From assembly GCF_000379525.1 (NCBI RefSeq), contig NZ_KB902528.1, positions 1-46,650 of the forward strand: a DNA stretch of 46,650 bases. Reading direction: 5' to 3'. A model generated the notes under the pieces. That model did no database searches, was not told the origin of the DNA, and was given only the letters and a program-made list of their open reading frames with translations. Position 1 is the first letter of the stretch; each line of letters starts with the position of its first letter. Below, piece by piece: positions 1-46,650 of the stretch. The position numbers and the translations under genes are program-made. The DNA is from Lamprocystis purpurea DSM 4197 (GTDB lineage: Bacteria > Pseudomonadota > Gammaproteobacteria > Chromatiales > Chromatiaceae).

Positions 1-174
1 AGTAGCGACCGTGTGGACAAGCCGGGGACAACGCGCCGTGGGCGCGTTGCCCCCACCTTGCCCACACTCATTCACCCTTTGCCCACACTGCGCCGCACGG
101 CCGCCGGAGCTGGCTGAGAACGCCTGCGGCGCAACAGCAACAGATCTTTTCTTAATCGCTGCGCGGATGCCGTC

Positions 175-923
175 TTAACGACCGCTCCGCGGTGGCTGGG
201 GCAGCGCCAAACCGCTGCGATGAACGTCGGCACGACAACTTAAATTCGGGGGAAAACTGTCCTGGACATGGGGTCCACTATATAGCTCGCCCAGGCTGCG
301 TTCGGCCTCCAGCATCATGACTATTTCGTTGAGGTTGATCAGTGCGATTACTTTCTTATCCAGCGCTTCTCGACATTGCGCAATCGCTGTATCGGCGTAG
401 CCGTTTGCTGCGATGAAAAGCGCCCGAGCGCCATCTCTACCAAAAAGTCTTACCAAGTGTGGGCCAAGTTTCTCAACCCCAACGGGATCTTTGACCCATT
501 TCATTTCGACAAGATAGATATGGCCTTTGAATTCTATGACACCGTCGATTTGCTCCATGACCCCGGCTCCTTCCGGGTCTTTCCTGCGAAGGTCTTCACG
601 AATCAGAAAGCCGTAAGCTCGAAACAAATCATTCAGCACGGCCTCTAGCTGCTTCCCTCTCTTCTGTGGCTCGTCTTCCATCGCAAACAGTGCGTATAAC
701 TATCGTTGACGACGCGTTGGACTTCGGCAACAAGCCCCTTGGCTTTAAGTTGATCGTCGGCCCAGCAGGTAGAGAAATCATCGAACTCAGTAACGACAAA
801 GACGTGGAATCGTGTCCACAAGAAGCGAGAAAAGTTCCGGAGGATAGTGGTAGCTGTTGTCCATGAAGGCCGGGGATTTACCGTGTTAAGTTCTGACGAC
901 GCGCTAACATGTTCTAGATTCAA
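175..923 (-). pseudogene. Mrr-like restriction endonuclease, frameshifted
   Basis: Two overlapping minus-strand frames read as one broken gene. The downstream frame (681 to 175, 168 residues) carries a PD-(D/E)XK-type core: QIDGVIEFKGHIYLVEMKW, with the Asp and the E-x-K spaced as in Mrr-like nucleases. Just before its ATG the same frame reads LFA, giving LFAMEDEPQKRGKQLEAVL, which resembles the continuous start of this domain in related proteins. The upstream frame (923 to about 692) ends in ...VAEVQRVVNDSYT and then runs out of frame. One missing base near 691-692 would join them as NDSYT-(A)-LFAMEDEP. The C-terminal tail after LGELY also looks unlike the family and may be replaced. The DNA-cleavage role is inferred from the motif only. 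The start at 923 is uncertain. Alternative: two separate small genes, judged less likely. Confidence 0.6.
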
Positions 924-1172
924 TTGGTACGCTTCTCGCGGCCACGCCGTTGTGGCGATTGCGATTTTCGCTTAGGAGAGTACCCTCGTAAGCGCCACCG
1001 AACAAGCCCGTTTCCCTCTGGTTCCGCGGCTCCGCCTCGGTACGAGTGAAGGTTGACGTGTCAGTTAGCGTTGCGAGCGGTTTAGTCGCTGGTCCTCGGG
1101 ACGCTCTTTGGGCCGTCGGCCCCGGTCCCGTTGGACGTTGTGGTGTTCGGTGCGGCAGCTGCGCGTTCTTGC

Positions 1173-2060
1173 TCAGGGTTGCAGACCAAGGTACTGCCAA
1201 ATCACCGCGGCCCCGGCCAGCGCGGTGATCTCGGCCTGGTCGTAGGCGGGGGCGACCTCGACCAAATCCATGCCCCGAAAGTCGATCCCCTCCAACCGCT
1301 TGAGGATCGCCATGACCTGCCAGGTGAACAGTCCTCCGACCTCGGGGGTGCCGGTGCCGGGCGCCTGGCCGGGGTCGATGGCATCGATGTCGAACGAGAG
1401 ATAGGCCGGGCCGGACCCCAGCACCGCGTGCACCAGATCGGCGACGGCCCGCGGTCCGGTCTCGTGGACTTCCTCGGCCGTGACGATGCGCACGCCCTGG
1501 GCCAGGGTCCAGTCGTAAACGGCGCGCTCGCAGGGCGAGCGGATGCCGATCTGGATCATCCGCCGCGGATCGACTAGGCCCTCGACGATCGCCCGGTAGA
1601 ACACCGAGCCGTGGCCGAGCGGCTGACCGAAGCTGTCGGGCCAGGTATCCACATGGGCGTCGAAGTGCACCAGGCCGATTGGCCCCAGCGGCCCGCACCG
1701 CCGCGCCAGCGCCCGCAACAGCGCCAGAGTGATACTGTGGTCGCCGCCGATGGTGACCAGGTGGGCATAGGCCGCCGCTTGGTCGGCGATCAGGGACAGT
1801 GAGCCCGGGAGGTCGCCGAGGGCAATCGCAAAGTCGCCGACATCGGCCAGCCCCAGCGTCCGCGGATCCCGCCAGTTCGCCGGGTTGTCGCCGTCCACCA
1901 GCATGCGGCTGGCACGGCGCACCGCCGGCGGCCCCTCGCGTGCCCCGGCGCGGTTCGTGGTGCCCAGATCCAGCGGCACGCCGGCCACGCAGATACGCGC
2001 CGCCGCAGGATCCAGAGTGCTGCCGAGAAAGGTGGGCGGGATGGCAAAGGTGGGTGTCAT
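1173..2060 (-). CDS. speB: Agmatinase (ureohydrolase family)
   Basis: Hydrolyses agmatine to putrescine and urea with a two-manganese centre. The 295-residue product has all three ureohydrolase signatures: GGDHS at 105-109, HFDAHVD at 132-138 with GHGS at 149-152, and SFDIDAIDP at 222-230. EVAPAYD near 278-284 matches the agmatinase-type C-terminal signature. Length is normal for the family. No strong ribosome binding site is seen before the ATG. A gene for pyruvoyl-dependent arginine decarboxylase starts 111 bp away on the other strand, so the pair would turn arginine into putrescine. A guanidinobutyrase or another ureohydrolase of the same fold cannot be excluded from sequence alone, but the neighbour argues for agmatine. 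Confidence 0.9.
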   Translation of the reverse strand: MTPTFAIPPTFLGSTLDPAAARICVAGVPLDLGTTNRAGAREGPPAVRRASRMLVDGDNPANWRDPRTLGLADVGDFAIALGDLPGSLSLIADQAAAYAHLVTIGGDHSITLALLRALARRCGPLGPIGLVHFDAHVDTWPDSFGQPLGHGSVFYRAIVEGLVDPRRMIQIGIRSPCERAVYDWTLAQGVRIVTAEEVHETGPRAVADLVHAVLGSGPAYLSFDIDAIDPGQAPGTGTPEVGGLFTWQVMAILKRLEGIDFRGMDLVEVAPAYDQAEITALAGAAVIWQYLGLQP

Positions 2061-2171
2061 GATTCGGAAAACGCCGGTCGCTAAAATCGCCTGGACCGCA
2101 TCATAAGATACCGGCCCGCAAATCGCCCGGCGTTAGACTCAGCTCGCCGTGACTGCCAAGAGGAATCGATC

Positions 2172-2723
2172 GTGTTTCCAACACCCGTGCGCGTGTTCTT
2201 GACCAAGGGCATCGGCGTTCACCGCCACGCCCTGACCGCCTTCGAGCTGGCGTTGCGCGATGCCGACATCGAGCAGCAGAACCTGGTCTATGTCTCGTCA
2301 ATCGTCCCGCCCCACTGCGCCCTGATCCCCCGCGAGGTCGGCGTCGAGGCTCTCAAGCCCGGCGACATCACCTTCTGTGTGATGGCCCGGATCGAGACCA
2401 ACGAGCCCGGCCGCCGCATCCATGCCAGCATCGGACTCGCCCGACCCGCCGACCCCGATGGCTATGGCTACATCTCCGAACACCACGGATTCGGCCAAAC
2501 AGCCGTGCAGAGCGGGGACCATGCCGAAGACCTGGCCGCCAGCATGCTCGCCAGCACGCTCGGGCTGGATCTGGACCCGGAGGTCGCCTGGAACGAGCGT
2601 CGCAGCATCTACGAGCACAGCAACCTGGTGATCGAGAGTCTGTCGATGACCGCGGCGACTGAAGGCGACCCCCATGGGCGCTGGACCTGCGCGGTCAGTG
2701 CGGCCGTGTTTCTGTTCTCCTGA
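2172..2723 (+). CDS. pdaD: Pyruvoyl-dependent arginine decarboxylase
   Basis: Decarboxylates arginine to agmatine using a pyruvoyl group made by self-cleavage of the chain. The 183-residue product has the cleavage context LVYVSSIVPP with the Ser-Ser pair at 42-43. In this family the second Ser becomes the pyruvoyl group and the chain splits into beta and alpha subunits. The C-terminal segment (WNERRSIYEHSN and following) matches the alpha chain. The start is a GTG, supported by AAGAGGAA about 7 bases upstream; a second in-frame GTG lies 15 bases further on. The gene is divergent from agmatinase, so the 111-bp gap at 2061-2171 must hold both promoters, though no clear operator was recognised there. 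Confidence 0.88.
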   Translation: MFPTPVRVFLTKGIGVHRHALTAFELALRDADIEQQNLVYVSSIVPPHCALIPREVGVEALKPGDITFCVMARIETNEPGRRIHASIGLARPADPDGYGYISEHHGFGQTAVQSGDHAEDLAASMLASTLGLDLDPEVAWNERRSIYEHSNLVIESLSMTAATEGDPHGRWTCAVSAAVFLFS

Positions 2724-2738
2724 GGCCGCACGCGCACC

Positions 2739-2872
2739 GGCCGCGATCATCGTTTCGGCCGGGCGCGTCGGTCCGCACAGCGGACCCTACGGAAACACCG
2801 TGACCCGCAGGGTCCGCTGCGCGGACCGACAACCGTGCCGATCGCACGGTGGCCAGGTTTATAACCAAGGCC
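2739..2872. repeat. TIR-bounded palindromic element, copy A
   Basis: A 134-bp intergenic element. Its ends (2739-2760 and 2851-2872) are inverted copies of a 22-bp sequence of the type GGCCnnGATCATCGTTtCGG. The core is a large hairpin: left arm 2770-2790 and right arm 2807-2827, each itself the palindrome GGTCCGC-ACA-GCGGACC plus flank, with two mismatches between arms. It sits between the convergent ends of the arginine decarboxylase and mgtE genes, where the hairpin could stop transcription from both sides. Copies B, C and D share the same ends. Confidence 0.7.
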
Positions 2873-2879
2873 ATCTCGA

Positions 2880-4304
2880 CTACAGATAGATCAAGCTCAC
2901 CATCAGAAAAAACACCGCCACCGCCATGATATCGTTGCCGGTGGTGATGAAGACCCCGGTGGCCATCGCCGGGTCGATCCCCAGCCGGTCGAGCACCAGC
3001 GGGATGGTCGCCCCCACTGCCACGGCCAGTGTAATGACGGTGGTCAGTGCCAGACCGGCCGTGAGGGCCAGCCGCACCGGGTTGCCGACTTCCACCCACT
3101 GGGCCATGAACAGCACCAGGGCCATCAGCACGCCGGCGGCAATGGCCCCGTTGGCGAGGGCCGCGAGTAGTTCTTTGCCCAGCCGCCAGCCGAGATCGTC
3201 GAAGGTGACGGTGCCGGTCGAGAGACCCTGTACCGCCACGGTGGAGGCCTGGATGCCGGCATTGCCGGCGCTCGACATGACGATCGGAATGAAGGTGGCG
3301 AGGATGGCCGCCCGCGCCAACTGGTCCTCGAAGGCGCCGACCACGGCCGCCGACAGGGTGGCCCCGGCGAGCCCCAGCAGCAGCCAGGGCACCCGCCCGC
3401 GGACGATCCGCCCGATCGACTCGTCCGGGCGGGCGTCGCGCGGTAGACCGCTCATCCGCTTCATGTCCTCGGCGGCCTCGTCGCGGATCACCTGTTCCAG
3501 GCGCTGCGGTGTGATCCGGCCGATGAGCCGCCCGACGCGGTCCACCACCGGGACCACCGACAGTTCGTAGCGCTCGGCGATCCGCGCTACCTCTTCCTGA
3601 TCCGTATCCGGCCCGACGGCGATGAAGTCGGTGTGCATCATGTCGCCCACGCGCTCGGTGTCGGGCTGCAACAGGAGGTCGCGCAGCCGCAGATAGCCGA
3701 GCGGCCGCCGCTCGGCGTCGACCACATACACGGCATAGAGCCGCCCGATGGTGTGGGCGTGGGCACGGATCTCCTCGATGGTCTGGCCCACCGTCCAATC
3801 CGGCGGCACGACCACGAACTTGGGGCTCATGATGCTGGCGGCCGACTCGGCCTCGAAGGATGCCAGTTCAGTGATGGTCGTGTGCCCCTGGAGTAGGGGC
3901 AGCACCCGCTTGCGCAGTGCTTTGGGCAATTGCGCCAGGGCGGCGGCCGCCTCTTCCGGTTCCAGCGCGTCGATCACGTGTACCAGTCGTTCAACGGTGG
4001 CATCGGCGAGCAGCACATCGCGAAAGGTGTCGTCCAACTCGGCGATCACGCGCGCCTGCTCGGGGTCGAGCCAACGGAACAGCACCCGTGCGCGCTTGAG
4101 CGGCAGGTGCACGAAGAGTTCCACCACATGGGTCGGCGGCCAGGCCTGCAAGGCCGGCATCAGGGTCGTGCGTGCCCCGGCCTTGATGAGCTGCGCCGCC
4201 GCGTCGACGACCACCCGGTTGGCGGCACTGAGTTCACCCAGGTGCGAGCGGGTCCAGACCAGGGGCGGCGTCTGCGCGGGTGGGGTGGTGGGGGTTAAAG
4301 GCAT
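2880..4304 (-). CDS. mgtE: Magnesium transporter MgtE
   Basis: Inner-membrane Mg2+ channel/transporter gated by its cytoplasmic domains. From the chosen start it is 474 residues: a helical MgtE N domain (about 30-150), two CBS domains (about 158-270) and a five-helix membrane domain (about 300-474). The membrane part contains GNAGIQAST near 346 and TTGNDIMA near the end, in the region of the pore Asp. The ATG at 4304 is chosen because AGGAG lies 8 bases upstream and the product then begins MPLTPTTPP. The open frame extends 29 codons further up, but that extension has no family likeness. The gene stands alone and converges with the arginine decarboxylase gene. No Mg2+ riboswitch could be recognised upstream. 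Confidence 0.9.
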   Translation of the reverse strand: MPLTPTTPPAQTPPLVWTRSHLGELSAANRVVVDAAAQLIKAGARTTLMPALQAWPPTHVVELFVHLPLKRARVLFRWLDPEQARVIAELDDTFRDVLLADATVERLVHVIDALEPEEAAAALAQLPKALRKRVLPLLQGHTTITELASFEAESAASIMSPKFVVVPPDWTVGQTIEEIRAHAHTIGRLYAVYVVDAERRPLGYLRLRDLLLQPDTERVGDMMHTDFIAVGPDTDQEEVARIAERYELSVVPVVDRVGRLIGRITPQRLEQVIRDEAAEDMKRMSGLPRDARPDESIGRIVRGRVPWLLLGLAGATLSAAVVGAFEDQLARAAILATFIPIVMSSAGNAGIQASTVAVQGLSTGTVTFDDLGWRLGKELLAALANGAIAAGVLMALVLFMAQWVEVGNPVRLALTAGLALTTVITLAVAVGATIPLVLDRLGIDPAMATGVFITTGNDIMAVAVFFLMVSLIYL

Positions 4305-4807
4305 GTGGCGGCTCCTGAAGTTGGCGACCAGGTTCAGGCAACTGCGCTCCGGGTCGACGCGGGTCCGCTGGCGCAGGGCTGACGGTTGCACGGGGAGAGC
4401 TTACCAGCGGGCGGTGACTGGGGGATGAACAAAGCGACGCCTCCGGCCAGGAGCATCCCGCCCCGACGCCAGGCAGCCGTTTCGCTCGTTTTCGCCCACT
4501 TTCCGCGTCGCGCCGACAGTCACATCGCCCTGCTCTGCTTCTGTCGGCGCTCCTTGCAGGCAGACGAAAATCCTTCGCGATCTGGTATCGAATTTTCCGG
4601 CAATCGCCTAAAGTGATTACCGGGCAGGGATATAGTACTGCAGCGTTAATGAACCGAAAATGGTCCTGTGCTGCTGCGGCAGTTCCTCGTTCCGGCCGAT
4701 ACACGGGAGTCGCGCACTGGTCGAGGCTTTAGGCCACGCAGATGCGATGTCGACCGGCGAACGGCCATGGAAGGAACATCAGTCACCCAGGACGAAGCAT
4801 GTCCCCC
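4305..4807. other. Non-coding gap between mgtE and menE
   Basis: About 500 bases without a supported gene, holding the divergent control regions of mgtE and menE. A fragment GGTCGAGGCTTTAGGCC near 4721-4737 resembles the arms of hairpins at 8987-9081 and 9827-9886. An open frame runs through this stretch into menE, but its translation has no recognisable family and crosses the REP element, so it is not counted as coding. Confidence 0.5.
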
Positions 4808-4900
4808 GTGGGAGCGGCGTCCCGCCGCGATGCGGTGCCGGGGTGACCTACAAGGCTGCGGTTCCGCGCCCGGCCCGTCGCGGCGGGACGCCGCTCCCAC
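4808..4900. repeat. REP-like inverted repeat, copy 1
   Basis: Two perfect 23-bp inverted arms: 4808-4830, beginning GTGGGAGCGGCGTCCCGCCG, and 4878-4900, its exact complement. They flank a 47-bp spacer. Related copies lie at 11720-11812 (both arms, right arm diverged) and 14946-14968 (one arm). The element sits 20 bp upstream of the chosen menE start, so it would lie in the menE leader RNA or promoter. Confidence 0.8.
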
Positions 4901-4920
4901 AGGGTTGCATCAAGGCCCCG

Positions 4921-6429
4921 ATGACCAAGTCTCAAATGAATGATTCACCGACCTGCTCGACCGGGATGCGGGAGTTGGTTCCTGCCGTTTCGCTTGCCGC
5001 TGGAGCGGTCTTCGCCGGGGCGCCCTGGCACCGGGGTCCGGAGCCTGCGCTGATCACCGGGTCGGAGGCGGGGCAATCCGTCTGGAGCTATGCAGAGCTG
5101 GCCGGGCGGTCCGCGGCCCTGGCGGCGCGGCTCAGGGCGGAGGGTGTGCAGCCGGGCCAGTTGGTGGCGGTGCCGGAGCGGCCGGGGACGCACCTGATCT
5201 TGATGCTGCACGCGTTGGCGCAGAGTGACGCGGCGCTGTTGCCGATCCGCGCCGCGGCGGATGACCCGGCCGGCGACGCGCTGTTGGCGGGGACCGGTGC
5301 CGAGTGGGTCTGGCGGGCCGCCGGAACCGATGGCTTGAACGGCGGTCGGCTGGTTCGCTTGGCGTTGCCGCCCGCGCGGGTGACGCCGGGTGCGGTACCA
5401 GGGTCCGCGAACTGGTCCTCACCGCTGGCCTTGGTGGTGGAGACCAGCGGCAGCAGCGGCGCCCCGCGGGCGGCGATGCTGACTCAGGGCAATGTGCTGG
5501 CGGCGGCGGCGCTGAGTCATCGGCATCTGGATCTGCGCGCCGGTGATCGCTGGCTGTGCTGTCTGCCGCTGCGCCATATCGGCGGGCTCTCGATCCTCTA
5601 TCGCTGTGCCCTGGCCGGGGCCGCGGTGGTGCTCCATGACGGGTTCGACGCGGGCGCGGTGGCCGCCGCTATCGCGTCGCAGGCCGTGACGCACCTGTCG
5701 CTGGTGCCGCCGATGCTGGCGCGCCTGCTTGCCCTGGGGCACCCGCCGCCTGTGACGTTGCGGGTGGTATTGGTGGGCGGGCAGTCGCTCAGTCCGCCGC
5801 TGGCGCGGCAGGCCATCGCGGCCGGCTGGCCGTTGCACGTGACGTACGGGATGACCGAGACCGCGGCGCAGATCGCGACCTCGGCGCGTCTGGTGCAGGC
5901 TCCCGCGTCCGGAGTCATCGGCCAACCGCTGGCCGGTGTGGATCTGGACTGCCCGGCCTGTGCGGACGGTACCGGGCGGCTGCGGGTGCGCGGGCCGGTG
6001 GTGATGGCGGGTTACGCCAATCCGCAGCGAATGCCCGGCGTGGGGCTGGCGGACGGCTGGTTCACCACGTCGGATCTCGCCTGCCGGGGGCCGGACGGCG
6101 CGCTGCAGATCCTGGGTCGGGCCGATGAGGTGCTGGTGACCGGCGGGGTCAATGTCCATCCGGGGCGGGTGGAGTCGATGCTGGCCGAGGCGCCTGGAGT
6201 GAGCGAGGCGGCGGTCGTCGGTGTCGCGGACCCGGTGTGGGGCCAGCGGCTGGTCGCGCTCTATCGTGGCGAGGCGACGCCGGCGGCACTCGACGCCTGG
6301 TGTCGGGTCAGGCTGCCGGGAGCGGAGCGTCCGCGGCTCTTCCTGCCGCTGCCCGAGTTGCCCGTGCTCGCATCAGGCAAACTGGATCGGTGCGGGCTGC
6401 GCACGCTGGCTCAGGCGGCGGCCGGGTGA
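4921..6429 (+). CDS. menE: o-Succinylbenzoate--CoA ligase
   Basis: Activates o-succinylbenzoate to its CoA thioester in menaquinone synthesis. It is an adenylate-forming enzyme of 502 residues from the ATG at 4921, the first ATG after the REP element; starts at 4936 and 4966 are also possible. Visible motifs are the phosphate loop TSGSSGAPR near 176-184, YGMTE near 308, TSDL in the hinge-side core, GRADEVLVTGG near 399, and the C-terminal catalytic lysine in SGKLDR near 486. Family members usually have PKG after the phosphate loop; here it is PRA, a mild deviation. No other men genes are nearby, so the substrate is inferred from overall resemblance. Another short acyl-CoA ligase remains possible. 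Confidence 0.75.
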   Translation: MTKSQMNDSPTCSTGMRELVPAVSLAAGAVFAGAPWHRGPEPALITGSEAGQSVWSYAELAGRSAALAARLRAEGVQPGQLVAVPERPGTHLILMLHALAQSDAALLPIRAAADDPAGDALLAGTGAEWVWRAAGTDGLNGGRLVRLALPPARVTPGAVPGSANWSSPLALVVETSGSSGAPRAAMLTQGNVLAAAALSHRHLDLRAGDRWLCCLPLRHIGGLSILYRCALAGAAVVLHDGFDAGAVAAAIASQAVTHLSLVPPMLARLLALGHPPPVTLRVVLVGGQSLSPPLARQAIAAGWPLHVTYGMTETAAQIATSARLVQAPASGVIGQPLAGVDLDCPACADGTGRLRVRGPVVMAGYANPQRMPGVGLADGWFTTSDLACRGPDGALQILGRADEVLVTGGVNVHPGRVESMLAEAPGVSEAAVVGVADPVWGQRLVALYRGEATPAALDAWCRVRLPGAERPRLFLPLPELPVLASGKLDRCGLRTLAQAAAG

Positions 6430-6537
6430 GGGCGGAGCTGTTGCATCGTGCGACCCCTGGTTGATGCGGCGCGCGACCGACGCGCGGGGTCCCTGGCACC
6501 GAGTGGCGCGCCTTGTTCACCAGCGGAAAGCGCGGCG

Positions 6538-6672
6538 GGCCTTGATCATCGTTCCGGCCGGCCGCGGACGGTCCGCACAGCGGACCCTACGGTAACACCG
6601 TGACCTGTAGGGTCCGCTGTGCGGACCGACGACCGTGCAGATCGGTCGGTGGTTGGGTTTATGACCAAGGCC
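6538..6672. repeat. TIR-bounded palindromic element, copy B
   Basis: A 135-bp element close in sequence to copy A. The left end 6538-6559 reads GGCCTTGATCATCGTTCCGG and on; the right end 6651-6672 is its imperfect inverted copy. The core is a perfect 21-bp inverted repeat, 6570-6590 against 6607-6627, with a 16-base loop. Like copy A it lies between two convergent genes, here menE and eutC, so it may act as a two-way terminator. Confidence 0.75.
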
Positions 6673-6718
6673 GCGTAGCGCATCCACCATCAGCCCGAGC
6701 GCCGGCTGTCGGCCGTGG

Positions 6719-7513
6719 TCAGTCCGCGGTCAGCGGCAGCCGGGTCCCGGCTTCGTCTTTGAGCAAGACTCCCGACAGCTTGCGCCGCCTGGCTTCGTCC
6801 AAGAGATAAGCGAGTTTGTGGGCGGCGGCCTCATGGCTCAGTCCCGCGGCACGGATGTTGGAGATACAGTTGCGCTGCGCGTCGGTGACGCCGATGCGGG
6901 GCCCGTAGGTCAGGTAGGCGCCCAGGCTGTCCGGGGAGCTCAAGCCCGGCCGCTCGCCGATCAGAATCACGACGATGGCGGCGCCCAAGACCTGGCCGAT
7001 CTCGTCGCCGATGGCGACCCGCGCCTGCGCGACCAGCGAGACCGGGCCGAGGTGCCAGCCGGCGGCGATCAGCCGGGGGGCGATCTGGTCCAGGAAAGCG
7101 ACGGCGTTCTCGTGGATGGCGCGGGCGGAGAGCCCGTCGCCGATCACGAAGGCCAGCTCCGGTGGGGCGGCGGCGTGGGCTGCCAGTGCGGCCAGGGTCT
7201 CCCGCGAGGGTTCAGCGAGTCGGCGCCCCAGGTCGGGTCGTTGCAGATAAGTCGCGCGGTCCGGTGCCGCGCTGTGCAGGCGCACTGTTTGGTAGCCGCG
7301 GGTCTGCAGGTCGGACGCGACGCCCGCCTGGTCCAGCGGCAACTGCACCGCGTCGCGCGCTTGGGCATGGGCGAGCTGAAAGGCCAAGTGCGGCGCGGTG
7401 GGCAGACTGCCGCCGGCCCGGCCCAGGGCGATGCGGGCAGCGGTGAAGCGGCGCAGGGTCTCCCAGGGGTTGGCGACGACGACCGGCTGCTGCGGCACAA
7501 GCGGATTGGTCAT
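6719..7513 (-). CDS. eutC: Ethanolamine ammonia-lyase small subunit
   Basis: Small subunit of the adenosylcobalamin-dependent enzyme that splits ethanolamine to acetaldehyde and ammonia. The product has 264 residues, somewhat shorter than the enterobacterial protein. Family-type segments include the early [15 protein letters not shown], the central [16 protein letters not shown] and [19 protein letters not shown], and the late [19 protein letters not shown]. It follows eutB by 21 bp in the same direction, with GGAG about 11 bases before the ATG, so the two subunits should be made together. No microcompartment shell, reactivase (eutA) or aldehyde dehydrogenase gene is present in the window. 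Confidence 0.93.
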
Positions 7514-7534
7514 GGTGTGCGCTCCGGGGCAATC

Positions 7535-8926
7535 TCAGGTGAGTTGGGCCAGGGTCCGCACGAAGGGCTCCGGCAGCGCGCTGGTGACCGCCGCCCGGTT
7601 GTTCCCGTCGAAGATCCCCAGTTGGTGCAGCCAGGCTTCGAACTCCGGGGCGGGCCGCAGCCCCAGCACCTGGCGGATATAGAGCGCGTCGTGGAAGGAG
7701 GTGGTCTGATAGTTGAGCATGATGTCGTCCGACCCGGGGATGCCCATGATGTAGTTGCAGCCGGCCGCCCCCAGCAGGGTCAGCAGTACGTCCATGTCGT
7801 CCTGATCCGCCTCGGCGTGGTTGGTGTAGCAGACATCGCAGCCCATGGGGAGGCCGAGCAGTTTGCCGCAGCAGTGGTCTTCCAGTCCGGCGCGGATGAT
7901 CTGCTTGCCGTTGTACAGATACTCGGGGCCGATGAAGCCGACCACGGTGTTGACCAGCAGGGGTTTGAAGTGGCGGGCGACGGCGTAGGCGCGCGCCTCC
8001 AGCGTCTGCTGGTCCACACCGTAGTGGGCGTTGGCGGAGAGTGCGCTGCCCTGGCCGGTCTCGAAATACATGACATTGTCGCCCAGGGTGGCTCGCTTAA
8101 GTGACAGGGCGGCGTCCCGCGCCTCGCCCAGCAGGTCGAGCGTCACCCCGAAACCGGCATTGGCCGCCTGGGTGCCGGCAATGGACTGGAAGACCAGGTC
8201 GATCGGCGCCCCCTGGGTGATGGCCTCGAGCTGGGTCGTGACATGGGCGAGCACGCAGGACTGGGTGGGGATGCGGTAGCTCTGAATGATGTCATCGAGC
8301 ATCCGCAGCAGGGTGATCACCGCGGCGGTGCTGTCGCTCGCCGGGTTGATGCCGATCACCGCGTCGCCGCTGCCGTAGAGCAGGCCGTCGAGGATGCTCG
8401 CGGCGACTCCGGTGGGATCGTCGGTGGGATGATTGGGCTGGAGTCGGGTCGCCATGCGCCCGGCCAGGCCGATGGTGTTCCGAAACGCGGTGACCACCCG
8501 ACACTTGTGCCCGACCAGGATCAGATCTTGAATGCGCATGAGCTTGGAGACCGCCGCCGCCATCTCCGGCGTCAGGCCCGGCGCCAGGGCGGCGAGGGCG
8601 GCCGCGTCGGCCGTGTCGCCCAGCAGCCAGTTACGGAAGTCCCCGACCGTCAGATGCGCCACCGGGGCCAGGGCCGCCGGCTGATGGGTGTCGATGATCA
8701 GCCGCGTGACGTCGTCGGACGCGTAGGGCACCACCGTTTCGTTGAGGAAGGTCGTCAGCGGCAACTCGGCGAGCGCCATCTGGGCGGCGACCCGTTCGGC
8801 GGCATCCACGGCCGCGATCCCCGCGAGCTGGTCCCCGGAGCGTGCCGGGGACGCCTTGGCCAACAGGTCAGTCAGACCGTTGAAGCGGTAGCTGGTCGTG
8901 CCGATGGTGTGGCGGTAGACGGGCAT
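7535..8926 (-). CDS. eutB: Ethanolamine ammonia-lyase large subunit
   Basis: Catalytic large subunit that binds ethanolamine in a TIM barrel and works with adenosylcobalamin held at the EutB/EutC interface. The 463-residue product is full length and begins with the family-type MPVYRHTIGTTSYRFNGL. Recognisable segments are DAVIGINPASDS, MYFETGQGSALSANAH, EPEYLYNG-like GPEYLYNGKQI, and GLPMGCDVCYTNHAEADQ near the C-terminus. GGAG lies about 6 bases before the ATG. The gene forms an operon with eutC. The permease gene eat lies 1.1 kb upstream in the same direction, separated by repeat copy C and a DUF29 gene. Confidence 0.95.
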   Translation of the reverse strand: MPVYRHTIGTTSYRFNGLTDLLAKASPARSGDQLAGIAAVDAAERVAAQMALAELPLTTFLNETVVPYASDDVTRLIIDTHQPAALAPVAHLTVGDFRNWLLGDTADAAALAALAPGLTPEMAAAVSKLMRIQDLILVGHKCRVVTAFRNTIGLAGRMATRLQPNHPTDDPTGVAASILDGLLYGSGDAVIGINPASDSTAAVITLLRMLDDIIQSYRIPTQSCVLAHVTTQLEAITQGAPIDLVFQSIAGTQAANAGFGVTLDLLGEARDAALSLKRATLGDNVMYFETGQGSALSANAHYGVDQQTLEARAYAVARHFKPLLVNTVVGFIGPEYLYNGKQIIRAGLEDHCCGKLLGLPMGCDVCYTNHAEADQDDMDVLLTLLGAAGCNYIMGIPGSDDIMLNYQTTSFHDALYIRQVLGLRPAPEFEAWLHQLGIFDGNNRAAVTSALPEPFVRTLAQLT

Positions 8927-8963
8927 GGGGGCTCCGGATGAACCAGGTGGGTTATCTTTTGGC

Positions 8964-9121
8964 GGCTTTGGTTATTGTTCCGGCCACTGGAGGTCGAGGC
9001 TTTAGCCGGTCCGGCGTGCAGACGCCACTGATTTTCTTTAAGATCTCGGGACTCGCCACCGGGTAAAGCCTCGACCTCCAGTTGCGGACAGGCCGTCGTT
9101 GTCCGGAACGATGTCAAGGCC
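8964..9121. repeat. TIR-bounded palindromic element, copy C
   Basis: A 158-bp element with the same terminal inverted sequence as copies A, B and D (8964-8985 and 9100-9121), but a different core. The core is a perfect 18-bp inverted repeat, CTGGAGGTCGAGGCTTTA at 8987-9004 against 9064-9081. It lies directly upstream of eutB. It contains GCCACTGG on the plus strand, but eutB is on the minus strand, so this is not read as a cobalamin-riboswitch box. Confidence 0.75.
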
Positions 9122-9149
9122 GCTTCGTACCACTTCGATCATCGCCCGA

Positions 9150-9587
9150 TCAATCAGGCCAGAAGTCCCGGCTCAGGATGTCATCGATCGCGTAGTGACA
9201 AACCGTCGGGAAGGTCTCGTCCCCAAGCCCTGTTTCATCCGCGGCCCATTCCACCGCCTCGCGGTACGCATCAGTCAGTTCCTCGGCCAGGAAGCGGCGC
9301 AGACTTGGATTTTCCTTGAATAGCCGAGCGATGTCGTTGCGTTGAGTACGGATCGTCCCCTTCCAACTGTTGGAGCGCGCTTCCGGTTGAAACTGCCATT
9401 TCAACAAATGAGCCATGAGCACACGTAAGCGTCGGAACAATTCGCGCCGTTCGTTTCCCATCTCGGCCTCGAGTTCCTGAATCAGGTGAGTGATATCCAG
9501 CGCGCCGAGCGCCCCGGATTTCAATAAACCGACCTGCTGTTCCAGCCATTCAAAGCGATCGGCCTCATGCAGTGTCGTGACGCTCAT
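9150..9587 (-). CDS. DUF29 family protein
   Basis: A 145-residue soluble helical protein of the DUF29 family, whose function is unknown. Typical segments are ALDITHLIQELEAEMGNERRE, the RRLRVLMAHLLKWQFQPE stretch and SWKGTIRTQR. The start at 9587 is set by GGAGGT 7 bases upstream; the open frame continues further up with no family likeness. DUF29 genes are often present in many scattered copies in cyanobacteria and purple sulfur bacteria. Here one sits between the permease and lyase genes of the ethanolamine cluster and is flanked by palindromic repeats, which suggests it arrived as an insertion. Confidence 0.8.
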   Translation of the reverse strand: MSVTTLHEADRFEWLEQQVGLLKSGALGALDITHLIQELEAEMGNERRELFRRLRVLMAHLLKWQFQPEARSNSWKGTIRTQRNDIARLFKENPSLRRFLAEELTDAYREAVEWAADETGLGDETFPTVCHYAIDDILSRDFWPD

Positions 9588-10002
9588 TGAGTCAACCTCC
9601 GCCTCGGGTCCCTGATCATCTTGGTACGAAACGCGGCTAAAAGCCGTTGCGCAATCCGATGGTCTTGATGTTAGCCGCTGCGCAGGTGAGGTACAAGACC
9701 GGGGGCCGGGGCTCGTGACAGCCTGGATCATGAGTCCGGCCAGGACGTTGGCTTGCCACGGGACATCCGGTTCGCCCCAGAACTTCGTACCACGCGGGCT
9801 CAACGTTCGGTGATCGGGCGACGCGACCGGAGGCCGACGCTTTAGCGGGCGGCGGTGTCGTGTCCGGCTGAAGCCTTGACCTCCGGTCTGTTGCGCGGGT
9901 ACAGCAAGATCCGCGGGGGCCTGTAGGGGCGACTAAAGTCGCCCCGACATCCTGCGCAGTCGGAGCTTTACTCCTGGGCATCGCTTTCAGTCCGATAGCC
10001 TG
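9588..10002. repeat. Non-coding gap with two hairpins
   Basis: About 415 bases with no gene. It contains an imperfect 20-bp inverted repeat, CCGGAGGCCGACGCTTTAGC at 9827-9846 against 9867-9886, related to the core of copy C. It also contains a tight hairpin at 9926-9945, GGGGCGACT-AA-AGTCGCCCC. The second hairpin lies 58 bp past the stop codon of the permease gene and could end its transcript, although no T-run follows it on that strand. Confidence 0.6.
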
Positions 10003-11454
10003 CTAGCCGCCCCCCAACTCTGCCTCCGCCCGCGCAATGGCTTCGAACTCTTCTTCCGGAGCCTGCGCAACGAGGTGATGCCGGCTGTAGAAGAAGAAAT
10101 AGGCAACCATCACCGCATAGAAGCCCGCGGCGTAGAGCACGACCCGCAAGTCCACCAGGAAGCCGGCCGCGAAGGCCGTGATGGCCAAGACCAGGGCGAT
10201 GCCGGAGGTCAGGATGCCGCCGGGGGTGCGGTAGGGGCGGTCGAGTCCGGGTTCACGGCGCCGCAGCGCGATATGCGCGGCGGTCATCAGCACATAGCTG
10301 ATGGTCGCGCCGAAGACCGCGACCAGGATCAGCAGGTCGCCCTCGCCGGTGAGGGCCAGCAGAAAGCCGATGGTGCCGGGGATGATGAGCGCGACCCACG
10401 GCGTTTTGTGGGCGCCGGTCAGCGACAGGAAACGCGGCAGATAGCCGGCGCGGGACAGGGCGAAAAGCTGGCGGGAGTAGGCGAAGATGATGGAGAAGAA
10501 ACTCGCGACCAGTCCGGCGAGCCCGACCAGATTGACGAAGGCACTGATCCAGGTGCCCCCGCCATAGGCCGTGGCCGCTTCCAGTGACTCGACCAGCGGA
10601 TTACCGCTGGCCTGAATGGTGGCCGAGCCGGCACCGCCCGGACCCACGACCAGGATCGAGGCGGCGAAGAACAGCAGGATCAGCATGCCCACGATCAGCC
10701 CCTTGGGCAGGTTCTTCCGGGGGTCCGCCGCCTCCTCGGCGGCCAGCGGCACGCCCTCGATGGCGAGGAAGAACCAGATGGCATAGGGGATCGCCGCCCA
10801 GATGCCGATATAGCCGAAGGGCAGGAAGGCGCTGGCGCCGACGGCGGTGGTCGGCGCGATATCGAACAGGTTGGCGGTGCTGAAATGGGGGATCATCGCG
10901 ACCACGTAGACCACGAGCGCCGTGGCCGCGACCGCGGTGATCAGGAACATGAGCTTGAGCGCGGTGCCGGCCCCGTAGATGTGGATGCCGACGAAGACCG
11001 CATAGAAGGCCAGATAGATCGGCCAGCCGCCGACGCCCAGCAGCGACTGGGTGTAGGCCCCGATGAAGACGGCGATGGCCGCCGGGGCGATGGCGTATTC
11101 CAACAGAATCGCGGTGCCGGTCAGGAAGCCGCCGACTGGACCGAAGGCGCGGCGGGCGAAGCCGTAGCCGCCGCCGGCCGTCGGGATCATGGACGAGAGT
11201 TCCGCCAGGGTGAAGACCATGGTGGTATACATCACGGCCATCAGGATGGTGGCGATCAACAACCCGCCCCAGCCGCCTTGTTTGAGTCCGAAGTTCCAGC
11301 CGGCGAAGTCCCCGGAGATCACATAGGCCACCCCCAGTCCCGCCAACAGCACCCAGCCGGCCGCCCCGGTGCGCAGTTGTCGGTGCTCGAAATAGCTCGC
11401 GTCGACCTTCTCATAGTCGGCGCCGTGGACGTGGATATTGGGTTGATCGGCCAT
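10003..11454 (-). CDS. eat: Ethanolamine permease (APC superfamily)
   Basis: Inner-membrane importer of the amino acid/polyamine/organocation superfamily, best read as the ethanolamine permease subfamily. The 483-residue product has about 12 hydrophobic segments. It shows the early VAYVISGDFAGWNFGL substrate-site region, TAGGGYGFARRAFGPVGGF, and the cytoplasmic loop VPLAAEEAADPRKNLPKG. The N-terminal ~35 residues (HGADYEKVDASYFEHRQLR) match the hydrophilic head of this subfamily. The adjacent eutBC genes support ethanolamine as substrate. Another amine or amino acid cannot be excluded by sequence alone. Confidence 0.85.
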   Translation of the reverse strand: MADQPNIHVHGADYEKVDASYFEHRQLRTGAAGWVLLAGLGVAYVISGDFAGWNFGLKQGGWGGLLIATILMAVMYTTMVFTLAELSSMIPTAGGGYGFARRAFGPVGGFLTGTAILLEYAIAPAAIAVFIGAYTQSLLGVGGWPIYLAFYAVFVGIHIYGAGTALKLMFLITAVAATALVVYVVAMIPHFSTANLFDIAPTTAVGASAFLPFGYIGIWAAIPYAIWFFLAIEGVPLAAEEAADPRKNLPKGLIVGMLILLFFAASILVVGPGGAGSATIQASGNPLVESLEAATAYGGGTWISAFVNLVGLAGLVASFFSIIFAYSRQLFALSRAGYLPRFLSLTGAHKTPWVALIIPGTIGFLLALTGEGDLLILVAVFGATISYVLMTAAHIALRRREPGLDRPYRTPGGILTSGIALVLAITAFAAGFLVDLRVVLYAAGFYAVMVAYFFFYSRHHLVAQAPEEEFEAIARAEAELGGG

Positions 11455-11860
11455 GTGTCATGTCCCGTGGTTGGCGCGGTGTGTCGCGATCACAGGCGGA
11501 AGCCTTCCTGCCGGTTGCGCTTCGCTTGCGAATCGGGCGGTTCGCCGGGTCGCTGCACCGCGGCGGTGCGGTGGGTCGGCGGAAGGGCCGCTTGCAGCCC
11601 TCAGGACACAATCAAAGCAAACATCGGGCCGGGCTGTCCGAGGCGCGGTCGTGCCTGCGCCGACGCGTCGCGCCCCGCCGCAGTCCAAGGCTTTACCCTG
11701 TAAGTCGTGCAGCGACCCTGTGGGAGCGGCGTCCCGCCGCGACGGGGCGGGCGCGCAGCCGCAGGCTTAGAGGTCGCCGCGGCACCGCATCGCGGCCGGA
11801 GGCCGCTCCCACACGATCCCGGCCGGCTTTTCACAGTAAAGCCCTGGGCTCCAGAACGGG
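11455..11860. repeat. Non-coding gap with REP-like repeat, copy 2
   Basis: About 400 bases between the eat start and the end of mnhG, with no supported gene. It holds the second REP-like element: left arm 11720-11742 (GTGGGAGCGGCGTCCCGCCG and on) and diverged right arm 11790-11812. The promoter of eat must lie here too. No regulatory box was recognised. Confidence 0.65.
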
Positions 11861-12217
11861 TCAACCCGCGTCTGTTTCCTCGCTCTGCGCCGCGGATTCG
11901 GGTTGCGATTCGGGTTCAGGCGCCAGACTGTGCAGACGTTGATGCAGCGCCGCCTTGGCAAGCAAGTGGGCGCTCACCGGCGCTGTGATGAAGAGGAAGA
12001 GTGTCACCAGGACTTCGTGCAGGCTCAGCCCGGCGCCGCGCGTGCTGAACCAGACGGCGGAGGCGACCAGCAGGCTGCCCACGCCCAAGGTCGTTGCCTT
12101 GGTGGGGCCGTGCAGGCGGGTATAGAAATCCCGCAAACGCACCAGCCCCAAGGCTCCGATCAGGGTGAAAACAGCCCCGGCCAGAATCAACACCGACACC
12201 ACCAGTTCGATCATCAT
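11861..12217 (-). CDS. mnhG: Mrp/Mnh cation:proton antiporter subunit G
   Basis: Small membrane subunit of the multi-protein Na+(K+)/H+ antiporter. About 118 residues with three hydrophobic helices. GLVRLRDFYTRLHGPTKATTLG is the hallmark of the MnhG/PhaG family. The C-terminal tail (PEPESQPESAAQSEETDAG) is acidic and probably cytoplasmic. An ATG at 12217 or 12214 is preferred; a GTG at 12226 is also in frame. It is the last gene of the operon, 16 bp after mnhF, and is followed by a REP-like repeat. Confidence 0.92.
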   Translation of the reverse strand: MMIELVVSVLILAGAVFTLIGALGLVRLRDFYTRLHGPTKATTLGVGSLLVASAVWFSTRGAGLSLHEVLVTLFLFITAPVSAHLLAKAALHQRLHSLAPEPESQPESAAQSEETDAG

Positions 12218-12232
12218 GCTATCCACTATTCA

Positions 12233-12502
12233 CTATTCAATGATATCGCCCCGCAACAGATACTTGCACAGCGCAACCGTCCCCACGAATCCCATCATGG
12301 CGATCAGCAGTGCTGCCTCGAAATAGAGTGCGCTGTTCTGTCGGATGCCGAACAGGACGATGAGCGCGACCGCATTCACCGCAAGGGTATCCAGCGCCAG
12401 GATGCGGTCGGGTCGGCTCGGGCCGATCAGCAGTCGCCACAGGGTCAGGAGGGCGGCGAGGCCGACCAACGCGAAAGCCAGGGGGACGACGGTGTTCAGC
12501 AT
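12233..12502 (-). CDS. mnhF: Mrp/Mnh cation:proton antiporter subunit F
   Basis: An 89-residue membrane subunit with three helices. The segment RLLIGPSRPDRILALDTLAV is the family signature, and the C-terminus MMGFVGTVALCKYLLRGDIIE is typical. The ATG at 12502 overlaps the end of mnhE by 7 bp, indicating coupled translation. The frame stays open far upstream within mnhE, but that is a shadow. Confidence 0.93.
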   Translation of the reverse strand: MLNTVVPLAFALVGLAALLTLWRLLIGPSRPDRILALDTLAVNAVALIVLFGIRQNSALYFEAALLIAMMGFVGTVALCKYLLRGDIIE

Positions 12503-13041
12503 GATTCGAAGACCTGCTTCAACGGGGCCTCGTAACGCGACTTGATAGCGGCGATCAGCGCGGCTGAATCGGTCAGATCCAGCGCGTGGATCAGCAGGGT
12601 GCGCCGGTCCGGGCTCAAGCGTGCCGAGACCGTGCCCGGGGTCAGTGAGATGGTATTGGCGAGCAGGCTGATGGCGAGATCGGAGGTCAAATCCAGCGGG
12701 AGTTGCACGAATCCCGGTCTTAACCGCTGCGGTCCGCGCAGGATCAGCCAGGCGACCGCCAGATTGGCGACCAGGATGTCGTAGAGCACGACGCCGATGA
12801 AGCGCAGCAGCACCAGCGGCCGGCGGGCCTGGACCCGCTCGGGCCAGAAGCGCAGGGTGAAGCGCGGGATGGCCCAGCCGAACAGCAGGCCCAGCAGGAA
12901 CTGTCCAGCCGAGACGCTGTTCGCCAACAGGAGCCAGATGACGGTCAGCGCGGCCGTCAGGATGGGGTGGGGCAGCAGTCGGTGCAGTCTGCTTTTCGCG
13001 GCTGGTGCGGCGCCATCCGTCGGGTTGTTCATCGTGGTCAT
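12496..13041 (-). CDS. mnhE: Mrp/Mnh cation:proton antiporter subunit E
   Basis: A 181-residue subunit with N-terminal membrane helices and a soluble C-terminal domain. Family features are HPILTAALTVIWLLLANS near 25, FVQLPLDLTSDLAISLLANT and ISLTPGTVSARLSPDRRTL in the central region, and LIHALDLTD. Its start overlaps the mnhD stop as ATGA (13038-13041), so translation is coupled. The protein is probably needed for assembly or proton entry of the complex rather than ion binding itself. Confidence 0.93.
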   Translation of the reverse strand: MTTMNNPTDGAAPAAKSRLHRLLPHPILTAALTVIWLLLANSVSAGQFLLGLLFGWAIPRFTLRFWPERVQARRPLVLLRFIGVVLYDILVANLAVAWLILRGPQRLRPGFVQLPLDLTSDLAISLLANTISLTPGTVSARLSPDRRTLLIHALDLTDSAALIAAIKSRYEAPLKQVFESC

Positions 13042-14570
13042 CCCTCGCCCAGCACGGCCCGCACATAGCCGTCCGGTTGCAGTAACTGGTCCGCCATGGC
13101 CGCGGTGTAATCGCTCAGCGGTCCGGCCCAGAGGGTCATAGCCGCGCCTAGGGTGAGCAGTGCGGCGACCGGCGCCAAGGCCCGCCAGGTCGGCGGCGGG
13201 ACCGCGGTTCCGCCGTCCGCCTCAGCAGTTTGATAGAACAGCAGGCTGCCGGAGCGTGCCAGGGTCAGCAGCGCCAACAGTCCGCCGCCGAGCACGATCC
13301 CCAGCACCCAGACCGCCGCCGGGTGGTCCAGCGCGGCGCGCAGGATCAGAAACTTGCCGATGAAGCCGGACAGCGGCGGCAGCCCGACGATCAGGATTGC
13401 GCCCAAAAAGAACAGCACGCCCAGGACCCAATGGCGCCCCATGACCGGACCGGGGACCAGTCGGTCGGTGTGTTCACCACGTTGTCCGGCGATCAGATCG
13501 GCCAGCAGGAACAATGCCGCCGCCGCGAAGGTGCTGTGCGGCAGGTAATAGAGTCCGGCGCCGATGCCGGACACCGTGCCCAGCCCGATGGCGGTCAGCA
13601 GGGTGCCGATCGAGGCCACCACCAGATAGGCGATCTGCAGGCGCAGCCGCTCGCTGCCGGCCGCCCCGATCAGGCCCACCGCCAGGGTCAACAGGGCCAC
13701 CGGCAGCAGCCAGTCGGCGATCAGATTGGCCGCCGGACCGGCGTCGGCGCCGAAGATCAGCGTGGAGACGCGCAGGATGCTGTAGGCGCCGACTTTGGTC
13801 ATGATCGCGAACAGGGCCGCCGCCGGTGCGCTGGTGTTGGCATAGGCGGCGGGCAGCCAGAGATAAAGCGGCACCAGGGCCGCCTTGAGGGCGAAGACGG
13901 CGAACAGCAGGAGTCCGGCCGTGCGCACCAGCGGCAGGTCTTGCGGCGACACGGCCGCCGCCTTAACGGCCAGATCGGCCAGGTTGAGTGTTCCCAGCAC
14001 GCCGTAGAAGGTGCCGGCGGCGAACAGGAACAGGGTCGAGCCGACCAGATTGATAACCACATAGTGCAATCCGGCACGGGTCCGCCGCCGCCCGCCGCCG
14101 TGCAGCAGGAGCCCATAGGAGGCGAGCAGCAGGACCTCGAAAAAGACGAACAGGTTGAACAGGTCGCCGGTGAGAAAGGCCCCCGACAGCCCGAAGATCT
14201 GCAGTTGGAAAAGCACGTGGAAATGACGGCCGTCGCGGTCGCTTCCCAAGCACCCGTAGGCCAGGGCGAACCAAGCCAGCAGACTGGTGGTCACCAACAG
14301 CCAGGCGGCCAGCCGGTCGGCGACCAGGACGATACCGAAGGGCGCCGGCCAATTGCCCAGGGCGTAGACCAGCACGGACCCGTCGGCGACGGCGCGGGTC
14401 AGCATGAGGGCCAGGACGACCTGGCCGAGCGCGCAGGTCAGGGCGAAGGCGCGCCGCCAACGCAGGTCCAGCGACCGGCCCAGCAGCAGCGCGATCCCCG
14501 CCAGCACGGGCAGCAGGACCGGGGCTATGACCAGTTGGCTCGTCGTCACCGCGTCCACCCGCGGCCGCAC
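13038..14570 (-). CDS. mnhD: Mrp/Mnh cation:proton antiporter subunit D
   Basis: A large membrane subunit of 510 residues, homologous to complex I antiporter-like subunits (Proton_antipo_M). It has about 14 hydrophobic segments. The conserved LFVFFEVLLLASYGLLLHG region carries the key membrane glutamate, and ALKAALVPLYLWLPAAYANT contains the lysine and the helix-break segment seen in NuoN/L/M proteins. It lies 30 bp after mnhC and overlaps mnhE by 4 bp. Confidence 0.93.
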   Translation of the reverse strand: MRPRVDAVTTSQLVIAPVLLPVLAGIALLLGRSLDLRWRRAFALTCALGQVVLALMLTRAVADGSVLVYALGNWPAPFGIVLVADRLAAWLLVTTSLLAWFALAYGCLGSDRDGRHFHVLFQLQIFGLSGAFLTGDLFNLFVFFEVLLLASYGLLLHGGGRRRTRAGLHYVVINLVGSTLFLFAAGTFYGVLGTLNLADLAVKAAAVSPQDLPLVRTAGLLLFAVFALKAALVPLYLWLPAAYANTSAPAAALFAIMTKVGAYSILRVSTLIFGADAGPAANLIADWLLPVALLTLAVGLIGAAGSERLRLQIAYLVVASIGTLLTAIGLGTVSGIGAGLYYLPHSTFAAAALFLLADLIAGQRGEHTDRLVPGPVMGRHWVLGVLFFLGAILIVGLPPLSGFIGKFLILRAALDHPAAVWVLGIVLGGGLLALLTLARSGSLLFYQTAEADGGTAVPPPTWRALAPVAALLTLGAAMTLWAGPLSDYTAAMADQLLQPDGYVRAVLGEG

Positions 14571-14600
14571 GGCCGGTGCGGCAAGCCTGTCGTGCGGCGC

Positions 14601-14930
14601 TCACGGCTCATGCATTCCATCCACATGGTCATTTCCCAGTTCGGCTCGCGCCTTGAGCGCCAGCATGATGACAAAGGCGGTCATGGCAAAGCCGATGACG
14701 ATGGCGGTCAGCACCAGGGCCTGGGGCAGGGGATCGGTGTAGGCCGCGGCGGTCGGGTCGATGAGCGGCGGGCGGCCAACGACCAGCCGGCCCATCGCGA
14801 ACAGGAACAGGTTCACCGCGTACGACAGGAAGGTCAGTCCCAGCAACACCGGAAAGGTTCGGGCGCGCAGGATGAGATAGACACCGCACGCGGTCAGGGT
14901 ACCGATGATCAGGGCCAGCAGTGCCTCCAT
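14601..14930 (-). CDS. mnhC: Mrp/Mnh cation:proton antiporter subunit C
   Basis: A 109-residue NuoK-like membrane subunit with three helices. GVYLILRARTFPVLLGLTFLSYAVNLFLF and LPQALVLTAIVIGFAMTAFVIML are characteristic in kind; the acidic residues of NuoK are largely absent, as usual in MnhC. The start at 14930 fits the family length. The longer open frame upstream would translate through a REP arm, so it is rejected. Confidence 0.92.
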   Translation of the reverse strand: MEALLALIIGTLTACGVYLILRARTFPVLLGLTFLSYAVNLFLFAMGRLVVGRPPLIDPTAAAYTDPLPQALVLTAIVIGFAMTAFVIMLALKARAELGNDHVDGMHEP

Positions 14931-14945
14931 CAGCCGTTCCCCCTC

Positions 14946-14968
14946 GTGGGAGCGGCGTCCCGCCGCGA
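14946..14968. repeat. REP-like single arm, copy 3
   Basis: One 23-bp arm identical to the left arm of the REP elements at 4808 and 11720. It lies in the 70-bp gap between the mnhA/B fusion gene and mnhC, inside the operon, where it may affect transcript stability. The opposite arm is missing. Confidence 0.7.
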
Positions 14969-15000
14969 TGGGTCCCGCGCGATCTTCAGTAAAGTGTTCA

Positions 15001-17817
15001 TCAGTCGGCCCCTCGGGCGTCCGGTGCTTGATCCGCCGCCGGATGGCTCGCGTCATGCACCAGCCCCAGGTGGATCAGGATCAGCAGGGTTGCACCCACC
15101 ACCACCAGATAGACCCCGAGATCGAAGGCCATGGCCGAGGCGAGTTCGAAATCACCCAGCGGCCAATGGATGTGCGTGAAGGTCGAGGTCAGGAAGGGAT
15201 AGCCGAGCACCAGGCTGCCGAGCCCGGTCAGGGTCGCGATGAGCAGACCGGCGCCAATCAGCGGATGCAGGTCGCCGGGCAGGCGCGCGTGGGTCCAGGC
15301 CACGCCGTTGGCCAGGTATTGCATGATCAGCGCGACCGCGGTGATCAGCCCGGCGATGAACCCGCCCCCCGGCTGATTGTGCCCGCGCAGCAGGATGTAG
15401 ACCGAGACCAGCAGCGCCAGCGGCAACAGCAGGCGCACCAGCGAGGCCATGATGGCCGGGTGCAGGTCCGGGTCCCACTGGCGGCCCTGATCGTCACGTG
15501 CCGGCCCGGTGAGTTGCAACCCTTCCAGCATGGCGTAGATCCCCAGCGCGGCGAGCGCCAGCACCGTGATCTCGCCCAGGGTGTCGTAGCCGCGGAAATC
15601 CACCAGGATCACATTGACCACGTTGGTGCCGCCGCCGCCCGGCAGACTGTTGGCCAGGAACCAGTCGGCGATGGAGGCCTGGGGTCGGGTCAGCACCGCC
15701 CAGGCCAAGGCGGCGGCAGCGCCGCCCGCGGCGACCGCCAGCAGCAGGTCGCGGCCGTGGCGGATGCGGCTGAACTCCGCAGGGGTCGTCTGCGGCAGGA
15801 AATAGAGTGCGAGCAGCAGCAGGATCACGGTCACCACTTCCACCGACAACTGGGTGAGCGCCAGATCCGGGGCGGAGAAAACCACGAAGATCAGTGAGCA
15901 GCCGAGCCCCACGGCCCCCAGCAGGATCAGCGCCGTGAGCCGCTGACGGTGCAGGACGACCACCAGCACCGCCGTGATCATCAGCCCCAAGGCGGCCAGA
16001 CTGCCGGCCAGGCCCACCGGCAGCAGCGGGCGGGGGCCGGTCAGCGGCACCGCCTGCCCCCACCAGCCGGCGAGGCCGAGCAGCAGCGCGCTCAGCACGA
16101 AGAAGAGCAGCATCCGCTGTAACGAACCGCTATCCAGTCGGGCGGTCACCCAGGCGGTCAGGGTGAAGACCCCCGCCACCAGCCGGTCATAGCCCTGGCG
16201 GGCCTCGAACCGGCCCTCCACCCGGTCGGCCAGGGCGAACAGGGGGCGGCGGCCGAGATAGACCAGTCCGCCGCCGGTCAGGGCGATGACGCTCATCCAC
16301 AGCGCTGGACTGAACCCGTGCCAGATGGCGAGATCGTGGTCCGGCAAGGGACCTTGCAGAACCCCGGCAGCCGCCACCGCCAGCAGGGGTTCCACCGTCA
16401 GCGCCGGCAGCATCCCGACCAGGATGCAGATGGCCACCAGCACCTCCACCGGCACCTTCATCCAGCGCGGCGGCTCGTGAGGCGTGCGCGGCAGGTCCAC
16501 GGGTTTGCCGTTGAAGAACACGTCATGGACGAAGCGCAATGAATAGGCCACCGCGAAGATGCCGGCGAAGGTCACCGCGGCCGGCACCAGCCAGCCGAAG
16601 CGGTAGAGGCTTGCCACCCCCACGGCCTCGGCGAAGAACAGTTCCTTGGACAGGAACCCGTTGAACAGCGGCACCCCGGCCATGGCCGCCGCCGCCACCA
16701 TGGCCAGCGTCGCCGTGTAGGGCATGTAGCCCCAGAGGCCGTTGATGCGGCGCATGTCGCGGGTCCCGGTCTCATGGTCGATGATGCCGGCGGCCATGAA
16801 CAGCGACGCCTTGAAGGTCGCGTGATTGATGATATGGAAGACCCCGGCGAGCGCGGCGAGCGGCGTGCCGATGCCGAACAGCATCGTGATCAGCCCCAGG
16901 TGGCTGATGGTGGAGTAGGCCAGCAGGCCCTTCAGGTCATGTTTGAAGAGCGCGATCACCGCGCCGATCACGAGCGTGACCAACCCGGTCAGCCCGACCA
17001 GCCAGAACCATTCCGGGGTACCGGACAGGGCGGGGAAGAGCCGCGCCAGCAGAAAGACCCCGGCTTTGACCATGGTGGCCGAGTGCAGATAAGCCGACAC
17101 CGGCGTCGGTGCCGCCATGGCATTGGGCAGCCAGAAGTGGAAAGGGAACTGCGCCGACTTGGTAAAGGCGCCGAGCAGGATCAGCACCAGCATCGGCAAA
17201 TAGAGCGGATGGGAGCGGATCCGGTCGCCGGCGGCCAGGACCGCGCTCAGCTCATAGCTGCCGACGATCTCGCCCAGCAGCAGCACGCCGCCGAGCAGCG
17301 CCAGCCCGCCCATCCCGGTCACCGCCAGCGCCATGCGCGCCCCGTTGCGGGCCTCCGCGCGCTGATGCCAGTAACTGATCAGCAGGAAGGACGACAGACT
17401 CGTCAGTTCCCAGAAGATCAGCAGTTGGATCAGGTTTTCAGACAGCACCAGCCCCAGCATGGAGCCCATGAACAGCAGCATGAAGCAATAGAAGCGTCCC
17501 AGCGGGTCCTGCGGCGAAAAATAGTAACGGGCATAGAGCACGATCAGGAACCCGATGCCCAGGATCATCAGGGCGAACAGCAGCCCGAGCCCATCCAGGC
17601 GAAAGACCAGATCGAGCCCCACCGCCGGCATCCAGGCGATCCGCTCGACCAGCGTCGCGCCGGCAAAGGTGTCCATGGCGCCCTGGACCAGCCACCCGCC
17701 GGCCGCCAGGGTCGCGGCGCCCGCGATCCAGGCGGCGACATTGGGCCCAAGGCGCGCGGCCCAGGCCGCCAGCGCGGCGCCCAGAAACGGGATGATGACA
17801 CAGAAGACGAGTTGCAT
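15001..17817 (-). CDS. mnhA: Mrp/Mnh antiporter subunit A/B fusion
   Basis: The largest antiporter subunit, 938 residues, with MnhB fused to its C-terminus as in group 2 (Pha-type) Mrp systems. In order: Proton_antipo_N/M region (about 60-400) with [19 protein letters not shown] and [19 protein letters not shown]; a further membrane block; MbhD-like (about 610-680, [20 protein letters not shown]) and MbhE-like parts; and an MnhB domain (about 800-920) with [20 protein letters not shown]. The ATG at 17817 is chosen because it begins directly with the first helix ([19 protein letters not shown]); a start 13 codons earlier is possible. It is the first gene of the operon A/B-C-D-E-F-G, whose likely role is Na+ or K+ export and pH balance. 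Confidence 0.93.
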
Positions 17818-17978
17818 GGGGCCGATGGACTCCGGGGCCGCGTGGCCGATCCGCAACAGGCGCGGACCGCTGCCGACCGGTCGGATTCTACCTGACTGGC
17901 GCCCTGGGTCGACAGAAACCCTGGTCTGACGACGGAATCACAAAACCCAAGAGCTTTGGTTTGTGCTAGGCTTCGATC

Positions 17979-18227
17979 ATGCCCACCGTCTTGCGTCTCG
18001 ACCACCTGCGCGTGGTGATCTATCCGAACGATCATCGCCCCGCGCACGTACACATCATCGGCGGTGGCGGTGAGGCGGTCTTCAACCTGCGTTGCCCGGA
18101 TGGTCCGCCGGAGTTGCGCGAGAACTATGGCTTCTCGCGGCAAGAACTGACGCGCATCCAGGCCGCGCTTGCCGCGGCGCTGACTGCGGCCTGTAATCAC
18201 TGGAGCATGATCCATGGTCAACCCTGA
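17979..18227 (+). CDS. DUF4160 protein
   Basis: An 82-residue protein of the DUF4160 family. The early segment VVIYPNDHRPAHVHI with its His-x-His pattern and the NLRCPDGPPELRENYGFS core are typical. Function is not established. The family almost always occurs with DUF2442, and such pairs are commonly regarded as toxin-antitoxin-like. Here the DUF2442 gene overlaps it by 14 bp, which supports a two-gene unit. The gene is divergent from the mnh operon. Confidence 0.8.
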   Translation: MPTVLRLDHLRVVIYPNDHRPAHVHIIGGGGEAVFNLRCPDGPPELRENYGFSRQELTRIQAALAAALTAACNHWSMIHGQP

Positions 18228-18627
18228 AGAACTGGAGCGCGCCAATGCCTGTGGCCTGCAACGCCTCGCGGCTGGCCCGGTGGCGGTTTCGGCCCGCTAT
18301 GACAAACGTGTGCATCGCGTGGTGATCGGCCTGTCCAGCGGCATCGAACTTGGATTCCTGCCGCATGATGCCCAAGGGCTCGAAACGGCCAAACCGACCG
18401 ATCTGGACCTCATCGAAATCAGCCCCTCCGGCCTGGGCCTGCACTTTCCCAAGCTGGACGCAGACCTCTACCTGCCCGCCCTACTGGAAGGGTTCCTGGG
18501 CAGCCGCCACTGGACCGCGGCTCAACTCGGCAAGAAAGGCGGCAGCGTCAAGAGCGCCGCTAAGGCCCAGGCCGCGCGCGCCAATGGGCGCCGCGGTGGC
18601 CGACCCAGAACCGCCAGGGCAACCTGA
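18214..18627 (+). CDS. DUF2442 protein
   Basis: A 137-residue protein whose middle (RVVIGLSSGIELGFLPHDAQGL ... LIEISPSGLGLHFPKLDADLY) matches DUF2442. The C-terminal tail (GKKGGSVKSAAKAQAARANG and on) is rich in Lys, Arg, Gly and Ala and may bind nucleic acid. It overlaps the DUF4160 gene and is probably co-translated. By analogy it would be the antitoxin or regulator of the pair, but this is not demonstrated. Confidence 0.8.
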   Translation: MVNPEELERANACGLQRLAAGPVAVSARYDKRVHRVVIGLSSGIELGFLPHDAQGLETAKPTDLDLIEISPSGLGLHFPKLDADLYLPALLEGFLGSRHWTAAQLGKKGGSVKSAAKAQAARANGRRGGRPRTARAT

Positions 18628-18629
18628 CG

Positions 18630-18866
18630 CCTATTGATCAAGCACACCATCATCGCACAGGAGAGCTTCGCGAATACCAGTTATTGAGCCAACGCTGGTT
18701 GGCGGCCAAGGTGTTGATGCGGAGTCGCAGCTACGTATTCCACGAAAACAAGCCGCAGATGGACCACATATTTCCCCTGGCAGGAGGTGATGAAGCGTTT
18801 GTTGAGTACAGGAAGACGAAGATGCTGGAAGCGTTGAACCAGCTATACGGCATGCAGGTTGTTTAA
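18630..18866 (+). pseudogene. DUF262/HNH nuclease remnant
   Basis: A short plus-strand frame readable from about 18630, containing LREYQLLSQRWLAAKVL and then FHENKPQMDHIFPL. The QMDHIFPL stretch resembles the HNH motif near the C-terminus of DUF262/DUF1524 (GmrSD-type) nucleases. The remainder (YRKTKMLEALNQLYGMQVV) keeps only a few more residues, and no N-terminal domain is present. It is therefore read as the leftover of a lost defence nuclease. A start codon is not obvious (TTG at 18684 only). Confidence 0.5.
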
Positions 18867-19195
18867 CGCGAGCTTGGGCTAAGGCACGGAGCCAGCGACC
18901 AAAGTGGAAAAGGGGCAGTGCGGCTTGGCAATGTCGCGCAGTCTAGTGGGTGCGAATCCCACTGACGCCCCAGTACGGGATCTTCGGACGATGCGACTCG
19001 CGATCGGTTGCGGTTGATCTCATCGGATGCAATACGATTTCGCTATTCGGCGTCCAGGGGTTTGGCAAGAGGGTGAGGGCAACAGAGCGATGGCCGCCGC
19101 CATCCGGTGCGCCGTGTTGATCTTGGAATGTGCAGATCTGGCCGGCCTTCCAGGCCGGTCAACGGACGCGCGGCGGCTTGGCCTGTTGCCGGGCG
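18867..19195. other. Non-coding gap with folded RNA-like segment
   Basis: About 330 bases without a gene. Bases 18912-18971 can fold into GGGGC (18912-18916) pairing with GCCCC (18967-18971), enclosing the hairpin GTGGG-TGCGAAT-CCCAC (18946-18962). The inner hairpin looks like a tRNA T-arm, but the whole is only 60 bases and lacks a readable anticodon arm. It might be a piece of a group II intron or a decayed tRNA. Neither is proven. Confidence 0.25.
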
Positions 19196-19384
19196 TTAGC
19201 CGCAGGTCTTCATGCCGAACAGGGTGTAGGCCGGGCACCAGCTCATGGCGGCGGTGGCCAAGGGCACGATGCCGATCCAGCCCCAGACGCCGATGGTGCC
19301 GGTGAAGGCCAGGCCGATCAGGGCGATGCCGGCGACGGCGCGAATGGCACGATCAACGGTGCCGACGTTCTTGGTGATGCTCAT
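19196..19384 (-). CDS. DUF2892 small membrane protein
   Basis: A 62-residue protein with two hydrophobic stretches (AVAGIALIGLAFTGTIGVWG and IGIVPLATAAMSWCPAYTLFG). The start MSITKNVGTVDRAIR is the usual DUF2892 (YgaP membrane domain-like) beginning. The two cysteines near the end (SWCPAYTLFGMKTCG) are a common feature. It lies 93 bp downstream of a Crp/Fnr regulator gene, and this gene pair recurs in sulfur-oxidising bacteria. Function unknown; possibly sulfur or redox related. Confidence 0.8.
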   Translation of the reverse strand: MSITKNVGTVDRAIRAVAGIALIGLAFTGTIGVWGWIGIVPLATAAMSWCPAYTLFGMKTCG

Positions 19385-19465
19385 GGTGTCGATCTCTGCA
19401 AGTTGGTGAATGATTGCCCCGTTCCCTGGGCATGGTGATCAGACTACAGGACGGTGCCGATGGTT

Positions 19466-19484
19466 TCAGTGACAAGATCACTGA
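19466..19484. promoter_or_regulatory. Candidate operator for the Crp/Fnr regulator
   Basis: A perfect inverted repeat TCAGTGA-CAAGA-TCACTGA with 7-bp arms. It includes the stop codon of the Crp/Fnr gene and lies 82 bp upstream of the DUF2892 start, a usual distance for an activator site. It is too AT-balanced to be a strong terminator. The half-site GTGA matches Crp-type recognition, although the 5-base spacer differs from the classic site. Confidence 0.4.
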
Positions 19485-20143
19485 GACCCGCGGCTGAGCC
19501 GCTGCAGACCCGGGCGATCCAAGACTTCCAGGGTCGAGCGCCCCAGCCGGACCAGGCCGGCTGATTCCAGCCGCTTCAGGTGCCGTGAGACGACCTCGCG
19601 TGCCGTGCCCAGTTCGACGGCGATTTCCTGGTGGGTGGCCGCGATCGGTGCCGGGCCGGCGCGCGCCAGCAGGAAGTCGGCCAGCCGTCGTTCGATCGGC
19701 CGAAAGGCGAGTTCCTCCATGCGGGTGATCACCTCGGCGATGCGGCTGCCCAGGTTGGCGAAGACGAAGCGCCGGAAGGCCGGTGCCTCTTCCAGGGCGC
19801 GGTCGAAGACCGGCTTGGTCAGCGTCAGGACGCGGACCGCCGTTTCGGTGAAGCCCTCGGCCGGGTAGTTCTCGCCGGAGAGGATGCAGCAGGTGGTGAG
19901 TACGCACGCGTGACCGGGCAGCACGCGGTACAGCACGGCCTCGCGGCCGCCCTCGCCGATGACCTGGATACGCACACTGCCGGACAGCACCAGCACATAG
20001 TTGTGACAGGGGGCGCCGGCATGGAACATGGGTTGGTCCGGCGGGATGTCGAGCCGCTGAGCACCGTCGATCAGGGCGCGGGTGGCCGGGTCACCAGCCG
20101 CCAGGGCGGGGAATAACGGGTGCCAGGCGCTGTCGGTCACCAC
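19478..20143 (-). CDS. Crp/Fnr family transcription regulator
   Basis: A 221-residue regulator with an N-terminal cyclic-nucleotide-binding-like barrel (NYVLVLSGSVRIQVIGEGGREAVLY near 45-70) and a C-terminal winged helix (ATHQEIAVELGTAREVVSRH). It has no N-terminal Fnr iron-sulfur cysteines. Instead it has an adjacent Cys pair in VLTTCCILSGENYPAEG, a feature of a subgroup of redox-related Crp-like proteins. The GTG at 20143 is chosen because GGGGG lies 7 bases upstream; another GTG follows directly. It starts 35 bp after the DUF349 gene ends, so the two may be co-transcribed. It probably controls the downstream DUF2892 gene through the palindrome at 19466-19484. Confidence 0.85.
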   Translation of the reverse strand: MVTDSAWHPLFPALAAGDPATRALIDGAQRLDIPPDQPMFHAGAPCHNYVLVLSGSVRIQVIGEGGREAVLYRVLPGHACVLTTCCILSGENYPAEGFTETAVRVLTLTKPVFDRALEEAPAFRRFVFANLGSRIAEVITRMEELAFRPIERRLADFLLARAGPAPIAATHQEIAVELGTAREVVSRHLKRLESAGLVRLGRSTLEVLDRPGLQRLSRGSQ

Positions 20144-20177
20144 CGTCCGACCCCCGCGATTCGCCCCCCGAAGTCCT

Positions 20178-23066
20178 TCATGCCGGCTCGGGCTCCGCCG
20201 GCCGCGCGGCCGTCGGACCGGCCTGGAGTGCCTGCGCGACCCGTTCGACCCGTGCCGCGAGATCCGCATCGCGCGGCGCCGGGCCGCACAGATACCAGGC
20301 GCGCAGCAGGTCGACCGCGCCGCGCAGGCTGTCGCCTTCGCCCTCGCTCATCCGTTCGGCGAGCCGGCCGACCTGCAGCTTGAGTCGTTCCTGGGCCAAG
20401 GCGGGGGGCGAGTCCACCCCGGCGGCGACCTCGAGTTCCAGACACAGCCGGTCCCGCCGAACCCGGTTGAGATCGGCTTGCGTCTGCAATTCGGCGAGCC
20501 GCGCCGGATCGGCCGCCGCCGCCAGGGCCGCGTGCCGGCGGGCGTCCAGTGCCGCCTGCTGGTGCCGGTCGGGCAGTTCCGGCAGGGTGGACCAGGTCGG
20601 CTCAAGGTCCGCGACCGGCGTGGCCGCGGCCGCCGGGTCGAGTACGGCCTGTTCCAGTGTCTCGCACAGCGCGGCCCGTTGGGCGAGCAGGTCCATTGCC
20701 GTGCGTTGCGCCGCCGCCTCGATCTCGGCACGGCGTTGGGCGATCTGGTCGCGCACCTGCTGCCAGCGGCGATTGACGGCCGCGGCGGCCTGGCGCGGCA
20801 GCGGGGCGGATTCCCCGTCGCGCCAGCGTTGTTCGAAGTCGCGCAGCCCCGCCGCCAACCGACGCGGGTCGTCCTCGGCCGCCGCGAATGCAAGGGCCTC
20901 CGCACAGAGCGCCTCGCGGGCGGTCAGGTTCTCCGCCAGCTCGCTGCGTTGCGCCTGATGCTGGGCTGAACGGCGCTCGAAGACCGCATCGCAGGCCGCG
21001 CGGAACTCCTGCCACAGGCGATTCTCATCGCGTTGGCGGGCCGGGACCGTGGTCTGCCACTGGCGCTGGATGGTCTTGGTCTCCTCGATGGCCGTGTCCA
21101 GATCGGCGAGCGCTGCCAACTCCTGCACGCGCTTGATCAGACCCTGCTTGAACGTCTGATTGCGTTCCCGTTCCTCCTCGATGCGCTGGTCCAGCGTCCT
21201 GATGGCGCGATGGAAGCGGCGCTCCAGCCGGTGCCGCGCGCGCGGCTCGCAGGGGCCGATCAGCGACCAGGCCTGACGCAGTTCGCGCTCCGCGTGCAGG
21301 ACGCGCTTCCAGTCCACGCGCTCCCAGTCGACTTGGGCGAGGAAGTCATCGAGCTGTTGGCAGACCTGTTCGCGCGCGGCCCGATTGGCTGCCTGCTCCG
21401 CCGCCTGGGCCTCGAGTACGGGACGCACGCGCGCGTGCACTGCGGTGCTGGCCTCCTGGAAGCGCTCCCATAAGGTCTGGTTTCCCGGTGAGCCGGACTG
21501 ATCCAGCTCTTTCCAGTCCGTTTGCAGGACGTGCAGCCGTTCGGCCACGGCGTCCAGCGGCAGATCCTGGTCACGCAGCGCGAGCATGGCCGCGCACAGG
21601 GCCTCGCGGTGCTGATCCGCGCCCCAGCGGCGCCAGTGTTGCAGGTCGCGGACCCGCGGGCTCAGTGCCCGCAGGCGCGCGGCTGATGCCGCGGTGGCCT
21701 CCTTGGGCAGGCCGCTGGACTGGATGAGGTCCAATGCGGCTTGCAGGCTTTGGTGCAGGGGATCGGCTTTCTTCAGTTCGCCGGCCTCGATCAGGGCCTC
21801 GAGTGCGTCGATGCGGGCGGGAAATTCAGCCAGGCGTTGGCGCGCTTGGCGCTGCTGGGTCTGGAGCCGGTTCTCCAGGCGGCTCGCCAGGTCATTGAAA
21901 GCGGACGTTTCGGCGGCGGCCAGGTCAACGGGCAGCCCCTCGCACAGGGCGCGGCCTTGCTCGATCAGGGTGCGGGTTTGGACCAGGTCGAGCAGCCTGC
22001 TGTCCTGCATGAGGCGCTCGGCCTTGGCAAGGGTGCCGCGCAGTCGCTCGCGCTGCTTGTTCAGTCGCAGTAGCGACTGTTCGATCACTTCGGCGGCCTG
22101 CAGTTGTTGGTTGAACCGCCGGTCGAATCCCGCCTGCTCGCCGTCGGGCAGGGCCTCCAGACTCGCCCAGGCGACCGTCAGCCGTTCCCGCGCCGCGCCG
22201 ATCTGGTCATCGGCGGCGAGCGCCGCGAGCTGTGCTGCCTCGGCAATCAGTGCCTCGCGCTCGACGCGCAGCGCGACCCGCGCCTCCTGTGCCGCGAGCT
22301 GGGCGGCGTTGGCGGCGCGGTAGTTGTCGAAGGCCGTGATGAAGCGCTCACGGGCGGCGGTATAACGGGCGCCGTCGGCGGGGTCCGCCTGGGGCGCGAT
22401 CTCGGCCCACTGGCGATCCAGGTGCTCCAGCAGGGCGCGGTCCGCCGTCCACTGCTGCAGGTGACCCAGCCGTTCGGCTCGCTCGCACAGGTCGGTGCAT
22501 AAGGCGTGGATTCGCTTGGGTTCCTCCTCGCGTGCGGTGATCCGGCGGAGTTTCTCACGGGCCGTGCGGTACACCGCCTTGTCCTTCTTGCCGATGGCTC
22601 GCGCCACCTGTTCCAGCGCCTGCCGGTCCTCGAGCCGGGCGACGGCCGCGCCGCGATTACCGGCCGCGGTGTCGCGCAGGGCGCAGTCCGCGAGCACACC
22701 CGGCGTACCGACCCGGTCGATGGCGGCGCGCCGCACCTCGGGCTCCTTCCCGTCACGGGCCAGATGCTCCAGGAGCCGCGGGTCCGCAACCAGGGCAACA
22801 TCCGCGAGCCGGTCGGCCAGTGACAACTCGGCCTGATCGGCGCCGCTCAACAGGTTGCGGTAACGCACCGCGGCGAGTTCACGCACGCCGACGTCGTCGT
22901 CCTGGGCGAGAATGTCGCGCAGATGCTGGAGGCTCGTCAGGCGCCGGACCGCGTCGAGGCGAACGGCGCGGTCGCCATGGCCGCGCGCAAGCTCCAGGAG
23001 ATCTTCCGGGCTCGTCTTTTTTTCCGCAGCCGGGCGGTGTTTTTTCAGAAAGCGATCGAAAAACAT
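20178..23066 (-). CDS. DUF349 domain protein, 962 residues
   Basis: A long, charged, mostly helical cytoplasmic protein with no membrane segment. The first ~170 residues look like HEAT-type repeats (AVRLDAVRRLTSLQHLRDIL, EVRRAAIDRVGTPGVLADCA). Several DUF349 units follow, with recurring patterns such as LWERFQEASTAVHARVRP, RLWQEFRAACDAVFERRSA and long coiled-coil stretches rich in Gln, Arg and Glu. Function is unknown. The ATG at 23066 is used; a TTG two codons earlier is in frame. It is transcribed ahead of the Crp/Fnr gene. Confidence 0.8.
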   Translation of the reverse strand: MFFDRFLKKHRPAAEKKTSPEDLLELARGHGDRAVRLDAVRRLTSLQHLRDILAQDDDVGVRELAAVRYRNLLSGADQAELSLADRLADVALVADPRLLEHLARDGKEPEVRRAAIDRVGTPGVLADCALRDTAAGNRGAAVARLEDRQALEQVARAIGKKDKAVYRTAREKLRRITAREEEPKRIHALCTDLCERAERLGHLQQWTADRALLEHLDRQWAEIAPQADPADGARYTAARERFITAFDNYRAANAAQLAAQEARVALRVEREALIAEAAQLAALAADDQIGAARERLTVAWASLEALPDGEQAGFDRRFNQQLQAAEVIEQSLLRLNKQRERLRGTLAKAERLMQDSRLLDLVQTRTLIEQGRALCEGLPVDLAAAETSAFNDLASRLENRLQTQQRQARQRLAEFPARIDALEALIEAGELKKADPLHQSLQAALDLIQSSGLPKEATAASAARLRALSPRVRDLQHWRRWGADQHREALCAAMLALRDQDLPLDAVAERLHVLQTDWKELDQSGSPGNQTLWERFQEASTAVHARVRPVLEAQAAEQAANRAAREQVCQQLDDFLAQVDWERVDWKRVLHAERELRQAWSLIGPCEPRARHRLERRFHRAIRTLDQRIEEERERNQTFKQGLIKRVQELAALADLDTAIEETKTIQRQWQTTVPARQRDENRLWQEFRAACDAVFERRSAQHQAQRSELAENLTAREALCAEALAFAAAEDDPRRLAAGLRDFEQRWRDGESAPLPRQAAAAVNRRWQQVRDQIAQRRAEIEAAAQRTAMDLLAQRAALCETLEQAVLDPAAAATPVADLEPTWSTLPELPDRHQQAALDARRHAALAAAADPARLAELQTQADLNRVRRDRLCLELEVAAGVDSPPALAQERLKLQVGRLAERMSEGEGDSLRGAVDLLRAWYLCGPAPRDADLAARVERVAQALQAGPTAARPAEPEPA

Positions 23067-23225
23067 CAGCAATCAATCCGCGTGTCTTCCCGTGGCCGGT
23101 CATTGTACCCGAGCGGCCACACGGCGTTAGGATTACCCACGCGAAAATGGGCGGGATCGAGTGGGTTTCGCAGGATTTGCAGGTGAAGTCGTTGCCAGGT
23201 AGCATTCTCCGATCGTGTTGATCCG

Positions 23226-26200
23226 ATGATGTTGTCCGCACCCGCGCGGGCGACTCTGCACTGGTACCCCGCCATGACCGCTGCCCCGTCGTCGGCGCGC
23301 GCGACCCGGTCCGTGCGACGCCTGTGGCTCGCCGGGTCGGTTTTGGTGGTGGGCCTGGCGCTTGGGGTTGCCGCCACCCTGTTTCATCGATCGCAGATGC
23401 AGCATCTGCGCGCAGCGGTCGATCGTGACCTCGCCACCATCGGCGGCTTGACCGCCCAGCGGATCGTCGCCTGGCGTGCCGAGCGTCTTGCCGACGCCGG
23501 GGTACTGACGGACAGCCTGCTCCTGAGCGACGCGATTGCCCGCTGGCGTGTCGCGCCGGATGAGACCGTCGCTGAATCGCTGCTCACCCACTTGCGGGCG
23601 CTGCAGCGGCGCTATGGCTATCAGGATGTGGTGCTGTTGGACCCGGATGGACGGGTCGCGCTGAACCTGACCGGTGCCGACTGCTCAGACCCGGGTGAGG
23701 AAACCGCCGCGCTGGGGTTGGCGCTGCGGATTCGGCAGCCGGTGCTGACCGACCTGCACACCAGTCCAGCCTGTCCATTCCCTCATTTGAGTGTCATCGC
23801 CCCCGTGTTCGAGGCGGTGTTCGGGGATGCGGACCGGGACGCCCGGCCGCTCGGCGCGATCGAGTTGCGCATCGATGCCCGCGAGTCACTTTATCCGCTG
23901 CTGAGTGGTTGGCCGACCCCCAGTGTCAGTGCGGAAAGCCTGCTGGTCCGCCGCGACGGCGACGACGTGCTGGCCCTGAGTCCTTTTCGGCATCAGGCCG
24001 GCGCCGCGCTCGTGCGGCGCGCACCGCTCAGTCATACCGAGTTACCGGCGGTCAGGGCAGTGAGCGGGGCGACGGGCGCCTTGGAGGGTCGGGATTACCG
24101 GGGGGTCGAGGTCGTCGCGGCAGTCCGACCGGTGCCGGAGTCGACCTGGTTTCTGATCTCCAAGATGGACAGTGCCGAGGCCTTCGCCGCCGGCCGACAG
24201 CGTGTGAATCTCACCCTGACCCTGCTGCTGAGCGGGCTGGGCGCCCTCATTCTGATCGCTTTGGGACTCCGGCAGCGTCAGGAGAAAGCGCGTTATCGCG
24301 CTGCCGCACGCGCATCATCGGCCGAGATCGCGTTCCGCCGCACACGCGAACAGGAGATCGAGCGTCTCAGTCGCCTCTATGCAGCACTCGGCCAGGTGAA
24401 TCAAACCCTGTTGCGCAGCACGACGCGCGATCAGCTCTTTTCATCGATCTGTTCGATCCTGGTCGATACCAGTCGGTTCGCCATGGCCTGGATCGGCTGG
24501 GTCGATGCGCAGACGCACCGGATTGTGCCGGTGGCGTCCTCCGGTGATGACACGGGTTATCTGGACAGTATCGTCGTGTATGCGGATGATCGCCTGGAAG
24601 GCCGGGGCCCGACCGGCACGGCGACGCGCGAGGATCGCGTCATTGTCTGTGCGGATTTCCTCTCCAATTCGAGCACCCTGCCCTGGCAGCAGGCGGGGCA
24701 GCGGGCGGGTTGGGCGGCCTCGGTCAGCCTGCCGATCCACTCCGCCGGCCGGGTCGGCGGCGCCCTGACCCTGTATGCGCGACAGCCGGGCCTGTTTGGT
24801 GACGAGGAGGTCGCCTTGCTGGAGCAGGCCGCCGCGAATCTGTCGTTCGCGCTGGATGCACTCGATCGGGAGCAGCAGCGCCGGCAGGCCGAACAGGAAC
24901 TGCAAGAGGCCTCCGACCGCTATACCCGGATGCTCGACACGACGAGCGATGGGTTCTGGCTGGTCGATATCGCCTCGGGACAACTCCTGGATGTCAATGC
25001 GGCGGCGGTGCGGATGAGCGGCTACTCACGTGATGAACTGCTCGCCATGCGCATTACCGACCTGGACCTCACGCATGACTCCGCTGCTGTGGACACGCAT
25101 AACGCGCATATCTTTGTACAGGGTTTCGATCGCTTCGAGACGCAGCACCGCACCCGTGACGGCCGCATCATCGATGTGGAGGTCAGCACCATGCCCGATG
25201 CGCAGTCCCGAACCTTCCTGGCCTTCCTGCGCGACATCACACAGCCCAAGCAGGCGGAGCGTGAGATTCGCTCACTCAATACCGAGCTGGAGACCCGGGT
25301 CGCTCAGCGGACCGCCGAGCTGGGCGCGACCAACGAGGAATTGCGCGCGATTTTCGATTCGGCGAGCGTGGGCATCGTGCTGACGCGTGATCGCATGATC
25401 ATCCGCTGCAACCGCAGGCTGGAAGAGATCTTTGGTTGTGCATCAGGCGCGCTCGATGGGTCGCCGACCCGCATCTGGTATCCGGATGAGGCGAGCTATA
25501 TCGCGGTTGGCAAGGAGATTTACGGGCAGTTGGCGCATGGGGAAATGCACATTCAGGAGGTCCGGTTCGTCAAGCAGGACGGTACCCTGTTCTGGGCACG
25601 GTTGCGGGGTCGCAAACTCGATCACGACGCCGCCGGGACGAGTGCGTTGGCGATCATTGAAGACATCACCGCCGAACGCGACGCCTATGAGCGCCTGCGT
25701 CAAGCCAAGGAAGCCGCGGAAGTGGCGACGCGTGCCAAGTCCCAGTTCCTGGCCAATATGAGTCATGAAATCCGCACGCCGATGAACGCCATCATCGGAT
25801 TGACGCATCTGTTACTCACCATGGACCCCAATCCCGCCCATCGGGAAAAGCTGGGCAAAATCACCCATGCATCCCGGCACCTGTTGCAGATCATCGACGA
25901 CATTTTGGATCTTGCCAAGATCGAAGAGCAGCGGCTGGTCCTGGAAGAGACCGCGGTCGATCTGGAGGCCGTGATCCGGCACGTCTGCGCACTGGTTGGC
26001 GAGAAAGCCTTCGCCCGCCGGTTGGAACTGGTCGTGGATTTGGACCCGGCCGTGGCCGGGGCGCCACCGCTGTGCGGCGATCCGACCCGCCTGGCCCAGG
26101 TGCTGCTGAACTTCCTGGGGAATGCGGTCAAATTCACCGAGCGGGGCGCGATCCAGTTGCGGGTGCGGATGATGGAAGATGGCCCCACGGATTGCGTGTT

Positions 26201-28046
26201 CCGCTTCGAGGTCCAGGATACGGGCATCGGTATCGCCCCCGAACATCTTGATCGACTATTCGAGGCGTTCGAGCAGGCCGACACGTCCATCACGCGCCGT
26301 TTCGGCGGTACCGGCCTGGGTCTGACCATCAACCGTCGACTGGCCCGCTTGATGGGCGGCGAGGCGGGCGTCGACAGCCAGCTCGGCGTGGGCAGCACCT
26401 TCTGGTTCACCGCCCGGCTCGGCAAGATGACCGGGGCGATCCATCATCCGCGGCGTCCAGTCGCGCTGCGGGGCTGGCGGGCGTTGGTGGTGGATGACCA
26501 GGCCGAGGCGCGGGAGGTGTTGGCCGCCATCCTGTCCGCCTGGGGGGTGGAGGTGACGGCCGTGGACTCCGGTGAGGCCGCGCTCGAGCAAATCGCGGGT
26601 GACACGGCACACTATGACCTGATTCTGCTGGACTGGCGGATGCCGGGACTGGACGGCATCGAGACCGCGCGGCGCATCACCAGCCCGCCGCTGGACCGCC
26701 TGCCCATCTCGCTGCTGCTGGTCACGGCGTATGACGATGCGAACCTGCGCGACAGCGCACGGGAGGCCGGTTTCGCGTCCGTACTGATCAAGCCGGTCAC
26801 GCCGTCCGATCTGCATGACGCGCTGAGCCGGATCCTCGCGGGGACCGCACCGGTCGAGCCCCCAATGAGTCTGACGCGCTCCGCCGCCGCGGCCTTGTCC
26901 GCGATCCACCGCGGGACCCCGGTGCTCCTGGCCGAAGACGACCTGATCAACCAGGAGGTGGGTCGGGAATTGCTGCGGGCCGTCGGCCTGGAGGTGGCGA
27001 TCGCCAACAACGGCGCCGAGGCGCTCGCCATGGTTCAGCGCGGAACCTATGCCCTGATCCTGATGGATATGCAGATGCCGCAGATGGACGGTCTGACGGC
27101 GACGCGGGCGATTCGGGCTTTGCCGGCCGGGCAGACACTGCCGATCCTGGCCATGACCGCCAACGCCTTCGCCGAGGACCGCGAGCGTTGCCTGGCGGCG
27201 GGCATGAACGACTTTATCGCCAAACCGGTCGATCCGGCCACGCTCTACGCGACCCTGCTGAACTGGTTGTCGCCGACGCCGCAGGGAGCGGCGCGCATTC
27301 TGTCCCTGGACACTGATGGATCGGATGAAGGTGCGCAACCATCCGCTGAGCGGCACGCGGCAGGCGAATCGGCGCCTGACAGCGCCGTGGACACGCCTGT
27401 CAATGAACCCGCGGCGGCGAGCGCGGTCACCCTGACCACTGGTCCGGTCGGGGTGCTCGATCTCACGCGCGGACGCGGTAACTTCGGCGATGTCAGTGTC
27501 TATCATCGGTTGTTGCGGCGGTTCGCCGAGTCGTACCGCACGGCGGGTCATGAGTTGCGGGACCTGATTGCGCACGGCGAATTGAGCGCCGGTGCCGGTC
27601 TGGCCCACAAGCTGAAGGGTGCCGCGGGGACCCTGGCGCTGAGCGAGGTGGCGCGCCGCGCCGCGGTGATCGAGCAGGACCTCAAGTCGGAGCGCGCGTC
27701 CACGCAGCATTGGGCCGGGCTTCAGGACGCGCTCGACGCCGCGGTTGACGCGATCGGGCGGGTCGCCGGTGAACCGGCCGAGGTCGCCGCCCCGAGCCCC
27801 GCCTTCATCGATGTCGATGCGGTCAGTCGATTGATGCAGGCCGTGTTGCGCGCGCTCGATGCCGACAACCCGGATCCGGCCGAGGCCAGTCTCGCCGCAT
27901 TGGACCAGGCGCTGCCGGGCGATCCGCTGCGCGGCGTGCGCGCGTGCGTCGACGCATTCGACTTCCGCGCCGCGGAGGCGGAGGTGCTGCGGGTGGCGCA
28001 CGAACTGGGGATTCCTCTTGATAACGGATTAACGGATCGGAAATAA
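23226..28046 (+). CDS. Hybrid sensor histidine kinase (GAF-PAS-PAS-HK-REC-REC-HPt)
   Basis: A 1606-residue membrane phosphorelay kinase. In order: TM helix about 33-53; a periplasmic sensor domain of about 270 residues, probably Cache-like; TM helix about 327-347; GAF (378-545); PAS (565-690); PAS (701-820); HisKA with SHEIRTPMN and phospho-His 847; an HATPase with [18 protein letters not shown] and RFGGTGLGL; receiver 1 with Asp 1136 (LLDWRMPG); receiver 2 with Asp 1281 ([11 protein letters not shown]); and an HPt domain with His 1461 ([10 protein letters not shown]). All phosphotransfer residues are present. The ATG at 23226 or one at 23274 could be the start; neither has a clear ribosome binding site. 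An RpfG-like response regulator gene follows 89 bp later and is the probable output. Confidence 0.93.
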
Positions 28047-28135
28047 ACTAAACAACGACCGAGACGCACAAATGTTCCTCAATAGACTTGTTTCGCTTAT
28101 TAGTGAACGATTGCTCAATCCACTGGAGCGTCAGT

Positions 28136-29155
28136 ATGTCGATTAGACCCATCCTCTGCGTGGATGACGAGCCCGCCAATCTGGCCTTATTGCGAGAGAC
28201 TCTGAAAGACACCTATACGCTGGTGTTTGCACGCAGCGGAGCGGATAGCCTCGCGGCGGTTGCGAAACACCAGCCCGCGCTGATCCTGCTCGATGTGCAG
28301 TTGCCGGATATCGACGGCTATACCGTATGCCGGCAGCTCAAGGCGAAGGCCGAGACCGCGGACATCCCGGTGATCTTCGTCACGGGTCAGGCGCGGGAGG
28401 TCGATGAACAGGCTGGTTTCGATGCCGGCGGCATTGATTACATCACGAAGCCGGTACGCCCGTCGATCGTCAAGGCGCGGGTCCGGGCACACCTTTCACT
28501 GGTTCACACGAGTCGACTCGAAGAAGCGTATCGCGATGCCGTCTATATGCTCGGTGCCGCCGGCCATTTCAATGATTCCGATACGGGCGTGCACATTTGG
28601 CGAATGGCTGCCTATAGCCGCGCGCTGGCCAAGGCCGCAGGTTGGGAGCCGGAACGCTGTGCCCTGCTGGAGCTGGCCGCGCCAATGCACGATACAGGAA
28701 AAATCGGTATTCCCGCGGCGATTCTGAAGAAGCCGGGAAAACTGGATGCCGGCGAATGGGACATCATGAGAACCCACACCCTCATCGGTCACCAGATCCT
28801 GAGTCGCAGCCACGCACCGGTTTTTCAATTGGCCGCCGAGGTGGCGCTAGGTCACCACGAACGCTGGGACGGCGGTGGTTATCCGCAGGGCCTGATCGGC
28901 AGTGAGACTCCCGAGTCGGCCCGTATCGTCGCCCTGGCGGACGTCTTCGATGCCTTGTCGATGAAGCGTGCCTACAAGGACAGTTGGTCGATCGACCAGA
29001 TCGTGGAAAATCTGACAGCAGGCGCCGGGCATCATTTCGACCCGCGGTTGGCGCGCCTGTTCATTGCCATCCTGCCGGAAATCCTCAGCCTCAGGAACCA
29101 ATGGGAGGCACGGGACGGCGACGTCCTCGCCTGGTCCCAACACCTGCCCGTCTGA
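28136..29155 (+). CDS. Response regulator with HD-GYP domain (RpfG type)
   Basis: A 339-residue response regulator predicted to degrade cyclic di-GMP. The N-terminal receiver has the phospho-Asp in ILLDVQLPDIDGY and the conserved Lys in ITKPV. The output domain has the HD pair in APMHDTGKIGIP, then GHHERWDGGGYP, the GYP signature, so it should be active. The ATG at 28136 is preferred because GGAG lies 7 bases upstream; the frame opens 48 bases earlier without family likeness. It follows the hybrid kinase gene in the same direction, so the kinase probably phosphorylates it. Confidence 0.93.
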   Translation: MSIRPILCVDDEPANLALLRETLKDTYTLVFARSGADSLAAVAKHQPALILLDVQLPDIDGYTVCRQLKAKAETADIPVIFVTGQAREVDEQAGFDAGGIDYITKPVRPSIVKARVRAHLSLVHTSRLEEAYRDAVYMLGAAGHFNDSDTGVHIWRMAAYSRALAKAAGWEPERCALLELAAPMHDTGKIGIPAAILKKPGKLDAGEWDIMRTHTLIGHQILSRSHAPVFQLAAEVALGHHERWDGGGYPQGLIGSETPESARIVALADVFDALSMKRAYKDSWSIDQIVENLTAGAGHHFDPRLARLFIAILPEILSLRNQWEARDGDVLAWSQHLPV

Positions 29156-29748
29156 CGATGGAGCGACTGCCCGGCCAAGCCCCGTCGTCGCGGGATTTTG
29201 TCGTGTCACGGCGCTGATTACTCGTTATTAAGCCTTTGCAAGGCATCTTTGATTGTCTGTGCAGGTATGTTGCGTAACCCCATGATATTAAATTGGCGCG
29301 GCGCGAGGCGACCTGGTGCGCAACGATATCCACCGGGCCCGCGAATCGCGTGAATCTGGCACAAATGAAATGAGTTTTGACACGGTGCCGGTTTTGAGTT
29401 AAACCATTACATATAGCGAAGCATTGCTTTCAGCGGCGAGAACCGGGAATGACGCAATGCAGCAATTCCCTGGTAATGATGCAATGCAGCAATCGGCAAT
29501 AATGCTGCAATGCACAATTCGCTGCGATGGTATCATAGGGCAATCGAGTGTAATTGATGCATTGCAGCAATCGTCCGACATCGATGCAGTGCGGTCATTT
29601 AACTCACCCGCATCGGGGTTTGATCTTAGGGAATACCCGTAGATGCGGACAGGCGGCGGCACGAAGCCAAAGAGGGTCGGACACGACACGTCACTGGAGA
29701 TTTTTACTTCCGGTGGCGCTAGTCAACTAACAACGAAGAGGACAATTC
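29156..29748. repeat. Non-coding gap with GCAATGCAGCAAT repeats
   Basis: About 590 bases with no convincing gene. GCAATGCAGCAAT occurs at 29454-29466 and 29481-29493 (27 bp apart). A reversed core, GCTGCAATGC, lies near 29504-29513, and a variant GCATTGCAGCAATC lies at 29559-29572, with a weaker copy near 29582. Small frames on both strands just translate the repeat (for example NDAMQQ) and are not accepted as genes. The local AT content is higher than in the neighbours. The spacing resembles protein-binding iterons, but no replication gene is nearby. Confidence 0.55.
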
Positions 29749-30192
29749 ATGTACACCTTAGATGGCTACCGTAGCACCCACTCGGAGTTGCGCCAGACGA
29801 TCGATGACCTGCGCTCGATTCTCACCATGGAGCAACTGCGGATACGCCCCAACGCTAAGACCGCATATGAGTTGTTGTGCGACTTGGGCGAGCGCGTGCG
29901 CAGACACTTGGCCGAAGAGGATCGCGGGATTTACCCCAGCCTGCTGATCCACGACGACCCGAAGGTCAAGTCCATCGCCTGGGGGTTCATCAGCGGTGAG
30001 CGGCCGTTACGGCAGACGTTCGACGACTACTACACGCGCTGGCTGAAGACTTGCGATTTCAATTTCAGCAGCGAGTTCCTGGCCGAGACCCACGAGGTGT
30101 TCGACCTGGTTGCGCAACGCATCGATAGCGAAGAGCGGGTCCTCTTCCCCAAGCTCGTCGAAATCGGCATGTTCAACGACGTGCGTGCGTAA
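29749..30192 (+). CDS. Hemerythrin-like HHE domain protein
   Basis: A 147-residue four-helix protein with iron-ligand-like residues: His 11 (STHSELR), His 53 and Glu 57 (RRHLAEEDRGIYPSL), His 115 (AETHEVFDL) and Glu 129 (DSEERVLFPKL). The pattern fits a diiron HHE cation-binding domain that binds O2, NO or senses redox state. GAGGA lies 7 bases upstream of the ATG. It stands alone, convergent with the next gene by 1 bp. Confidence 0.85.
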   Translation: MYTLDGYRSTHSELRQTIDDLRSILTMEQLRIRPNAKTAYELLCDLGERVRRHLAEEDRGIYPSLLIHDDPKVKSIAWGFISGERPLRQTFDDYYTRWLKTCDFNFSSEFLAETHEVFDLVAQRIDSEERVLFPKLVEIGMFNDVRA

Positions 30193-30193
30193 G

Positions 30194-30997
30194 TCAGGCC
30201 TCACCGGCAGCGCGGACCTTATCATCAAGGACGGCGGCCACCGCGGCCGGTTCGCTCGGCAGTGACACCCCAGCGGCTGCTGCCAGCAGCATCAGCACGG
30301 CAGCGAACGGGCTGCCGGGTGTGGCCGAGGGTTTTGTTTCAAGACACTGCTCGTAAATTTGCCCCAGCCGACGGACGAAGCGGCGACCGATGTCGCTGAT
30401 GAGCGGCACTGGCCGCGGCGACGGCAACTGCGGCGAGACGGGTGTGGAGTGGACGGGCATGCGCGCGATGGCGACGCTCATCCGCTCCAGTTCCTCGCGC
30501 AAGGCGTCAAAATAGCCATCGTCATAGGTGCGCTGGAAGCGGTCGCAGGCGCGCAGCGCGGTGCCGATCGCGGCCCGCTCGGTGTCACCCAGGCCACGCA
30601 GTTGCGCTGCCAGGGTGTCGGCAGCCGCGACAATCTCCTGCAAGGTCGGATTTGACCGCGCTTGCGCGGTCGGCGGTTCGATGGTGATTGGGGGTGGTGC
30701 CGCCTCCGGCTCCGTCCTGAGCGCGGCCTGACGGAACTTGGCCAGATCATAGGCAATCGCGGAAACGAAGAGCGCATGGCTCTCGGCATCGCCGATTGCC
30801 GCCGCGATCAAGGGCGCGAGCAACGCCTCGCGTTGTGCGTCGCTCAGACGGTAAGGTTCCAGGAAACGCGCTTTCGGTGGACGCGGCGCGGCAGTCTCTT
30901 CCGGGGGATCCGACGGCGGCGAATGGGCGCGAACCCATTGCCCACGCCGGTCCCCATCTGTTGCGTTGGCAGGACCCTCGGTGGTTGCTTTGCGCAC
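30194..30997 (-). CDS. Hypothetical protein, third gene of MBL operon
   Basis: A 267-residue protein not recognised as a known family. The N-terminal 40 residues are low in complexity (Pro, Ala, Thr, Arg). The middle is helical (LSDAQREALLAPLIAAAIG; FVSAIAYDLAKFRQAALR; LQEIVAAADTLAAQLRGLG), and the end has a hydrophobic Ala-rich stretch (PFAAVLMLLAAAAGVSLPSE). It starts with GTG directly after the stop of the MBL gene (TGAGTG), so translation is probably coupled. The tight link with MBL and DUF465 genes suggests co-expression, but no role can be assigned. Confidence 0.6.
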   Translation of the reverse strand: MRKATTEGPANATDGDRRGQWVRAHSPPSDPPEETAAPRPPKARFLEPYRLSDAQREALLAPLIAAAIGDAESHALFVSAIAYDLAKFRQAALRTEPEAAPPPITIEPPTAQARSNPTLQEIVAAADTLAAQLRGLGDTERAAIGTALRACDRFQRTYDDGYFDALREELERMSVAIARMPVHSTPVSPQLPSPRPVPLISDIGRRFVRRLGQIYEQCLETKPSATPGSPFAAVLMLLAAAAGVSLPSEPAAVAAVLDDKVRAAGEA

Positions 30998-31666
30998 TCA
31001 GAACGCCGCATCCCACCGTCCGCCGCCCCGGCTGGCCGTTCCGACGAACGGGTTGGTTCGGCGCTCCTGCCCGAAGGTGGACATGGGCCCATGGCCTGGG
31101 ATGAAGCGGACCTCATCCCCCAAGGGGAAGAGACGTTCGGTAATGGACGCAATCAGGTCCCGGTGGTTCCCGCGCGGGAAATCGGTACGTCCGATCGACC
31201 CCTGAAAGAGCACATCACCGACCTGGGCGAGGCCGCCGGCGGCGTGATGGAAGACCACATGGCCGGGGGTATGCCCTGGGCAATGCAGGACATCCAGGGT
31301 CGCCTCGCCGACCGTGACGGTGTCGCCCTGCGTCAGCCACTGGTCCGGTTCGAAGGCCCGGACCGGCGGCATCCCGAACATCTCACATTGTTCCGGCAGT
31401 GCGTGGATCAGGAAGGCGTCGTCGCGATGGGGGCCGGTGATCGGCAGCGCGAGCTGTGCGGCCAGGTCCCCGGCGGCGCCGACATGGTCCAAGTGTCCAT
31501 GTGTCAACAGGATGCGTTCGGGCGTGAGTTGCAGTTCCTCGATCAGGGCCAGGATGCGCGCGGCCTCCCCGCCGGGGTCGATGATCGCCGCGCGGCGCGT
31601 GCGTTCGCACCAGATCAGCGTGCAGTTCTGCTGGAAGGGGGTGACGGGGAGGATGCGGAAGTCCAT
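30998..31666 (-). CDS. MBL-fold hydrolase, glyoxalase II-like
   Basis: A 222-residue zinc hydrolase of the metallo-beta-lactamase fold, in the YcbL/glyoxalase II-like group. Metal ligands are visible in THGHLDH (55-61), the His of CPGHTPGH (about 129-136), Asp 151 in GDVLFQGSIGRTD, and PGHGP near the C-terminus. A thioester such as S-lactoylglutathione is the probable substrate type. It begins 1 bp after the DUF465 stop (TGATATG), and the unknown gene follows without a gap, so all three form one operon. Confidence 0.9.
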   Translation of the reverse strand: MDFRILPVTPFQQNCTLIWCERTRRAAIIDPGGEAARILALIEELQLTPERILLTHGHLDHVGAAGDLAAQLALPITGPHRDDAFLIHALPEQCEMFGMPPVRAFEPDQWLTQGDTVTVGEATLDVLHCPGHTPGHVVFHHAAGGLAQVGDVLFQGSIGRTDFPRGNHRDLIASITERLFPLGDEVRFIPGHGPMSTFGQERRTNPFVGTASRGGGRWDAAF

Positions 31667-31667
31667 A

Positions 31668-31904
31668 TCAGGTGCGCAGGAAAGTGTAGAGCCGGTCCTT
31701 GAGGGCCAGACGCTCTTTTTTCAGTTCTTCAATGGTCTCATCGGCGACCGGGATGCCGAGTTCCTCGAGTTGGCGTACCCGGGCGTCGAGGTCATCGTAG
31801 TCGGTCATCAGATGTTCGAAGACCGGGTTGGCAGCGCGCATGCTCGCGATTTTGCCCGTCAACTCCGGAAATTCGTGCAGCAGGTCATGGGGTTCACCAA
31901 GCAT
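31668..31904 (-). CDS. DUF465 (YdcH-like) small protein
   Basis: A 78-residue helical protein of the DUF465 family. ANPVFEHLMTDYDDLDARVRQLE and ELKKERLALKDRLYTFLR follow the family coiled-coil pattern. Function unknown. It is the first gene of the three-gene operon with the MBL hydrolase. Confidence 0.85.
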   Translation of the reverse strand: MLGEPHDLLHEFPELTGKIASMRAANPVFEHLMTDYDDLDARVRQLEELGIPVADETIEELKKERLALKDRLYTFLRT

Positions 31905-32029
31905 TTGATCCGTGCCTCTTCACGTGGATGGCCGCCGCAAGATACGGCGGTGAGCCGCTAGTTTACCGCAGGGTGACGCGGCGGAAACAGCTTGGTCACA
32001 TCGGACTCGGCAAGCAGGCCGCCGCGCGA

Positions 32030-32542
32030 TCACTTGGCGTTCGCATCCATCTGTTTGACGACCTCGTCGGTGATGTCGGCGGACTTATCCATATAGATGA
32101 GTCCTTGGAGGCTGCGTTCCACGACCATGCCGATCTTTTTCTGTTTGGCGACGACCTCCACGGCCTTCTGGGCCGAGACCAAGACCTCGCGGCCCCGCTC
32201 TTGCTGGGCCTTCAGTAACTCTTGCTGAAAGGGTGCGGCCGTCTTTTCGAACGCCTCGATGCGCTTCTTGAGTTCCGTCTCTTTTTTTGTGAGTTGGTCC
32301 TTGCTCATGAGCGCGGCCTCCCGCGCCAGACCGGCCTGGAGTTGCTTGATGGCCTGCTCTTCCTCGCCGAGCGGTTTCGCCTTAGGCTCGAACTCCTTGC
32401 GCAGTTGCTCCTGAACCTTGCTGCCCAGCTTGCTTTTTTCGATCACTTGCTGCATGTCCACAAAGCTGACATCGGTCGCTTGGGCAGCCGCCAGCGGAAG
32501 GATAAAAATCAATAAAGATAATAGGATGCGATTTTTTGGCAT
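32030..32542 (-). CDS. skp: Periplasmic chaperone Skp/OmpH family
   Basis: A 170-residue exported protein. Residues 1-22 form a signal peptide (MPKNRILLSLLIFILPLAAA, cut after AQA). The mature part is a coiled-coil jellyfish-type chaperone with VSFVDMQQVIEKSKLG near the start and long charged helices with many Lys, Gln and Glu. It would hold unfolded outer-membrane proteins in the periplasm. The ATG at 32542 is chosen for its signal peptide and GGAG 8 bases upstream. The gene is not next to bamA or lpxD as in E. coli, so this may be an additional paralogue. Confidence 0.85.
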   Translation of the reverse strand: MPKNRILLSLLIFILPLAAAQATDVSFVDMQQVIEKSKLGSKVQEQLRKEFEPKAKPLGEEEQAIKQLQAGLAREAALMSKDQLTKKETELKKRIEAFEKTAAPFQQELLKAQQERGREVLVSAQKAVEVVAKQKKIGMVVERSLQGLIYMDKSADITDEVVKQMDANAK

Positions 32543-32795
32543 GACGCGGGCTCCGGGCTGTTGCGGGTGGATCGGAATGCCGGCGGTGACGGGTTGCTGC
32601 CGACAGGTTGCGAGAGTGATGGTCGCGCCGGATTCTAACAGGATGTGCGAGGGGACCTGATGGTCGCGTTGGTGTGGACCGGGGAGCCGGTGCGGGTGAC
32701 TGGTCGCTACGGCTCCGCCTTGCGCTTCGCGCCGCGCTATTGGATGCTTTGCGTCTTCGGGGCCGCGCAGGCCTCCTTCAGTGAGTGGTGGCATC

Positions 32796-33335
32796 GTGGG
32801 TAACTCGCTTCAGGAACAGTTGCTGAAGGCCGGTCTGGTCAGTGAGCAGCGGATCAAAGACGTGCGCACGGATAAGCGCAAGACGGTCAAGCAGACCGGC
32901 AAACGCACCCCGCCGGCCGAGGATCCGGCGCGCCAGGCGGCCGAGCGGGCGCGGGCCGAGAAGGCGGCCAAGGACCGCGAGCTCAATCGCCAGCGTCAGG
33001 ACGAGGCGCAGCGGCGCGCCCGCGAGAACGAGACCCGCCAGCTCATTCATACCCACCGGGTGGTGCGCGAGGGCGGCGACCTGGCCTACAACTTCACCGA
33101 CGGGACCAGCCTGAAGCGTCTCTATGTGAACAAGGACCTGCACGCCCGGCTGGTGGACGGGCGTCTGGCGGTGGTGCGGCAGGACGCCTTCTACGAACTG
33201 GTGCCGGCGGAGATCGCGGTGCGCGTGCGCGAGCGCGATGCCAGCCTGGTGCTGGTGCACAATCAGCCGGCGAAGCAGCCCGAGGTGGATGATCCTTATG
33301 CCGAGTTCCAGGTGCCGGATGATCTGATCTGGTAG
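32796..33335 (+). CDS. DUF2058 family protein (YaiL-like)
   Basis: A 179-residue protein of the DUF2058 family, with nucleoprotein or polynucleotide association proposed for some members. NSLQEQLLKAGLVSEQRIK at the N-terminus and LAYNFTDGTSLKRLYVN in the C-terminal half are diagnostic. A central stretch (about 40-90) is a highly charged Arg/Lys/Glu helix. The GTG at 32796 matches the usual family start; a GTG at 32781 is also possible. It precedes tatD by 23 bp. Confidence 0.85.
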   Translation: MGNSLQEQLLKAGLVSEQRIKDVRTDKRKTVKQTGKRTPPAEDPARQAAERARAEKAAKDRELNRQRQDEAQRRARENETRQLIHTHRVVREGGDLAYNFTDGTSLKRLYVNKDLHARLVDGRLAVVRQDAFYELVPAEIAVRVRERDASLVLVHNQPAKQPEVDDPYAEFQVPDDLIW

Positions 33336-33358
33336 GTGTTCTCCCTCGGAGCTCGCCC

Positions 33359-34129
33359 ATGGCGCTGATCGACACCCACTGCCATCTGGACGTTGCCGAG
33401 TTCGACTCGGACCGGGCGGCCGTGCTCGCCCGGACCCGCGCCGCCGGGGTGACCGGACTGGTGATCCCGGCCATCCATCGCGCGGGCTGGCCGGGGCTGC
33501 TGGCCTTGTGCGCCACGGCGGCGGATCTCTATCCGGCGCTGGGATTGCACCCGGTCTATCTGGATCAGCACCAGGATGCCGATCCGGCCGCACTGGAGCG
33601 GGCGATTGCCGACGCCCGTCCGACGGCCATCGGTGAGATCGGACTCGACTATTTTGTGCGGGAGCTGGATCGCGACCGCCAGCAGGCGCTGTTCGAGGCC
33701 CAGCTCGCGATTGCCCGGGCGGCCGGCCTGCCGGTGTTGCTGCATGTGCGCAAGGCCCACGAGCAGGTGCTGGCGACCCTCAAGCGCATCCCGGTGTGCG
33801 GCGGGATCGCCCATGCCTTCAGCGGCGGGAGCGAAGAAGCGCGCCGCTATCGCGACCTGGGCTTCGCGCTCGGCTTCGGCGGGATGCTGACCTTCGAGCG
33901 GTCCAATAAGCTCCGGGCCATGGCCGCGGCCTTACCTGTCGCGTCCATCGTGCTGGAGACCGATGCCCCGGATTTGACCGTCGCCGCCCACCAGGGCGAG
34001 CGCAACAGCCCGGAATACCTGCCGGACGTGCTGGCCGCCTTGGCCCAGGTACGCGGTGAGGACCCGCGGCGGTTGGCGGAGCAGACCACCGCGAACGCCG
34101 CCGCCGTGCTGGGGTTGCCCGTTGATTGA
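33359..34129 (+). CDS. TatD family metal-dependent hydrolase
   Basis: A 256-residue TIM-barrel DNase/hydrolase of the TatD family. Metal-site motifs are HCHLD (7-11), GEIGLDY (92-98), a His in PVLLHVRKA near 128, IAHAFSGG in the middle, and ETDAPDL near 200. It could cut DNA, with a possible role in repair. It follows the DUF2058 gene closely and the two may form an operon; the ABC ATPase gene starts 45 bp further on. Confidence 0.88.
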   Translation: MALIDTHCHLDVAEFDSDRAAVLARTRAAGVTGLVIPAIHRAGWPGLLALCATAADLYPALGLHPVYLDQHQDADPAALERAIADARPTAIGEIGLDYFVRELDRDRQQALFEAQLAIARAAGLPVLLHVRKAHEQVLATLKRIPVCGGIAHAFSGGSEEARRYRDLGFALGFGGMLTFERSNKLRAMAAALPVASIVLETDAPDLTVAAHQGERNSPEYLPDVLAALAQVRGEDPRRLAEQTTANAAAVLGLPVD

Positions 34130-34174
34130 TCCACCTATGCTCGTTCAGCCGCCAATGAATCAAGTGAACTTTCC

Positions 34175-36202
34175 ATGACGGACATCCTGCTCGAAGTCGA
34201 GCGCCTCACCACCGACATCGGACCCGCCGACACCGCGGCACGGGTGGTCGACGGGCTGGATCTGACCCTGCGCGAGGGTGAGACCTTCGCCCTGCTCGGC
34301 GAATCCGGCTGCGGCAAATCCATGACCGCGCTCTCGCTGATGCGTCTGCTGCCCCCCGGCGGGCGAATCAGCGCCGGAGCAGTGCGGCTGGCGGACACCG
34401 ACCTCCTGCGCCTGACCGAGGCGCAGATGCGCGGCGTGCGCGGCGGCCGCATGGCGATGATCTTCCAGGAGCCCCAGACCTCGCTGAACCCGGTGCTGAC
34501 GATCGGCGAGCAGATCGGCGAGGCGGTGCGCGTGCATGAGGGCCGGCCGGCCCGCCTGGTGGAGGAGCGGGTGCTGGAACTGCTCGACGCGGTGGGCATT
34601 CCCGACCCGGCGCGGCGCATCGCCGAGTACCCGCATCAACTCTCCGGCGGCATGAAACAGCGGGTCATGATCGCCATGGCCCTGGCCGGCGACCCGCAAC
34701 TGCTGATCGCCGACGAGCCCACGACGGCGCTCGATGTCACCATCCAGGCCCAGGTCTTGCGGCTGCTGAAAGAGTTGCAGCAGAGCACCGAGATGGCCGT
34801 GCTGCTCATCACCCACGATCTGGGCGTGGTGGCCGAGACTGCCGATCGGCTGGCGGTGATGTATGCCGGCCAGATCGTCGAGACGGCAAGCGTCGCCGAG
34901 TTCTTCGCCGCCCCCGCCCATCCCTATAGCCGCCGACTGATGGACAGCCTGCCCAGCGCCGCCAAGCGAGAAGCCAGGCTCGCCGTCATCCCCGGTCGGG
35001 TGCCGCCGCTCGACCAGACCTTCGTCGGCTGCCGGTTTGCCGCGCGGTGTGCCGATGTGTTGCCGGAATGTCGCGGCCAGGTCCCCGAGTGGACGGTGCT
35101 GGGACCGGGGCACGGGGTGCGCTGTCACCTGTGGTCGGGTGACAGGTCCGGGATCGCGGCGCTGACCCTGATCCCCCCGCCGGCCGAGCCGCTGCCGGCG
35201 GTCGGGCCGGAGGGCGCGGCGGGTCTGCTCGAAGTTCAGGACCTTGCCGTGCATTTCCCCATCCATCGCGGTGTCTTCCGCCGCGTCGTGGGGCAGGTGC
35301 GGGCGGTGGACGGCGTCTCGCTCAGTCTCCAGGCCGGCCGCACTCTGGCCCTGGTCGGCGAGTCCGGTTGCGGCAAGACCACGGCCGGCCTGGGGCTGCT
35401 GCAACTCATACCGCCCACCGGCGGCTCGGTGCGCTATCTGGGCCGGGAACTGCGCGGCCTGGGCTATTGGCGGATGCGGCCTTTCCGTAAAGACTTGCAG
35501 ATCATTTTTCAGGACCCCTTCGCCGCCATGAACCCGCGGATGCTGGTCGGCGACATCATCGGCGAGGGCTTACAGGCGCTGGGCATCGAGCGGAGTCGGG
35601 CCGGGCGCATGCAGCGGGTGGCCGAACTGCTGGATTTGGTCGGCATGGCCCCGGAAGCCGCGGACCGCTACCCGCACGAGTTTTCCGGGGGCCAGCGCCA
35701 GCGACTGTGCATCGCCCGCGCGCTGGCGGTGGAGCCCAAGCTCATCGTCTGCGACGAGCCCACCAGCGCACTGGACGTCTCGGTCCAGGCGCAAATCCTG
35801 AACCTGCTGAAAGACCTGCAAGACCGGCTCGGCCTCGCGTATCTCTTCATCACCCACAACATTTCGGTCGTCTCCTACCTGGCCCATGAAGTCGCCGTCA
35901 TGTATCTGGGCCGGGTGGTGGAGCGGGGTCCGGTCGATCAGGTGCTGGACGACCCCCGGCACCCCTACACCCGCGCGCTGCTCTCAGCCGTGCCGGTGGT
36001 GGACGCGGCCAAGCGCCGTGCGGTGATTCGTCTGGAAGGTGATATGCCGTCGCCGGCCAACCCGCCGACCGGCTGCTACTTCCATCCCCGTTGTCCGGAG
36101 GCGATAGCGGAATGCAGTCGGGTCTATCCGGGGGAGACGCGCTTAGGCGCTGACCGGATCGTGCACTGCCTTCGGGCAGCCGAAAACTCCGTTCCAGCGT
36201 AA
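34175..36202 (+). CDS. Peptide ABC transporter, fused double ATPase (YejF/DppDF type)
   Basis: A 675-residue cytoplasmic ATPase made of two ABC domains in one chain. Domain 1 has Walker A GESGCGKS (about 42-50), signature LSGGMKQR (about 156), Walker B LLIADEPT and an Oligo_HPY-type tail with GCRFAARC near 285. Domain 2 has Walker A GESGCGKT (about 394), signature FSGGQRQR (about 502), Walker [13 protein letters not shown] and a second tail GCYFHPRC near 632. Oligo_HPY tails mark peptide or nickel uptake systems. No permease or binding-protein genes are in the window, so the partner subunits must be elsewhere. Confidence 0.9.
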
Positions 36203-36220
36203 CTTGCAGCGTCATTCCGG

Positions 36221-36426
36221 CAGCAGTTCCAAATTTGGGTGGCCGCCGCCAACAGGCTGTCGGCAGCGAGGCTGATGGTGGATGCGCTGCGCTTATCCAC
36301 CCTACAAAACCGGCTCCATTGTAGGGTGGATAAGGCGCGCCGCTCGGTGTCAAGGACTTGGCACGGTGGTCGCGCGCGCCGCATCCACCAGCGGTCGCGC
36401 GGTGCCGCCCAAAGTTGGAACTGCTG
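36221..36426. repeat. Nested inverted-repeat element (MITE-like)
   Basis: A 206-bp element built of nested palindromes. Outer arms are 36221-36243 and 36404-36426, matching at 21 of 23 positions (CAGCAGTTCCAAATTTGGG on the left). Middle arms share TGGTGGATGCG near 36276-36286 with its complement near 36379-36390. The inner hairpin is a perfect 15-bp repeat, TTATCCACCCTACAA at 36293-36307 against 36319-36333, with an 11-base loop. No open frame lies inside. It is downstream of the ABC ATPase gene, and the inner hairpin could also end its transcript. Confidence 0.75.
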
Positions 36427-36526
36427 GTCATTCCGGCAGGATGCCAGTCCTACGCGCTTGAGCCTGGGAACCCGATCAAGGTTTTTCACGAAGACACGGA
36501 AGAAAGAGAAGAAATCCTCTCACAAA

Positions 36527-36609
36527 GACACAAAGACACAAAGATAGAGAAGTCTTTCATGGCTTCTTATCTCTCTTTTCTTCTTCGTGTCTTTGTGTCT
36601 TTCTGAGAG
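36527..36609. repeat. CACAAAGACACAAAG inverted repeat
   Basis: A low-complexity inverted repeat: left arm with CTCTCACAAAGACACAAAGA from 36527, right arm ending at 36609 with the complementary TCTTTGTGTCTTTCTGAGAG. Such sequences are scattered in many bacterial genomes. It overlaps the 3' end of the mazE-like frame, whose last ~19 codons are repeat sequence. Confidence 0.7.
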
Positions 36610-36739
36610 CATCTTCGTTCGCGATAGCGCCGTCTTCAACAGTCAACTCGACTGCTTGGTCGATCCCCGTCTGGGCGAGCAGCGCCTTTGGAATCAGGGC
36701 GCCGTGCGCGTTGCCGATCTTGCGTAGGGTGGTTCTCAT
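36557..36739 (-). pseudogene. AbrB/MazE-family antitoxin, 3' end replaced by repeat
   Basis: A 60-residue frame starting MRTTLRKIGNAHGALIPKALL, the usual swapped-hairpin AbrB/MazE DNA-binding domain. After VELTVEDGAIANED the normal toxin-binding tail is missing; the sequence becomes ALRKTQRHEEEKRDKKP, encoded by the CACAAAGACAC repeat. No MazF-like toxin gene follows. The gene is therefore probably a truncated antitoxin, broken by the repeat. It could still bind DNA. It lies 40 bp from the divergent hypF start. Confidence 0.6.
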
Positions 36740-36779
36740 ATAGACTGACCAGAACGCGATCGAATGTGAGAACGATGTT

Positions 36780-39206
36780 ATGCCCCTGGGTGCCTCGCCG
36801 CCAGAGTCGATCAACCTGAAGCCTGGATTTCCTCACGCCGAGGCTCCAGTCGCTCTGGCGCAATCCATCCGCGTCCGCGGTCTGGTGCAGGGCGTCGGCT
36901 TCCGGCCGACGGTCTGGCGCCTGGCGCGCGACCTGGGGCTCTGGGGCGACGTGCGCAACGACGGCGACGGGGTGCTGATCCGCGCCTGGGTGCCCGATGC
37001 GGACGGGGCGGATCGGCTTGACGTGCTGTGCGAACGGCTGCGGGCGGAGTGCCCGCCGCTGGCGCGGATCGATTCAATCGAGCGCGTCGCCCTGGATCTG
37101 CCGCGCCCGCGGCGGCCCGACTTTCAGATCCTGGCGAGCGACGCCACCGCCGTGCGCACCGGCGTGGTCGCGGACGCGGCCACCTGCGCCGCCTGCGCCC
37201 GCGAAATTCAGGCCCCGGCCGATCGCCGGTACCGCTACCCCTTCACCAACTGCACCCACTGCGGACCGCGCCTCACTATCATCCAGGCCATCCCCTACGA
37301 CCGTGCCAATACCAGCATGGCGGTCTTTCCCTTGTGTCCGGTCTGTGCCGCCGAGTACGCGGACCCGGCCGACCGGCGCTTTCATGCCCAGCCGAATGCC
37401 TGTCCGGTGTGCGGGCCGCGGGTCTGGCTGGCGGACGGGGAGGGCAGCGCGCTGCCGGACCCGAACCAGGGCACGGACGCCATCGCCGCCGCCGGCCGAC
37501 TTCTGGCTCAAGGCCGCATCCTGGCCATCAAGGGCATCGGCGGCTTCCACCTCGCCTGTGATGCCGCGAACGTCGACGCCGTGGCCGAGCTGCGGCGGCG
37601 CAAGCGGCGCTTTCAGAAACCCTTTGCCCTGATGGCGCGCGATCTGGCGGTGATCCGGCGCTACTGCGCGGCGGGGGAAGCGCAGGCGGCCCTGCTCACC
37701 AGTCCGGCCGCGCCCATCTGTCTGCTCGATCGGCTGCCGGCGTCGACCGGTCCGGCCCTGGCGCCGGATTTGGCGCCCGGTCAATCCACCCTGGGCTTCA
37801 TGCTTCCCTACAGCCCGCTGCACCTGCTGTTGCTGGCCAACTGGGACCGGCCGCTGGTGATGACCAGCGGCAATCTCAGCGAGGAACCCCAGTGCATCGA
37901 CAACGGCGATGCGCTGGAGCGGCTCGGCGGGCTGGCGGACGCCGCGCTGCTGCACGATCGGGCCATCATCAACCGGGCGGACGATTCGGTGGTGCGCCTG
38001 ATGGACGGGGCGCCGCGCCTGCTGCGGCGCGCGCGCGGCTATGCCCCGGCGCCGCTCCAGTTGCCGCCGGGGTTCGCGGCGGCACCGCCGGTGCTGGCCT
38101 TCGGCGGCGAACTGAAGAACACCATCTGCTTGCTGAAGGACGGTCAGGCGATCCTCTCCCAGCACCTGGGCGACCTGGAAGACGCCCGCACCGCTCGCGA
38201 ATACGAACGCACCATCGACCTCTATCTGGCCCTGTTCGAACACCGCCCGGAGCGCTGCGCGGTCGACCTGCACCCGGACTACCGCTCGACCCAGACCGGC
38301 CGGGCGCGGGCGGCGCACGGCGGGCTCGCGCTGATCGAGGTCCAGCACCACCACGCCCACATCGCCGCGGTCCTGGCCGACCAAGGCTGGCCGCTGGACG
38401 CCGGGCCGGTGCTCGGCATCGCTCTCGACGGTCTGGGCTATGGCGCGGACGGCACCCTCTGGGGCGGCGAGTTCCTGATCGCCGACTATCGGACCTATCG
38501 GCGGGTCGGCTGGCTACGGCCCGTGCCCATGCCGGGCGGCACCCGCGCCATCCTGGAACCCTGGCGCAACCTGCTGGCGCAGATCGAGGTCTGTTTCGGT
38601 TGGGAGGCGTTCCAACACCGCTGGCCAGACCTGGCACTCACCCGCCGCCTGGCCGAGCGGCCGATTACCCTGCTGCGCACCCTGATGGAGCGTCGGCTCA
38701 ATGCCCCCCTGACCAGTTCCGCCGGGCGCCTGTTCGACGCCGTGGCCGCCGCCCTCGGCCTCTGCGCCGACGGCATTGTCTATGAAGGCCAGGCGGCCAT
38801 CGAACTGGAAGCCCTGGCGACCGCGGCCACGGGACCGGCCTCGGCTGGTGACGGTTACCCATTTGGCCGCATCGACACGGACGGCGGCACCCTGCTCGAT
38901 CCGGCGCCGCTCTGGTCCGTGCTCTTCGCCGACCTGGCCGCCGGGATCGCGCCGACCCGGATCGCCTTACGCTTCCATCTGGGGTTCTGCACCGCCGTCG
39001 CCGCTCTGGCCGCGGATTTGGCCCGCGCCGCCGGACTGGATCACATCGCCCTGTCCGGCGGCGTTTTCCAGAACCGTTTGGTACTCGAAGGCGTGAGCGA
39101 ACGTCTGCGCGAACTGGGCCTGACCCCGATGAGCCACCGCCAGGTACCGACCAACGACGGGGGTCTGTCGCTTGGTCAGGCGGTTATTGCCGCCGCCGCG
39201 CGCTAA
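36780..39206 (+). CDS. hypF: Carbamoyltransferase HypF ([NiFe]-hydrogenase maturation)
   Basis: Makes the carbamoyl group that HypE turns into the cyanide ligands of the [NiFe] hydrogenase active site. The 808-residue product has all expected parts: acylphosphatase domain with VQGVGFRPTVW (about 34-120); zinc fingers CAACAREI...CTHCGPR (about 137-170) and CPVCAAEY...CPVCGPR (about 185-212); YrdC-like domain with KGIGGFHLACDA (about 247-427); and a Kae1-like domain with HHHAHIAAV (about 522), LDGLGYGADGTLWGGEF and LSGGVFQNR. The ATG at 36780 has only a weak ribosome binding site. No other hyp or hydrogenase genes are in the window. Confidence 0.95.
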   Translation: MPLGASPPESINLKPGFPHAEAPVALAQSIRVRGLVQGVGFRPTVWRLARDLGLWGDVRNDGDGVLIRAWVPDADGADRLDVLCERLRAECPPLARIDSIERVALDLPRPRRPDFQILASDATAVRTGVVADAATCAACAREIQAPADRRYRYPFTNCTHCGPRLTIIQAIPYDRANTSMAVFPLCPVCAAEYADPADRRFHAQPNACPVCGPRVWLADGEGSALPDPNQGTDAIAAAGRLLAQGRILAIKGIGGFHLACDAANVDAVAELRRRKRRFQKPFALMARDLAVIRRYCAAGEAQAALLTSPAAPICLLDRLPASTGPALAPDLAPGQSTLGFMLPYSPLHLLLLANWDRPLVMTSGNLSEEPQCIDNGDALERLGGLADAALLHDRAIINRADDSVVRLMDGAPRLLRRARGYAPAPLQLPPGFAAAPPVLAFGGELKNTICLLKDGQAILSQHLGDLEDARTAREYERTIDLYLALFEHRPERCAVDLHPDYRSTQTGRARAAHGGLALIEVQHHHAHIAAVLADQGWPLDAGPVLGIALDGLGYGADGTLWGGEFLIADYRTYRRVGWLRPVPMPGGTRAILEPWRNLLAQIEVCFGWEAFQHRWPDLALTRRLAERPITLLRTLMERRLNAPLTSSAGRLFDAVAAALGLCADGIVYEGQAAIELEALATAATGPASAGDGYPFGRIDTDGGTLLDPAPLWSVLFADLAAGIAPTRIALRFHLGFCTAVAALAADLARAAGLDHIALSGGVFQNRLVLEGVSERLRELGLTPMSHRQVPTNDGGLSLGQAVIAAAAR

Positions 39207-39223
39207 CGCCGCTCATTTGGAGT

Positions 39224-39241
39224 CCAAGGCTTCAGCCTTGG
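39224..39241 (+). terminator. Hairpin after hypF
   Basis: CCAAGGC-TTCA-GCCTTGG, 18 bp past the hypF stop codon. It has no T-run behind it, so it may be a terminator or a member of the scattered AAGGCTTnAGCC repeat family seen at 8987-9081 and 9827-9886. Confidence 0.4.
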
Positions 39242-39445
39242 CCCGCCGAGCCGCTTGGACACCAGCGCGCCGGCCAACCGGATTCGCCGGGCGTAGGATG
39301 CGGTGAGGCACGAACCGCATCATTCGCGATCCAATCGGTTGCAGGATTCGCCAGCAGGGGCAGGAACGAACCGCATCGCGAGCCGTAGGTACCGCCCTCC
39401 TCATAATCTCAAACGCCCCTCTTGACGTATGCATATTATGAGCCC

Positions 39446-39532
39446 ATGCGCTATACCTATGAGGAAATCCGGGTGATTTCGATGCGTAAGGCCGAGCGAA
39501 ATGAGCAAGACATCTACTACAGCAATCTTTGA
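39446..39532 (+). pseudogene. BrnT toxin, C-terminal remnant
   Basis: A 28-codon frame ending EEIRVISMRKAERNEQDIYY-SNL. The IRVISMRKAERNEQ part matches the end of BrnT-family ribonuclease toxins. The frame closes upstream at 39404-39406 and nothing BrnT-like precedes it, so the catalytic part is lost. It overlaps the brnA start by 32 bp, the usual brnT-brnA layout. A repeat of the type GTAGGATGCGGTGAGGCACG at about 39292-39311 lies just upstream. Confidence 0.55.
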
Positions 39533-39800
39533 CGAGGATACCCCCATTACTCAGGCCGACAGCGATGCCGGCAAGCTGGTCTTGCGCAAGCGAGCGGATG
39601 CCCGGGTAGTGCAACCGAAGAAACGCGTGACCCTGTACCTCGACGCTTCCTTGGTAGAGCGCTTCAAGGAAATGGCCGGAGAGCGCGGCTACCAGACACT
39701 CATCAACGAGTTCCTGAAAAGCGCGCTTCAGCAGGCCGACCTGGAAGCAACGCTCCGGAAGGTGATCCGCGAGGAATTGAAGGGGCCGAAGGCTGCGTAG
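39501..39800 (+). CDS. BrnA-family antitoxin
   Basis: A 99-residue antitoxin. The N-terminus is flexible, then KKRVTLYLDASLVERFKEMAGERGYQTLINEFLKSAL forms a ribbon-helix-helix DNA-binding domain of the BrnA type. The toxin gene that normally precedes it is reduced to a short 3' remnant, so this is an orphan antitoxin. It might still regulate its own promoter or neutralise a BrnT elsewhere in the genome. Confidence 0.8.
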   Translation: MSKTSTTAIFDEDTPITQADSDAGKLVLRKRADARVVQPKKRVTLYLDASLVERFKEMAGERGYQTLINEFLKSALQQADLEATLRKVIREELKGPKAA

Positions 39801-40135
39801 AAGCCAAAGAGCCAGCGGGGTCGCTGGTGGACTACGAGGCCGCGTGGCCGCAACCGTGATCAAGGCCGCCTTCGTCACCGCGGCTGAGCCGGTTCAGCGC
39901 ATTCTGACGCATCCTTTGACGCGCCCCGCGGGTCTCGCCCCGGCCCGCGGGCCGACCCGCCTGGGATGATCCGCTCGATCAGCGCCCCTGTCTTGGTAAA
40001 CGCTCTGGCGCGCGGCTCCCGATCACCACTCGCCCACCTCCCTCCGCTATCAACCGGCTTGCCCTTTGCCTTTATCGGAGCTAGGGTTGGCGCCCTTCCG
40101 GCCTCGGATGGTTGAATTTCCGATCCGTCACTGGC
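39801..40135. repeat. Non-coding gap with a solo TIR
   Basis: About 335 bases without a gene. Bases 39846-39867 (GGCCGCAACCGTGATCAAGG and on) match the inverted end of elements A-D, but no matching left end is seen, so it is a solo end. A further inverted repeat CCCGCGGG at 39925-39932 against 39944-39951 could form a hairpin downstream of the antitoxin gene. Confidence 0.5.
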
Positions 40136-40684
40136 CTATTTACTGCGGCACTGAAAGGTCACCAGCTTCTCATCCAGATCGATATAGCGGGGCATTGAGA
40201 TGCCACCGATGTTGACTTGCAACTTCACCAGGCGGTCTTCGGTGCCGGGGACGTAGTATTCGGTATCGCCGAGGGTGCACTCGCCATTCTTAGGCTTGGA
40301 ATAGATCCCACTGGCACCTATGCAGTAGGCAATTTCGTTCTGTGTGCAATCGACATAGGCGGTTTTGAGGTCCACGTTAAGCTCGGGGTGCTCGGGATCG
40401 TCTTGATCCAATTCGATTTCCGCCTCGGTCAGCGTACCGTTATTGCCGTTGCCGACCAGGACGCGATCGACCCGGATGAGGCAACTGGCCATGACTTCCA
40501 GCGCACAGGCCCCGTCGTCGGGGGTGGCGCCGGCTTCGCAGGTGGCATCCTTGACCTGAGTGATCTTGGTTTTGCCACAGCCAGCCAGGGGCTGGGTAAC
40601 AGCAGAAAGTTCTGCCGCGACTAGGTTTGAAAGCGTCAGTCCCGCCGTGATGATCAGGCTAATATGGAGATTCAGGGCTTTCAC
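40136..40684 (-). CDS. Secreted cysteine-rich protein of unknown function
   Basis: A 182-residue protein, not recognised. From the GTG at 40684 it begins with a typical signal peptide (KALNLHISLIITAGLTLSNL, cut probably after VAA or ELSA). The mature part has eight cysteines (in AGCGK, ATCEA, GACAL, ASCLI, VDCTQ, AYCIG, GECTL, FQCRS), enough for four disulfides, and an acidic centre (ELDQDDPEHPELNVDL). The longer frame up to 40813 lacks a signal peptide at its own start, so the shorter form is preferred. It stands alone and has lower GC than its neighbours. Whether it is a toxin, an inhibitor or an adhesin is unknown. Confidence 0.65.
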   Translation of the reverse strand: MKALNLHISLIITAGLTLSNLVAAELSAVTQPLAGCGKTKITQVKDATCEAGATPDDGACALEVMASCLIRVDRVLVGNGNNGTLTEAEIELDQDDPEHPELNVDLKTAYVDCTQNEIAYCIGASGIYSKPKNGECTLGDTEYYVPGTEDRLVKLQVNIGGISMPRYIDLDEKLVTFQCRSK

Positions 40685-41121
40685 GTTGTGTTTTCCAAGT
40701 GATGGTTGGGTTAACGACCCGGCCCGCGCTAAGATAGCTTGAGCCTGCCGAATGGCTGTTGGAGACCAGGCAGGGAGGCTCCAGGCTATGCAAAGTATTG
40801 CCCCGTCCGTCACCGCCGCATTCGGTCGCTCCTATTCTGCCACAAGGCGTTCCCCAGAGATATCGCAAGTGGTCTTAACTATGTGGTCGCCGTCGATGAC
40901 CTACTTGCGGTCTCGCAAATGGGGGTCTGACTCTGGCCCGAATGGCACGGGTCAGGCTCAATTCAATGAATTGAAATTGAGTCTGGCGCCGTTAGCCACA
41001 CGGATTCCCGCCTCTGCTGTCCTGTACGCTGTTTCTTTGCAACAATGTCGGGGAAAGGTTTTTCCACGATCGAGTAACTTCCGGCCGACTTCAGGCAAGA
41101 CATTCAGGCATGGAGCGCTTT
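40685..41121. other. Non-coding gap upstream of HTH gene
   Basis: About 440 bases with no supported gene. It contains a palindrome CAATTCA-A-TGAATTG with an outer CTCAATT/AATTGAG pairing at about 40957-40983. A toxin gene would be expected before the downstream HTH gene, but no frame here resembles one. Confidence 0.4.
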
Positions 41122-41475
41122 ATGAAAGCAGTTATCGAAGTTGCGCCTCGCGGCTCTATTTTTCGCACCGCCCAAGAGCAGTTTTCCGAATCGCGTTCCG
41201 GCAAGACGCCGGGTTTCCGACTCAGCTTCGAGTCGGCGAAGACCCTCTTTGCCAACCTGACACCGGCTCGCCTGGAACTCCTGGATACGCTGCGACGGAT
41301 AGGTCCCTGCACTCCGGCGACCTTGGAGCGGGTCGCACTGAACTCCGATCTGGATATCCAGAATGACATTGCGAGTCTTGAGCGTCTTGGGTTAGTGGAA
41401 CGCGATGACGCCGGAGACTTGACTGTTCCTTACGAGTCGGTTGAGATCATTCTTCCGCTCGCGCAGGTCGCCTGA
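41122..41475 (+). CDS. HVO_A0114-like winged-helix regulator
   Basis: A 117-residue DNA-binding protein. LTPARLELLDTLRRIGPCTP followed by LERVALNSDLDIQNDIASLE and LERLGLVERDD is a winged helix of the HVO_A0114 type, which often acts as an antitoxin. The start at 41122 is chosen because GGAG lies 6 bases upstream. A toxin partner normally precedes such genes but is missing. An XRE antitoxin-like gene follows 49 bp later, so the two may be co-transcribed. Confidence 0.7.
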   Translation: MKAVIEVAPRGSIFRTAQEQFSESRSGKTPGFRLSFESAKTLFANLTPARLELLDTLRRIGPCTPATLERVALNSDLDIQNDIASLERLGLVERDDAGDLTVPYESVEIILPLAQVA

Positions 41476-41524
41476 TCGGCGACCAAACCGGGGACCGACC
41501 AACGTCGAGAGGAAGGATAAATCA

Positions 41525-41842
41525 ATGGTTAAGAAGTTTGCAGCGCTAAGGGCGCAGATGTCGCCGGAGTCTCAGGCACGCACCGAGGCCAAGGCGCGGG
41601 CCATGCTCGCCGAGATGCCGCTGAACGAGCTGCGTCAGGCGCGGGGGTTATCTCAGAAAATGTTGGTCGAGGTGCTGCACGTCCAGCAGCCTGCCATCGC
41701 CAAGATCGAGCGGCGCACCGATATGTACATTTCTACGCTACGCAGCCACATTGAGGCGATGGGCGGTCAGTTGGAGGGCGTTGCACGCTTCTCGGATGGC
41801 GCGGTCAGGATCAGCAATTTTTCCGATCTCGACAGCGCATAG
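41525..41842 (+). CDS. XRE-family antitoxin-like protein
   Basis: A 105-residue protein with a Xre helix-turn-helix (LNELRQARGLSQKMLVEVLH then QPAIAKIERRTDMYISTLRS). It resembles HigA-type antitoxins fused at the N-terminus to a charged helical part. AGGAAGGA lies about 8 bases upstream of the ATG at 41525. No RelE/HigB toxin gene is adjacent. Confidence 0.8.
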   Translation: MVKKFAALRAQMSPESQARTEAKARAMLAEMPLNELRQARGLSQKMLVEVLHVQQPAIAKIERRTDMYISTLRSHIEAMGGQLEGVARFSDGAVRISNFSDLDSA

Positions 41843-41887
41843 CCAAACGCATTCAGGCGTGTCCAATCTGTTGTTCGACGGTATTCT

Positions 41888-42103
41888 ATGCCCATGAGCA
41901 GTGAGAAGCCCCTATCAAACGACGGTCAGTCGGCAACGCCGCCGGGCCGACGCGACGCCGCAGGGGCGCGCGTTGCGGCACCCGTCGTGCCGCTCCTGCC
42001 GAGCGGTAAGTCAGGCGATATCGGTTGTGTTTTCGCGGGGCTGGCGGTGCGGGTTGTGGATCGATCCCCGGATGACTATGCCGCGTTCCTGGAGGATCTG
42101 TGA
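41888..42103 (+). CDS. Small protein, 71 residues, unknown
   Basis: Not recognised. The first 40 residues are Ser/Pro/Ala/Gly-rich and look disordered. The end (IGCVFAGLAVRVVDRSPDDYAAFLEDL) is better structured. Its stop overlaps the GTG start of the next frame (GTGA at 42100-42103), which supports real, coupled coding. An ATG at 41894 could be the start instead. Confidence 0.4.
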   Translation: MPMSSEKPLSNDGQSATPPGRRDAAGARVAAPVVPLLPSGKSGDIGCVFAGLAVRVVDRSPDDYAAFLEDL

Positions 42104-42490
42104 ATATCGAGCGGGTGCTCCAGTGGCTCGATTATGTCGGCGAGGACCTGACCTTTTCCGGGCAAGCGCACCCCGCGCGGCTATGACCAACTGCGGGCCG
42201 CGATCCGGATGTGTCACGGGTATCTGCTGTACCTGATCGCCGGCGGCAAAGCGGACGAGGCGATCAAAATGGCCAACCGTGTCTTCGATCTGGCGCTGAC
42301 CGATACGGGAAAACGTACTTTCTTCGATCAAGGCATCGACTTGTTGGACGCGTTGCCGCCATCCGATACCTTCGGCGTGGATGCCTTCGAGCGGGAAAAT
42401 CACCCCCGCCAAGTCCAGCGGGTGCGGTCGCAGCGTGAGCAGTTTGCTCGCTTCTTGAACCGTTTTGGGGGCCTGGATGGGGTAGGCTGA
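42100..42490 (+). pseudogene. Unknown gene with one-base frameshift
   Basis: Two frames join into one protein. The first reads from GTG 42100: NIERVLQWLDYVGEDLTFSG, then goes out of frame. From about 42164 the other frame reads KRTPRGYDQLRAAIRMCHGY and continues for about 100 residues to 42490 (DLALTDTGKRTFFDQGIDLL and so on). Removing one base near 42163 gives a continuous 129-residue product. The family is not recognised. It may be decayed, or the extra base may be a sequencing error. Confidence 0.5.
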
Positions 42491-42525
42491 ACCCCAGCCT
42501 ACATACGCAAAGGAAACCTCGGGAA

Positions 42526-42746
42526 GGCCTTGATCGTAATCCCGGCCGGCGGCGTGCGTCGTCAGGGCTTCCAGCCCTGACGGTGTCAGGCCAGGATGGC
42601 CTGACTACGCACCCGGCGAGCCCAAGTAGCCGGAGTCTTGATCGAGGCCGGAAAGCTGATCCACAGATGTCACAGATTTTTTCTTCATCTGTGACATCTG
42701 TGGACAATTCCGGATGATCGTTGTGGCCGGAACGGCGATCATGGCC
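42526..42746. repeat. TIR-bounded palindromic element, copy D
   Basis: A 221-bp element with the shared 22-bp ends at 42526-42547 and 42725-42746. It holds several hairpins: GTCAGGGCT-TCC-AGCCCTGAC and GTCAGGCCA-GGA-TGGCCTGAC inside outer GTGCGTnGTCAGG/CCTGACTACGCAC arms. It also has a perfect 17-bp inverted repeat, TCCACAGATGTCACAGA at 42660-42676 against 42688-42704. It ends 31 bp upstream of the SEFIR gene and so lies in or beside its promoter. Confidence 0.75.
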
Positions 42747-42777
42747 TGTCGGCGCGAACCAGAACCAGGAGGCGATC

Positions 42778-43677
42778 ATGCACGAGAACGGCGCTCACCC
42801 GCGGGTATTCATCAGCTACAGCCATGACAGTCCCGCGCACCGGGAGCGCGTGTTGCACCTGTCCGAACGGCTGCGCGCGGATGGGATCGACACCCGGCTG
42901 GACCAGTACGTGAACGGTACCCCGCCCGAGGGCTGGCCGCGCTGGATGCTGAATCAGCTCGACTGGGCGGAGTCCGTCCTGGTGATCTGCACCGCCACCT
43001 ACTATCGCCGGTTCCGCGGGCTCGAAGCGCCCGGCCTGGGCAAAGGGGTGGACTGGGAGGGCGCCGTCATCACCCAGGCGCTGTATGACGCGCGCAGTGT
43101 CACCGCTAAGTTCATGCCCGTGCTGTTCGCCGCAGAGGACGGCGGTTGCGTTCCCGAGCCCCTGCGCGGCCAAACCTTTTACATCCTGACAGCGGATCAG
43201 GCTTACCAGGCGCTTTATGCCGCGTTGCTCGGCCAGGCGGGTGTCGAGCCTGGTGCGCTCGGGGTGCCGCGGTGGCAGCCGCGCGCGTCGGCCACGCCGC
43301 TCGTTTTCGACGGCGACCAGCCGGCGATTGCCAAGCGCGTGGATGAACAGACCTGGCAGCAGCAGCGGCTGGTCCTGCGCGACCTGCTGGTGGCCCTCCC
43401 GGCCTGGCCGCTGGTGCGGGAGCGCAAAGCCTTGGTGGAGGCCGCGCTGGGCGGGCATCCCGCTGCGGCCAACCTGATCTGGGAGGATGACGGCTACACG
43501 GTGGCCGGGAATCTCATCCTGAAGCTGCATTTTTTCGATACCGTGCCGCTGCCTGACGGCCATCATGCGGTTTGCGGCCTCCTCGCCGAGATCCGCACGC
43601 GGCGCTGGGATCTGCACCCCGGCATTGGCGAACAGATGCAGGCGCTCGCCGCGGCCTTCGGGTGCCCGGCCGCCTGA
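42778..43677 (+). CDS. SEFIR-domain effector with C-terminal adaptor domain
   Basis: A 299-residue protein. Residues 1-150 are a SEFIR (TIR-related) domain: RVFISYSHDSPAHRERVLHL near 9-28, GIDTRLDQYVNGTPPEGWPRW, and SVLVICTATYYRRF near 68-81. Residues about 205-299 form a second domain that recurs at the N-terminus of the next protein (for example LRDLLVALPAWPLVRERKAL), matching an effector-associated domain. Such domains are thought to join effectors to sensors by like-with-like binding. AGGAGG lies 6 bases before the ATG at 42778. Whether this SEFIR domain degrades NAD+ or only signals is not known from sequence. It precedes the STAND gene by 100 bp in the same direction. Confidence 0.85.
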   Translation: MHENGAHPRVFISYSHDSPAHRERVLHLSERLRADGIDTRLDQYVNGTPPEGWPRWMLNQLDWAESVLVICTATYYRRFRGLEAPGLGKGVDWEGAVITQALYDARSVTAKFMPVLFAAEDGGCVPEPLRGQTFYILTADQAYQALYAALLGQAGVEPGALGVPRWQPRASATPLVFDGDQPAIAKRVDEQTWQQQRLVLRDLLVALPAWPLVRERKALVEAALGGHPAAANLIWEDDGYTVAGNLILKLHFFDTVPLPDGHHAVCGLLAEIRTRRWDLHPGIGEQMQALAAAFGCPAA

Positions 43678-43695
43678 GCGCTGTCGTCGTGCCGC

Positions 43696-43758
43696 GTAGG
43701 GTCCGCTGTGCGGACCGACCGCCCGTGCGGACCGACCGCCCGTGCGGACCGCTCGCCC
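43696..43758. repeat. Half of a GGTCCGC palindrome plus 17-bp tandem repeat
   Basis: Bases 43696-43716 are identical to the right arm of the copy B hairpin. They run into three tandem 17-bp units, GTGCGGACCGACCGCCC at 43708-43724 and 43725-43741, and a slightly changed one at 43742-43758. It lies between the SEFIR and STAND genes, just before the STAND ribosome binding site. Confidence 0.7.
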
Positions 43759-43777
43759 ATCACGGCAGAGGATGAAC

Positions 43778-46599
43778 ATGGATTCAACAAGTCCAGTCCA
43801 CGATGCCGACCGGACGCGCAAGTGCCTGCGCGACCTGCTGCTCCTGCTTCCGGCCTGGTCCCTGGTGCGGGACCGCAAGGCCTTCGTCGAGACCGCGCTG
43901 GGCCATCATCCCGCCGCGGCTGAACTGAACTGGGACGACGACGGCCCCACGGTCGCCGGCCAACTGGTGCAGCGCCTCGACTTTTTCGCCGCCCGGCGGA
44001 TCGACGGCCGCCATCCGGTCTGTGCTCTGCTCGCGGAGGTCAGCCGGCGCCAGTACGACGCCAACCCCGCGGTTAAGACCCTGGTCGACCAATTGGCCCA
44101 GGTTTGCGCCGATCCGGTCGGGTCGCGGCCCACCCGCTGTCCCTATCCCGGTCTGCTCGCCTACGACTGGGGTCGCGACCCGGAGCAGGCGCGGCTCTTC
44201 TTTGGCCGCGAGGCCGAGACGGCGGCCCTGCTGGAGCGGCTGGGCCAGCTCGCCGCGGGCGATCTGCTGGTGGTCTCCGGGGCCTCCGGGTCCGGCAAGT
44301 CCTCCCTGGTCAAAGCCGGGCTGTGGCGCGCGCTGCACGAACCGCCGCCGGATGAGCCGGCGACCATCGCCGACAGCCGCGACTGGGTGATCAGCGCCAT
44401 GAAGCCGAACTTCGTCAGCGACCCCTTCGAGGGCCTGGTGCAGAGTGTCCACTGCTGCGCCCGCCGCAGCGAGCTGGTGCCGCGTGACGAGGCGGTGCGG
44501 CTGCGGGCCGACCCGGATCAGTTTCCGCGCTTGCTCGACCGCCTGCTCGAAGGACGTCCGGCCTGGCTGCTGATCCTGGATCAACTGGAAGAGTTGTTCA
44601 CCCTGGTGCCCGCGCCCGACCGCGCGGCCTTCATCGCCTTCCTGCTGCGCGCCGTGGCCGACCCGCGGCTGCGCCTGGTGGCCACCATTCGCTCGGACTT
44701 TCTGTACCATCTCAACGATCACCCGGACCTGTGCCGCCTGCTCAACCGCCGGCCGCCCTACTTTGTGTCACCGCCGCCGCCGGACGCCCTGAGGCGCATG
44801 ATCGAGGGTCCCGCCCAGGCCGTGGGTCTGCGGCTCGACCCCCGGCTCAGCGCCCGTCTGCACCAGGAGGCGCAGGGCCAGAGCGGCGGTTTGGCCCTGC
44901 TCGGCGCCGTACTGGAGGACCTGTTCGACCGCTTCGGGACCAGCGCGGAGGGCCTGACCCTGGCGCACTATGAGGACCAACTGCATGGACTCCAGGGCAT
45001 CCTGACCGAGCGTGCCGACCGTGGGTTCAGGCTGCTCGATGAGGATCACGGGATCGACGGCGCGGCGGCCGAGGACCTGATGCGCCGGGTGTTCGCCGAG
45101 CTGGTCCGCATCGATCCGGACAGCCGCGAGCCGACCCGCCGGCGGGCGCCGCTCGCCCACTGGGCCGCGGCCGACCCGGCGCGCATCTTCATCGAGGTCT
45201 TCTCGCGCGCGCCCAGGGGGCGGGACGATCAGGTGCGGCTCCTGGTCTGCGGCGCGCGGGACGGCCAGCCGATGGTCGAGGTGGCGCATGAGGCCCTGCT
45301 GCGTCAATGGTCCCGACTGGCCGACTGGATCGGCGAGCAGGCCGAGGCTCTGGTCCGCCGGGACGAGGTCCGGCGCCAGGCCGCGCGCTGGGACCAGGCC
45401 GGCCGCCCCGATGACCAATTGCCGGTGCTGGGCGTGCGCCGCGAGCTGCGCGACCGGCTCCAGCGCGCCGGGCTCTGGGCCGGGCTGCGCGCCGATGCGC
45501 GGACGGCCTACTTTCTGGCCGAGGACGCTCCGGACGAACTGGCTGACCTGACCCGCCGGGCCTTCGAGCATGGCGCGGCCGACGCGGACGCCCTGACGCT
45601 GCTGTTCTGTCTGACCGCCCCCGGCCGCATCTGGAAGACCACCCGGACCCTGGGCGACTGGATCGGTACCCAGGAACCGGCGCTGGCCGACTGGCTGCGC
45701 GGCGGGTTGGATGCCGTCCTGGCGCTGCTGGTGCAGGATGAGGGCGCGCGCTGGTATCCCCGTCGGCTCGGCATCGGCGATCTGCTGGCGGTCTTGGGTG
45801 ATCGGCGCCCCGGGGTCGGCGTGCGCCTGGACGGCCTGCCTGGTCTCGACTGGATCGACATCGCGCCCGGTGCCTTCCACTGGCAGGACAAAGGCGAGCG
45901 CAAATCCATCGACCGGGCCTATCGGATCGCCCGTTATCCCATCACCAAGGCGCAGTATCAGGCGTTCATCGACGCGGCGGACGACTATGCCAACCCGGAG
46001 TGGTGGCAGGAAGGTTACCTGGCGCCGACCCCGGATGATCCACGCTGGGACCAGCCCAACCGTCCGCGGGTCAATGTCGCCTGGGTGGAGGCCCTGGCCT
46101 ATTGCCGCTGGCTCACCGCCCGGTATCGCCAGGCGGGTCTGATCGATGCCGGTGCGGTCATCCGGCTGCCCACTGAGTTTGATGGGAGCGCGCCGCACGC
46201 GGCCGTCAGGACGCCCGCCAGTACCCTTGGGGCGGGGACTACGGCACGGGCCTGGCCAACGTCGACGAGACTCCGGTCGACGCCGGGGGTCTTTATCTGC
46301 GCGAGACCACGGCGGTGGGACTCTATCCCCGCGGTGCCTCCCCGGACGGCCTGCGCGACTGCGCCGGCAATGTTTGGGAGTGGTGTCTCAACAAGCACGA
46401 GAACCCGGCTGATGCAGACATGAAAGGTGAGGCAGGCCGTGCCTTGCGCGGCGGTTCCTGGCTCAATGACCCAGCCTTCGCGCGCGTTGTCTCTCGCTAC
46501 GGGAACTACCCTACGTACCGTAACCGCTCGGTTGGGTTCCGTGTGGTGTGTGCGTGCCCCATTCCTCTGAACACTGATCCACTGGTCACTGAACACTAA
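43778..46599 (+). CDS. STAND NTPase sensor with FGE/C-type-lectin-like domain (one frameshift)
   Basis: About 940 residues when one frameshift is repaired. Residues 1-108 are the adaptor domain shared with the SEFIR protein. An nSTAND-type NTPase follows, with Walker A SGASGSGKSS (about 166-175) and Walker B LLILDQLEELF (about 264-274). Next is a helical region ending in the typical VEVAHEALLRQWSRLADWI. The last part (from about 688, DWIDIAPGAFHWQ) is a formylglycine-generating-enzyme-like domain. At 46181-46183 the frame reads RLPTEF-DGSAPHA; adding one base gives EFEWERAARGRQDARQYPWGG, the expected motif, and then runs on to DCAGNVWEW, RGGSW and GFRVV with stop at 46599. The uncorrected frame would end at 46423. 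The ATG at 43778 has GAGGA 6 bases upstream. It is the sensor half of a predicted defence pair with the SEFIR gene. Confidence 0.85.
46441..46599 (+). other. Probable DGR variable region in the FGE domain
   Basis: The last ~160 bp of the STAND gene encode R-G-G-S-W, then spaced R...R...P..R and GFRVV, the layout of C-type-lectin-fold variable regions in diversity-generating retroelements. At the 17 variable codons between 46462 and 46530, 14 end in C or T (ctc, aat, gac, gcc, ttc, gtt, gtc, tct, tac, aac, tac, tac, aac, cgc). This is as expected if a template of AAY codons had been changed at its adenines. No reverse transcriptase or template repeat is in the window. Ordinary FGE domains share the R-G-G-S-W skeleton, so the codon pattern is the main extra clue. 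Confidence 0.5.
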
Positions 46600-46600
46600 A

Positions 46601-46615
46601 CCGCGCCCAGCGCGG
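46601..46615 (+). promoter_or_regulatory. GC hairpin directly after the variable region
   Basis: CCGCGC-CCA-GCGCGG, starting one base after the stop codon of the STAND gene. In studied retroelements a short GC-rich hairpin lies just downstream of the variable region and helps target homing, so its place here fits. It could also be a simple terminator, although no T-run follows. Confidence 0.4.
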
Positions 46616-46650
46616 TATGCGATGTTGTTGGATGGGCTCGGCCCCGGCAG

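Follow-up and report, generated by a model that had tools for sequence, protein, structure and literature searches.

The window analyzed here is a stretch of 46,650 nucleotides that constitutes the entire contig C165 of the Lamprocystis purpurea DSM 4197 assembly (genome G000), such that its last base, 46650, is also the contig end. Close to this end, on the plus strand, lies a gene (protein P0001) with Pfam matches to an EAD8 adaptor domain (PF19961, 43817-44056), an nSTAND1 NTPase domain (PF20703, 44141-45412, E = 1.4e-84, residues 134-557), and an FGE domain that is split by a change of reading frame. The N-terminal part of the FGE domain (45881-46180; PF03781 positions 24-116, E = 1.5e-13) is read in the frame of the STAND body, which continues to a stop at 46423, and the C-terminal, C-type-lectin-like part (46201-46599, up to a TAA stop) is read in another. 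Protein matches spanning 43820-46186 and 46177-46596 fall in different frames and the FGE profile matches meet at 46180, placing the change within 46177-46186 as either a true break or an assembly error; an unbroken orthologue of the gene is present in the congener G004. If the break is real, the window copy probably lacks a working sensor function. The tail holds a variable repeat (VR; 46432-46568, with a 114-nt core at 46441-46554) that aligns with a template repeat of G004 with an 83% match, the differences clustering at template adenines, and it is followed on the same strand by the start of a dispersed MITE-like repeat (46597-46650), which the contig end cuts. The final 125 nt of the window (46526-46650) recur without a mismatch at the very end of another contig, C123. 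Just upstream of the STAND gene, a plus-strand ORF at 42721-43677 carries a SEFIR/TIR domain followed by EAD8 (PF08357, 4.4e-11; PF13676, 1.4e-9; PF19961, 2.8e-9) and is a candidate effector; the stretch 42697-43681 has 90% identity in G004. EAD8 occurs at five places in the L. purpurea genome, two in the window, one on C123, and two on C14. PADLOC returned a single weak match for the window protein (mad8, 6.2e-4), none for the C123 protein, and no useful name for either STAND protein.

An earlier note, made from this DNA alone, had proposed that the tail is the C-terminal end of a STAND defence protein diversified by a diversity-generating retroelement (DGR). The STAND gene is indeed present, but from about 46177-46186 onwards its body and the tail are read in different frames. 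The lectin-like character of the tail was borne out by a match to PF03781 positions 126-254 over 46201-46596 (E = 1e-16), by a profile of FGE-type domains that, among 34 PDB sequences, matched the Treponema variable protein 2y3c (3.2e-20), and by the motifs R-G-G-S-W and G-F-R-V-V, both of which are encoded inside 46441-46554; a predicted structure of the FGE domain was too poor to be used (mean pLDDT 43) and was set aside. The count of 14 NNY codons among 17 candidates is a weak clue, as the NNY background of the gene body is already 0.558 (P about 0.02); with the ppb02 template as a guide, A is the first or second base of 13 codons, of which the window VR has 10 in NNY form. Fifty-three matches to an FGE-sulfatase domain in a single 6.9-Mb genome are, by our reckoning, many, and in places, as on C183, C69, and C111, several fall within one gene. 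Since a loose RGGSW...GFR-like signature was found at 18 of the 30 loci listed for these 53 matches, some of which overlap, the signature is also weak by itself, and we rejected the NNY count and the lectin signature as proof of a DGR. Both the common signature and the weak codon bias would suit a reading in which these are ordinary FGE-type tails that diverged through point mutation and selection without any retroelement. A GC hairpin is present one base past the stop at 46597-46599, as the earlier note had it, with a 6-bp stem (CCGCGC/GCGCGG), but it is the end of the dispersed repeat and was rejected as a DGR recognition hairpin.

The cassette of a DGR was found in the congener G004, a metagenome-assembled genome of Chromatiaceae bacterium isolate ppb02 (record JACDZG010000002.1; locus L148, G004:C152:90500-99500). 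There, the orthologue of the C123 gene (90925-93705, plus strand) and that of the window gene (95782-98643, minus strand) are convergent, and between these two targets lie a gene for a 387-aa reverse transcriptase (RT; 93713-94876, minus strand), a plus-strand Avd frame placed head-to-head with the RT, and a template repeat (95387-95523, minus strand). The AAC-rich codons of this single template repeat align with the varied codons of both target genes. The RT matched RVT_1 at 2.8e-15 and, as its best PDB match, 8ub7 at 4.5e-47, an entry that also contains an Avd chain; its NCBIfam matches were all below cut-off, the best of them being a group II intron RT, and provided no DGR-specific name. 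The Avd frame matched bAvd at 2.2e-17 and, at 80.4 bits, narrowly exceeded the 80-bit cut-off of NF033474. The ATG codons of the RT and Avd overlap on opposite strands in the tetranucleotide CATG (L148, about 4375-4378). A further DGR is present in the same genome at L279 (G004:C347:20000-28000), where an RT and a template-like copy are accompanied by a partial Avd match and by two same-strand FGE targets.

A search of the whole L. purpurea genome with the VR alone, in which 16 of 16 candidates were scored, recovered the full-length repeat at just two of them, on C165 and C123. The C123 near-copy sits at the contig end within an intact gene that encodes EAD8, nSTAND1, and FGE like the window gene. 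In what follows, the adenine yardstick for the L. purpurea VRs is the template repeat of ppb02 and not a template of their own; some of the differences at other bases may thus be differences between the templates of the two species. Over the 114-nt core, the C123 and window VRs differ at 21 sites, 16 of which are at the 24 template adenines (Fisher, 7.7e-10), the outcome that the earlier note had expected of a near-copy, and every one of the 11 amino-acid differences affects a codon that has A as its first or second base. Within G004 itself, each difference between the template and its two VRs over the 114 nt is at a template adenine (11 of 11 and 9 of 9). Against this same template, 16 of the 19 differences of the C123 VR and 12 of the 19 of the window VR are at adenines. 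The three remaining differences of C123 are all common to the genome G006, and for this reason may stem from the template and not from decay; of the seven non-adenine differences of the window VR, four are silent C-to-T changes that are absent from C123 and that fit either decay or older rewriting.

Comparison between species gave the same concentration of change. Relative to its G004 orthologue, the C123 gene has changed at 19/24 template-adenine sites, 3/90 other VR sites, and 129/2619 sites of the gene body, and the window gene at 13/24, 7/90, and 187/2690 (7%), respectively (Fisher, adenine versus non-adenine sites: 2.8e-14 for the C123 pair, 2.1e-6 for the window pair). Other pairings were less uniform: differences were at adenines in 14/20, 15/21, and 15/21 cases for G005 against its own template, which is less clean, in 5/8 for G006 against the G004 template (P = 0.01), in 13/20 for another G004 gene (on its contig C178), and in 10/16 and 17/21 for G007 against the G005 template. 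The site pattern of both orthologue pairs is best read as the trace of adenine-directed rewriting. Point mutation with selection is contradicted by this clustering of differences at template adenines, as well as by the RT, Avd, and template that occupy the syntenic spot in the congener, and we consider divergence without a retroelement extremely improbable. The central claim of the earlier note, that of a DGR variable repeat at the tail, is upheld by a concentration of differences at template adenines both within the genome and between species. Our main reading, to which we assign a probability of about 0.88, is that the window tail is the VR of a DGR target gene, which when whole would be an EAD8-nSTAND1-FGE gene, and that the C123 and window genes are the orthologues of the convergent pair in ppb02.

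The flanks of the two L. purpurea genes are collinear with the G004 locus. On the left, the last blocks of C123 before the gene match the left side of G004 at 95-97%, and on the right, window positions 9954-43681 match its right side in long, reversed blocks at 90-99%; the C123 and window contig ends therefore face the spot of the G004 cassette. The earlier note had placed the RT and template beyond the right edge of the window or elsewhere in the genome, and the congener does have both beyond that edge, but no RT, template, or Avd over the cut-off was found in the L. purpurea assembly, which consists of 211 contigs and breaks at the cassette spot. The same note had named as grounds against its reading either a genome lacking an RT and template or differences from a near-copy that were not adenine-specific; the differences proved to be concentrated at template adenines, and the lack of an RT and template pertains to an assembly broken exactly at the place in question. 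Because of that break, the gap between the contig ends is a possible site for the cassette. A 2-kb cassette contig could nevertheless have been retained, given that contigs as short as 1317 bases are in the assembly (40 contigs sampled). We hold the odds to be about even that the cassette is still present in L. purpurea, in the gap between the C123 and C165 ends.

Several candidates for the missing parts were rejected. The RVT_1 fragment on C179 covers profile positions 143-205 only, and that contig was absent from the results of the VR search; two weak bAvd matches, on C164 and C179, stayed below the cut-off of 40 bits (25 and 19.9), and C164 had no match when scanned with the G004 RT and Avd. 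An N-terminal, DGR-like RT remnant adjoins an FGE gene on C1 (L275, G000:C1:262000-274000; remnant at 5775-6107, plus strand). Its RT match is limited to residues 8-118 and its frame has no Pfam match, so it was rejected as a working DGR, and no repeats of at least 60 nt were found near it in L275:4000-9500; by these features, the locus is a putative second, decayed DGR locus. Trans action has been proposed for loci of Thiohalocapsa sp. PB-PSB1 (PMC10907252), and a DGR at another locus might likewise rewrite the C123 and window VRs. Against this, the VR search turned up no further template-like copy (all 16 of its 16 candidates were scored), and the RT matches in the genome are two fragments only; we regard rewriting in trans as very improbable.

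A more serious alternative is that a DGR produced the VR, that its cassette has since been lost in L. purpurea, or replaced there by repeats or a transposon, and that the window gene is decaying. The missing RT, Avd, and template suit this explanation, as do the entry of both the C165 and C123 ends into the dispersed repeat, the frame break and the four private silent changes of the window gene, the RT remnant on C1, and a congener, G007, that keeps both targets with no RT or template found between them. There is also precedent in PB-PSB1, where such loci have been broken by repeats and transposons (PMC10907252). The C123 gene, however, is intact, its three non-adenine differences may reflect the template in view of their occurrence in G006, and a repeat at both sides would be enough by itself to break the assembly. 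Weighing these points, we give the loss of the cassette not quite an even chance.

In G007, a congener in three contigs, about 3.4 kb separate the two targets, which partly contain internal stops, and nothing of note in this interval matched an RT, Avd, or template; it contains a 436-aa ORF, read by eye as a transposase, with a weak UPF0236 match below the cut-off. Rhabdochromatium marinum DSM 5261 (L198) retains the order target-RT-Avd-template-target, although its RT is fragmented; the RT and Avd are divergent there as well. Among 12 named loci, RT and Avd matches were found at two (L191, which is ppb02, and L198, which is Rhabdochromatium) and at none of the other 10. With no cassette found between the G007 targets and one present in ppb02 and Rhabdochromatium, either a live or a lost cassette is possible in L. 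purpurea.

The repeat into which both contig ends run is a MITE-like element with inverted ends, roughly 80-90 nt long, that is spread through G000, G004, and G006. Thirty-eight of the 40 scored matches (from 89 candidates) of one search were short hits to this dispersed element, copies of which elsewhere have the inverted ends TAAACCGCGCC...GGCGCGGTTTA. It lies at the same base in C165 and C123, where its first bases provide the TAA stop of both genes alike, and is absent at the stop of the C123 orthologue in G004. Upstream, 21 of 114 VR sites differ and divergence is far greater in the gene bodies, yet the two contigs agree at each of their final 125 nt; in G004, the target ends form a 303-nt inverted repeat that is 89% complementary. 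A conversion tract would account for this pattern: since the tails share 125 nt or more without a difference, a transposon-like insertion at one and the same base among them, gene conversion between the arms of the inverted repeat may swap the two tails in addition to adenine mutagenesis, though we think it rather unlikely.

Under the main reading, that of a DGR target gene, the cassette would copy template RNA into adenine-mutated cDNA, which would replace the VRs. The lectin-like end of the sensor would bind a ligand, leading to nSTAND1 assembly, and EAD8-EAD8 contacts may recruit the neighbouring SEFIR/TIR-EAD8 protein as the effector. Bacterial SEFIR proteins are capable of NAD depletion. 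The ppb02 cassette resembles the DGR for which the RT-Avd complex has been solved (PDB 8ub7, 4dwl; presumably that of Bordetella phage BPP-1) in having an RT and Avd that are homologous by sequence and in the adenine-specific change from template to VR. It differs in that STAND proteins take the place of a phage receptor-binding protein as targets in ppb02 and L. purpurea, in that there are two convergent targets, and in the head-to-head placement of the Avd frame and RT in G004.

Thiohalocapsa sp. PB-PSB1, which we take to be a member of the Chromatiaceae, offers a second comparison. Its DGR 6, as described by Dore et al. 2024 (PMC10907252), has two EAD8-nSTAND1-FGE targets with the VR in the C-terminal FGE and an EAD8 peptidase nearby, a likeness in architecture, with the arrangement of the L. 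purpurea pair taken from G004 synteny. The transposon- and MITE-like decay considered above also has a parallel in that genome, where MITE-like arrays took the place of the RT or template at some loci (PMC10907252). Unlike the DGR 6 description there, the partner of the window gene is SEFIR/TIR-EAD8 and not trypsin-EAD8; the pairing of trypsin-EAD8 with EAD8-nSTAND1-FGE is instead matched on C14 of L. purpurea. At that locus (L277, G000:C14:33000-42000), a trypsin-EAD8 gene (2319-3266, plus strand) adjoins an EAD8-nSTAND1-FGE gene (3741-6356, minus strand) in which the FGE match is cut, ending at profile position 184.

Conflict systems that combine EAD, STAND, and FGS with DGRs have been described by Kaur et al. 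2021 (PMC8195603), and Lamprocystis was named as a host of related ternary systems by Kaur et al. 2020 (PMC7159879). Like the systems in the former, the present genes have an N-terminal EAD on a STAND NTPase (nSTAND1 being included there), an FGS lectin-like domain, more EAD copies on effectors, and, as is often the case, an RT and an Avd-like protein; unlike them, they involve SEFIR, which is absent from the accessible text of PMC8195603, and two convergent targets sharing one template, a layout not found in it. No SEFIR-EAD8 partner turned up in the DGR and EAD literature covered by our small search (the accessible parts of PMC7159879, PMC8195603, and PMC10907252), nor did the literature searched yield anything on Thiodictyon with a retroelement or SEFIR with an effector-associated domain.

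DGRs acting on EAD8-STAND sensors have thus already been described in aggregate-forming bacteria, and the L. purpurea and ppb02 genes add what appears to be a new instance. An immune role for the L. purpurea sensors is proposed from their architecture, and that of the PB-PSB1 targets is likewise only proposed by Dore et al. (PMC10907252). If the tails are indeed exchanged by conversion, there would be a second route of spread, by which a gain made in one sensor could be copied by the other. The convergent two-sensor layout is extended to a second named organism, Rhabdochromatium marinum, and G007 represents a congener with two such targets and no RT or template found between them. With orthologues that are 93-95% identical in the body yet differ at 54-79% of template-adenine sites, these genes provide a clean instance of DGR-driven change of a STAND sensor in the group of Chromatiaceae that includes the Lamprocystis and Thiodictyon records.
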